Shown here one piece after another: positions 1 through 45,951 of a DNA stretch of 45,951 nt. Numbering within the stretch: position 1 is the first letter of the stretch; every line of letters begins with the position of its first letter. Origin of the DNA: an uncultured Planctomyces sp. (GTDB taxonomy: Bacteria > Planctomycetota > Planctomycetia > Planctomycetales > Planctomycetaceae); contig CALGTK010000085.1 in NCBI GenBank assembly GCA_937904325.1, positions 1 to 45,951 of the forward strand. The letters are read 5' to 3'. The position numbers were made by a program, and so were the translations under genes. The notes below the pieces were generated by a model. The model was given only the letters and a program-made list of their open reading frames with translations. It did not search any database and had not been told where the DNA came from.

Positions 1-1
1 T

Positions 2-745
2 CACAGCATCGAGTACGAACGCGGCAAGGCGACAGACGGCACCGGCCCTATTCAGCAACCGTATATCTCGTTGCCGTTTGAATCAAAGTCAACGTTCAGA
101 AATATGGTGGCATTGTCGGTGCCTGTCTGGGATCAGAACAATGTGAGCATCATCGGAGTTCTGGCCCGCACGACGCATCTCGAGCAACTACTTTCGCAAT
201 ACCGAGGAAGTATTCGCGGAAGTAATGGAGTCACTAGAACAATCGCTCTTGCCGATAACCGAAACGGGCGTTTACTCGACCACTCGCGATTGGCCAGCGT
301 CGACTCCGGTGATGCATCACCGACTGACGCACTCGTCAGTTCAGAGGCGAGCCTTGAACTGACCGAGGATGTTGCAATTGCTGAAACTACTCTCCAGCGC
401 ATCCGAACCGCTGGGGAGACTGCAGTCCGTCTTGAACATTATGAAGATCCGCTTCAAACGATTGATCCGAAAGGTTCGAGCGGCGAATGGCTGGCAGCGT
501 TTTCCTCTGTTGGAGAAACGGACTGGACGGCGATCGTGCAGGAACGTCGTTCGGATGTCTTGAAACCAGTCTTCGAACTTCAGGCCACATTGAGAATGTA
601 TGCTTGGATTGCGTTCGGAATTGCCGGCACCGTTGTGGCTGCATCCTGGTACATCGTCCTGAAATCAATAAACGAGCGAGGAATCCGGCACTGGTCTCGG
701 AGTGTTCGTCGCAACCCGCGAGGCTCTGATACTCCGTCGCCTTAG
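2..745 (+). CDS. Cache-domain membrane sensor protein, C-terminal part (5' partial)
   Basis: The reading frame is open from base 2, so this is the 3' part of a gene that begins outside the window; the TTG at 71 is not a real start. About 247 residues are visible. The early part (AVP-type strand followed by IIGVLARTTHLEQLL) resembles the distal half of an extracellular dCache sensor domain. A single hydrophobic segment follows (WIAFGIAGTVVAASWYIV) and then a short basic tail. In planctomycetes such C-terminal Cache modules are often attached to an N-terminal serine/threonine kinase, but the kinase part is not in view, so that link is inference. The stop at 743-745 lies 10 bp before the EamA gene on the same strand, so co-transcription is possible. 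Confidence 0.6.
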   Translation, partial: HSIEYERGKATDGTGPIQQPYISLPFESKSTFRNMVALSVPVWDQNNVSIIGVLARTTHLEQLLSQYRGSIRGSNGVTRTIALADNRNGRLLDHSRLASVDSGDASPTDALVSSEASLELTEDVAIAETTLQRIRTAGETAVRLEHYEDPLQTIDPKGSSGEWLAAFSSVGETDWTAIVQERRSDVLKPVFELQATLRMYAWIAFGIAGTVVAASWYIVLKSINERGIRHWSRSVRRNPRGSDTPSP

Positions 746-755
746 ATAGTTCCGC

Positions 756-1694
756 ATGAATTCTGAGCATCGCTCAAATCAGCCGCTGACAATATCGGCA
801 GTCGTTCTGACTTTACTGACGGTTGTTCTGTGGGCCGGCACGCCGACGGCGGTTAGATTTTCAACGGATCTCGTGCCGCCGGTGTCTGTCGCCGGTTTGA
901 GATTCGCTGTCGCGATCGTGTTTATGTTTTTCTGGTCGATGTTTCACGGCACGAGTCTGAGACTGACCTGGTACGAACTCCGCAAACCGTTGATCGGTGG
1001 CGTCCTGCTGTTTTTTCAGATCGGACTTTTCACCCTGGGGATCCACTGGTCAAACGCGTCGCACGGCACAATCTTTATTAACACTTTCATCTTCTGGCTC
1101 GTCGCGATTGACCACTTCATCACAAAGACGGAACGGCTTTCGGCCCGGCTAATCATTGGTCTCGTACTGGCTGCTTTCGGAGTCGGTTTGATCCTGGCGA
1201 CGACTGGTCGGCCAGATACGGAGACCGTTCTTGAAAATGCGTCACTCGACGGTGACCTGCTATTAATCCTCAGCGCTCTGATTCTTGCGGTGAAGATTGC
1301 TTACACAAAACATTCAGTCGGGAGCATCCACCCGGACAGTTTTATTTTCTGGCACGCGGTTTTTGGTACGGTGCTGTTTGCCTTGTGGGGCTACACTGTC
1401 GAAGGGTTTCGTTTTTCGATCCTCGCAGTTCTTCACGACGCAAAGACACAAGCCGCATTGGCAGGCATCGCCTACCAGGGAATCGCCGTCGCCGGATTGT
1501 GCTTCGCGATTCAGGCTCGGCTGCTTAAAAAACACTCCGCGTCAAAAATTGCAGTCTTCAGTTTTGCGACGCCGCTGTTTGGAATCCTGTTTGCCGTACT
1601 CCTTCGCGGAGACCCTGTGTCACCGTGGTTATTTGTTTCTGGAGCGGCCGTCGCGATCGGAATCCTGCTCGTAAACCTGAAGCCTTCTTCGTGA
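756..1694 (+). CDS. EamA/DMT-family transporter
   Basis: A 312-residue inner-membrane protein with about ten hydrophobic segments in two similar halves, as in the EamA (drug/metabolite transporter) family. The first segment carries the typical VVLWAGTPTAVRFS pattern, and the second half repeats the fold from about residue 165 to the C-terminus. Length is normal for the family. Substrate cannot be told from sequence; EamA members export or import small metabolites such as amino acids. ATG at 756 is the first start after the upstream gene. The stop TGA at 1692-1694 overlaps a possible GTG start of the following DUF2306 remnant, suggesting the two were once translationally linked. Confidence 0.85.
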   Translation: MNSEHRSNQPLTISAVVLTLLTVVLWAGTPTAVRFSTDLVPPVSVAGLRFAVAIVFMFFWSMFHGTSLRLTWYELRKPLIGGVLLFFQIGLFTLGIHWSNASHGTIFINTFIFWLVAIDHFITKTERLSARLIIGLVLAAFGVGLILATTGRPDTETVLENASLDGDLLLILSALILAVKIAYTKHSVGSIHPDSFIFWHAVFGTVLFALWGYTVEGFRFSILAVLHDAKTQAALAGIAYQGIAVAGLCFAIQARLLKKHSASKIAVFSFATPLFGILFAVLLRGDPVSPWLFVSGAAVAIGILLVNLKPSS

Positions 1695-2375
1695 TCTTTC
1701 TGTGCAAACCGGTCGATCCGACAAGAAGAGTCTCATCGAGATGGAGAACACAGGCTGTTCTTACGACTGCAATCTGCCTGCTGAGTCTTAAGGTCACGCT
1801 GACCGTCGTGATGAACTATCGCGATTACCTGCCGCCGAATTTCGAGTCAGACTTTCTGCCCGGCCGAGACTCGTACTTTTTCGGTACGTACCAATGGGCA
1901 TTCTACACTCACATTGCTGCGGGCCCTTTGACATTGATCCTCGGGCTGTTCCTCTTGAGTGATCGTATGCGAAAGCAGTTTCCCCGATGGCATCGCTACG
2001 CCGGAAGAATGCAGGTCTACTTGTTCTTCTGATGGTGACTCCAAGCGGCGTGTGGATGGCTATGTATGCCTGGACGGGAGTGTCGGCTTTGCATCGCTAG
2101 CGGTGGCAACCGTCTGGTTGGGCCGGCGAGCTGCGGTTCGAAGGCGTTTCGTGCAGCATCGTCGCTGGATGATGAGATGTTACATCCTGCTGTGTTCAGC
2201 CGTCGTGCTGCGTCTCACGGCCAGATTCTTCATCGTCACAAACATCGCAGGCGATTGGTTCTACCCGATGACCGCATGGGCAAGCTGACTGATTCCTCTT
2301 GCTGTGTTCGAGCTGTTCGCTGTGAAACGGCCTGCCGGCGATGGCCCGCTCCATGGATTTCTGGAGCCCCGGTAA
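1691..2375 (+). pseudogene. DUF2306 membrane protein, broken by frameshifts and a stop
   Basis: Three frames together spell one DUF2306-type predicted membrane protein. Frame A (from about 1691, GTG) has hydrophobic segments and FPRWHRYAGRMQVYL, and stops at 2030-2032. The next frame continues as LVLLMVTPSGVWMAMYAWTG from about 2019 and stops near 2099. A third frame carries on with FASLAVATVWLGRRAAVRR and HRRWMMRCYILL, as in intact family members. It meets TGA at 2286-2288, after which the same frame reads LIPLAVFELFAVKRPAGDG to TAA at 2373-2375. Two frameshifts plus one stop, the stop standing where a Trp codon would fit, indicate a decayed gene; assembly errors are the alternative. Family assignment rests on the R-W-H-R-x-x-G and H-R-R-W-M-x-R motifs. 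Confidence 0.75.
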
Positions 2376-2650
2376 GGCAGTCCGAAGCTGCTGAAACGTC
2401 ATCAGATTCACTACACGCGTCCTCTACACGACAACATGCCAAATGTGACTGCTCAGCCCGTGACGAATCGTAAGATATATCCAATCCGTGACTTACGTCG
2501 TACGTGATCACAAGCGGCACTCATGCTGCGTTCCAAGTTGGCCTGCTGTGCCGCTCAGCCACCTGGTACTTCAGCCATTCCCTGAAGTCGCCAATCAAAA
2601 GTGCCTGAGCAAAGATTCCACAATCCTGTTCACCACGAAGGGGCAGAAGA

Positions 2651-3214
2651 ATGAAACATCTAATCGCCATTGCCGCTGTTGGCCTCCTTGGTCTTCAGCA
2701 AGGCAACAGTGCTTTCGCTCAGGCCAGTCACGCTCAGGCCAGTCACGCTCAGGCCAGTCACGCTCATGATCGAGCCCGGTCGACATTCGGCGAAAGGCGT
2801 CACGTAGACACGCTGGCCGATCGACTGCAGCGGGAAGCAAATACGATCTGCTGGGAAATGTACAACCATTATCAACACGAGCAAGGTTACCGCGAGACCT
2901 ACCGCGAGGTGTACACGGCCCTCGAAGACGCCATCCACATTCACGATCTCGCACACGACGACGCTCATCGCGGAACGGACCATGAGAATCACATCGTGGA
3001 AGACCTGCATGACATGGATCGGCTGTTCCATCACGTTGTAGACGACATCAGACACTGGTCGTCAAGAAACCACTACCACCGCCACGACCTGGCTTACCGA
3101 ATGGAGCGATTCGAATCGACGCTACACCATCTCATGAACGACTATGGCGTCAGAAGTAAACGACCAGCACCGAAACCGGAAGGCCCGGGCAAGCCGCCAG
3201 TTCCTTCACGCTAA
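2651..3214 (+). CDS. His-rich secreted protein with QASHA repeats
   Basis: A 187-residue protein with a Sec signal peptide (MKHLIAIAAVGLLGLQQG...AFA, cleavage probably after AFA). Directly after it are three perfect QASHA repeats encoded by a 15-bp tandem repeat. The rest is hydrophilic, helix-prone and rich in His, Asp and Arg (for example HDLAHDDAHRGTDHENH), ending in a Pro/Lys-rich tail. A run AAGGGG sits about 7 nt before the ATG as a ribosome binding site. I do not recognise a family. The His/Asp content would suit periplasmic metal binding, but that is only an inference. It faces gatB convergently and has no obvious operon partner. Confidence 0.7.
   Translation: MKHLIAIAAVGLLGLQQGNSAFAQASHAQASHAQASHAHDRARSTFGERRHVDTLADRLQREANTICWEMYNHYQHEQGYRETYREVYTALEDAIHIHDLAHDDAHRGTDHENHIVEDLHDMDRLFHHVVDDIRHWSSRNHYHRHDLAYRMERFESTLHHLMNDYGVRSKRPAPKPEGPGKPPVPSR
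2717..2761 (+). repeat. 15-bp tandem repeat, three perfect units
   Basis: Unit GCTCAGGCCAGTCAC occurs three times head to tail with no mismatches, at 2717, 2732 and 2747, and a fourth unit starts (GCTCA) before diverging. The unit is in frame and encodes Gln-Ala-Ser-His-Ala just past the signal peptide. Unit length is a multiple of three, so copy-number change would keep the frame. Confidence 0.95.
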
Positions 3215-3259
3215 CAAAACCCAGGGGCAGCGTTTCAAAGGTGCCGGACCTGCGGGGCG

Positions 3260-4753
3260 TCACGATGTCAGCTTGTCGATGATCATCTGACGGACGGAGC
3301 CGGCGTCGGCGCCTTTCAGTTCGCGCATAACCTGGCCGATCAATGGACCAACTGCTTGTTGTTTTCCGCCACGGACGTCTTCGACGGCTTTGGCGTTGCG
3401 CTCGTTGCCGATCACTGCCTGAATCGCGATGTCGATTTTTCCGGTATCCTGCACTTTACCGAGGCCCTTGTCAGCGATGATTGTGTCGACTGAGTTGGCA
3501 GTTACGTCCGAGCCATCGTCGGACTGCGCAAGTAGTTCGGTGAAGACCGCTCGCCCACTCTTTATCGTAATCTCGCCTTTCACAATCTTCTGAAGAACGG
3601 TTCCCAGAACGGACGCCAAAATGGAGAATTCCGCGATCTCGATCTTGCGATCGTTGAGTTCGCGTTGGACATCCTGCGTCAGCCAGTTGGCCGCTTGCTT
3701 GCCGTCGCCGCAGACCGAAGTGACTTCATCAAAGTAGTCAGCATACTCTCGGCCCTGATCAACGATCACGCTGGCGTCGTAGTCGGAGAGCCCAAGATCG
3801 CTGACGTAACTATTGCGACGATCGGCGGGAAAGACACACAACGTAGCTCGAATGGCGTCAAACTGTTCGTCAGTCGTGGTCACCGGCACGAGGTCAGGAT
3901 CGGGGAAGTACCGGTAATCTGCGGCGTCTTCTTTGCCTCGCTGACCAAAAGTCTGCCCGCGATCGGCGTCCCAGCCGCGAGTTTCTTTCGGGACGTCGCC
4001 AATGCGTTTGCGGTCGGTTTCCCATGCTTTGATCTGCCGCTTGATCTCGTGCTCGATCGCTGCTTCGACTCCGCGAAAGCTGTTCAGATTTTTCACTTCG
4101 ACGATCGGTGTCGGGATCTTCTCGCCGTCCTCGTGAACGTGCAGGTTCACGTTGGCATCGCAACGCATGCTGCCTTCCTGCATGTTGCAGTCGGAAACCT
4201 CGATGTATCGGAGTAACAGGCGGAGTTCTTCAAGAAACACGCGAGCTTCTTCCGCCGAGCGGATATCCGGTTCCGAAACAATTTCAAGCAGCGGAGTACC
4301 GGTTCGGTTGAGGTCGACCTTGCTGTCACCACCACGACCGGATTCGTCGTGCATATTCTTGCCAGCGTCTTCTTCCAGGTGAGCTCGAATCAGCCGCACT
4401 TTGGTTGTTTCGCCCGACGACGGCAGCGTGACCTCAACCCAGCCGTCGTAGCTGAATGGCAAATCGAACTGGCTGATCTGATAAGCCTTCGGCAGATCCG
4501 GGTAGTAATACTGCTTACGGTCCCACTTGGTGAAGTTTGCAAGGTTCAGGTTCAACGCCATCGCGGTTTTCTGCGACAGTCGCAACGCTTCCTGATTCAT
4601 CACAGGCAGTGAACCAGGCAGGCCGATGCACACCGGGCACGTCTGCACGTTTGGGTTGTCCGGATTGAAAAGGTTCGGGCAGCCGCAGAACAGTTTTGAC
4701 TTCGTCAGAAGTTGAACGTGAACTTCGAGCCCGATGATCGGTGTAAATTCCAT
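3260..4753 (-). CDS. gatB: Asp-tRNA(Asn)/Glu-tRNA(Gln) amidotransferase subunit B
   Basis: A 497-residue GatB. GatB binds the misacylated tRNA and carries the kinase-like site that activates Glu or Asp on tRNA for amidation, using ammonia delivered from GatA. Seen: the N-terminal [14 protein letters not shown] start, [13 protein letters not shown] with surrounding CxC cysteines (CGCP), the HLEEDAGK and [13 protein letters not shown] signatures, [10 protein letters not shown], and the C-terminal YqeY/tail domain ending [11 protein letters not shown]. Length is typical. It lies 78 bp downstream of gatA on the same strand and is presumably in the gatC-gatA-gatB transcription unit. A purine-rich GAGAG precedes the ATG. 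Nothing unusual was seen. Confidence 0.97.
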
Positions 4754-4831
4754 ATCGACTCTCGTCTGCTGGTTCAGCTTGTAAGAGGAACAATGCAGTT
4801 TGCAGGGTGGCGGTTCTTCGTAATTCCGCAG

Positions 4832-6295
4832 CTAGCTGAATGACGGACGCTTTGTATGCCAGACCGTTTCGCGTTCGAACATCCGAGCGGCTCGTAGCAG
4901 CTTCTCTTCTTCGAACGGTCCGGCCAGAAGTTGCAGACCGATCGGTAAACCGTTGCTGCTGAATCCAGCCGGCACGGACACTCCCGGAATGCCCGCCAGA
5001 TTGGCACTGATTGTGCAAATGTCTGACAAGTACATCTGCAGCGGATCATCAACGAGTTCACCGATTTTGAAGGCAGGTGTCGGGCAGGTTGGCCCTGCAA
5101 GGACGTCAACGTTTTCGAAAGCGGCGTCGAAGTCGTTGCGGATCAGCCGTCGTACCTTTAGACCTTTCAGGTAGTACTGATCGCTGTAGCCTTCTGATAG
5201 AGCAAATACGCCGAGCATGATTCGGCGTTTGACTTCCGCTCCAAAACCTTCAGCTCGGCTGGCGGCGTACATGTCGATCATGTTTTCAAACTGCTCAGCT
5301 CGTCGTCCGTAGTGAACTCCGTCATAGCGTGCGAGGTTGCTCGATGCTTCTGAGCAGGCAATCAAATAGTAGGTCGCAACCGCATATCTGGTGTGCGGCA
5401 GTGAGACTTCAGAGACTTCAGCACCAAGCGATCGATAGACGTCGATAGCTGCTCGAATCGAAGCATCGACGTCTGAATCGATACCTTCACCAAAAAATTC
5501 AGAAACCACGCCGACGCGCAGGTTTTCAAGTGGTTGCTCGACCGTCGCTGAGTAACCTGGAACTGGACGGTCGACGCTGGTCGAGTCCCGTACGTCGTAG
5601 CCCGCGATCGATTCAAGCAGCCGTGCGGTGCCTGTTACGTCGGTCGCAAACGGGCCGATCTGGTCGAGCGAACTGGCAAAAGCAACAAGTCCATATCGAG
5701 AAACACGACCGTAAGTTGGCTTCATTCCGACCACGCCACAGAACGAAGCCGGCTGACGAATGGAACCTCCAGTGTCACTGCCAATTCCCATCGAAGCCAG
5801 TCGAGCACCGACTGCCGCTGCTGAACCACCGCTGGAACCACCTGGTGCGTGGTCGATGTTCCAAGGGTTTCTCGTTACTTGCAGAGCAGAGTTCTCAGTC
5901 GATGACCCCATTGCAAATTCATCGAGGTTAGCCTTTCCGATGATGATCGCGTCGGCGTTCTGCAACTGCGTCGTCACGTGAGCGTCGTAAGGTGGAACGA
6001 AGTTCTCCAGCATTCGACTCGCGCAGGTTGTTGCCAGGCCCTTCGTGCAGATGTTGTCCTTCACGGCGACCGGCAGCCCGGCCAGCTTGCCAAGCGATTC
6101 GCCACTTGACCGCTTCCGGTCGACTTCAGCAGCTTGAGTCAGTGATCCTTCGGAGTCGACCGACAGGAATGCTCCGACAGTTTCGCCGTGGGCGGAAATC
6201 TCGTTGAGATAGGCCTGTGTCACCTCGACAGCCGAGACAGTGCCATTCTGCATCGCGTCGAGAAGCTGGCCGGTTGTTGATCCAGTTATGTCCAT
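4832..6295 (-). CDS. gatA: Asp-tRNA(Asn)/Glu-tRNA(Gln) amidotransferase subunit A
   Basis: A 487-residue amidase-signature enzyme that hydrolyses glutamine and passes ammonia to GatB. The catalytic Ser-cisSer-Lys triad is visible: Lys79 in LPVAVKDNI, Ser154 in the GGSSGGSAA signature and Ser178 in SDTGGSIRQP, the same numbering as well-studied GatA proteins. The C-terminal part (AGIPGVSVPAGF, GLPIGLQLL) is also canonical. gatC lies 75 bp upstream and gatB 78 bp downstream, all on the minus strand. Presence of GatCAB implies that at least one of Gln-tRNA or Asn-tRNA is made by transamidation in this organism. Confidence 0.97.
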   Translation of the reverse strand: MDITGSTTGQLLDAMQNGTVSAVEVTQAYLNEISAHGETVGAFLSVDSEGSLTQAAEVDRKRSSGESLGKLAGLPVAVKDNICTKGLATTCASRMLENFVPPYDAHVTTQLQNADAIIIGKANLDEFAMGSSTENSALQVTRNPWNIDHAPGGSSGGSAAAVGARLASMGIGSDTGGSIRQPASFCGVVGMKPTYGRVSRYGLVAFASSLDQIGPFATDVTGTARLLESIAGYDVRDSTSVDRPVPGYSATVEQPLENLRVGVVSEFFGEGIDSDVDASIRAAIDVYRSLGAEVSEVSLPHTRYAVATYYLIACSEASSNLARYDGVHYGRRAEQFENMIDMYAASRAEGFGAEVKRRIMLGVFALSEGYSDQYYLKGLKVRRLIRNDFDAAFENVDVLAGPTCPTPAFKIGELVDDPLQMYLSDICTISANLAGIPGVSVPAGFSSNGLPIGLQLLAGPFEEEKLLRAARMFERETVWHTKRPSFS

Positions 6296-6370
6296 CGCAA
6301 ATCAGCTCCGGGGTTCCAGGTCTGACGCCTGGTTTTCGGGATTGAGTAAAGCACGAGCCGTCAACGACCG

Positions 6371-6661
6371 TTACGCATTTTCCAGAATCTGCGGAACGAG
6401 GAAGTACTTTCCGTCTGTCTTCGGCGCATTCGACAGAGACTCTTCGCGAGGCAGACTTACTCGTGTTTCGTCAGCACGAAACGCGTTAAAGACATCAGCG
6501 ACGTGAGCCATCGGCTCGACTTCTGAAACGTCAACTTCGTCCAATACGGCAACGTAATCGAGGATCTCACCAAGCTGGTGGCCGATTTGTTCCAGCTCTT
6601 CTTCGGACAGTTTCAGGCGAGCAAGCGTCGCCACTTTCTGGACGTCTTCTGGACTCAGCAT
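6371..6661 (-). CDS. gatC: Asp-tRNA(Asn)/Glu-tRNA(Gln) amidotransferase subunit C
   Basis: A 96-residue GatC, the small subunit that wraps around and stabilises the GatA-GatB complex. Typical features are the opening VQKVATLARLKLSEEE, the middle GEILDYVAVLDEVDVSEVEP, and the C-terminal region with TRVSLPREESLSNAP and YFLVPQIL. A strong Shine-Dalgarno sequence (GAGGAGAG) precedes the ATG at 6661. It is the first gene of gatC-gatA-gatB. Confidence 0.95.
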   Translation of the reverse strand: MLSPEDVQKVATLARLKLSEEELEQIGHQLGEILDYVAVLDEVDVSEVEPMAHVADVFNAFRADETRVSLPREESLSNAPKTDGKYFLVPQILENA

Positions 6662-6778
6662 GGGATAACTCTCCTCATTCGACCTTCCGAGCGGTTGAAA
6701 ACTTCCGACACAATATCTCGCTCGCTGGTGCTCGATCGGGCCACAGAAATCTTCAGAAACCGCAGATCAGACATGAAA

Positions 6779-6810
6779 GCACCCCGGCTGCCTGGAAGCA
6801 GTCGGGGTGC
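6779..6810 (-). terminator. Hairpin downstream of rpmB
   Basis: Arms at 6779-6791 and 6798-6810 form a 13-bp GC-rich stem with a single G-T wobble and a 6-nt loop. On the minus strand it begins about 66 nt past the rpmB stop and is followed by TTTC, a weak T-tract. It separates rpmB from gatC and probably ends rpmB transcription. Confidence 0.65.
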
Positions 6811-6876
6811 TGATATTTCTCGTTCGAAATTCTTGCACTTTCGCGATTTCTCTACGAAAGGCTGCGTACAGTCGAT

Positions 6877-7140
6877 CTAGCCCTGGCCGGGAATCGTAAA
6901 CGGCTCTCGTACCACAGCTTTTTGAATCCGATTCGACCGAATGCAGTTTACACAGACCTTTTTCCGAGCCGCACCTTCCGGCGTCTGGATACGGATGCTC
7001 TGCAGATTCGGGTAGTAATATCGCTTGGTGATGCCCGTCGTTTTTCGACCGTTACCACCGAGGTACTTGGCTTTACCGCGTTGTGCGAGCTTGTTTCCTC
7101 GCCCCGCCTGTTTGCCGCAAACGTCGCAAACCCTTGTCAT
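6877..7140 (-). CDS. rpmB: 50S ribosomal protein L28 (bL28), zinc-binding form
   Basis: An 87-residue bL28. ATG at 7140 is chosen because it starts the family's MTRVCDVCGK; the same frame is open upstream to 7311 but reads nothing recognisable. Two CxxC pairs (Cys5/Cys8 and Cys63/Cys66) mark the zinc-binding variant of L28. The centre (NGRKTTGITKRYYYPNLQ) is typical. It sits alone between the DUF1501 gene and the gat genes, with a hairpin terminator downstream. Confidence 0.93.
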   Translation of the reverse strand: MTRVCDVCGKQAGRGNKLAQRGKAKYLGGNGRKTTGITKRYYYPNLQSIRIQTPEGAARKKVCVNCIRSNRIQKAVVREPFTIPGQG

Positions 7141-7336
7141 AACTCGACTTTCTCTTCTTCGGACGGGCTTCCCCGTGGATCGCAATTCAATGGAGCGAGG
7201 GATTGTAACCTGGCGGTCTTCCGTATCAAGTCCGCCGAAAACGCGGAGTTTTGGCGACCGAGACTCATTATTCGAACCGCTGAACCAAGGGCATATCGGC
7301 AACCCAATCAACCGAAGCTCAGTTCCGTCTCAGCCT

Positions 7337-8779
7337 TCACGAAATAATTTCGTTGACGACGTCTCCGTAGACGTCGGTCAGGCGGAAATCCCGACCGGCA
7401 TAGTTGAAGGTGAGACGTTCGTGATCCAGGCCGAGCAGGTGCAGGATCGTCGCGTGCCAATCATGAATGCTGACAGGATTCTCGATCGCTTTGTGACCGA
7501 ACTCGTCGGTCGACCCGTATCTCGTCCCACCTTTGACTCCGCCGCCGGCCATCCAGGTCGTGAAGCCTTTGTTGTTGTGATCTCGGCCGGTTCCGCTTTG
7601 GGCGTACGGAGTCCGGCCGAACTCGCCCGCCCAGATGACCAGCGTGTCTTTCAGCATGTCGCGTTCTTTGAGATCCGCAAGTAGTGCTGCGACCGGCTGG
7701 TCCGTTGCGGCGCAGCTTTCAGTGAGGTTGCCCTTCAGATCGAAATGATGGTCCCACCCGACGGGGGCGGTCAGCTCGATGAAGCGAACGCCGGCTTCGG
7801 CCATGCGCCGAGCCAACAGGCACTGTCTACCGAATCGATCAGTCGGCAATCCCGAACCGATACCGTACGACTTGAATGTAAATGATTGCTCGGACTTCAG
7901 ATCGAGCAGCGCGGGCACCGAGTTCTGCATCCGGAATGCAAGTTCAAACGTCTCGATCGCTCCTTCAATCTCGGGGTGATGGACATCGCGTTTCAGCTTG
8001 GATGAGTTCAGCTCGCGAATCAGATCGAGTTGTCGCCGTTGTTGCTTCGGTGAGATTCGCAAATTGCGGATGTTCTTCAGCGGCGGGCCAGGCTCCTGAT
8101 CGACGCCCATCAGTTTGGCGTAGAATCTGGGAATTTGATTCGTACCGATCTTCGTGGCCTGAAAGATGGACGGCAGAAAACTGGTTCCGTAGTTTCTTGC
8201 ACCACCATTGTCTGATGGCGGATTGAGCGTAATGAACCCCGGCAGGTCCGTGTTCTCAGTACCCAGACCGTAAACCGTCCAAGCTCCCATCGAGGGACGA
8301 GTGAACTGAAAGCTGCCTGTGTGAAGCTGAGTGAATGCCTGAGAATGGTTCGGCAATTCGGTCTGCATGCTGTGAATCATGCAGATGTCGTCTGCATGCT
8401 TCGCGACGTTCGGACACACGTCAGAAAACCAATGACCTGACTGCCCATGTTGAGAGAATTTGAAAGGCGACGGCATCATCCGTGGACCGTTTTTCCTGGT
8501 ATCATTACCAGCCTGCTTTGCGAGCATCGGTTTATGATCGAACAGGTCAACGTGCGACGGTCCTCCGTTCATGCAGAGGAAGATGACGCGTTTCGCTTTT
8601 GGTACGAAGTGCGTCGGCTTAGGAGCAAGTTCGCTGTCTGACTTACCTGCAGCCCGCGCAGCCTCGTTCTGAGCCAGCCCGGCGAAGGCCAGGTAACCGA
8701 ACCCCGTCGCCAGAGACTTCAGTGCGGCTCGGCGCGGCTGAGTGATTTGAGACAAGATAGACGGTGTATCGAACGTCAT
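7337..8779 (-). CDS. DUF1501 family protein
   Basis: A 480-residue DUF1501 protein, a family related to the sulfatase/alkaline phosphatase fold and very abundant in planctomycetes. The N-terminus has a Tat-like leader (PRRAALKSLATGFGYLAFAG), so export is likely. Typical phrases are FLCMNGGPSHVDLFDHKP near residue 68, the WDHHFDLKGN region, and the C-terminal WAGEFGRTPYAQ, GRDHNNKGFTTWMAGGGVKGG and HDWHATILHLLGLDH. AGGAAG precedes the ATG. It follows the cytochrome-DUF1549-DUF1553 gene with a 20-bp gap, the usual pairing for these families. Catalytic function is not established; a role in polysaccharide or sulfated-sugar use is often suggested. Confidence 0.93.
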   Translation of the reverse strand: MTFDTPSILSQITQPRRAALKSLATGFGYLAFAGLAQNEAARAAGKSDSELAPKPTHFVPKAKRVIFLCMNGGPSHVDLFDHKPMLAKQAGNDTRKNGPRMMPSPFKFSQHGQSGHWFSDVCPNVAKHADDICMIHSMQTELPNHSQAFTQLHTGSFQFTRPSMGAWTVYGLGTENTDLPGFITLNPPSDNGGARNYGTSFLPSIFQATKIGTNQIPRFYAKLMGVDQEPGPPLKNIRNLRISPKQQRRQLDLIRELNSSKLKRDVHHPEIEGAIETFELAFRMQNSVPALLDLKSEQSFTFKSYGIGSGLPTDRFGRQCLLARRMAEAGVRFIELTAPVGWDHHFDLKGNLTESCAATDQPVAALLADLKERDMLKDTLVIWAGEFGRTPYAQSGTGRDHNNKGFTTWMAGGGVKGGTRYGSTDEFGHKAIENPVSIHDWHATILHLLGLDHERLTFNYAGRDFRLTDVYGDVVNEIIS

Positions 8780-8799
8780 GGCTCACGCTTCCTTTCAGT

Positions 8800-11340
8800 T
8801 CAGTCCAGGTTCCGAAACTCGGCCGTGCTGAGGATCGCCTGGCAGAAACTACTGAGTGCATCAGCTTGAGCATTCGAGTCATTAGCCGTGTCTGATTGTG
8901 CTGAGCCGGCCGACAAAAAATCTAACGCACTGGATTCTTCGTCGCTCGTTGGCGGCCGGGAAAAACACAGTTGAAATACGAAACGAACTCCAGCCCTTCG
9001 ATCATCGCCAGCTTCTTTGCGAAAACGTTGGGCTAGCGAGGCCGCGCGATCCTGCACAAACGAGCTGTTCATCAGGTAGAGAGCCTGCGTTGGCACATTC
9101 GTCTTTTCTCGAGCTCCCGTCACAACACTCGACGACGCAAAGTCAAATATTTCCAGCACATCGGGGAGTCGATCGCGGATTACCGGCAGATAGACCGAGC
9201 GATACACGCTTCCATCAAGATCTTTCGAAAGGCGTTTGTCCAGGCCAATCAACGAGATTGGTCGATCGCCGATGACTCGCCCAACCAGCGAAGCTTCAGG
9301 TCTTGTGAGATCAAGCTCACCGGAAACAGCTAACATCGCATCGCGAATTGCCTCAGCCTCAAGACGACGTTTGGGTATTCTCCAAAGCAACGTGTTGTCC
9401 GGATCAGAAACAAACGCAGCTTTTCGCCACGTAGATGCCTGACGATAAGTACGCGAGAGAACAAGCTCCCGAATCATCGTTTTGACTGACCAGCCATTCT
9501 CAACGAATCTCAGAGCCAGGTGATCCAGAAGTTGTGGATGACTCGGAGGTCGACCGGTCGAACCGAAGTCATCGACGGTCGCAACAAGGCCTTGACCAAA
9601 GACGTACTTCCAGATTCGGTTGACCATGACGCGCGAGGTGAGCGGATGCTTTGGCCGAGTTAGCCATTTCGCAAACTCCAGTCGACCACTGGAATTTTTC
9701 GGAAACGTCTTCGTCGCATCCACGTCGAACGCCACCGGGAATGCTCTCGCGATGGTTTCTCCGGGCTGACCAATCTCTCCGCGTTTCAAAATGGGAACAT
9801 CGATGATTTTTTCTCGATCGCGCACACCCATCGCTAGCGGTAGAGCTTTGCCATCGGAATCGACCTTCTCAAGCTGGCCTTCGATTGAACCGGTTCGCCA
9901 GAAAATGCGAAGAGCATCACGCAACGTGAAAATACCTGAAGCGTCGCGACCTTCTTTGATCGCTTTGAAAACTGCTGCTCGACCATCCTTCTCTTCCTGA
10001 CGAAGCTTAGCCATGTCTGCCTCGAGCTGCGCGACTCGTGCCGGCTTAATCGACTTATGATAAACGGGCAGGCCGGCCTCGTTCGGAAGCTGCAAGGGAT
10101 CACCGCCGACTCGATTAGCGGGAGAGACCGCTGTTCCAAAATACGTTTTCGTACTCGCGAAGATGCCTGCCAGCGCGTAGTAATCCGTCATCGAGAATGC
10201 GTCAAATTTATGATCGTGACAGCGGGCGCAAGCGATGGAACTGCCCAGGATTGCTCGCGTAGTGGTGTCAATCTGCTCGTCCACGATGTCAGCCTGAAAC
10301 TGCACCGGATTCATCGCGTCAAGATTCTTCGTTCCAACCGCCAGAAATCCAGTTGCGGTCAAAAGGCGTGCTCGTTCCTGCGGAGAATCGAACGGCAGCA
10401 GATCACCAGCCAGTTGCTCGGTCAGGAAACGGTCGTACGGGATGTCCGCGTTCACGCTGTCGATAACGTAATCGCGGTACCGCCACGCGTAAGGAAAAGA
10501 GATGTTGGCCTCCTTGCCACTTGATTCCGCAAACCGAGCGACGTCCAGCCAGTGCCTTCCCCATCGTTCGCCGAACTGTGACGAGGACAGTAGCTCGTCG
10601 ACTTTCGTTGCCAGAGCATTGTCGACACCTGTTGATTCGACCCGACTGACAAACTGATTGGTCGCGACTGGCGATGGCGGGAGGCCAGTTAGATCAAAGT
10701 AAAGCCGTCGCAGCAGCGTCGGCATTTCCGCATCGCCTGATGGAACGAGTCCGTTATCCTGGAGCTTTCCACGAACGAAATGATCGATATCTCGTTTCGA
10801 CCAAATGTCGCCGTCGACTCTCGGAACGACAGGTTTCGCTGGCGATTGATAAGCCCAGAAATCTCGGCCGGATTTTCCTGTCGCAGTCTGATCAGACGAT
10901 GAACCCTCGCGAGAGTCGGGGGCACCCATCGTGATCCACTTTCGCAAGTCAGCGATGACAGAATCTGGAAGCTTTCGTTGCTGAGGAGGCATTCTCAGGT
11001 CCGGATCAGAATGTGAAATCGCGGTCAGCAGCAAACTCTCTTCAGACGCCCCTGGCACGATGGCTCGTCCGCGATCACCGCCGGCTCGAATGGCATCTCG
11101 CGAATCAAGTCGCAAACCACCCTCAGCCGATCCAGACTGACTCGAGTGGCACTCGTAGCAATGCTTGACGAGGATCGGTCGGATGTTCGATTCAAAAAAA
11201 CGAATGCCAGCCTGGTTTTCCAATGCGCGATCGTCCGGCGACTGATCGGTGCTGTGAACGCTCGACGAGGTTGCCGCCAGGCAAACCGCGACAAGGATCG
11301 CCAGCCCGTTATTGGTTGGAATTCTCAGTACTGACTGCAT
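8800..11340 (-). CDS. PSCyt1-DUF1549-DUF1553 domain protein
   Basis: An 846-residue exported protein with a hydrophobic leader. The N-terminal planctomycete cytochrome-like domain (PSCyt1, about residues 45-140) has the haem-type motif CYECH at 61-65 and a later LRMPP that could supply the axial Met. DUF1549 (PSCyt2, about 183-390) includes RRLYFDLTGLPPS and a second CxxCH, CARCHDHKFD at 371. DUF1553 (PSD1, about 553-810) includes VMVNRIWKYVFGQGLV and TYRQAS. It is translated just ahead of the DUF1501 gene, and the two are probably one operon and functional pair. Families are certain; the redox partner and substrate are not known. Confidence 0.93.
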   Translation of the reverse strand: MQSVLRIPTNNGLAILVAVCLAATSSSVHSTDQSPDDRALENQAGIRFFESNIRPILVKHCYECHSSQSGSAEGGLRLDSRDAIRAGGDRGRAIVPGASEESLLLTAISHSDPDLRMPPQQRKLPDSVIADLRKWITMGAPDSREGSSSDQTATGKSGRDFWAYQSPAKPVVPRVDGDIWSKRDIDHFVRGKLQDNGLVPSGDAEMPTLLRRLYFDLTGLPPSPVATNQFVSRVESTGVDNALATKVDELLSSSQFGERWGRHWLDVARFAESSGKEANISFPYAWRYRDYVIDSVNADIPYDRFLTEQLAGDLLPFDSPQERARLLTATGFLAVGTKNLDAMNPVQFQADIVDEQIDTTTRAILGSSIACARCHDHKFDAFSMTDYYALAGIFASTKTYFGTAVSPANRVGGDPLQLPNEAGLPVYHKSIKPARVAQLEADMAKLRQEEKDGRAAVFKAIKEGRDASGIFTLRDALRIFWRTGSIEGQLEKVDSDGKALPLAMGVRDREKIIDVPILKRGEIGQPGETIARAFPVAFDVDATKTFPKNSSGRLEFAKWLTRPKHPLTSRVMVNRIWKYVFGQGLVATVDDFGSTGRPPSHPQLLDHLALRFVENGWSVKTMIRELVLSRTYRQASTWRKAAFVSDPDNTLLWRIPKRRLEAEAIRDAMLAVSGELDLTRPEASLVGRVIGDRPISLIGLDKRLSKDLDGSVYRSVYLPVIRDRLPDVLEIFDFASSSVVTGAREKTNVPTQALYLMNSSFVQDRAASLAQRFRKEAGDDRRAGVRFVFQLCFSRPPTSDEESSALDFLSAGSAQSDTANDSNAQADALSSFCQAILSTAEFRNLD

Positions 11341-11411
11341 GGATCATTCTTCATTGTGCAATTCGCCGAAGATTGACTTTGGCAATTTTGTGATAGAAAC
11401 ACGGCTACAAT

Positions 11412-12143
11412 TCAGTCGCCTTCAAATCTAACGTCACTGAGCACGATGTTGCGTTTTAACACAACGAACTGGGCGAGACAGTCGACCATCATAATTGATC
11501 CTGGCCGAGTTGCGTTGATTTTCAGTTGTCCGTCAACGGTAACCAGTAAGCGATTCGGTGTGAGGGTTAGTCGAACTACGACTTCGGATATCGAGTCGCC
11601 GCTGCTTCTGTCAGTCTCACGCAGCGTTCGCATAGTCGAGTTTGCACCATCAGCCGATTCGGCCAGTGTGATGTGAGTCGGCCTGAGCGACAAACTCACC
11701 CATCGGTTCGAATTGCGGTTTATCAATCGAATTTCGCATTCGATCGGCATATGTTCTTCGGTCGCCGTCTCTGATTCATTCTCCTTTGTGCGACTGAATC
11801 GACATTCAATCACGACACTGCGATACGGTCTGAAGAATGTTGCTGGCTGCCCACTGTCCGAATCGCAGATCATCGAGTTTTCAGCGATGCGCCAATTTTC
11901 AGATGACCATAGCCTGGGGCGGAAAGGGTTTTCCCAGCTTGTGCGAGCCAGGTCGGCTTCTGTCAGCTGTGATTTTGCGGAACTGCTGTCTTTATCGGCA
12001 GGAATCGTGGATTCAGCTTCTTCAGAAAGCGGCGTGTCCACGCGGACGATCGGCTTGTCTTGATCTGAATTCACGTCTCGAAAGCAGCCAGCCAACACGG
12101 AAGCAACGGCCAGGCTAGTCACAATGTACAATGGACGAGTCAT
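11412..12143 (-). CDS. Lipoprotein with possible DUF1080/LamG-like beta fold
   Basis: A 243-residue protein with a lipoprotein signal (MTRPLYIVTSLAVASVLAGC, lipid Cys20). ATG at 12143 is preferred over a TTG one codon upstream. After a low-complexity Ser/Asp/Glu linker, the rest is beta-rich, with phrases such as NWRIAENSMICDSD, SVVIECRFSR and NRLLVTVDGQLKINA. These resemble the jelly-roll domains of DUF1080 proteins, but I cannot assign a family firmly. It lies 71 bp upstream of the PSCyt1 gene on the same strand and may belong to that transcription unit. Confidence 0.65.
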   Translation of the reverse strand: MTRPLYIVTSLAVASVLAGCFRDVNSDQDKPIVRVDTPLSEEAESTIPADKDSSSAKSQLTEADLARTSWENPFRPRLWSSENWRIAENSMICDSDSGQPATFFRPYRSVVIECRFSRTKENESETATEEHMPIECEIRLINRNSNRWVSLSLRPTHITLAESADGANSTMRTLRETDRSSGDSISEVVVRLTLTPNRLLVTVDGQLKINATRPGSIMMVDCLAQFVVLKRNIVLSDVRFEGD

Positions 12144-12212
12144 CAACAGCGTCTACCTGGTTCGGAACGAGTCTCAACGTAACGTGGACTGAGCGTTGAG
12201 TGAGATACATAA

Positions 12213-12227
12213 GTTACGATAAGTAAC
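12213..12227. promoter_or_regulatory. Small inverted repeat in divergent intergenic region
   Basis: GTTAC-GATAA-GTAAC, extendable by one A-T pair on each side, lies between the minus-strand lipoprotein gene and the plus-strand acetyltransferase gene. It could be an operator, but its short length makes chance plausible. Confidence 0.2.
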
Positions 12228-12364
12228 TCAGCCCCTGTCATATCTTGTCAGCATAGGCGATTACGATAGCATGACCGTCTGACATCCGGCGATGCCTTAT
12301 TCGGGTTCACTCGGATGCATTGCCACAGACTGCGATCCGCACGACACAATTAGCAGGTGCAACG

Positions 12365-12832
12365 GTGCCCGAAAACGAAATCACAATTCGCAATGCGACG
12401 CATAACGATGCCGAAACGATCGCTGAATTTAACTGTCGTCTGGCCGCAGAAACTGAGGGCAAACCCCTTGATCCGGAGACCGTTCGCCTGGGCGTGTCAG
12501 CTTTACTGAGTGATGTCCGGCACGGAAAATACATCGTCGCGTGTACCAGGGACGGGCAGATCGTCGGACAGTTGATGCACACTTTCGAGTGGAGCGACTG
12601 GCGGAACGGAGACATCTGGTGGCTGCAGAGTGTCTACGTTCATGCCGACTTTCGACGGCTGGGAGTTTTCCGGAAGCTGCATCAACATCTTGAGCAACTT
12701 GCCGAGTCGACTCACGGCGTCGTCGGACTGCGGCTATACGTTGAGAATGAAAACGATCGCGCGCAGGAGACATATCGTTCGCTAGGTTTCGTCGAACCAG
12801 GCTATCGAGTGATGGAGCGAATGTTTGACTGA
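12365..12832 (+). CDS. GNAT-family N-acetyltransferase
   Basis: A 155-residue acyl-CoA-dependent acetyltransferase. GTG at 12365 is chosen because the fold begins right after it (ENEITIRNATHNDAETIAEF); a TTG at 12320 would add 15 unrelated residues. Core motifs are present: the beta4 strand IWWLQSVYVHADFRRLGVFRKL (motif A, where R-R-L-G-V-F-R matches the acetyl-CoA pyrophosphate loop) and GLRLYVENENDRAQETYRSLGF (motif B). It stands alone between two minus-strand genes. The substrate is unknown. Confidence 0.85.
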   Translation: MPENEITIRNATHNDAETIAEFNCRLAAETEGKPLDPETVRLGVSALLSDVRHGKYIVACTRDGQIVGQLMHTFEWSDWRNGDIWWLQSVYVHADFRRLGVFRKLHQHLEQLAESTHGVVGLRLYVENENDRAQETYRSLGFVEPGYRVMERMFD

Positions 12833-12926
12833 GCGTCTGAATTTGGTCGCGGACAAGAAGATCGAAGCTACTTCATCCGCGGCTGAGACCAAGACCTATC
12901 CCACAAAGAGGGGGAGGTGATATTCC

Positions 12927-13961
12927 TTAATTCTTTGTCGTCAGTTGGTCGAGGGCACTGCGAGCCTGGGTACTGGCGGCGGCGTAGGCGTAGCGGTCGA
13001 GGATTTCCACATAAAGTCTGGCTGCATCTTTACGTAACCCGATTTTCGTCAGTGCCTGGCCAGCCAGCAGCAGACTCTCGGCACTGATCGGGTGCTCGGA
13101 GTCGTGAATCAACGGGACTTTCAAGAATGTTGCGGCGGCGAATTCAAAGTCCTGCCGAACAACATAGCCTCGACTCAGTATAAAAGTGGGACCTGGACGA
13201 AGAGTGGGTTCCAGGCTCGCAACTGCAGCGTCCCACCGTTGCAGATTGAAATCCGTGACATCTCGTGAACGGATTTGTAATCGGCGTCGTTGCCAACTAG
13301 CGAGTTGGCGAATACGTTCGGGGGGAGCTCTGGCCAGTTCGTTCAGCACGGCAAAGGCGGCCGCGCTGTGCCCTGGATCGAAGAAGAGCCAGCTTGCCGC
13401 CAGAAGCCGGGCAAGCGGCTTCTCGTCCTGCAGCCAGGCGATCGCGGCCGTTCGAGTTTCGCCGTCCACGATGTCGTCGTTCCACAGCAGCGGGACCAGG
13501 TCCATGTGAGCGGTTTCGGAATCGCTTTCGAACAACAGCTGAAACCGCGTACCAGCAGTCAGGAAGTCGTTTCGCTTGAGTGCGCACCGGACGAGCATTG
13601 TCAGAATCTCGCGGCGCATCCAGATTCTGGGCTCTGAGTTGATGGCTTCTGTGAATTGAAATTCTGCGTCGCGAGTCTTTCCTTCGCTGAATGCTTTGAT
13701 CCCGGCTTTCTGCGCCGTTGTTTGTGCCGTCCTAACGGTAATAACGTTGGCCGCTTTGATCTCGAACGGTTTGCTGCTCGCTGCCTGTTTCGCGGTCAGC
13801 TTGCTACCTGTGTAATCGAGAATCTGACAGCGGACCGTTATGCGGCTGCCTGGTGTGGAGCCACGTTGTACGACTTCGTCGGTGTACTGAGCGGTTGCGC
13901 TGCGGCTGACGGTCAGAATCAGCAGCAAGCAGAATTGAAGGCGGCTCCTGACTGTCCGCAT
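12927..13961 (-). CDS. Secreted TPR-like protein, unknown function
   Basis: A 344-residue protein with a signal peptide (MRTVRSRLQFCLLLILTVSRSATAQ). A small N-terminal region follows (VQRGSTPGSRITVRCQILDY), then an alpha-helical repeat region of TPR or similar type from about residue 85 (AGIKAFSEGKTRDAEFQFTEAI) to the end, where SAESLLLAGQALTKIGLRKDAARLYVEIL is a clear TPR-like hairpin. It is the third gene of a minus-strand cluster after the LolA-like and VWA genes, 67 bp from the latter. The family was not recognised; a periplasmic scaffold role is a guess from the repeats. Confidence 0.7.
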   Translation of the reverse strand: MRTVRSRLQFCLLLILTVSRSATAQYTDEVVQRGSTPGSRITVRCQILDYTGSKLTAKQAASSKPFEIKAANVITVRTAQTTAQKAGIKAFSEGKTRDAEFQFTEAINSEPRIWMRREILTMLVRCALKRNDFLTAGTRFQLLFESDSETAHMDLVPLLWNDDIVDGETRTAAIAWLQDEKPLARLLAASWLFFDPGHSAAAFAVLNELARAPPERIRQLASWQRRRLQIRSRDVTDFNLQRWDAAVASLEPTLRPGPTFILSRGYVVRQDFEFAAATFLKVPLIHDSEHPISAESLLLAGQALTKIGLRKDAARLYVEILDRYAYAAASTQARSALDQLTTKN

Positions 13962-14028
13962 CGAACTCGCCTTTCAATCCGTCGAAATGAGTCTTCGGTC
14001 ACACTGGCGATTACATCGTCGACGTTGG

Positions 14029-15069
14029 TTATCGGTTGCCGAATTTCGTCACGTCGCGATAGCGATAGCTGCCGCCGTTTTCGCGAGCGAGCTTCTTGAG
14101 AAAATTGTCAACATTGAGGTTTCCGCCGCGGCCGAACTCGACAGTGTGGATGGCCGTTTTTCCTCGATTGATCTGCTTAATCTCGTTGAGATCGGCTGCG
14201 GTCAGGATTGGCTGTTCGGCATCCGTCAGCAGGAAGATGTTTTCCGGGCTGTAGCCCAGAGCTTTTTTAAGAGCGGGCATGTGTGCCGTGCCACCTTCGG
14301 GACCGATAGAGCTCAGGTATTGCCGAGCCTGATTCTTACGAATGTCAGTTGCCCACCATGTCGTCGGTGCCCGATTGCTCAGCGACATTTCCCGATAGCT
14401 GGTATTGTAAAAAATCACCTGGAATTGCTGCGTGGAATCGAGACTTTGCAGACTCGCTGCGACTTCGCCTTTTGCCACCGAAAGCTGATGGTAGAAGCCC
14501 ATGCTGCTTGAGTAGTCGACGACGTAGACGAATTTGGTTCCAGCAGCTTTGATGTCAAAGAATGATGTCTCGCCGTGTTTCGTTGACTGCGTCGTTGCGG
14601 CGACCGGTGCGCCGTCGGTTGATTCAAAGACGTTGGCAGCAGCAGCCGGCGCCGGCAGGCTTACTGCCTGGCCCGCTCCAATGACAGATAACGTGTCCAG
14701 TTCGGGAAGGTTGACCAGGTCACTCGGGATATTATCCAAACTCTCGGCCGCGGCATCGGCCAGTTCGGCTTCGGTTGGGACGGTTTCCGTATTGGCCTGC
14801 GAGAGTTCTGGCGCCGGTGATTCGGCTGTTTCTTCCGCGAAATTGTTTTCTTCCTGCTCGGCAGCGTCTTTGATGTAGATGCCGACGTCGCGGAAGTTCT
14901 CGTCACTCGCACCGGATTGACCTTGTTCGCAACTTTGCAGGCCGGCCGCAAAGCAGAACATCAGCGTGCCGTGGAGACAGATCGAGACAATCCAGCTTGG
15001 AACCGTCGGCTGATCCGGGGTTGCCTGGTAGCTCAACTTCGGAGGTGTCCAACGACGTTTTCTGGACAT
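14029..15069 (-). CDS. VWA-domain protein with N-terminal membrane anchor
   Basis: A 346-residue protein. ATG at 15069 (MSRKRRWTPPKL) is preferred to the TTG two codons upstream. A basic N-terminus is followed by one membrane segment (SWIVSICLHGTLMFCFAAGL), an acidic Glu/Ala-rich linker and then a von Willebrand factor A domain (about 175-345). The metal-ion site motif DYSSSM (DxSxS) is intact, and FLLTDAEQP supplies the later Asp. The anchor plus acidic linker recalls periplasmic TonB/TolA-like stalks seen in other planctomycete VWA proteins. It lies 39 bp downstream of the LolA-like gene, so it is probably co-transcribed. Confidence 0.85.
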   Translation of the reverse strand: MSRKRRWTPPKLSYQATPDQPTVPSWIVSICLHGTLMFCFAAGLQSCEQGQSGASDENFRDVGIYIKDAAEQEENNFAEETAESPAPELSQANTETVPTEAELADAAAESLDNIPSDLVNLPELDTLSVIGAGQAVSLPAPAAAANVFESTDGAPVAATTQSTKHGETSFFDIKAAGTKFVYVVDYSSSMGFYHQLSVAKGEVAASLQSLDSTQQFQVIFYNTSYREMSLSNRAPTTWWATDIRKNQARQYLSSIGPEGGTAHMPALKKALGYSPENIFLLTDAEQPILTAADLNEIKQINRGKTAIHTVEFGRGGNLNVDNFLKKLARENGGSYRYRDVTKFGNR

Positions 15070-15108
15070 AATCAATTCTGACTTCGCGAATCGAAAATGA
15101 GTTATCGG

Positions 15109-16131
15109 TTACTCGGTAGCAGACTGCTCGGTTGGCGCTTTGGATGTTTCGTCCTGCTCCGGCGGAGCGAAGCGGTTGATGTAGGCCTGCGTGACGTCCT
15201 GTCGTGCGATTTTTTCCGGCGGCGTGTAGTTGAAGGCGTCTTTGGCCAGTTCGACATCCCACCGTACGTCGACGAAGTCCAGTGTGACCATCGGTCGGCG
15301 AGTGCCATCCTCTGAACGCTTCATGTACAGAATGCGACGGGGGAACAGGGATTCCTGTTCGAAGTAGATCCGAACCTGATCCGGGACGAAGGCTGGCAGC
15401 GGTTGCTTCGGATCCGAGTCCGGGCCAAGGAATTTTGAGCGGTAGCTCTTCTTCCAGCCACCTTCGATCACGACGAACGTTTGCTCGTTGACGTCCTGCT
15501 CCCATTGCTTTTCGAATTGGACGGACTTCTGTATGCCGGCAAGTAATCCGGGCAGACCGCCGAGTCCCAGTTCAGCTGTAAGCAGGTTTTGTGGAGTCTT
15601 TCCGGCCGAACTGGCGGCGGTCAGGATCTGACGAACGTTGCGACGAGTAACCCGCTCCTCTTCTCCGATTTTCTGATGCGTCCACAGAATCTGCCCGTCA
15701 CAGACTTCGACCAAATGAGCTTCAGTGTTCCCGACCAGGAGGTCGTACTCAAGCCGAAGTTTCAGATCCGTCCCCTGCAGATAACTGCCTTTCATGCGGA
15801 ATCTTCGCAGGCCGAGGTCGACGGTTTCGACCATTTCAGCCTGGACCGAACGGTACGAAATCAGTCGGTCACGGGCGGAACCCAGGGTGACAAGTGCTGA
15901 GCTTCCGGACTTTTCATTCCGGCGGGCGGCCACAGGCTTCCTGCCGATGTCGTCACCGGCCGGCTTCGGAGCTGCTTCTTGTCCGACTGGCGCTGCTGAA
16001 GAAGTCGCGGCGTCCCGCTTGGCGGCATCGGAGTTCGCATCCTGCCCGTGGGCGTCAGAGAGCGAAATAAAGGCGTAAACCGTTATAGCAGAGAGAAATA
16101 CGACGAATGTTAAATGAGGAAGACTTTTCAT
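15109..16131 (-). CDS. LolA-like secreted protein
   Basis: A 340-residue protein with an N-terminal signal (MKSLPHLTFVVFLSAITVYAFI) and an Ala/Lys-rich linker to about residue 75. The remaining domain has strands such as VQAEMVETVDLGLRRFRMKG, LKLRLEYDLLVG and LVEVCDGQILWTHQ. It looks like the LolA/LppX fold used for lipid or lipoprotein carriage in the periplasm, and the mid-protein phrase FVVIEGGWKKSYRSKF fits too. The assignment is from fold-like patterning, not a diagnostic motif. It is the first gene of a three-gene minus-strand cluster with VWA and TPR-like proteins. Confidence 0.6.
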   Translation of the reverse strand: MKSLPHLTFVVFLSAITVYAFISLSDAHGQDANSDAAKRDAATSSAAPVGQEAAPKPAGDDIGRKPVAARRNEKSGSSALVTLGSARDRLISYRSVQAEMVETVDLGLRRFRMKGSYLQGTDLKLRLEYDLLVGNTEAHLVEVCDGQILWTHQKIGEEERVTRRNVRQILTAASSAGKTPQNLLTAELGLGGLPGLLAGIQKSVQFEKQWEQDVNEQTFVVIEGGWKKSYRSKFLGPDSDPKQPLPAFVPDQVRIYFEQESLFPRRILYMKRSEDGTRRPMVTLDFVDVRWDVELAKDAFNYTPPEKIARQDVTQAYINRFAPPEQDETSKAPTEQSATE

Positions 16132-16476
16132 GTTGTGCCGAAATTAACGGATTTGCCAAAGATTACAGTCATAGCGATCCGACAAAGAGGGAAGTGACGT
16201 CGTTGCGTGGCGTCGCTCCGCTCGCTTTGCGGCAATGTTCGATCGACGGCTCGTCAATCAGGCATCGTCGGAACGCAACTCGGATTCCCCATCTTAGTGG
16301 GATGTCGGCCGCCAGGTCGACGGCAAAGACGGTAATTACAAACACCTGCTGCAGTTGAGCTTCCGGAGATCCGGATGTGACCGCTGTGGCTCCCATTTAA
16401 CGTTCAGTCTGGTGATATCCGGCAGGGGGTGACCTGCCGGCCGGATCACCGCGCACTCTGGTCGCGAGGCAAACTG
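16132..16476. other. Divergent intergenic region
   Basis: A 345-bp gap between the minus-strand LolA-like cluster and the plus-strand secreted-protein operon, expected to hold both promoters. I see no gene. The only clear structure is the hairpin at 16411-16450, listed separately. A GTG-started extension of the plus-strand frame from 16429 runs through this hairpin and is judged not to be translated. Confidence 0.6.
16411..16450 (+). promoter_or_regulatory. Leader hairpin upstream of the secreted-protein operon
   Basis: An inner perfect 8-bp stem (CCGGCAGG / CCTGCCGG, 6-nt loop) is extended, across a small internal loop, by a 6-bp outer stem (GGTGAT / ATCACC). It ends 26 nt before the ATG at 16477 and has no T-tract, so a 5' UTR stability or regulatory structure, or an operator, is more likely than a terminator. 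Confidence 0.5.
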
Positions 16477-17628
16477 ATGAGACTCTATTTTCTGGCACTC
16501 GGCACGATTCTCGTAGTCTGTATAGGCTGTCAGCTCGACGCCCAACAGATTGTGGACAGGGGCGAGCACGTCGCACCCCCCGCACACATGATGGCCCATC
16601 CCGGGCCAATGGTTGACGGTCCCGGCCCGGGCGTCATGCCAATGATGGGACCTCCGCCACAGCGGTCGTTCCAGGCCGAAACGACTCAGGTTCGGTTTAC
16701 GGGCCCCGTTGGAATGAGCATCGGCTGGCAGGTTGGCCCTGCCTATGCCGAAAACCAGCTCACCACACCCGCTCGTTACAACTACGTCCAGGGAGCCACC
16801 TACCGGCTTAAAATGACGAGTATTCCAGGCCGCGAAGGGTTAACTGTTTACCCGACGCTGCAGGTGTACCCAGGCCATCCGACGACGGATGCATACCTCG
16901 GTCACAACAGCACACCACTTGAGATCACCGACGAAGACCTCGACCAGGTCGAGAGCAACAACTACGTCACCAAGGTGATCTACCTGCCGGATCCGAAGTT
17001 CCAGGAACTGGCAATCGCTGGTGTCGAGACACTTGTCTCAACTCGACTTGATCCAGGCGTCGATCCGGTCTCAGAAGCCGAGCGTCGCGGAACGATTATG
17101 GTCGTTCTCCGAATGGGCAACATGGACCTCGAAATGCCAAACAACGCTGTTGCTCCTGGGGCAGCCGGTGGCGTCGAGCAGGTTTCTTACTGGAGTGCCG
17201 ATGGCGATGCCGGTCAGCACGTTCCACCAATGCCGGTTGAAATCGACGGTGGAGGTTCAGTTCCAGGCCCGATGATGGTTGGCGGCCCAGGTGGCCCAGG
17301 CCGTCCATCGATCAACCCGATCTCTGGCGTTGGCGGAACTCCAATGTGGGGCATGCCGATGACGTCAACTCCGATCGGCCTGCCAGGTCCAGCACATCTT
17401 CCGCTGGGACGACCGGCTGGCCTGCAGTCTCACACGATTCGAAATCTGTCGAAGTATGAGATACCGGACCCAACCGACCACCTGCTGATCGACGTGAAAC
17501 ACAACCCTGGATACCGCCTGCCGAAGCCGGTCAAGCATATCCAGTACGAAGAAAACCATCCGATCTTCAGTCCAGGCGAAGTGAGCTATCCGAAGTTCGC
17601 TAACCCAGGCTGGCCACCGACGCACTAG
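16477..17628 (+). CDS. Lipoprotein, Gly/Pro/Met-rich; paralogous to the next gene
   Basis: A 383-residue protein. ATG at 16477 has a GAGG ribosome site 8 nt upstream and opens a lipoprotein signal ([18 protein letters not shown], Cys18). A Met/Pro/Gly/His-rich stretch follows, then a beta-rich domain with [20 protein letters not shown], an acidic [11 protein letters not shown] and [12 protein letters not shown]. These three blocks match the next gene in order. The second half is Gly/Pro-rich low complexity with a Pro-His-rich end. No known family was recognised. It is the first gene of an operon with the paralog and a DUF11 lipoprotein, so an envelope structural role is likely. Confidence 0.75.
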
Positions 17629-17832
17629 TCGGTAGCAAAGACTCAATCGTCAGATCGGCGATGAGCAAACGACGGAGTTCTCTCGACCAGAGACAGAATG
17701 TTCGGCAGCTCGGCAATCGAGCCGGGCTGCTGGACTCTTCTGGTAAATGATTCAATCGAGTCGTCAACCAAACGAAGCGGATTTCCAACCACCGCGGCAC
17801 TGAAACCAGAGTCTAACTTCTTCATCTATCAA

Positions 17833-17860
17833 CTCTGCGTTCTCCGTGCCTCGGTGGCAG
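17833..17860 (+). repeat. Fragment resembling a common intergenic repeat phrase
   Basis: The phrase CTCTGCGTTCTCCGTGCCTC followed by GGTGGCAG resembles the 'gcgtctctgcgttc'-type sequences that recur between genes in many planctomycete and related genomes. Only one arm is present here. This rests on recall of such repeats, not on a second copy of the same unit in this window. Confidence 0.4.
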
Positions 17861-17921
17861 AAAATCTTTGCCAACGATCTCAGCTTTAGAATTCCAGTTT
17901 CCGATCCGGAGATGTCAGTCG

Positions 17922-18698
17922 ATGCTGCTTCCGCCCGTCAGAATCCAACGCCTGTTGATACTGATGCTCGTTCTGGGATCGTCACTGCTGATTGCAGATC
18001 GAGCAAACGCCCAGGTCGTTCCGCCGTATGGGCAGTTTCAGCCACTCAACCAAAACCTGACACCGGGCACGGCTGGCCATTGGGCAGCTCTTGCCGGCAA
18101 GGGTGGAAGTAACTGGTCACAGCCGCTGAAGGTTACGCTGGACGGCGGCGGAGACGTCACCGTCTATCACAGTCGACCAATTCAGAAAACGACGCATAAG
18201 TCACCAGCTCAGCTTGGCGTGCGAGTCGGTCATCTTTACCGGCTGAAAGTCGACAACATACCTGATCTGCCCGGTGTCGAGATTTATCCGACGATTGAAA
18301 TTATCGACCGCCTGCATCCGCCAGCAGGTAAGAGGCACGACTTTCCAATCCCCGTTTACATCGACCGCGACGATATAGAATCGGCGATCTCTGGAAATCT
18401 GGTAACACGAGTTGTCTACATCGAGCAGCCACAACTGGCCGCTCCGTTTGCACTCGACTCATCGACTCGAGTGCGGACCTTACTACCCGCTCAAAATGTG
18501 CTGGCACAGGCTGACCGCTACGGTCGACCCGCTGTGATCGTCCGAGTTGGCGGTCGACTTCCGTCAGCACATGGCGAAAGCGCGTCGTTCTACGGAACAG
18601 GTGGCACGGTCACTGCATCGCGACCGAGCGTGCAGCCAGCAACTCAGCCTGTCGAATTGAAATCTTCCGTCCCGCAAAACGGGAGCACGACCGAATGA
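17922..18698 (+). CDS. Secreted protein paralogous to the preceding lipoprotein
   Basis: A 258-residue protein. ATG at 17922 is chosen because GGAG lies 10 nt upstream and it opens a signal peptide (PPVRIQRLLILMLVLGSSLL...ANA) cut before QVVPPYG; the upstream extension from 17868 is not signal-like. The core aligns with its upstream neighbour: YRLKVDNIPDLPGVEIYPTI against [20 protein letters not shown], then an acidic turn and LVTRVVYIEQPQ against [11 protein letters not shown], then GRPAVIVRVGGR against [10 protein letters not shown]. It has no lipid Cys. Its stop overlaps the start of the next gene (ATGA), a sign of translational coupling. Function unknown. Confidence 0.8.
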   Translation: MLLPPVRIQRLLILMLVLGSSLLIADRANAQVVPPYGQFQPLNQNLTPGTAGHWAALAGKGGSNWSQPLKVTLDGGGDVTVYHSRPIQKTTHKSPAQLGVRVGHLYRLKVDNIPDLPGVEIYPTIEIIDRLHPPAGKRHDFPIPVYIDRDDIESAISGNLVTRVVYIEQPQLAAPFALDSSTRVRTLLPAQNVLAQADRYGRPAVIVRVGGRLPSAHGESASFYGTGGTVTASRPSVQPATQPVELKSSVPQNGSTTE

Positions 18699-20287
18699 CA
18701 TTCATGAATCGTTTCTGCCTCTCACTACTTGGAACGGCCGCTTGTCTGGTCATGTCAACAACTGGCTGCAACCTGCCCGTCGGCAAACTCGCACCGAAAC
18801 TTCCGTCGCTGAATCACTTCCCTGAAGGTGCTCACGGAATGGCGTGTTGTGCGAACGGTGACTGCACCGCTTCCAGGCTCGGAGCAGTCGGGCAACCGTT
18901 ACCAGGTCGTGGTCAATACCCGGCGGCGAGGATGTACAGTCCGACGAGCCACTCTCCGGCGGACCAGTATCCAGCAGGAATTCAGCCAGCGTCGGAACAG
19001 GAAAGTAGATCGATCTACTCGTTGTTCACAGCCGACCGAGCTGCCAATCAGAGACAAGGGACGTTCTCCTGCGGCGCGAAAGTTCGACCGGCGACGCAGA
19101 TTCGATCGCAGAATCAAACTTCGGAACCGGGAAAGTTTCCGGTCGATGATACAAGCGGAGTTGCCCGTGTCGCACCGCTGCCAGCTAACTCGCCGGGCCC
19201 GTATCCACAATCGTCCGTTGCATACGGTCTACCAGTGCTTACTCACTCAGCCGGTCACGTTCAACAAACTGAAGCGATCAGTTTTTCATATGCTGAACCG
19301 CGTTTGGCAATTTCTGATACCGGGCAGGTAGTCCAGGAACCAGGCGACCTGTCGATACTGGGCAACCCTCACGAACAATACCCCGACGAGTACCTGCTCG
19401 ACGGCGGCGACCGAGATCACCCGGTCCATTATCAGGGACCGTACCGCGATGGTCTCGAAACAGAAGACACGGTCACCGAATACGTCGACCACACCGGTAA
19501 GCCTCACGTTAAAGCAACGAACCAGGTTGCCATCTACTCTCCAAGATTCGCTTCTGTCCGAGCAGTCACGACACCGTCTGGCGAAACGGCTATCGGACGT
19601 CTGGCCGGTATGCACGAATCAACTCGCGATTCGGGAGTCAGCAACCGGGTCGGTCCGCAGCGTCACACCGATTCGCAACGACTCAGCGGCGTCCGGGTTC
19701 GCAGCCGGGCCAGTGGCGTCAACACTCGCGAAGGTCAGCTTGACACAAAGAATGTCGCGTCGCTCACGGCTCATGAGCAACTGCTCAACACTTACGAAGA
19801 ATTTTCATACTTCCTGCGTGGCGAGATGCTTCAATCCAACGAAGCTCGACTTGCCGCCGGAATCGAAGCCGCGACAACCTGGACTCGTGATGAGAATCCT
19901 GTCGTGATCGCAACGCTTGATTCGCTGCACGAAGTCACCGCGAAGTTTCGCCTGGCGGAGATGGTCGGCATCGAAGACCCACGCAAAGACCCAGGCCGCC
20001 TGGAGATCGTCAAAGTCGCCAACACTTCCACGGCTAAACCCGGCGACATCGTGACCTTCGCAATTCGCTACGAAAACAAAGGCGAACGTGAAGTCACTGA
20101 CGTCCGCATCATTGACAATCTGACACCGCGGCTCGAATACATCGAAGACTCAGCAACGTCCGATCGCGATGGCGAAATCAACATCCAGGACAACGGAGAA
20201 GGCAGTCTAGTGCTGACCTTCACGCTGGACGCACCACTCAAAGAGAAGACCAGAGGAGTCATCACCTTCCAATGCCGCGTCCGGTAA
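18695..20287 (+). CDS. DUF11-domain lipoprotein
   Basis: A 530-residue protein with a lipoprotein signal (MTFMNRFCLSLLGTAACLVMSTTGC, Cys25), a long region of low complexity rich in Pro, Ser, Gly, Arg and Gln (about 30-360), a short helical segment (HEQLLNTYEEFSYFLRGEML) and a C-terminal DUF11 domain (about 430-530) with the family hallmarks VANTSTAKPGDIVTFAIRYE, VTDVRIIDNLTPRLEYI and the final VITFQCRVR. DUF11 repeats occur in surface and envelope proteins, including the cysteine-rich outer-membrane protein of the related chlamydiae. It overlaps the upstream gene by 4 bp and is followed by a strong terminator, so it closes the operon. Confidence 0.88.
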   Translation: MTFMNRFCLSLLGTAACLVMSTTGCNLPVGKLAPKLPSLNHFPEGAHGMACCANGDCTASRLGAVGQPLPGRGQYPAARMYSPTSHSPADQYPAGIQPASEQESRSIYSLFTADRAANQRQGTFSCGAKVRPATQIRSQNQTSEPGKFPVDDTSGVARVAPLPANSPGPYPQSSVAYGLPVLTHSAGHVQQTEAISFSYAEPRLAISDTGQVVQEPGDLSILGNPHEQYPDEYLLDGGDRDHPVHYQGPYRDGLETEDTVTEYVDHTGKPHVKATNQVAIYSPRFASVRAVTTPSGETAIGRLAGMHESTRDSGVSNRVGPQRHTDSQRLSGVRVRSRASGVNTREGQLDTKNVASLTAHEQLLNTYEEFSYFLRGEMLQSNEARLAAGIEAATTWTRDENPVVIATLDSLHEVTAKFRLAEMVGIEDPRKDPGRLEIVKVANTSTAKPGDIVTFAIRYENKGEREVTDVRIIDNLTPRLEYIEDSATSDRDGEINIQDNGEGSLVLTFTLDAPLKEKTRGVITFQCRVR

Positions 20288-20394
20288 GCAGGTCAAGTCG
20301 CTGTTCAACCGAATTCATCAACTGTTGAGCAACCCGAACACCACCTCGCCGCACAGCCTTGTGGAACTCAAGATTTGGATTCCCGCGAATCCAG

Positions 20395-20429
20395 CCCGCC
20401 ACTCAAAGTGAGTGGCGGGTTTTCTTTTG
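20395..20429 (+). terminator. Rho-independent terminator of the DUF11 operon
   Basis: A perfect 10-bp stem (CCCGCCACTC / GAGTGGCGGG) with a 5-nt loop is followed by TTTTCTTTT, about 107 nt after the DUF11 stop. This is a textbook intrinsic terminator for the plus strand; the convergent DUF1080 gene ends at 20468. Confidence 0.9.
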
Positions 20430-20467
20430 CAATAAGGAGCGATTACCAGGATGGCCCAGCATTAGAG

Positions 20468-21448
20468 CTATGGAAGTGCTGGAGCCCCCTTCTTCACGAC
20501 CCAGATATTGCGGTATACGACTGGGTTGCTGTGATTCTGCAGGAACAATGCACCGGGTTTCTCGTCACTTTGGCGACCGCCTGGAGTTGGTTTCGACAAG
20601 ACACGTTTGTCGTGAATGACGACTCCGTTGAGGCGGATCGTGGCGACGCCTGCGGCTGTTCGCTTGCCTTTTTTATCAAACTTTGGAGCGGTGAATTCGA
20701 CGTCGTACGTCTGCCATGACAGCGGCGGCAGGCACATATTGAGGTCCGGTTTCGAGATACTGTAGATGCCGCCGCATTCGTTGTCTTTGCCCTCAAGGCC
20801 GAATGAGTCGAGCACCTGACACTCGTACTGATCGAGCAGGTACATTCCACTGTTGCCCCGGCCCTGGCCTCGTGACTTCGGCATGTAGGGCGTGCGAAAT
20901 TCCAGATGCAGCGTGAAGTTCTGGAACTTCTCTTTGGTACGAGCTTCGACGCCGAGGTACTTGCGTTTGCCTTCTTCGACAAGCTTGCCACTTTCCCAGG
21001 CATCAATATTGGAGCCGTCGAACAGGACCGTCGCATTGGCCGGTGGCTTGGCTCCGAGCGTTGGCGATTTTCTTTCGACTTTCTTCAGATTCACTTTGAC
21101 CAGACCCGCCTGCCCTGTGACGACTCCATCGTCGATTTTCGCGTCCCAACTAAGTCCGTGCAAATTCGTGACCCCGTCGGTGGTTTCGCCTTTCATCTTT
21201 GTGGGCATACTCTTATTCCAACCCGCGCCGGGAAGTCCGCCTCGGTATGCAACGGCATCGAACTTTCCTTCACTCAGGGCGATCACCTGCAGACCGAACT
21301 TCTTGTCGCCAAGACTGCCTTCGTACTCGCCCTGAACTGCGAAGTCTGGCCCCGCTTTGGCTGGGTCGGTGAAGGCCTCGCCGCCGGCTCCGAAGGCAAA
21401 TGTTGTCGACATCGCCATTGCCGCAAGCAGAGCGTTGATCATCTTCAT
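20468..21448 (-). CDS. DUF1080 (3-keto-disaccharide hydrolase-like) secreted protein
   Basis: A 326-residue protein with a signal peptide (MKMINALLAAMAMSTTFAFG). An N-terminal region of about 110 residues (FAVQGEYEGSLGDKKFGLQV) is followed by a DUF1080 domain starting NATVLFDGSNIDAWESG and including LHLEFRTPYMP, RGNSGMYLLDQYECQVLDSF and the closing GALFLQNHSNPVVYRNIWVV. The domain has a concanavalin-like beta-sandwich fold, and members act on sugars. GGAG lies 9 nt before the ATG. It stands alone, convergent with the DUF11 operon. Confidence 0.92.
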   Translation of the reverse strand: MKMINALLAAMAMSTTFAFGAGGEAFTDPAKAGPDFAVQGEYEGSLGDKKFGLQVIALSEGKFDAVAYRGGLPGAGWNKSMPTKMKGETTDGVTNLHGLSWDAKIDDGVVTGQAGLVKVNLKKVERKSPTLGAKPPANATVLFDGSNIDAWESGKLVEEGKRKYLGVEARTKEKFQNFTLHLEFRTPYMPKSRGQGRGNSGMYLLDQYECQVLDSFGLEGKDNECGGIYSISKPDLNMCLPPLSWQTYDVEFTAPKFDKKGKRTAAGVATIRLNGVVIHDKRVLSKPTPGGRQSDEKPGALFLQNHSNPVVYRNIWVVKKGAPALP

Positions 21449-21593
21449 CGGTAACTTCTCCTGATTGAGGTCGTAGTATTTCGGGTTAATCTGAAACCGA
21501 CATTGGTGGCCGATTGGATTTCTCAGTCAACATCTCAGAGACTTAAGGGCTCATCCGCAACCGAAGCACGAAACTCGAGTTCAGGAACATCTC

Positions 21594-22889
21594 ATGGCCA
21601 ACCAGCTGCGCGTCGCTCGTTTTTCAATCGATGTTACCATTCCGCTGGGACATCGGTGCATGGGGCTTCTACCAACGAAGTCGAAAAAGATCGTCGATCC
21701 GCTGCAGACTCACGGGATCGTTCTTCTGAGTGATGACGATCCGATCGTGATCGTCGCGGTCGACTGGTGCGAGATTCGCAACGAGTCGTACGAACGCTGG
21801 CGGGAAGTGATTGCCAAAGCCGTCGGTACGGAACCCGTGCGAGTACTGGTCAGCAGCCTGCATCAGCACGACGCTCCCGTTGTTGATGGCGGAGCGGAGA
21901 ATCTGCTGAACCGAGTCGGACTGAACGGTGAACTGTTCGACTTCGCGTTTCATGAAGATTGCGTTCAACGAGTGGCTGCCGCGGCGAAAGAGTCACTGGA
22001 AGATGCTCAGCCGGTGACTCATGTGGGGCAGGGAAAGGCTAAGGTTGAAAAGGTGGCTTCAAACCGTCGTGTCGTGAATGCGGACGGTCGCGTTTCGTTT
22101 AGCCGCGGAAGCAGTTCCGGGCGCAATCCAGCAATGGCGGAAGCACCAGACGGTTTGATCGATCCCTGGCTGCGAACTATCAGTTTCTGGAATGATGATC
22201 AGGCTTTGGTCGCGCTGCACAGCTATGCAACTCACCCGATGAGCTACTACGGTCGCGGTGGCGTAACATACGATTTCGTTGGAATGGCTCGCGAACGCCG
22301 CCGACGTGATGATCAGAAAGTTCATCAAATCTACCTGTCTGGCTGCAGCGGAGACGTTACAGCGGGCCGCTATAACGATGGTTCTCAGGCAAGCCGGGAG
22401 TTGCTGGCTCATCGAATTTACGAAGGCATGTCCGCGGCCTGGGAAGCGACGAAAAAACAGCCGATTGACGAAATCAAGTTTAGATCGACAACGATCGACC
22501 TGCCGTTCCGAACGGAAGACCGATTTACTGCCGGTTATCTGTTAAATCGAATTGAAGATGACTCGATCGAAATCCGTCAGCGTATCCATGCAGCAATGAC
22601 GCTGAGCAGCCGACAGAGAGTAGTCAGTGGTAAGCCGATCGACTTGCCCGTCGTTGACCTGGGTGAGGCGAGGATTGTTCTGTTTCCGGGCGAAGCATTT
22701 GTCGGTTACCAGTTGCTTGCTCAGGAATTGAAGCCGGACGTCTTCGTGCAGGCGATCGGTTATGGTGAGTGCTGGCCTGGTTATATTCCCACTGACTCGT
22801 GCTTCGAAGACAAGTTCGAAGATACCTGGCTGTGGGTCGGGCCGGGTTGTGAAACGAGAATCCGGGAAGCACTGACGAAGGTTCTATAG
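21594..22889 (+). CDS. Neutral/alkaline ceramidase-like protein, no signal peptide
   Basis: A 431-residue protein resembling the N-terminal catalytic part of neutral/alkaline non-lysosomal ceramidases. Seen: the opening VARFSIDVTIPLGHRCMG, the zinc-type SSLHQHDAPVVDG near residue 85, ALHSYATHPMSYYGRG with further His near 215, and SGCSGDVTAGRYND. The pattern of Asp, His and Gly matches this family, which planctomycetes carry in many copies. No signal peptide is apparent and the protein is shorter than classical ceramidases, so the substrate may differ. The ATG has AGGA upstream. It is divergent from the DUF1080 gene. Confidence 0.8.
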   Translation: MANQLRVARFSIDVTIPLGHRCMGLLPTKSKKIVDPLQTHGIVLLSDDDPIVIVAVDWCEIRNESYERWREVIAKAVGTEPVRVLVSSLHQHDAPVVDGGAENLLNRVGLNGELFDFAFHEDCVQRVAAAAKESLEDAQPVTHVGQGKAKVEKVASNRRVVNADGRVSFSRGSSSGRNPAMAEAPDGLIDPWLRTISFWNDDQALVALHSYATHPMSYYGRGGVTYDFVGMARERRRRDDQKVHQIYLSGCSGDVTAGRYNDGSQASRELLAHRIYEGMSAAWEATKKQPIDEIKFRSTTIDLPFRTEDRFTAGYLLNRIEDDSIEIRQRIHAAMTLSSRQRVVSGKPIDLPVVDLGEARIVLFPGEAFVGYQLLAQELKPDVFVQAIGYGECWPGYIPTDSCFEDKFEDTWLWVGPGCETRIREALTKVL

Positions 22890-23030
22890 TTCGTATCCTT
22901 TCCGATGCCGAACTTCAGTGAAAGCTTAAGCAGGAGAATGAAATTCAGTGTCTGTTAGCGATTATCAGTGTTCATCATTCAGAGCAAATCGTGCGGCACG
23001 TTAAGCTGCGGAACGGTCAAGGATTTTTTC

Positions 23031-24806
23031 ATGTTCGATCTGATTGTGTCAGGACCTGACCATCGGCAGCGGATTCGGTTACCGCTGACGAGTAAAAAGA
23101 CTCTCACGATCGGGCGAGCAGATGATGCCGACGTACCTGTTGCCTGGGAGCCGATGCTTTCCCGGCAGCACGTCGAACTGGCGATTGCCGACGAGCAGGT
23201 TGCGGGACGGAAACTCGCCGCTGCTGCAAATCCTGTGTTCGTTTCGGGAATCGCGACTTCAGACTTTTCATTGCAGGATGGCGATGCATTCGTTGTCGGG
23301 GATACGGAGTTTCGACTGGCTGCTTCGCAGGCGGACGATTCAAGCCAGCTCGATCGGTTACTGGAGGAAATTCGTTTTGACGCTGGGCAGCTTCAGCAGA
23401 TTCCGTTCAGCGATGCCGACAAACGAATCGAAGTGCTGACGCATTTGCCAAGCGTCATCTGGGGAACTCGTACGGACGAAGATTTCTTTCTGCGAGTCGC
23501 TCAACTTCTGCTGGCAGGGATTCCTCGGGCGGAAGCAGTCGCGATTGTCGAACCGGTCGGCGACAATGTTGAGATCCTTCACTGGGATCGTCGCAACGAA
23601 ACCGAAGGCGGCGTACACCCGAGCAGTCGGCTTGTTCGCGAGGCAATCGTTGCGAGCAACCGCAGCGTGCTGCATGTCTGGGAGCCTGAAGTCGATAACG
23701 ACAATCCTCAATACACCGCGACGGGGGACTTCAACTGGGCGTTCTGCACGCCGGTGTCGGTCACCGGTCAGTCACGACGAGGTCTGTACGTGGCCGGTCA
23801 ACTGGATGCCGCTGCGTTCGCGTCCGGCGCCGATGAGCATAGCGCATTGCTGAGTGCAGACGTCCGTTTCACTGAACTGGTTTCTGAAATCGTTTCTTCG
23901 TTGAGAAGGCTCAGCCGACTGGAGCGTCACCAGGCCGGGCTGCGACAATTCTTTGCTCCACCGATTCTGGAAGCGCTTGGGCAGGATCTCGATACGGACA
24001 TTCTGGAGCCTCGCGAGTGTGATGTGACCGTCCTGTTTTGTGATCTGCGAGGATTCAGTCAACGTGCGGAAAACGCAGCTCATGATCTGACGGGATTGCT
24101 GAGCCGGGTCAGCGAAGCACTCGGATTAATGACCGAGCAGATTCTGCATTTCGGTGGCGTGACCGGAGACTTTCAAGGCGACGCCGCGTTGGGATTCTGG
24201 GGCTGGCCGTTTGCGACCGAGTCGGCTCCGTTGAACGCGTGCCGCGCGGCACTCGCCATTCGCAAAGCTTTCGAAACAGCATCGTCGACGCCAGGCCATA
24301 CTTTAGCTGATTTTGAAATGGGAATCGGGATCGCGCACGGTCGCGCGGTGGCTGGGAAAATCGGCACGTCAGAGCAAGTCAAAGTGACAGTCTTCGGTCC
24401 GGTCGTGAATCTGGCCAGCCGGTTGGAAACAATGACGACGCAACTACGAGTTCCCATCGTGCTGGATGAAGCAACCGCGGACCTGGTTCGAGAGAAGCTC
24501 GACCACCTGGAAGCTCGAACGCGACGCCTTGGTAAGGTGATTCCAGTCGGCATGGAGACTGCCGTCACTGTCAGTGAATTGCTGCCGCCGGAGCACGAGT
24601 ACCCGCTGCTCAAAGACGAACACCTTGCTCAATACGAAGCCGGAGTTGACTCATTCATCAAAGGTGACTGGGAAAGCGCCTGGCAGACGTTTCACAACAT
24701 GCCGGCGGGCGATCGTGCTCAGGATTTTCTGGCCATGCCCATCGTCCAGCACAACCGCCAGGCTCCGTCAGACTGGGACGGCATCATCCGACTGACGAGT
24801 AAATGA
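23031..24806 (+). CDS. FHA-GAF-type class III nucleotide cyclase
   Basis: A 591-residue signalling protein. ATG at 23031 is chosen for AAGGA 7 nt upstream and because the FHA domain begins at once. The FHA domain (about 1-100) has GR at 28-29 and LSRQH at 43-47, the phosphothreonine-binding residues. A GAF-like region follows (about 140-290). The class III cyclase domain (about 328-500) has the first metal Asp338 in VLFCDLRGFS, the second Asp384 in QGDAALGFWG, and transition-state Asn460 and Arg464 in VVNLASRLE. The usual adenine-selecting Lys before the second Asp appears to be Asp (GDFQGD where DKFIGD is typical), so nucleotide preference is uncertain. A TPR-like tail ends the protein. Confidence 0.9.
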   Translation: MFDLIVSGPDHRQRIRLPLTSKKTLTIGRADDADVPVAWEPMLSRQHVELAIADEQVAGRKLAAAANPVFVSGIATSDFSLQDGDAFVVGDTEFRLAASQADDSSQLDRLLEEIRFDAGQLQQIPFSDADKRIEVLTHLPSVIWGTRTDEDFFLRVAQLLLAGIPRAEAVAIVEPVGDNVEILHWDRRNETEGGVHPSSRLVREAIVASNRSVLHVWEPEVDNDNPQYTATGDFNWAFCTPVSVTGQSRRGLYVAGQLDAAAFASGADEHSALLSADVRFTELVSEIVSSLRRLSRLERHQAGLRQFFAPPILEALGQDLDTDILEPRECDVTVLFCDLRGFSQRAENAAHDLTGLLSRVSEALGLMTEQILHFGGVTGDFQGDAALGFWGWPFATESAPLNACRAALAIRKAFETASSTPGHTLADFEMGIGIAHGRAVAGKIGTSEQVKVTVFGPVVNLASRLETMTTQLRVPIVLDEATADLVREKLDHLEARTRRLGKVIPVGMETAVTVSELLPPEHEYPLLKDEHLAQYEAGVDSFIKGDWESAWQTFHNMPAGDRAQDFLAMPIVQHNRQAPSDWDGIIRLTSK

Positions 24807-24851
24807 TTATTGTGAAAACAGTCTTTCAACAAACGACGCACCGTCGGTTAT

Positions 24852-25187
24852 TTACACATCATACAGTTCAGTGAATCCACAACGCTGACAGGTGACAGCG
24901 ACAAATCTGTTCTTGTAAGAAAAGATTTGCTTGAGCATTTCGTCGGCGCCAACGTACAGCATTCGTACGTTCGCGGTTGTGTGCTCACACTTCGAACAGT
25001 TAAATTTTTCTTTCACAGTCTTTGCAAACGGTTCCGCCGTTGGGCCATATTCTGGATTCTCCTGACGGTCGCCAATGCCCACAGGTTTAAAATTCGGATC
25101 GCGCGTTCCATTCTGCGCTGTTCCACAGACCCATCAAACTTCGAAGTTATCTTCGATTGCTTCGGAGCAGCCTTCGCAATTCCACAT
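24852..25187 (-). CDS. Double zinc-ribbon protein with in-frame UGA at a Cys position
   Basis: From ATG at 25187 the frame reads MWNCEGCSEAIEDNFEV, then TGA at 25134-25136, then WVCGTAQNGTRDPNFKP, and stays open to TAA at 24852-24854 (111 codons with the UGA). Cys4, Cys7, codon 18 (UGA) and Cys21 give a CxxC...CxxC ribbon if UGA stands for Cys or Sec; the motif F-x-x-C-W-x-C is typical of such ribbons. The second ribbon (NCSKC...VTCQRCGFTELYD) is a known nucleic-acid-binding zinc-ribbon type. Without readthrough only a GTG-started 76-residue piece from 25082 remains. Explanations are a nonsense mutation, a sequence error, or UGA recoding. Confidence 0.6.
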
Positions 25188-25273
25188 AGCTGGACCACGC
25201 TAACGAACGTGTTCGAAATAAGTTCCCGTTTGCTGTGGCACACGACGCCGTCGCAGCAGCCTGGCGTGGACTG

Positions 25274-25292
25274 ACGACACGGAGTGTCGTCT
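25274..25292. other. Perfect 8-bp hairpin between two minus-strand genes
   Basis: GACGACAC-GGA-GTGTCGTC lies between the phosphoesterase gene (ends 25369) and the zinc-ribbon gene (begins 25187). There is no T-tract on either strand. It could be a processing site, a weak terminator or an operator for the zinc-ribbon gene. Confidence 0.35.
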
Positions 25293-25368
25293 CACGAGAG
25301 GGAAGTAATTCTGGATACCTCAAGACTTCAGGCAGTGTCTTCGTAGCTACCGGCAGAGCTGGCAGCAG

Positions 25369-26166
25369 CTACCAGAGCTTCCAGCGGCTTTTCTTTGATC
25401 GGGATTCTCCAACGACTTCAACAGCCGGGTTTCCGCTTGAGCTGATGACTTTCCGTTCGGGCAGGAGCACACAACTCAAGTCACCACCCACGCCGCCGGT
25501 CGTGTCGATGAGAATCTTCTTTTGTTCCATTCGGACAGCTGGAACCTGAACGTGACCGCTGACGACAGTGACCGGGCAGTCTCCAGGGACTGGCAAGTCA
25601 ACATACGACTTTGAGCACAGCCATTGCGGCCGGTTCAACGAGTAATCCTTTTGCCGCAGAATTCTGATCTGCATGTCAAATGGAGTGTTCGGATCCAGGC
25701 CGGCGTGGACGAAGTAGAATTCCGGATGCTCGATCCCCCACGGTAGATCGGTCAGCAAGTCGACATGCCGATCGGGCAGAGCAGAAATTAGACCTTCCAG
25801 ATCTCCGTGCTCGACGCCGTAGGATTTGAACGTCGACTCGGACAGGTAATCATTGACCCAGCGAGGCGCCCAGTCGGCATAGTCGGGCGTCGAGATCAGA
25901 TTCAGCGCGCCGGCCATGGCGAGTTCGTGATTTCCGCTGACCATGGTGGTTCGAGGATGCTCGACCAGCAGATCGCAGACGATGTCCATCGCCCCTTTGG
26001 TATCGGGGCCGCGATCGACGATGTCTCCAATAAACACGATGCATCGTTCGTCGTAGTCTGGACGTGATCGCAATTGGTCAAGCACTGAAACAAGCTGATC
26101 GACCTGTCCGTGAACATCGCCGATCACCGAGACAGGACCCCGAATCCGTGTCGCAAGTTGAGCCAT
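25369..26166 (-). CDS. PPP-type metallophosphoesterase
   Basis: A 265-residue cytoplasmic phosphatase. ATG at 26166 (MAQLATRIRG) is preferred over a GTG 12 codons upstream. The calcineurin-like metal motifs are complete: GDVHGQ at 16-21, GDIVDRGPD around 47-55, GNHE at 78-81, and later FVHAGLD and SGHVQV for the last His ligands. This pattern matches PPP-family protein phosphatases and diadenosine tetraphosphatase (ApaH-like) enzymes; the substrate cannot be told from sequence. A Lys/Arg/Trp C-terminal tail follows. It is upstream of the zinc-ribbon gene on the same strand. Confidence 0.9.
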   Translation of the reverse strand: MAQLATRIRGPVSVIGDVHGQVDQLVSVLDQLRSRPDYDERCIVFIGDIVDRGPDTKGAMDIVCDLLVEHPRTTMVSGNHELAMAGALNLISTPDYADWAPRWVNDYLSESTFKSYGVEHGDLEGLISALPDRHVDLLTDLPWGIEHPEFYFVHAGLDPNTPFDMQIRILRQKDYSLNRPQWLCSKSYVDLPVPGDCPVTVVSGHVQVPAVRMEQKKILIDTTGGVGGDLSCVLLPERKVISSSGNPAVEVVGESRSKKSRWKLW

Positions 26167-26236
26167 AACGAACTTTCCCTGGTCTGTCGAAATTGACCGC
26201 ACATCTGACGCGGCCCCAAATATTTTCGTTAATCAC

Positions 26237-26575
26237 TCAAATGACGACAGCGTCTGCCAGCCACAAAGGGCTGTCAAAAGCGGCCGGCGTGGCACACTGC
26301 ACAAGATGTCGAAGACGCAGAATCGTATCGGTGATGCGGCGAACGTCTCAATACCGCCTCAGCGTGATGGAAGCACGACATGAATGCACGATCTGGTCTG
26401 ACTGATCGAACAAAAATGCCTCGCCGGCGGCGGGTTCTACAGCCAGGGCTGCGCATCCGACCGTTCGTGCTTCAATCCGATAGTGCTGTTGAAGTTGTGG
26501 CAAATCTTCGCTGACAGGTGGTGGAACACTCAATTCGTGGCCTGGATGCGCAATACTCTTAACGTACCTTGTGTT
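26237..26575 (-). pseudogene. Possible gene remnant interrupted by UGA, unrecognised
   Basis: A minus-strand frame is open from after a TAA at 26576-26578 to TGA at 26237-26239, interrupted once by TGA at 26348-26350. The residues read as ordinary protein on both sides (EARTVGCAALAVEPAAGEAF before, DVRRITDTILRLRHLVQC after). A TTG at 26533 is the first standard start. I recognise no family, and a chance open frame is quite possible. Confidence 0.25.
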
Positions 26576-26831
26576 TTACATTCCTTGAAATGTGTTCACA
26601 TGTGCCAATTTACATCTATGGCAATTGTTTCAGGTTCCCGCAAACGCAGGAATGGAGGGAATCACCTCTAAGAATTGGCTTCAATTAGTCCCGATAGTAA
26701 TTACTGGCGAGAGTCACCTCCCCAGTGCGGCGACTCCCGCGAAATAAGAGTCAGCAAGAATCAGACTGAAGTCCAGGTCATCATCAGTGACTTAACTGAT
26801 TCCTACTTAAAGTCAGAACTGAGGACCGCAA
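26576..26831. other. Regulatory-looking gap upstream of the response regulator
   Basis: No gene is visible. Two small structures stand out: a palindrome ATGTG-TT-CACAT at 26590-26601, and a leader hairpin pairing GAGTC (26711-26715) with GACTC (26732-26736), extended past one mismatch by three more pairs. Both lie upstream of the regulator at 26832. They may be operator or leader elements, but neither is long enough to be decisive. Confidence 0.3.
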
Positions 26832-27506
26832 ATGATGCTCGTCGAAACGCAACGAAAAACGATTACAGTCGGGGTTGTTGAACCGCAGGAAGCGATTCAG
26901 TATGCGATCTCGATGCTCCTGAATAGCCAACAGGATTCCGAGGTCGTCGGCGTCGAAGCAACGGGCGAAGACGGCATGCGCATGCTGATCGAGAAGCGAC
27001 CAAAAATCGCGATTGTCGAAGTTGATCTGGAAGGCCGCAGCGGGTTTGAACTCGCCGGCGACCTGGTCATGCGGCAGCGTGAAACGAAGGTCATTTTTTA
27101 CAGCAGCGCGATGCCAGACATTTACATCGAGCAGGCCCTTCGATCGAAAGCTGCAGGCTACGTTCTAAAATCAGATTCGCTGGCCTGTCTCCTGACCGCC
27201 GTTCAAGCCGTTGCCAAAGGCGGTACGTTCTATTCCGAAGCCATCCGCGATCGGGTTTCAATTGACCCCGCAACCGGCAGTACCCGAGCACAGTTTGAAA
27301 GTCGGATGACTCAGCTGAGCGATCGCCAGTTGGAAGTGTTGCGTCACCTTGCCTATGGGCTCAGCGTCAAAGATGTCGCTCGCAAGATGCACATCTCGGT
27401 AAAATCAGTCGACAGCCATAAGTATCGGATTATGCAGTCACTCGGAATTCACGACCGTGTTGATCTAGCTCGATACGCAATTCGCGAAGGCCTCGTCTGT
27501 GCCTGA
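26832..27506 (+). CDS. NarL/LuxR-type response regulator
   Basis: A 224-residue transcription regulator. The receiver domain (about 11-130) has the acceptor Asp65 in IVEVDLEGRSG, a Ser near the usual Thr/Ser position (IFYSSAMPD) and Lys in YVLKSDS. The usual acidic pair at the end of the first strand reads EP (VGVVEPQE), so the phosphorylation pocket is atypical. The LuxR/GerE helix-turn-helix (about 155-215) is canonical: LSDRQLEVLRHLAYGLSVKD, and HISVKSVDSHKYRIMQSLGI. GAGG sits 7 nt before the ATG. No histidine kinase is adjacent, so any partner is elsewhere. Confidence 0.92.
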   Translation: MMLVETQRKTITVGVVEPQEAIQYAISMLLNSQQDSEVVGVEATGEDGMRMLIEKRPKIAIVEVDLEGRSGFELAGDLVMRQRETKVIFYSSAMPDIYIEQALRSKAAGYVLKSDSLACLLTAVQAVAKGGTFYSEAIRDRVSIDPATGSTRAQFESRMTQLSDRQLEVLRHLAYGLSVKDVARKMHISVKSVDSHKYRIMQSLGIHDRVDLARYAIREGLVCA

Positions 27507-27652
27507 CCGCATTCCTGCCCGACCAGAGCTACACGCTCCCGTCATGTGGCTTCGGTCAAGACCCCCGAGCGCCGAACAGCACCAACAGGACAGACCATCT
27601 ACTTAAATTCATCAAAAAGATGGTAATCCCTTTACGGAGAAGGGCCAGAATT

Positions 27653-28147
27653 ATGAGACAACGACAAGACTTCTACACGCTCTGCCCGGGCTGCGAGACA
27701 AAGGTTAAGTTGACACTTGCCGCAAAACTCCAGGCAGCCCGAGCCGGATGCAGTTGTGTTTGCAAGTCCTGCAAGCACGAGTGGGTCTGCATTCAAGAGT
27801 GGATTTATCGGATCGAGCCGATTGACCATTCGCGGCCGGTCATCGCTCCGAATGAGCATTCTCCCGTACCGACTCAGTCCAGCCAGCCCCAGACGGGCGG
27901 CTTTCTTCAGTCACCGACGACAGTTACTGCCGCACCCCCGCGTCGGCACCTGCCAACATTCCAGCCACCGCAACCCATCGCTCCACCGGCTCATCAACAG
28001 CTGGCACCACTTGCCAGCAATACCCCCGAACCAGCCGAGCAGCCGATTGCACAACCTGTTCCCGCTCCGCATGCCTGGAGCTGGGAACGCAAGACAGAAC
28101 AGCAGTCCACCCCGCCACAGAATCATCAATCCGGCTTCGGCCGCTGA
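27653..28147 (+). CDS. Cys-rich N-terminus / Pro-rich tail protein, unknown
   Basis: A 164-residue protein. ATG at 27653 follows a strong purine run (GGAGAAGGG). The first 60 residues hold Cys11, Cys14, Cys33, Cys35, Cys37 and Cys40 (CPGC...CSCVCKSC), a likely zinc ribbon resembling MJ0042-type motifs that planctomycetes often place at protein N-termini. From about residue 75 the chain is Pro/Gln/Ala-rich and disordered, with no membrane segment. It is downstream of the response regulator (146-bp gap) and convergent with a PspA-like gene. No family assigned. Confidence 0.7.
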   Translation: MRQRQDFYTLCPGCETKVKLTLAAKLQAARAGCSCVCKSCKHEWVCIQEWIYRIEPIDHSRPVIAPNEHSPVPTQSSQPQTGGFLQSPTTVTAAPPRRHLPTFQPPQPIAPPAHQQLAPLASNTPEPAEQPIAQPVPAPHAWSWERKTEQQSTPPQNHQSGFGR

Positions 28148-28156
28148 TCCGAAGCT

Positions 28157-28687
28157 CTATGACTGGCCGAGTTCTCGCTTGAGCGCGGCCAGTTCATCTT
28201 CAATTTTTGAAGACGCTGTGGAACTTGATTCCGCCCCGGCGTCAGTGCCGGACAATGCTTCGCCATCAGCGCTGCCATGTTGGCGACGTTGTGCTTCGGC
28301 AAGTCGCGCTTCCAACGCTCGGAACGTCGTCGCCAGGTGTTCGCGAGTCTGCTCCGCAGCCAGAAGCTGCTGTTCCAGCCCGGCGACCAGGTCTGTGACT
28401 TCGCGTTTTCGCACTAGAGCCAGTCGAGCCTGGTCTTCCGCACCAGCGCCCAGATGCTCCTTCGCTTTTTCTGACCAGTGAGTGATCTTACAGGAATGTT
28501 CTTCGACCTCTCCGCGGATGCGATCTTCGTTGCCCTGAGCCGTCTGCATGCTTCGCCTGGCTCCGGCCATACCGGCATCCATCTCGGCGATAATCTCCTG
28601 CAGAGCGGCGACGGGATCGTCGGCTTCGGCAAGCAGTTTGGTCAGGTTGCAGGTGACGATGTCTGTCAGCCGGCTGAAGTATGTCAT
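28157..28687 (-). CDS. PspA/IM30 family protein
   Basis: A 176-residue coiled-coil protein. ATG at 28687 (MTYFSRLTDIVTCNL) is chosen for GGAG 8 nt upstream and because PspA proteins begin with this amphipathic helix; an earlier in-frame start adds only a linker. The family pattern DDPVAALQEIIAEMDAGM is clear, followed by long helices (EVTDLVAGLEQQLLAAEQTR, HLATTFRALEARLAEAQRR). It is shorter than classical PspA. PspA proteins bind and stabilise the inner membrane under stress. The sigma-factor gene lies upstream on the same strand. Confidence 0.88.
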   Translation of the reverse strand: MTYFSRLTDIVTCNLTKLLAEADDPVAALQEIIAEMDAGMAGARRSMQTAQGNEDRIRGEVEEHSCKITHWSEKAKEHLGAGAEDQARLALVRKREVTDLVAGLEQQLLAAEQTREHLATTFRALEARLAEAQRRQHGSADGEALSGTDAGAESSSTASSKIEDELAALKRELGQS

Positions 28688-28834
28688 TGTATGGGCTCCG
28701 GTTTTCAGCGGTGGCACCGCTAACGGTAAACTCTGGATTCGGATTGTTGTGTTTTAGGTTTTCCTGGCGAGTCAGCCGAAAATTTCATTTGATCAGAGAA
28801 TCGCCGTCGGATATGTCTCGAAAATCACCGTACG

Positions 28835-29440
28835 TCAGTCGTCGGGTTCGTGCGGGTTAATTACGCCTCGATCAAGCAGCCAGCGGCTCAACTTTTCTCG
28901 AGCCAGTCGCAGCCGACTCTTCGTCGTCGGGACCGAAGTGTCGAGCACTTCCGCAACTTCCGGCAGCGACAAACTCGCAAAATGGTGCAGTGTGAATGTC
29001 AGTCGTTGCTCCTCGGGAAGTTCGTCCAGCAGCTTGTCGACCAGAATTTTCAGCTCGCCATGGTCGGCTTCCTGCTGCGGAGACAGCATATCGTCGGCAA
29101 CTGTCGAGATGAGGTCAGTATCGTCCTCGAATTTCCCTTTGACCGCCTTAACGAGACAATCGTGAGACGCCTTGCGGACATTATCGATCAGCAGATTCCG
29201 AGCGATGCGGTACATCCAGCCTTTGAAACGGCCGACCGGAAGATAGTTCCAGAACTGCCGGTACAGTCGCAGCAGCGTTTCCTGCATCAGGTCTTCGGCG
29301 AGTTGCGGATTCCGTGAATTCTTCAGGAAAAAGCCGTACAAAGGCCCGCTATGCCGATCGACGATTTCGTCAAACGCACTGGAATCGCCATCCTGGAGAC
29401 GGACCATCAGCTGATCGTCTTCGTCCAGAGTTTGCGACAC
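28835..29440 (-). CDS. ECF-type RNA polymerase sigma factor
   Basis: About 201 residues from the GTG at 29440; the frame is open to 29647, but the added N-terminus is not family-like, so the start is uncertain (ATG at 29407 is another option). Region 2 is visible as AFDEIVDRHSGPLYGFFLKN with LAEDLMQETLLRLYRQFWNY and GWMYRIARNLLIDNVRK. Region 4 is LPEEQRLTFTLHHFASLSLP with VPTTKSRLRLAREKLSRWL. Together they mark a group 4 (ECF) sigma factor, which directs RNA polymerase to stress or envelope promoters. No anti-sigma factor lies next to it. The PspA-like gene follows it on the same strand, 147 bp on. Confidence 0.88.
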   Translation of the reverse strand: MSQTLDEDDQLMVRLQDGDSSAFDEIVDRHSGPLYGFFLKNSRNPQLAEDLMQETLLRLYRQFWNYLPVGRFKGWMYRIARNLLIDNVRKASHDCLVKAVKGKFEDDTDLISTVADDMLSPQQEADHGELKILVDKLLDELPEEQRLTFTLHHFASLSLPEVAEVLDTSVPTTKSRLRLAREKLSRWLLDRGVINPHEPDD

Positions 29441-29660
29441 GGTAAAAGCCCAGTTCAATCTCGACGCCGGGGTGGTTTCTGGCAGCGGCGCCAGTGTACT
29501 TACTGACTCCGCCAGAATCTTCCAACCACAGGGTAAGAAAATTTCAGCCAGACAGAGCAAACTCGTAAGGTGCGTCTTGACGCATCCTGCGACTAAGATG
29601 CCATCGAGCCGCGATTTAACCGGCTGTGTTTGATATCTGACCTCCACTGGAAAACGCTTC

Positions 29661-30896
29661 GTGGCCCTTCAACAATTCATTCCAATCAGTCTTCGATACG
29701 GTTCCGCCGGCGAGTTCTCGGCCGAAGTCGACGCCGATCGAGTTGCCGTTTTCCGACCAGGGCCTGCTCCTCGAGCCGATGTTGCCGAGACGGTCAAGCA
29801 GGCGTTGGCGTCACCGCTCGATCTACCAACGCTCGATAAGGCGCTCGTTCCGGACGACAAAGTTGTCGTCGCTCTGGACCGTGACACGCCCTGCGCCGCG
29901 GAAGTCGTCGCCGGAATTTGGTCGTACCTCGAGCGGCGCGACATCGATCCAGCACATTTTACGATTCTCCAACCGGTCGCCGTCGGCGAGAAAACTCCGA
30001 CCGATCCGCGATCGTTGCTGCCAATTTCTGTTCAGCAGGAAATAACCTGGAAGATTCACGATCCGCTCGCAGAAGATAGTTGTGCCTACCTCGCCACAAC
30101 GACGAAGGGAAAATCAGTTTACCTGGCGAAAGAACTTGTCGAAGCCGATTTCGTTCTGCCAGTCGGAGCAACCTCGTACGACGCATTGCTCGGCTACCGA
30201 GGAACAAACAGCGTTCTCTACCCCGGACTGTCGAATATCGAAGCGCTCCGCAAGACCGTCGGGCAGGGACACCTCGAACTCTCACCTCGAGATGAACGTC
30301 CATTGCGGCAGCTCGTGGACGAGATTGCCTGGCTGATGGGAGTTCAGTTCTGCGTGCAGGTCGTCGCTTCGGACTGCAGCGGAGTTCTGGAAGTACTGGC
30401 AGGAAGCACCGACGCTGTTTTCGAACGCTCGCGTCAGAAGCTCGACGACAACTGGCTGGTCACGATGCCCGAGAGAGTTGAAACTGTAATCGTCGCCGTC
30501 TCAACCGACGTGTCCGGACACGGTTGGAATCAAATCGGTCGAGCCGTCGCGACCGCGCGGCAACTGGTCGAACGAGGCGGCCGCATCGTCATCCTGTCGG
30601 AACTCGACGAGCAACCTGGCGACGGCCTGAGCCTGCTCCGACGCGAAGACTACCCAGAAAATTGCCTGCAACCACTCCGCGACGAAAGCCCAGTCGACCT
30701 GATCCCGGCGACACAAATTGTTAACGCAGCAGGCTGGGCCCGCATTCTTTTGCTAAGCAACCTTGCTCCCGAGCTGGTCGAAGAACTGTTCATCTACCCG
30801 CTCGAAGAAAGCAGCGAGGTCACCCGAATCCTCGAAGTTTCCGAATCCTGCGCCATCATAGGCGGAGCCCAGCACTCCTTCGGCATCGTCGAGTAG
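29661..30896 (+). CDS. LarA-like (DUF2088) protein with altered active-site motifs
   Basis: A 411-residue protein with the two-domain layout of nickel-pincer lactate racemase (LarA): SLRYGSAGEFSAEVDADRVA, DDKVVVALDRDTPCAAEVVAG, WKIHDPLAED, KSVYLAKELVEADFVLPVGA and YRGTNSVLYPGLSN match LarA landmarks in order. Expected motifs differ. The D-x-T-R-P loop reads RDTPC, the G-T-H motif reads VGEKT, and the P-H after the central strand is absent; HD at 133-134 remains. A racemase using the pincer cofactor is therefore doubtful. The start is GTG at 29661. No larB, larC or larE lies nearby. Confidence 0.75.
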   Translation: MALQQFIPISLRYGSAGEFSAEVDADRVAVFRPGPAPRADVAETVKQALASPLDLPTLDKALVPDDKVVVALDRDTPCAAEVVAGIWSYLERRDIDPAHFTILQPVAVGEKTPTDPRSLLPISVQQEITWKIHDPLAEDSCAYLATTTKGKSVYLAKELVEADFVLPVGATSYDALLGYRGTNSVLYPGLSNIEALRKTVGQGHLELSPRDERPLRQLVDEIAWLMGVQFCVQVVASDCSGVLEVLAGSTDAVFERSRQKLDDNWLVTMPERVETVIVAVSTDVSGHGWNQIGRAVATARQLVERGGRIVILSELDEQPGDGLSLLRREDYPENCLQPLRDESPVDLIPATQIVNAAGWARILLLSNLAPELVEELFIYPLEESSEVTRILEVSESCAIIGGAQHSFGIVE

Positions 30897-30994
30897 AACT
30901 GAAACACCGATGCATGAGTGAGGGGCCGAATCTGGAATCGCAGTTGTATGCCCCGCGCCGAAGCGTCGGATCACTAACACTGATCCCGCAAGTG

Positions 30995-31624
30995 TCACCG
31001 CAACATCCCGGCGATCTTTGGGCGGGTTGCTTTGATACGTTCGTAGTCGAGAGTCAGGCCGACTGGCCCGAGCACGCCGCCGAGTAAATCATAAATCGGT
31101 TTCATCTGTTCGAACGGACCTTCGACACCGTTCAACGCAGTTGATCCGACTTTATTCATAGCCTCTTTGTTGGCTCCGGCGTTGAGAAGCATCTCAACGA
31201 TTTCGGTACGGCACAAAAACGCGGCTGTGTGCAACGGTGTTGAGCCTTCTCTGTTCTGACGATTCAAATCGGCTCCGCCTGCAATCAGCACCTTGACCGC
31301 TTCTCGTTTGTCGAAAGTTGCTGCGGTAATAAGAGGCGTTGATCCGCTGTTCGGGTCGGGCTCGTTCAAATCCGAGCCTGCGGCAACGTGCCGCGTGAGT
31401 GCTTCCACATTTCCATTGTACGCAGCCATGTTGACGTTTTCTTCGGGAGCATTCACGGTTCCATCAACCGAACCTTGCTCATCAACTGGTGTGGTTTCCA
31501 CCGGAACAACTGCTTTGCCGGCAGGTGCCCCTGCCGGCGGCTCGACCGGTTCAGGTGATTCGGTCCCGCCGCAGCCTGAAAGGACCACTAGCGACACGGT
31601 TGCAATGATTAAGTGTTGAGACAT
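30995..31624 (-). CDS. Ankyrin-repeat lipoprotein
   Basis: A 209-residue protein with a lipoprotein signal (MSQHLIIATVSLVVLSGC, Cys18), a Pro/Glu-rich linker (to about 60), and about three ankyrin repeats (65-170) with classic STPLITAATFDKREAVKVLI and STPLHTAAFLCRTEIVEMLL. Ankyrin repeats bind protein partners, so this is probably a membrane-anchored periplasmic adaptor. The C-terminal 40 residues (LLGGVLGPVGLTLDYERIK) are not repeat-like. It is convergent with the LarA-like gene and has no strong operon link. Confidence 0.9.
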   Translation of the reverse strand: MSQHLIIATVSLVVLSGCGGTESPEPVEPPAGAPAGKAVVPVETTPVDEQGSVDGTVNAPEENVNMAAYNGNVEALTRHVAAGSDLNEPDPNSGSTPLITAATFDKREAVKVLIAGGADLNRQNREGSTPLHTAAFLCRTEIVEMLLNAGANKEAMNKVGSTALNGVEGPFEQMKPIYDLLGGVLGPVGLTLDYERIKATRPKIAGMLR

Positions 31625-31761
31625 TTGAGTTGTCTTTCAGATTTCGAGTTTCGTCTACAACGTTGCAACAGGCTGGGACGAGCGCAGCGTTGTCCTGGAT
31701 GACACCATGAATTGCTGGAAAGTACCGCACGCGTTCCAGCCTGCAAGTTCAAATCGCGAAT

Positions 31762-32946
31762 TCAGTCTGAATAAAATGCGTTGGCCGCTGCGACTCCGGC
31801 GCCTGATTGCGTCGCTGAATTCTGATCAGCAAGACACTTCCCCAACGCCGCCAGGAAGAGCAGGACGTTGCGGGCGGAGCTGGAATCGCCCATCAGACCG
31901 ATTCGCCAGGTCTTGCCTTTCATCGGCCCCAGACCGGCTCCGATTTCGATGCCGAATTCGTTGAGCAGTTGCGACCTCACGCCGACATCGTCGATTCCGT
32001 CGGGAATTTTCACAGCGTTCAGCATCGGCAGGCGGTTGGCTTCTTCGACGGCGTATTCGGTGCCGAGTGCTTCCAGACCGGCTCGCAGTGCCAGGTGATT
32101 GTGCCGGTGTCGTGCGAAACGTTCTTCAAGGCCTTCTTCCAAAGCCAGTCGCAGTGCTTCGTGCAGACCGTAGTTCATGTTAATCGGCGCGGTGTGGTGG
32201 TACGCTCGCGACGAATCTGTCCAGTAGTTTCGTACCATGCTCATGTCGAAGTACCAGCTCGCGACTTTGGTCGTGCGAGCGTCCATCGCCGCGACCGCCT
32301 TCGGGCTGAACGTCACTGGCGCGAGACCTGGCGGACAACTGAGGCACTTCTGAGTTCCGCTGTAAACGGCGTCCAGTCCCCACTCGTCGACTTTGACAGG
32401 CAGACCGCCGAGCGATGTCACGCAGTCAGCCAGCAAAAGTCCACCGGCGTCATGTACGACCTTTGAAATCTCTTCCAGCGACTGGAGCGCGCCGGTCGAA
32501 GTTTCGGCATGCACCATCCCAACGACTTTCGGCGAGTGCTGCTGCACGGCGGTGGCTACTTCTTCTGCTGAGAAAACTTCGCCGAATGGTCGTTCGATCG
32601 CCAGTACGTCGGCACCGGCACGCTCAAAGACGTCTTTCATGCGACCGCCGAAAACTCCGTTAACGCCGACAACAACTTTGTCGCCCGGCTCTACCAGATT
32701 CACAACACAGGTTTCCATCCCGGACGAACCCGTTCCGCTAACCGCGAGCGTCATTTCGTTCTTCGTCTGAAACAGCTCGCGCAGCATCGCCTGAACTTCG
32801 TTCATCGTTTTCAAAAAGAACGGGTCAAGATGTCCGACGGTCGGAGCTCCCAGAGCGGAAAGAACGCGAGGGTGCGTATCACTCGGCCCAGGCCCCATCA
32901 GAATTCGAGAAGGTGGAGCAAGCGGCGGCGGAAGATTGTCTGACAT
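31762..32946 (-). CDS. Class V aminotransferase (alanine-glyoxylate / serine-pyruvate type)
   Basis: A 394-residue PLP enzyme. The opening [20 protein letters not shown] is the signature of alanine-glyoxylate and serine-glyoxylate/pyruvate aminotransferases. PLP Lys200 is in [17 protein letters not shown], the cofactor Asp in [12 protein letters not shown], and the substrate-pocket [10 protein letters not shown] near 70. It probably transfers an amino group from alanine or serine to glyoxylate; the exact donor cannot be told. The length is full. It lies downstream of the BatA-like gene on the same strand, but about 300 bp separate them. Confidence 0.92.
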
Positions 32947-33141
32947 GATTATTTCCTGAGTTACTGAAAATCGCAGAGCAATACACTCGACACAAAAAAT
33001 GCGAGTGGGAAGCTGGAAGATTAGCGACCGGACATAGAACCTGGCGAGCGAGGCGAAGCCTCACATCCTTTGGCGACCTGCTAAGTCGAGCTGATCGGGT
33101 TGCAGGCACCGAAACTCACTGATCTGCCTCATTAGCTGTGA

Positions 33142-33164
33142 CCAGCGTCAGAGTTAGACGCTGG
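33142..33164 (-). terminator. Hairpin between the BatA-like and aminotransferase genes
   Basis: CCAGCGTC and GACGCTGG form a perfect 8-bp stem with a 7-nt loop, about 82 nt past the stop of the BatA-like gene on the minus strand. There is no T-tract, so the terminator role is only probable. No gene is seen in the surrounding gap, 32947-33245. Confidence 0.4.
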
Positions 33165-33245
33165 CTTTGACCCCAACGAAGAAGGCACTCCAGCCCCGAT
33201 CACATCTCGTCAGCACAATGCGCAAAGTTAGTTCACTGCTTGGCA

Positions 33246-35972
33246 TCACACGTTTGGTGCGGCGATTTCTGCTCGGCGGCCAGGCCAAGCGAGAATCAGC
33301 ATCTCGCTCAGCAGGAAAATCAGAACGGCTCCGATCAGCCACTTCCAGAGATCGCGGCCACGGATACGGGCTCCTTCGACGCTGATGGTTTCGTCGGCTT
33401 CCAGCCAGCGATAGCCATCAGTACCGGCTCGTTCTGCGAAGGCCAGCGTGTCCAGAGTTTCAAGTTGCGATTCCTCGGGGGGGCAGTTGAATGCCAGCAC
33501 CGTCGAACTCGTACTTTCCGATGCCCGGGCGGCTCCATTATCCACCATCTCCATTGAAGTCGAAACGACGTCGTAGTGTCCGTTATTGACGGCTCGGTGA
33601 ATGCGAAGACCGTACCGGTCTGCACTGAGAGCTTCGACGGAAATTGCATCACGCGTCTCATCCGGTTGAACCAGTTCCCAACGAAGCTGATCAGAACGCC
33701 GTGCAAGCAGAGTGACGACGTCTCCCGTTTCGTAGTTACGGCGAGGCAGCGTGTCTTGCAGAAGCTGTCGCAGCATTCGGTCAAACATCAGAATCGCGTT
33801 GGTCGACGTGAGCGTGTTCCAGCTTGAAAACAAGCCTGACGAAAGAAAGAAAGACCGACCGGCACCAATGCGCCGTTCCGTCAGAAACGGGCGTTCTTCC
33901 AGCGTGTACCTTGCGAGAATTCTCGGCCGCGAGCGTTCCGCGAGTTCGTCAGGATCCAATTCGTCGAGTCGGGCCAGTTCGTCCGTGTCAACCCAGCTCA
34001 GCCATCGCGGCTCGACTTCACGTCGGCGAGCTTCGTCGAATGCGCGTTCCGAAATCTGTTCGTCGCTGAGGTTGCCCTGACGATCGAGTTCGTCCCATTT
34101 GTTACGGTTGACCTCGGATGTGCTCAGCAGTTTTCGAACTTCGGCGATGCGATTGGATTCGGTTTTGATCATCGCATCCACAAAAATCTGGTCAGTTTCC
34201 GTGGCAACGCCCTTAAAGAAGATCGGCGTGCGATAGAGGTCCGCCAACGAATCCTGAGACTCGCCTTCAATCAGAAAGAAATCGTGCTGAAGCGATCGGA
34301 AGTTCAAATAGAACGGTTCCAGTTGCCCGACGGCGACTTCGGGAAGTTGACCAACCGGTTCCGTCGTCAACTGAGTTGGTAGAATTCCCGCGCCGTCGAG
34401 CCAGGCTTGTGCAGCCCACTCGCGGGCATCGAAGTCAGCTCCGGCGGCGATGATCAACGAACCGCCCTGCTCGACATACTGCCTGAGCAGCGGCACGGAC
34501 TCGCCCGGCGATTCGACTCCGGCAATAACGACCAACCGGGCATCGCTGAGAGCTTCTTCCGTCACTCGGTCGATCGTCAGATGACGGATTCGCACAAGCT
34601 GTCTGTTCACCTCTTCGTCTGTCGAAGTTTGTGGAGCGAGCAGGCGACGTAGCCGGTAGGTCTCACCGATTTCGCCACGGTCAGGATCTTCGGTGTCACC
34701 GTATTGGTCGACAAAGACAACAGGCAATCCGGCAACGACCGGTACGACGATGTTACGCGAGTTGTCGCGCAGAAGCCGGTCACCAACACCGCCTTCGACG
34801 ATTGCGGTGACCGTCGCTTTGACAAAAGTCGCTTCGGAGATGCCGGTTCCCAGTGCCCCGGTATCGGAAATATTGTCGAGCCGTTGCCGAAACTCAATCT
34901 GCCTTGCCTGACCGGGTTCCAGATCGACCACACGGCTGGCAATCCCGGTTCCGTCAATTGACAGTTGAATCTGCACGTTGGTTAGAGGATGGCTGCCGGA
35001 GTGCTGGATCGTGGCAAGAAACACTGCCGGCGTTTCGGTGTCGGCAACGCCATCCTGTAATTCGAATTTGCTCACCCAGACATTCTCAATTTCTTCCGGA
35101 GCGATTCGCATAATTTGAAAGTCGGGCAGTGCTGCAAGCTGGCTGGCATTCGCCCCACCGGCCCAGAGGCTGGCCTGCTGATCACTGATCAGCACGACTC
35201 GTTTGGAAGGAAGCTCCGGAACCTGTCGACACGCGACAGTCGCCCGGTCAATCGCGAAGTTCGCCCGGCCAATTCGATCGACAACCTTAATTCGATCGAG
35301 AGCCGCTCGCGCATCCGACTTGTTCCGATAGGCACTCGTCGTATCCACTTCGTCGGAACCGCACAACGGCAGAATGTTGATTTGGCTCCCTGATGGAAGA
35401 GCATCGATAAACTCGGCGGCTTTCGTACGGGCTCGGTCAAGCAGCGTGCCTTCCAGAGATTCGTAGCCCATGCTCATCGAATTATCGATCAGCACAACGG
35501 CGTGAATTGGCTGGCGGCTCGTGAGCACTCCAATACCCTGGTCATCGGCATCCCGAAACATACTGAATACGCCGAGTGCTCCCAGACCTACGCACAGAGC
35601 ACACGCTCCGAACGCCAGACCGCGTGTCTTACTGGTCGAAGTGAGTATCCCACTGGCGGCTGTGGCGATGGCTCCGAAGATGGCAAGAGCGGTGCCAATT
35701 CCAACCAGCATCGTCCATGACGAAACTCCGGACAGAAACGGACGAGCCAACGCCGCTCCGAAAATCACCACGGCCATGCAACGAAGAATCAGAACCAGAA
35801 GGTCGCGCAACTGTACGGCGCGACGACTTCGCTGCATCGCCTGACGCAGAAAGTCCATCGCCGCCCATTCGACAACGCGAAAGCGGCGGCGGTTGAGCAG
35901 GTGAATGATAATTGGTCCGGCCGCCGCGATCAGACCTGCGATCGCAAACGTGCCGGCGAAGAACTTGAACAT
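33246..35972 (-). CDS. BatA-like VWA membrane protein
   Basis: A 908-residue protein. The N-terminal 80 residues match the BatA domain (PIIIHLLNRRRFRVVEWAAM, two membrane segments), with further segments around 85-105 and 120-140. The VWA domain starts at about 155 with an intact MIDAS motif DNSMSM (Asp163, Ser165, Ser167). The central part resembles a glutamine-amidotransferase-like fold (VVIAGVESPGESVPLLRQYV), and a last membrane segment near the C-terminus (WLIGAVLIFLLSEMLILAW) completes the aerotolerance-type architecture. Such proteins usually sit with MoxR ATPase and DUF58 genes. None are in the window upstream; the adjacent gene on that side is a divergent MCE protein. Confidence 0.9.
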   Translation of the reverse strand: MFKFFAGTFAIAGLIAAAGPIIIHLLNRRRFRVVEWAAMDFLRQAMQRSRRAVQLRDLLVLILRCMAVVIFGAALARPFLSGVSSWTMLVGIGTALAIFGAIATAASGILTSTSKTRGLAFGACALCVGLGALGVFSMFRDADDQGIGVLTSRQPIHAVVLIDNSMSMGYESLEGTLLDRARTKAAEFIDALPSGSQINILPLCGSDEVDTTSAYRNKSDARAALDRIKVVDRIGRANFAIDRATVACRQVPELPSKRVVLISDQQASLWAGGANASQLAALPDFQIMRIAPEEIENVWVSKFELQDGVADTETPAVFLATIQHSGSHPLTNVQIQLSIDGTGIASRVVDLEPGQARQIEFRQRLDNISDTGALGTGISEATFVKATVTAIVEGGVGDRLLRDNSRNIVVPVVAGLPVVFVDQYGDTEDPDRGEIGETYRLRRLLAPQTSTDEEVNRQLVRIRHLTIDRVTEEALSDARLVVIAGVESPGESVPLLRQYVEQGGSLIIAAGADFDAREWAAQAWLDGAGILPTQLTTEPVGQLPEVAVGQLEPFYLNFRSLQHDFFLIEGESQDSLADLYRTPIFFKGVATETDQIFVDAMIKTESNRIAEVRKLLSTSEVNRNKWDELDRQGNLSDEQISERAFDEARRREVEPRWLSWVDTDELARLDELDPDELAERSRPRILARYTLEERPFLTERRIGAGRSFFLSSGLFSSWNTLTSTNAILMFDRMLRQLLQDTLPRRNYETGDVVTLLARRSDQLRWELVQPDETRDAISVEALSADRYGLRIHRAVNNGHYDVVSTSMEMVDNGAARASESTSSTVLAFNCPPEESQLETLDTLAFAERAGTDGYRWLEADETISVEGARIRGRDLWKWLIGAVLIFLLSEMLILAWPGRRAEIAAPNV

Positions 35973-36277
35973 GGATGTTAATCCGTGGGTGGTAACTCAA
36001 GATTCAGAAGTAGAACTTCTGACGCAGACGGCTCGGCTTTGCAAGGAACTGGAAATGATCAGGCTTGAGGTCGAAGTTTTTGAACCACGAATGGACACGA
36101 AGAAACACGAATGACTAATTTAAAAAGGGAAATTAATTTCGTGTCGATTGGCATCCATGCGTGGCCCCTGATTATGGCTCAGTGACATCGCTGGTGATCG
36201 TTGGTTGACTTCGTCAGGCTGAGTCTGATCTATCTACATTGCGACGCCCTGGATAGCCAACACACGGAGAACAGTTC
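35973..36277. other. Divergent intergenic region with a long inverted repeat
   Basis: A 305-bp gap between the BatA-like gene (minus) and the MCE gene (plus). It holds the inverted repeat at 36083-36164 (listed separately) and presumably both promoters. No gene is seen. Confidence 0.6.
36083..36164. repeat. Imperfect inverted repeat (REP/MITE-like)
   Basis: The left arm (AACCACGAATGGACACGAAG...) and right arm (...TTTCGTGTCGATTGGCATCC, then ATGCGTGG) are imperfect reverse complements. At the centre TAATTT (36116-36121) and AAATTA (36130-36135) pair perfectly around an 8-nt loop. The phrase resembles 'cacgaatggacacgaa' elements found between genes in planctomycetes and some other bacteria, as I recall them. 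Confidence 0.65.
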
Positions 36278-38125
36278 ATGACGAACGATACCTCACAGTC
36301 CGGTGAGAAATCTGCGGATGAAATTCCCAATGCGAAGATTACGCCGGAGCGATCTCGCTTTTCGGTCGAAAGTCTTTCGACTCGGATGTGGGGTGTGACC
36401 GCGGCAGCGCTTGTCGTGGCGATCGCGCTGGCCTTCTGGAATCAGAAGCCCGCCGGGCCGACGATCACGATTCGCTTTAAGCAGGGGCATGGGCTGCGGT
36501 CGGGCAATCAGTTGCAGCATCGCGGAATTGCGGTTGGGTCAGTCACCGCGGTTGAGCTTGCCGATGACGAACAAGGTGTCGCCGTGCAGATCGAACTGTT
36601 GGCGACGGCAGCAAAGCTTGCCAGACACGGCAGTGAGTTCTGGGTAGTCCGTCCTCGAGTCAGCCTGTCGAAAGTAACGGGTCTCGATACGGTCGTCGGA
36701 GCACGCTACATCGAAGTTCAACCGGGACCGCCAGACTCGATTGCAAAATTTGAATTCGACGGGCTGGAGACGCCGCTGTCGCTGTCAGATTCTGAGGTGG
36801 TTGAAATCGAAATCCGATTTGAAAACGGAAACGGGTTGGCGATCGGCGACGAGGTGCGGTATCGAGGCATCGTTGTCGGTGAAGTAACGTCAGTCGATCT
36901 TAACAGCGAACTCACAGGCGTCGTTGTAAACGTCCGGTTGCTGAATTCGGCATCGAGGCTTGCGAGAATTGGAACTCTGTTCTGGGTCGAACGACCGACG
37001 GTTTCGGCTACGGAAGTTCGAGGGCTCGATACTCTGGTCGGAGGCCGTTACATCGCGGTGCAGCCCGGAATCGCCGACGGTTCACCGCAGGCAACGTTTG
37101 ATGGATTGTCGAAAGCTCCGCCCGGCGACTTACCCGAGGGTGGCGTAGAAATCGTCCTCGAAGCCAGCCAGCGAGGCGGGTTACGCCGCGGAGTGCCTGT
37201 GCTTTATCGAGGTCAGCGAGTCGGACATGTAATCGCCGTGGCTTTGGCATCAGACGCAACGACTGTCGAGGCGAGAGTCTGGGTCGACGCTGCATACCAC
37301 GAACTGGTGCGTGATAACTCAAGATTCTGGATGAACAGCGGAATCGACATTTCGGTCGGACTTGATGGTCTGAAACTTTCGGCCGACACATTATCGAGCA
37401 TCATCGTCGGTGGCGTTTCAATGGCGACTCCGCCACAACCTGGTACGAAGGTCAGCACCGGACATCGTTTTGAATGTTCAGTTGATGCGGAAGAAGAATG
37501 GCTGGGCTGGCAGGCTCCCATCCCGATCGGCAGCCATCAGATTGCGGACGGGGTATCACTGCCCAGGCCTTTGCGGGCGACTTTGCGCTGGCAGGAAAAG
37601 CGATTCGGGTTCCGCCGAGACAAGCAACGTTCCGGCTGGATTCTTCCCGTGAGCGATAAATGGTTGATTGGCCCGGCTGATCTCTTGACGCCAGCGGCCA
37701 ATGCGATCGAAGGAACGACAAAGCTGGAAGCTTCTGGAAAAATGATTGACATCGCCTCGGCAAAAGTCACTCGAGTCGGACACCTCGCGATCTTTCATGG
37801 AACGATTGAATCGGTGACCGCTGAAGCTGCGTGGCCGCTTGAGCGAATCGGACATCCAGACGAGCCAGTCGATTGTTTAGTCGTGACGGCGGGCGCCGAT
37901 TCCGTAATCAGCGTTTCTGCCCAGCGGTTCTCCATTGCGGATCACCTCGCCGACCAGGAATCATCAGCCAGCGATCCTGATAGATGGATCGTCGCAGCAG
38001 CCGTCCCATTGACGGCTGATTCCCACGGTGCAAGCGTCGTTTCACGAGCAGACGGGAAGGTCATCGGTCAGCTTGTCGTAGACGAAAATGGAAGCCGAGT
38101 CTCGCTCATGCCGCCACTGAAGTAG
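36278..38125 (+). CDS. MCE-domain protein, PqiB/YebT-like
   Basis: A 615-residue protein with a single N-terminal membrane segment (about 38-54) and three MCE/MlaD domains in the periplasm, starting near residues 61, 178 and 287. Each carries the conserved pattern GLRxGxxxxHRGIxVGxVxxV, seen as GLRSGNQLQHRGIAVG, GLAIGDEVRYRGIVVG and GLRRGVPVLYRGQRVG. MCE rings form tunnels for lipid traffic between membranes. PqiB normally works with the membrane protein PqiA, which is not present here. GGAG precedes the ATG. The region after the third domain (about 400-615) is beta-rich and unassigned. Confidence 0.92.
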   Translation: MTNDTSQSGEKSADEIPNAKITPERSRFSVESLSTRMWGVTAAALVVAIALAFWNQKPAGPTITIRFKQGHGLRSGNQLQHRGIAVGSVTAVELADDEQGVAVQIELLATAAKLARHGSEFWVVRPRVSLSKVTGLDTVVGARYIEVQPGPPDSIAKFEFDGLETPLSLSDSEVVEIEIRFENGNGLAIGDEVRYRGIVVGEVTSVDLNSELTGVVVNVRLLNSASRLARIGTLFWVERPTVSATEVRGLDTLVGGRYIAVQPGIADGSPQATFDGLSKAPPGDLPEGGVEIVLEASQRGGLRRGVPVLYRGQRVGHVIAVALASDATTVEARVWVDAAYHELVRDNSRFWMNSGIDISVGLDGLKLSADTLSSIIVGGVSMATPPQPGTKVSTGHRFECSVDAEEEWLGWQAPIPIGSHQIADGVSLPRPLRATLRWQEKRFGFRRDKQRSGWILPVSDKWLIGPADLLTPAANAIEGTTKLEASGKMIDIASAKVTRVGHLAIFHGTIESVTAEAAWPLERIGHPDEPVDCLVVTAGADSVISVSAQRFSIADHLADQESSASDPDRWIVAAAVPLTADSHGASVVSRADGKVIGQLVVDENGSRVSLMPPLK

Positions 38126-38208
38126 CACCGTTTGCCCTGGCAATTGTTGCTCAGCCAGCTTAATTACCTTCCTGAAATTCTTTATATCTGTCCTGATTTG
38201 AGGTCTTC

Positions 38209-39723
38209 ATGCGACTTCCCAACCTGCTTGCCTCGAGACGGGGCCGTCTGATCGCGTTTTTCTGCTTGTACGTGACCGAAGGAATTCCGCTGGGCTTTAC
38301 GGCAACCGCGATCGCGACTCAGCTTCGCCGCAGCGGTGTTGGTCCCAAAGAAATTGGTTTCTTTGTCGGCTGGTTGTATTTCCCCTGGGCGTGGAAGTGG
38401 GTGATGGGGCCGGTCGTCGACCTGTTCTACTCGAACAGGTTGGGAGCTCGACGAGGTTGGATCATCGGCATGCAGGTCATGATGGTGACCACGCTGATGT
38501 TCTGCGTGCCACTGGAGCTTAATGAGAGTAATCTGGCGTTACTGACGTCGATTATCCTAATTCACAATTTCTTCTGCGCGACTCAGGACGTGGCCATCGA
38601 CGCCCTGGCCTGTAATACCTTGCAGCCTGAAGAACGAGGTCTCGCCAACGGACTGATGTTTGCCGGTCAGACTTTGGGCATTCCGCTAGGCGGTGCTTGT
38701 GTGCTCTACCTGATTGATGGTGTCAGCTGGCTGCCAATGCTTCAGGACGGGATACCGTTTGAGCAGACCTACTTCTTCGTGGCAGCATGCATCCTTACGG
38801 TGACCGTTCTGGTGGCGCTCCCAATGCGAGAGGAACCTCTCGTTCGCAAGGCGTCCGAAGGTGATCGAATCGCAGAAATGCAAAAAGAGCTGGGCGATTA
38901 CCTCAAAACGGCATGGAAGTCGTTCTTTGGGAGTCGGGTTGCATTTGCGGCTTTGATTCTTGCAGTGATTCCCGCCGGTGCGGCCGCGTTGAATCTTGCT
39001 TTGCAGAAGACCCTGGCGGTCGAACTCGGCATGACCGATGGCGAAGTTGCTGATCTGGAAGTCGTCTCAAGCATTATCTGGGCGGCGTGCTGCGTCACGG
39101 GCGGATTAATTTCCGATCGTGTTGGACATTTGAAGTCACTCGCCGTGTTTCTTGTCCTGATGTCGATTCCAACTTTGTGGCTCGGTTTTGAAATGGAGCG
39201 ACAGGGCTACATCATGCCTGTGGAAATTTCTCAGACTGATACGGAGAGTACAGCTGGAGCATCTCCCGCTAACACCACAGTAAACAGCGAAGATGAAGCT
39301 GGCGAATCGATGGCAGTGGGAGCGGAGCTGGATCAAGCGAAGAACGAACTCGTCGCAGAGAAGGAAGGGTCAGCGGCCGCCTTCGGTAGAAACGTACCCG
39401 AAGGCCTCGTTGATAGTTTCTGGTGGGCGGTGATGTTCTACATGGCCGCTCAAGGGCTGATGTACGGAACTCGAACGGCTGTCTTCATGCAGATTTCAAA
39501 TCCCGCCGTCGCGGCGACTCAATTTACGGCTTACATGGCCATGATGAATCTGGTGACAGCTTACACATCGTGGTGGCAGGGGGTTGTAATTGAAGAATAC
39601 GGTTATCCGGTGACCTTATTCATTGATGCGTCGACAGGACTCATCTGTCTGGCTGTGTTACCGTTTCTGTTCCAGAAAGCTATCACGCAATCGTCGACCA
39701 TTAGTCCTGCTCCTCGCGACTGA
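38209..39723 (+). CDS. AmpG-like MFS transporter
   Basis: A 504-residue major facilitator protein with about 12 hydrophobic segments. The first has YVTEGIPLGFTATAIATQL, and the second half-loop WLYFPWAWKWVMGPVVD and CATQDVAIDALACNTL match the AmpG / acetyl-CoA transporter branch (muropeptide permease-like). A long charged insert (about 345-395, Ser/Ala/Glu-rich) lies in a cytoplasmic or periplasmic loop and is unusual in length. The substrate is not certain. GAGG precedes the ATG. It is on the same strand as the MCE gene (83-bp gap) and the sulfatase gene (67-bp gap), so an operon is possible. Confidence 0.88.
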   Translation: MRLPNLLASRRGRLIAFFCLYVTEGIPLGFTATAIATQLRRSGVGPKEIGFFVGWLYFPWAWKWVMGPVVDLFYSNRLGARRGWIIGMQVMMVTTLMFCVPLELNESNLALLTSIILIHNFFCATQDVAIDALACNTLQPEERGLANGLMFAGQTLGIPLGGACVLYLIDGVSWLPMLQDGIPFEQTYFFVAACILTVTVLVALPMREEPLVRKASEGDRIAEMQKELGDYLKTAWKSFFGSRVAFAALILAVIPAGAAALNLALQKTLAVELGMTDGEVADLEVVSSIIWAACCVTGGLISDRVGHLKSLAVFLVLMSIPTLWLGFEMERQGYIMPVEISQTDTESTAGASPANTTVNSEDEAGESMAVGAELDQAKNELVAEKEGSAAAFGRNVPEGLVDSFWWAVMFYMAAQGLMYGTRTAVFMQISNPAVAATQFTAYMAMMNLVTAYTSWWQGVVIEEYGYPVTLFIDASTGLICLAVLPFLFQKAITQSSTISPAPRD

Positions 39724-39790
39724 TGTTGGAGTTTTTTTGCTCGCTTGAACTGGCCTCACGTCAGCTCAATTTCATCTCGGAGTTTCTACA

Positions 39791-41224
39791 ATGCGTAAGA
39801 TCCTGATAGCCCTCGTCGCGACGTCTAACATCACTTCAATAGCGATGAGACTGAACGCGGCCGAATTGCCAAACATCATTCTGTGCATGGCGGACGATCA
39901 GGGATGGGGCGACGTTGGCTACTACGGAAAGTCGCCAGTCAAGACGCCCGTGCTGGATGAAATGGCGGCGACGGGCTTGCGGTTTGATCGGTTTTATGCG
40001 GCGGCTCCGGTTTGCTCGCCCACTCGGGCGAGTGTTCTGACCGGACGACATCCCAACCGCACGGCGGTTTTCAAATGGGGACACCCGCTGCGGCCCCAGG
40101 AGACAACGATCGCCGAAGCTCTTAAGAAGGCAGGTTACGTCACCGGCCATTTCGGAAAGTGGCATCTTGGTTCGTGTAGAGCTGACAGCCCCGTCTGCCC
40201 AGGAAACAGCGGCTTCGATGAGTGGTTGTCGGCTCCAAATTTTTACGAAAACAATTCGCTGATGAGTCACAATGGGACGGTCATTCAGACGAAGGGCGAA
40301 AGCTCGCAACTGGCTGTCGACTACGCACTCAAATTCATGAAGGAAGCAAAGAAGCAGGACAAACCGTTCATCGCCGTTGTGTGGTTCGGGTCGCCGCATT
40401 CTCCACACATTGCGACAAAGCAATTTCTCGACATGTATAAGGACTTTCCGAAAGCTCACGCCAACTTCCTGGGAGAAGTCACCGGTATCGATGCTGCCGT
40501 CGGCAATCTGCGAACGTCCATCCGCGACATGGGAATCGCTGATAATACGTTGCTCTGGTACACGAGCGACAACGGAGCGCTGCCGAAAGTCGGTTCGACT
40601 GGCGGACTGTCCGGCAAGAAAGGCAACCTGCTCGAAGGCGGCATCCGAGTTCCTGCGATCATCGAATGGCCGGCCGTCGTGAAGAAACACCGCAAGATTG
40701 ACCTCGTCTGCAACACGACTGACATCTACCCAACGCTGCTCGAACTGACGAGCGTCAATGTCGATCGTCAACCCGTCCTGGACGGACGCAGCATTCTGCC
40801 GCTGATTCGGGATCAGAAGTTCAACGGCCACAAAGAGTACGGTTTCTGGGATTACCCGATCGGTGGGCGAGGAATGCACGCTGACCGAATGTTGGCCGCT
40901 CAGAAAGCGGAAGCCGACGCTGGCCAACAAAAACCGTGGCACGAAGTTGAACCTGATCCTTCAAAGGTTGGCGGCTATGCAGAAGACAAACGTCCCGGAC
41001 CCGCCGCATGGATCGACGGCAACTTCAAACTGCACCGAACCGCTTCGAAGACGGGCGAAGATGGCGTTCGTTACATGCTCTATGATCTGAACACGGACGT
41101 CGTGGAAAAACATGACTTGTCGAAGGCTCAGCCGGAACGGCTCGAAGCAATGAAGAAGAAGCTTCTTGCCTGGCAGCAGTCTGTAATCAGAAGCCTTAAC
41201 GGCGACGACTACGAGACAGAGTAG
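39791..41224 (+). CDS. Sulfatase (formylglycine type)
   Basis: A 477-residue arylsulfatase-family enzyme with a hydrophobic N-terminus that could be a signal (RKILIALVATSNITSIAM). Metal ligands are in LCMADDQGWGDVGYYG (Asp35, Asp36). Cys75 in VCSPTRASVLTGRHP is the residue converted to formylglycine (C-x-P-x-R), which needs a modifying enzyme encoded elsewhere. Later motifs GKWHLG and TSDNGALPKVG complete the site. Family members remove sulfate from sulfated polysaccharides or other esters. It is the second gene after an MFS transporter, and planctomycetes carry many such paralogs. Confidence 0.95.
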   Translation: MRKILIALVATSNITSIAMRLNAAELPNIILCMADDQGWGDVGYYGKSPVKTPVLDEMAATGLRFDRFYAAAPVCSPTRASVLTGRHPNRTAVFKWGHPLRPQETTIAEALKKAGYVTGHFGKWHLGSCRADSPVCPGNSGFDEWLSAPNFYENNSLMSHNGTVIQTKGESSQLAVDYALKFMKEAKKQDKPFIAVVWFGSPHSPHIATKQFLDMYKDFPKAHANFLGEVTGIDAAVGNLRTSIRDMGIADNTLLWYTSDNGALPKVGSTGGLSGKKGNLLEGGIRVPAIIEWPAVVKKHRKIDLVCNTTDIYPTLLELTSVNVDRQPVLDGRSILPLIRDQKFNGHKEYGFWDYPIGGRGMHADRMLAAQKAEADAGQQKPWHEVEPDPSKVGGYAEDKRPGPAAWIDGNFKLHRTASKTGEDGVRYMLYDLNTDVVEKHDLSKAQPERLEAMKKKLLAWQQSVIRSLNGDDYETE

Positions 41225-41247
41225 CGTCTGCAATCCATTTGAAAGTT

Positions 41248-41338
41248 GAAATCGCAGAGTGCCCAGAGAAGTAAAACGCAAAGTTCGCGAACCAGATTCC
41301 CCATTTCCTCCGCGACAACCTCGGCGGCCTCTACAATT
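41248..41338. repeat. Degenerate intergenic inverted repeat
   Basis: The left arm begins AAATCGCAGAG and the right arm ends CCTCTACAATTT, roughly reverse-complementary; the inner parts (GAACCAGATT...CCATTTCCTCC, then GCGACAACCTCGGCGG) carry phrases of the 'gcagagacgcagaggacgcaaag' type common between planctomycete genes. The match to such repeats is from memory. It sits between the sulfatase and the serine hydrolase. Confidence 0.45.
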
Positions 41339-41368
41339 TGTTCATCCCTTATCTCTGTCGAGTATTGA

Positions 41369-42487
41369 ATGACATCGGTCGACACTGCCCTTCCGGAAAC
41401 TTCGAAGGTAGTCCGAGCGGGAATTGAACGAGGTTTCCACACCGGGTTGCAGCTTTACATTTCGTGCGGCAGCGAAGTTATTGCGGATTGCGGTTTCGGC
41501 GAGTCGTCACCCGGCGTCGAGATGACCCCTCAGGCAATCATGATGTGGTTGTCTGCTGGAAAACCGCTGACGGCCGTCGCCATTCTACAACTGGTCGAAG
41601 AGGGACTGCTTGATCTTGATGGGCAAATCGTCGACTGGATTCCGGAGTTTGCGACTGGCGGTAAAGAGAAAATTCGGCTGCACCATTTGCTGACTCATAC
41701 CGCTGGGTTTCGCAATATTGAAACCGGTTGGCCGCATCTCCCGTGGGATGAGACGATTGTGCGAATCTGCGAGTCACCTCTGGAAGATGACTGGCAAATT
41801 GGTGAAACGGCTGGTTATCACACGTCGTCAAGCTGGTATATTCTCGGAGAACTGATTCAGCGAGTAGATCCACACGGCCGCGACTGCTCAACATATTTCC
41901 GCGATGAGATCTGCATGCCGCTTGGGATGACAAATTCGTCGAACGGCATGTCGCCCGAATCGTGGTGGACCAACCGTGTTCGGATTACCGGGATGTCGCA
42001 ACTAGAGAAGGGCAGAATTGTGTTGCTGCCCTGGCACGACAAGCAACATTGCATCGCGGCTTCACCGGGTGCAGGTGCTCGCGGCCCGTGTCGCGAGCTC
42101 GGACGTTTTTACGAGTGTCTTCTGGCTGGCGGCGAAGTAAACGGGCGACAGGTTCTTAACGACGAGTCAGTCGAGTTGTTGACGACTCGGCACCGGGAAG
42201 GGCTTTACGATCAAACACTCTTTCACAAAGTCGACTTCGGGCTGGGAGTGATCATCGATTCAAATCGCTACGGAGCGGATACCGTACCGTACGGCTTTGG
42301 TCCCTACTGTTCCGAGCGAACTTTCGGCCACGGAGGTTCGCAGTCTTCAATCGGCTTCGCGGATCCAGATGCCAAACTGGTGGTCTGCTATGTGGCGAAC
42401 TGCCGGATCGGGGAACCCCGTCATCAGCAACGAAATCGAGAGATTATCTCGGCAATCTATCGCGATCTCGGACTGGCGAATGTCTGA
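41369..42487 (+). CDS. Serine hydrolase of the beta-lactamase (class C/PBP) family
   Basis: A 372-residue protein without a clear signal peptide. The nucleophile motif SAGK (Ser62, Lys65, SxxK) is in MMWLSAGKPLTAVAIL. The second motif is YHTSS (Tyr150), slightly unlike the usual Y-x-N/S, in the typical context GETAGYHTSSSWYILGELI. The third motif is HGG, in FGHGGSQSSIGF. The lid region HHLLTHTAGF is also typical. Substrates of this family range from peptidoglycan peptides to esters, and no resistance role is implied. It follows the sulfatase on the same strand, with a repeat between them. Confidence 0.9.
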   Translation: MTSVDTALPETSKVVRAGIERGFHTGLQLYISCGSEVIADCGFGESSPGVEMTPQAIMMWLSAGKPLTAVAILQLVEEGLLDLDGQIVDWIPEFATGGKEKIRLHHLLTHTAGFRNIETGWPHLPWDETIVRICESPLEDDWQIGETAGYHTSSSWYILGELIQRVDPHGRDCSTYFRDEICMPLGMTNSSNGMSPESWWTNRVRITGMSQLEKGRIVLLPWHDKQHCIAASPGAGARGPCRELGRFYECLLAGGEVNGRQVLNDESVELLTTRHREGLYDQTLFHKVDFGLGVIIDSNRYGADTVPYGFGPYCSERTFGHGGSQSSIGFADPDAKLVVCYVANCRIGEPRHQQRNREIISAIYRDLGLANV

Positions 42488-42507
42488 CCTCTGTTGAGTC
42501 AAACGCC

Positions 42508-42569
42508 CGAACCCAAAAGCGTGAACAAGGAATCGGCCAAAGCCTGTCCTCACTCACGCTTCAGGTTCG
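42508..42569. terminator. Long hairpin between convergent genes
   Basis: Outer pairs CGAACC/GGTTCG and AAGCGTGA/TCACGCTT enclose further pairs AGGA/TCCT and GGC/GCC around a small loop. It begins 21 nt after the serine hydrolase stop and lies 30 nt before the end of the convergent DUF1559 gene. No clear T-run immediately follows, though TTTAAATTCTTTT is nearby on the plus strand. It is probably a bidirectional terminator. Confidence 0.5.
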
Positions 42570-42598
42570 AACGAATCTTTAAATTCTTTTCCGAGCTT

Positions 42599-43606
42599 TT
42601 AGAAGTCGCCTAGTTGGTTGCCATCATCGCGAGAACCAAGCTGTGACCATGTGCCGGCATCAATGTTATCACTGATTGCCCTCACCGCTCCATCAGCCAT
42701 CAGTGAATGGACCATGCCGACGTGGTGGCTTCGCGAAGTAACGGCTGCGTAAGTCGGACCGCTGCAACCCGTCTTTTCTTCGCGGCAGCTTGTGAAGTCG
42801 ACATCGTATGTCTTTCCGCCGGTGGTGTGCGCCACAACGGTGTTTGGTGTAAAGGCAGTCGTCATACCTGTCTGATGGATTCGCCCGTCAACCCATTCAG
42901 TGTGTCCGCTTGTGTCCTTGAAGCTTCCACCCAGGGCACTGACTCCGTTTGGGACGGGAATGGTTGTCGTCCCGCCACTGCCGTCTCGCAGGTATGGGTT
43001 GAAAGCTTTGACTTCCGAAAACGCCAGCGTGTTACTTGTCCCATCAGTGATGTATGCGAATTTGAGGCTCATGTTTGGACCAAACACGCCATCGCCGTTC
43101 TGGCGAGTGGCGTTGTTCCAGAAATTCCAGCTTCCACCGTTAAAGGCATAGTTAAGCGGGTAGTGAACCGGATTACCGCCACTTGTCCGCATTCGGTCAT
43201 TGACTTCGCTCGGACAGAGGTAAGCAGGAATTCTTGTAGTTGGAGCGGCGGCATTCCGCGCGTCGGTGTAGGCATAATCAAGGTCAACCTGCATGAAGAG
43301 GTTTGCCTGATCCAATAGAGGCATGAGACGTGCCTGGATCGACCATTCGCCACCGTTTGTGCCAGTGTCCGTCAGCTGAGTTGCGCTGCTGGCAGAGCCA
43401 TCGACGGCGAAAGAAATCGGAAGCTTGCTGTGGAGATCGTGATAATTATGCAGAGCAATGCCTATTTGTTTGAGGTTGCTTTTGCACTGGGCACGTCGGG
43501 CTGCTTCACGAGCTTGTTGAACTGCAGGAAGCAATAGGGCGACGAGAATTGCGATAATAGCAATGACGACGAGCAGCTCGATGAGCGTAAAACCTTGTCG
43601 TTTCAT
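42599..43606 (-). CDS. DUF1559 pilin-like protein
   Basis: A 335-residue protein with a prepilin leader: [20 protein letters not shown], cleaved after Gly by a prepilin peptidase, followed by [18 protein letters not shown]. The DUF1559 (SBP_bac_10-like) domain follows, with [14 protein letters not shown] and the C-terminal H-x-G-x-x-H-x-L-M-A-D-G block ([16 protein letters not shown]). These proteins are strongly expanded in planctomycetes and probably form or decorate pilus- or secretion-like structures. A perfect 31-nt palindrome lies 79 nt upstream and may control it. Confidence 0.95.
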
Positions 43607-44073
43607 GTTAACATTCCTTCGGGTATGCGTTTTATTTGGTCGAATTTTTTGTTAAGCAGTCAGGGGTCGGCTGGGCAGCAGAGTCCTGCAACTGAGACGC
43701 AGTCTCAGTTGCAGGGATAGTAGACCGATACTTGCCGCCATTCGCAACCCATTTACACAGGAATCTCTGCTGAAAACCAAAGGCGGCCACGCTGTTGTGC
43801 AGTGCCCTGTCTATTTAAGCAACAATGTTCTGGTACTGATTGGATAGATGGGTCCATTCGAGTTGAGGCGGCCGTCGAAAAGTGCCAGACGCGAGGGAAC
43901 CGATGAATCGGCTCAAACATAAACTGCGGCAAGAATGACATTGATATGAAATGTCGTTGAATCGTCGTGAGTGTTTGGGAACTCGAATCTGCGGCGTGTC
44001 GGAAGGTAAACTTCCGAAGCTGCTACGACCTGAAACTTCCATCCGCACATTCGCGGCACTCAAGGGACACAAA
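43607..44073. other. Divergent intergenic region
   Basis: It holds the DUF1559 gene's upstream region on the minus strand, including the palindrome at 43685-43715, and the region before the Tat-leader stub on the plus strand. No other gene is seen. An ATG at 43951 opens a 92-codon frame that only shadows the stub in another frame. Confidence 0.5.
43685..43715. promoter_or_regulatory. Perfect 31-nt palindrome, possible Fur-type operator
   Basis: CCTGCAACTGAGAC and GTCTCAGTTGCAGG are exact reverse complements around GCA. The centre TGAGACG-C-AGTCTCA resembles the TGAGAAT-N-ATTCTCA core of many Fur boxes, but this is a resemblance only. It lies 79 nt upstream of the DUF1559 start. There is no T-tract, so an intrinsic terminator is unlikely. 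Confidence 0.6.
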
Positions 44074-44239
44074 CATGACTGCTCGAACCGATCGTCGCGA
44101 TTTTCTCGCCACTTCAGTCTCTACTGCCATGAGCGTTGCTGCTGCAACATGTGCCTTGAGTCAGCCGCATCCAGTGGCAGCCGAGGTATTGCCAAGCGAA
44201 GGAAACGAAGTGTGGCGAGATGGCGGTAGGATGTCGTAA
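44074..44239 (+). pseudogene. Tat-leader stub of an exported protein
   Basis: ATG at 44074 with AAGGGA upstream starts a clear Tat leader: RRDFLATSVSTAMSVAAATC, then a helix and an AxA-type cleavage region (HPVAAEVLPSEG). The frame ends at TAA (44237-44239), after only 54 residues. The start and leader look normal, while the last dozen residues fall into a region that reads like RNA structure. The body of the protein is missing, so this looks like a gene truncated by an insertion or deletion near 44205. Its original family cannot be told. Confidence 0.6.
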
Positions 44240-44564
44240 CGCTTTGATAGTACCGTTGAAGCTGGGGAACTCGCTCCGGAGGACCCAGTGGAAGAAAGCG
44301 AAGCGTCGGCCGGCAGACTCGATCGAGGGAAACATGTTGAACACTTTGAGGTTCTTTATGCATGTCACCGGCAGCCGATCGAATAGCTTCGGGGACCATG
44401 TGGATGGCGAAGCTGTTGGCCGAGAAACCGGATGCTCTAATGCGGGCACGTCCGGGTCTGTATGAGCTCTGGGAAGGTAACGACCCAGGGCCACCACGAA
44501 AGAATCACGGTTCGTGCAAGCGGTGTGATTCACCGCTGCATGTTACACGATTCGTACAGTGTTA
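44205..44564. other. Structured-looking element, possible mobile remnant or RNA
   Basis: Directly after the broken Tat leader there are several local inverted repeats: CTGGG/CCCAG near 44271-44289, CACG-GTT-CGTG at 44506-44516, AATCAC with GTGATT at 44503-44530, GCGGTG-TGATT-CACCGC at 44520-44536, and imperfect GTTACAC/GTGTTAAC at 44542-44564. Short open frames occur on both strands, but none is convincing. The boundaries are guesses. It may be a structured RNA or the remains of a mobile element. Confidence 0.35.
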
Positions 44565-44685
44565 ACTCTGCTTGCGGGTTTCGAGTCCTATTCGCGGAGC
44601 TCTCCGGTCTCCATCCGAACCAAACCCTCGGTTACCAATGTCTTGAGACTAAGGGTTTGTGTTTTCTGAGTTCGATGCGTGAATC

Positions 44686-45951
44686 TCACTTCGTATTCTG
44701 CAGCGCATGCGTCGGTAGTGGCAGAAAATCGTGCTCGCGAATCATCCAGCTTTCAAGCTCTTCACGCAGAGTTTGTTCCATGTCGGCGACTGACTTCTTT
44801 CCCGCCAGATTGTTGAGTTCCAGCGGATCGTTGCTCAGATCGTATAGCTCGACAACTGGCCGCGGGTTCTGAAAGTAAAGCCGCTGGTGCAACGGCGACA
44901 ACTGAATCGCTGCATGTGCCGACTGAATCGCCTTCCAGGCATCCTTGCCGGGCATGTCGACCGGTGTGTAGGCACGGTTCGGCAGTGCGTTGTAGATGTA
45001 ACGGTAACGCGTCGAGGTGATTGAACGCGACAAGTCCAGACCATCGGTTCGGGTAATCGGTCCCCAGTGCCAGCCACGTTCGGCAAATACGTATCGCCGG
45101 CCTTCCGCCTTCCCGCCGAGAAGTTGCGGAAGAAAACTGACGCCCGTCATTTCCTTTAGCGGTTTCATTCCACATACGGAGAGAAGCGTCGGGCCAAGGT
45201 CTGTACCGCACACAAGCACGGATGAATTCGACCCCGGTTTGACTCGGCCCGGCCAGCGGATCATCAGCGGAACATGAGTGCCGCGGTCCAGCAAAGTGCC
45301 TTTGCCTCGAAGCAGCGCTTCGCCGTTGTCGCCCATAAAGATAACGAGTGTGTTGTCTTCGATGCCGCGGGTCTTCAGAAGATCCATGATCAGTCCGAAT
45401 CCATGATCCAGTTCGCGGACCGATGCGAGATACCTGGCGTAGTCGACGCGGACTTCAGGGAGATCGGGCCAGTCAGCCGGAAGTTTCAATTCGCTCGGAT
45501 CGATGCCGTCGTAGTTCTCCGCGAACTTTCGATGCGGCTGACTAAAACCAAAGTAAAGAAAGAACGGTTTTTCCTCGGTCACTTTGTCCAGAGCAGCGGC
45601 AACTCGATCGGCGACGCGCAACAAGTTGTCGCCCTTGGTCCCCGCAGCTCGCACGAAGTGATCAAACCGCTCGTCGAGACTCTGCATGCCGGCTTCCCGC
45701 AGCGCCCTGTCAATGTGCTTGGCTTCGCGGACACGGCCGTCGAGATGCTGATGGCGTCCATCCAGTCCCACCCAGTAACCGCTTGCGCGAAGCACGTCTG
45801 TAAAAAAGCGAACATCACCGCGTGCTGGCTGCGCGAATCGAGTGACGCCCAGGCCAACGGGAGATCGACACGCAAAAATCGAAATCCGTGACGGAGCACA
45901 TTGCGGAGCGGACGTGTAAGCCCGATCAAACCGCATTCCCTGCTCGGCGAA
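44686..45951 (-). CDS. Sulfatase (formylglycine type), 5' partial
   Basis: The frame is open to the right window edge (it begins FAEQG before the Met at 45936), so the N-terminus with signal and first metal ligands is outside. About 420 residues are visible. CAPSR near the start (SAPQCAPSRISIFA) is the C-x-P-S-R site whose Cys becomes formylglycine. Other motifs: FFLYFGFSQPHRKF, TLVIFMGDNGEALLRGKGTL (Asp/Asn metal ligands, then Lys) and VPLMIRWPGRV. The C-terminus has the usual LYDLSNDPLELNNLAG block, so it is complete at the 3' end. It is one of two sulfatases here, but only distantly like the one at 39.8 kb. Confidence 0.93.
   Translation of the reverse strand, partial: FAEQGMRFDRAYTSAPQCAPSRISIFACRSPVGLGVTRFAQPARGDVRFFTDVLRASGYWVGLDGRHQHLDGRVREAKHIDRALREAGMQSLDERFDHFVRAAGTKGDNLLRVADRVAAALDKVTEEKPFFLYFGFSQPHRKFAENYDGIDPSELKLPADWPDLPEVRVDYARYLASVRELDHGFGLIMDLLKTRGIEDNTLVIFMGDNGEALLRGKGTLLDRGTHVPLMIRWPGRVKPGSNSSVLVCGTDLGPTLLSVCGMKPLKEMTGVSFLPQLLGGKAEGRRYVFAERGWHWGPITRTDGLDLSRSITSTRYRYIYNALPNRAYTPVDMPGKDAWKAIQSAHAAIQLSPLHQRLYFQNPRPVVELYDLSNDPLELNNLAGKKSVADMEQTLREELESWMIREHDFLPLPTHALQNTK

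Follow-up and report, generated by a model that had tools for sequence, protein, structure and literature searches.

The small minus-strand gene at 24807–25187 of the window, the whole 45,951-nucleotide stretch of planctomycete DNA that was analysed, is very probably a young nonsense pseudogene, an accessory double zinc-ribbon gene that carries two stops; the probabilities attached to this and to the other readings below are our judgements and not computed values. The frame runs on the minus strand from ATG 25187 to TAA 24854–24852 and is interrupted at codon 18 by TGA 25136–25134. Translation and comparison with relatives define an N-terminal mini-ribbon (25122–25187) with the ligand pattern C4-x2-C7...U18-x2-C21, in which the UGA takes the place of the third ligand, as the sequence-only reading had pointed out. 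The C-terminal ribbon (residues 64–110, 24858–24998) matches PF09855 (Zn_ribbon_13, DUF2082) with a score of 36.3 bits against a curated cut-off of 23 bits, and retains the four Cys of its CxxC...CxxC pattern. Besides residue 18, the seven other Cys of the ribbon frame are kept and the frame contains no frameshift, from which we infer that the loss of the gene is young. The evidence points to an ordinary broken gene.

All relatives that are readable at residue 18, including the protein of another genome of the genus (G003), proteins of distant planctomycetes and a Nostoc plasmid protein, have Cys at this position, so the first premature stop is aligned with a conserved Cys of the homologues. 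The relatives read MWxCxxCxxxIxDxFxxCWxCG, in agreement with the F-x-x-C-W-x-C context that had been assigned to the UGA from the sequence. No homologue with a UGA was found in other organisms, as none of the other family matches, from 170 family genomes and about 60 matches in 397 genomes of the class, contains a TGA. A direct scan of genome contigs with the protein revealed no relatives, nor did a scan of viral contigs with the alignment. Of the 48 single-base changes by which a stop could arise in the frame, eight fall on Cys (about one in six), and the position of the UGA alone is therefore weak evidence.

Our comparison reveals that the double-ribbon protein of G003 (L010/L214) shares with the window gene the same site and neighbourhood and the same two ribbons, with an identity of about 50–51%, but its codon 18 encodes Cys, its frame is free of internal stops, its tail is complete and its Shine-Dalgarno sequence is strong. 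The double-ribbon proteins of Nostoc plasmids (e.g., the WP_218651555.1 region) likewise combine MWxCxxC...CWxCG with a C-terminal ribbon at 30% identity, whereas they have Cys at the UGA position and an intact frame. In comparison with PF09855 proteins in general, which the window protein resembles in residues 64–110 with their four Cys, the window frame adds the N-terminal mini-ribbon with its UGA and has had its tail removed by a UAA.

This UAA is the second premature stop (24852–24854, codon 112). The frame had been described as otherwise intact, and it is indeed open apart from the TGA up to the TAA at 24852, but that TAA is itself premature. Where the window frame has TAA 24854–24852, the G003 protein runs on as ARITGSNSLWDKLF..., and the window frame continues beyond it with the 14 residues ITDGASFVERLFSQ (24810–24851), which align with ITGSNSLWDKLF of G003. 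The frame then reaches its original stop, TAA 24809–24807, which directly adjoins position 24806, where the convergent cyclase gene ends. Homology is found on both sides of each stop. The similarity of the tail to G003 is equalled by only 4 of 43308 random open stretches, and the matches at codon positions 1, 2 and 3 number 9, 7 and 4 of 12, respectively, concentrated at positions 1 and 2. When both stops are replaced by X and read through, PF09855 scores 40.6 instead of 36.3 bits, and the match ends at profile position 58 of 63 instead of 48. In addition, a profile search of 397 class genomes with an alignment of the host (G000) and G003 copies, in which the tail part rests on G003 alone, returned the window gene at 24810–25187 with one TGA and one TAA, and the G003 gene with neither. 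Because tails are also present in other members of the family (the Nostoc protein, G008 and G040), the loss of the tail is placed on the window's side.

Two stops thus lie inside a frame that is homologous to intact relatives, and the frame is not intact apart from a single possible selenocysteine codon, as TAA 24854–24852 precedes a homologous tail. A protein that ends 14 codons early could still function, and the UAA alone is no proof of gene death. The second stop also bears on whether the true codon is Cys and the TGA stems from a mistake in sequencing or assembly, or from a minority strain within the metagenome bin. The host genome is fragmented (7.97 Mb in 488 contigs) with 2.76% contamination, related members of the genus are likewise represented by MAGs, and TGA is one base away from a Cys codon; nevertheless, a single error would explain only one of the two in-frame stops, and the neighbouring genes are intact. 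We regard an error of this kind as quite unlikely.

Selenocysteine had been raised as another option. UGA18 would then be decoded by SelB and tRNA-Sec with the help of a non-standard SECIS, and the product would be a new selenoprotein of the zinc-ribbon type, with UxxC as a half-site and a C-terminus that is cut short. The search for selA, selB, selC and selD that had been suggested as a check found all four in the host genome. The tRNA-Sec (selC) scores 70.3 bits against a cut-off of 47 and is called SeC with anticodon tca by ARAGORN, and SelA, SelB and SelD score 497, 341 and 262 bits, respectively. Four of the five other genomes of the genus also contain selC, the fifth genome being 59% complete. 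The host can probably read UGA as selenocysteine in other genes. With the machinery present, its absence cannot be used to refute the selenocysteine reading, and the case is therefore decided on the gene itself.

In-frame TGA codons adjacent to Cys were sought in about a quarter of the genome (1.93 of 7.97 Mb), and six candidates were tested with Pfam. In two of them a known domain runs across the UGA. One is a probable AhpC/TSA deiodinase-like selenoprotein with the sequence FGCLTUPPF (G000 contig 191, TGA 13215, minus strand; L112:12073-13494 minus), which scores 65.6 bits with the NCBIfam deiodinase-related model, under its cut-off. The other is a probable DUF3179 selenoprotein with the UxxC motif TWUHLCHNG (G000 contig 374, TGA 83001, plus strand; L094:2653-3681 plus), which PF11376 matches across the UGA with 180.5 bits. 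A 2026 review (PMC13188914) counts both families among the bacterial selenoproteins. A further frame with the sequence TCPCE(UGA)YDLL (G000 contig 141, TGA 4602; L117:4402-4791 minus) shows a weak GFO_IDH_MocA match across the UGA and may be a selenoprotein, a pseudogene or a chance frame. The coding-potential scan for read-through frames was noisy, TAA and TAG yielding many such frames too, but the two selenoprotein genes came to light through it. The formate dehydrogenase-like and the two FmdB-like genes (G000 contigs 374, 268, 418 and 478) contain no in-frame TGA and were rejected as native selenocysteine controls; the use of selenocysteine in this genome is therefore not bound to formate dehydrogenase, its usual setting.

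A general reassignment of UGA was rejected, as UGA is the commonest stop in the genome sequence that was read, where it ends 200 of 486 long frames, which agrees with the earlier remark that UGA serves as a normal stop elsewhere. Leakiness of UGA is a general phenomenon, and low-level suppression, in which a near-cognate tRNA for Trp or another amino acid reads the codon, would draw on it; nothing specific to this site was found. Suppression would not restore the zinc ligand and would have to act on the commonest normal stop of the genome part read, and we consider it extremely improbable as an explanation of the gene.

The stretch directly after the UGA (25096–25133) had been put forward as a possible SECIS. 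Published criteria for a bacterial SECIS (bSECIS) comprise an apical loop of 3–9 nt with a G in its first two positions, a stem of 4–16 bp, a spacing of 16–37 nt and an MFE of –7.5 or lower (PMC13188914). In our implementation of these criteria, no bSECIS was found after the window UGA. The test is lenient, since 63% of 1500 random TGAs from the host genome pass it; the E. coli controls fdhF, fdnG and fdoG pass as well. Of the native genes, the one for DUF3179 passes by a clear margin (–10.0, loop CGUGU). The deiodinase-like gene has a hairpin with a GGUCU loop, as in E. coli fdhF, which alone is weak (–6.3 to –6.9), and it passes the implemented test via another, long-range fold only. The stem proposed at 25132–25096 does exist, with a bulge of 9 nt and a loop of 10 nt, but only in a suboptimal fold (–9.5 versus –11.7 kcal/mol). 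Furthermore, synonymous recodings that follow the codon usage of the genome fold into an equally or more stable structure in 72–74% of trials, indicating no sign of selection for structure after the UGA. The proposed SECIS thus lacks support. Because some genuine SECIS elements miss the published model (PMC13188914), this failure lowers the selenocysteine reading rather than eliminating it.

Several observations speak against a pseudogene, and the first and last of them also for selenocysteine. The UGA falls on a Cys of the relatives and would give a UxxC in a genome with the selenocysteine machinery and other selenoprotein genes; the residues around the UGA are kept together with the seven other Cys; and purifying selection acted in the past on the part behind the UGA. 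The window gene shares with bacterial UxxC selenoproteins, in which Sec replaces Cys in thiol proteins, a UGA at a cysteine of a CxxC and a host with the machinery. It differs from them, however, in that no SECIS and no relatives with UGA were found, in its second stop, and also in that its UGA lies at a structural zinc ligand and not at a redox site. Moreover, G003, which likewise has selC, has Cys at the same place, and the 2026 review of prokaryotic selenoproteins names no zinc ribbon: its main text does not contain the word 'ribbon' at all (PMC13188914). UAA cannot be selenocysteine, and the selenocysteine reading therefore leaves the second stop unexplained. Together with the accessory locus and weak start of the gene, described below, these points make decoding as selenocysteine very unlikely; if true, it would place selenocysteine at a structural zinc site and define a new class of bacterial selenoprotein. 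The selenocysteine option thus keeps its support from the machinery and from the other selenoprotein genes only, whereas the plain nonsense mutation by one base change, the alternative also named from the sequence, is supported by the second stop, by the lack of a model-type SECIS and of UGA-containing relatives, and by the accessory locus.

In only two of the six genomes of the genus, the host and G003, does the ribbon gene occur with a metallophosphoesterase gene on one side and an FHA/adenylate-cyclase gene on the other. In G002, G004 and G005 the metallophosphoesterase and cyclase genes stand end to end with no gene between them, indicating that the ribbon gene is dispensable, and G001 has other DNA at this site. 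The interval 24807–25368 of the window (also L214, L215, L216 and L219) is accordingly a presence/absence site within the genus. Between the host and G003, the metallophosphoesterase is 97% identical with a pS of 0.38, and the flanks of the ribbon gene have 86% DNA identity. The two copies of the ribbon gene are far more diverged, with saturated synonymous sites (pS 0.92, pN 0.33), and therefore separated before their flanks did; this pattern suggests that one of the copies probably came in by exchange or by a separate acquisition.

In the part of the gene behind the UGA, a pN of 0.38 against a pS of 0.96 reveals past purifying selection. As pN is well below pS, this part was translated during most of its past history, which says nothing of the present. 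The region in front of the start codon (25188–25207) is a weak ribosome-binding region, with a Shine-Dalgarno duplex of –2.7 kcal/mol compared with –7.2 kcal/mol in G003, the latter within the best 8% of genes. Present translation might alternatively begin behind the UGA, so that the C-terminal ribbon alone would be made from an internal start, e.g., GTG 25082, which opens a frame of 76 codons. Such a product would resemble relatives that consist of PF09855 only, and matches to the PF09855 part alone do occur in short frames of G008, G348 and G309. By eye, however, no recognisable ribosome-binding site precedes GTG 25082, and the product would still be without the tail cut off by the UAA, which renders an internal start highly improbable.

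In the preferred reading as a nonsense pseudogene, an accessory double zinc-ribbon gene (a MWxCxxC...CWxCG mini-ribbon joined to PF09855/DUF2082) would have been inactivated recently in this species. Translation would end at the UGA, predicting a peptide of 17 residues and no functional protein. The gene has a value as a warning, in that a Cys/UGA pair in a seemingly intact gene can belong to a pseudogene even in a genome with the selenocysteine machinery. In this situation, searching for homology past the annotated stop costs little and is a telling test for a pseudogene.

A perfect 8-bp palindrome, GACGACAC-TCC-GTGTCGTC, is located at 25273–25291 between the metallophosphoesterase and the ribbon gene and occurs as a single copy in the 1.93 Mb read. 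For the palindrome GACGACACTCCGTGTCGTC upstream of the ribbon gene, a dispersed repeat was rejected on the sequence read. A comparison of the window with a library of defence systems gave no match. Finally, the mini-ribbon of the N-terminus, MWxCxxC...CWxCG, is widespread among planctomycetes as a module that is joined to differing C-terminal parts (L010, L011–L013 and L220), its partners including YbjQ (PF01906) in the host genome (L018, G000 contig 44) and a ribbon on Nostoc plasmids.
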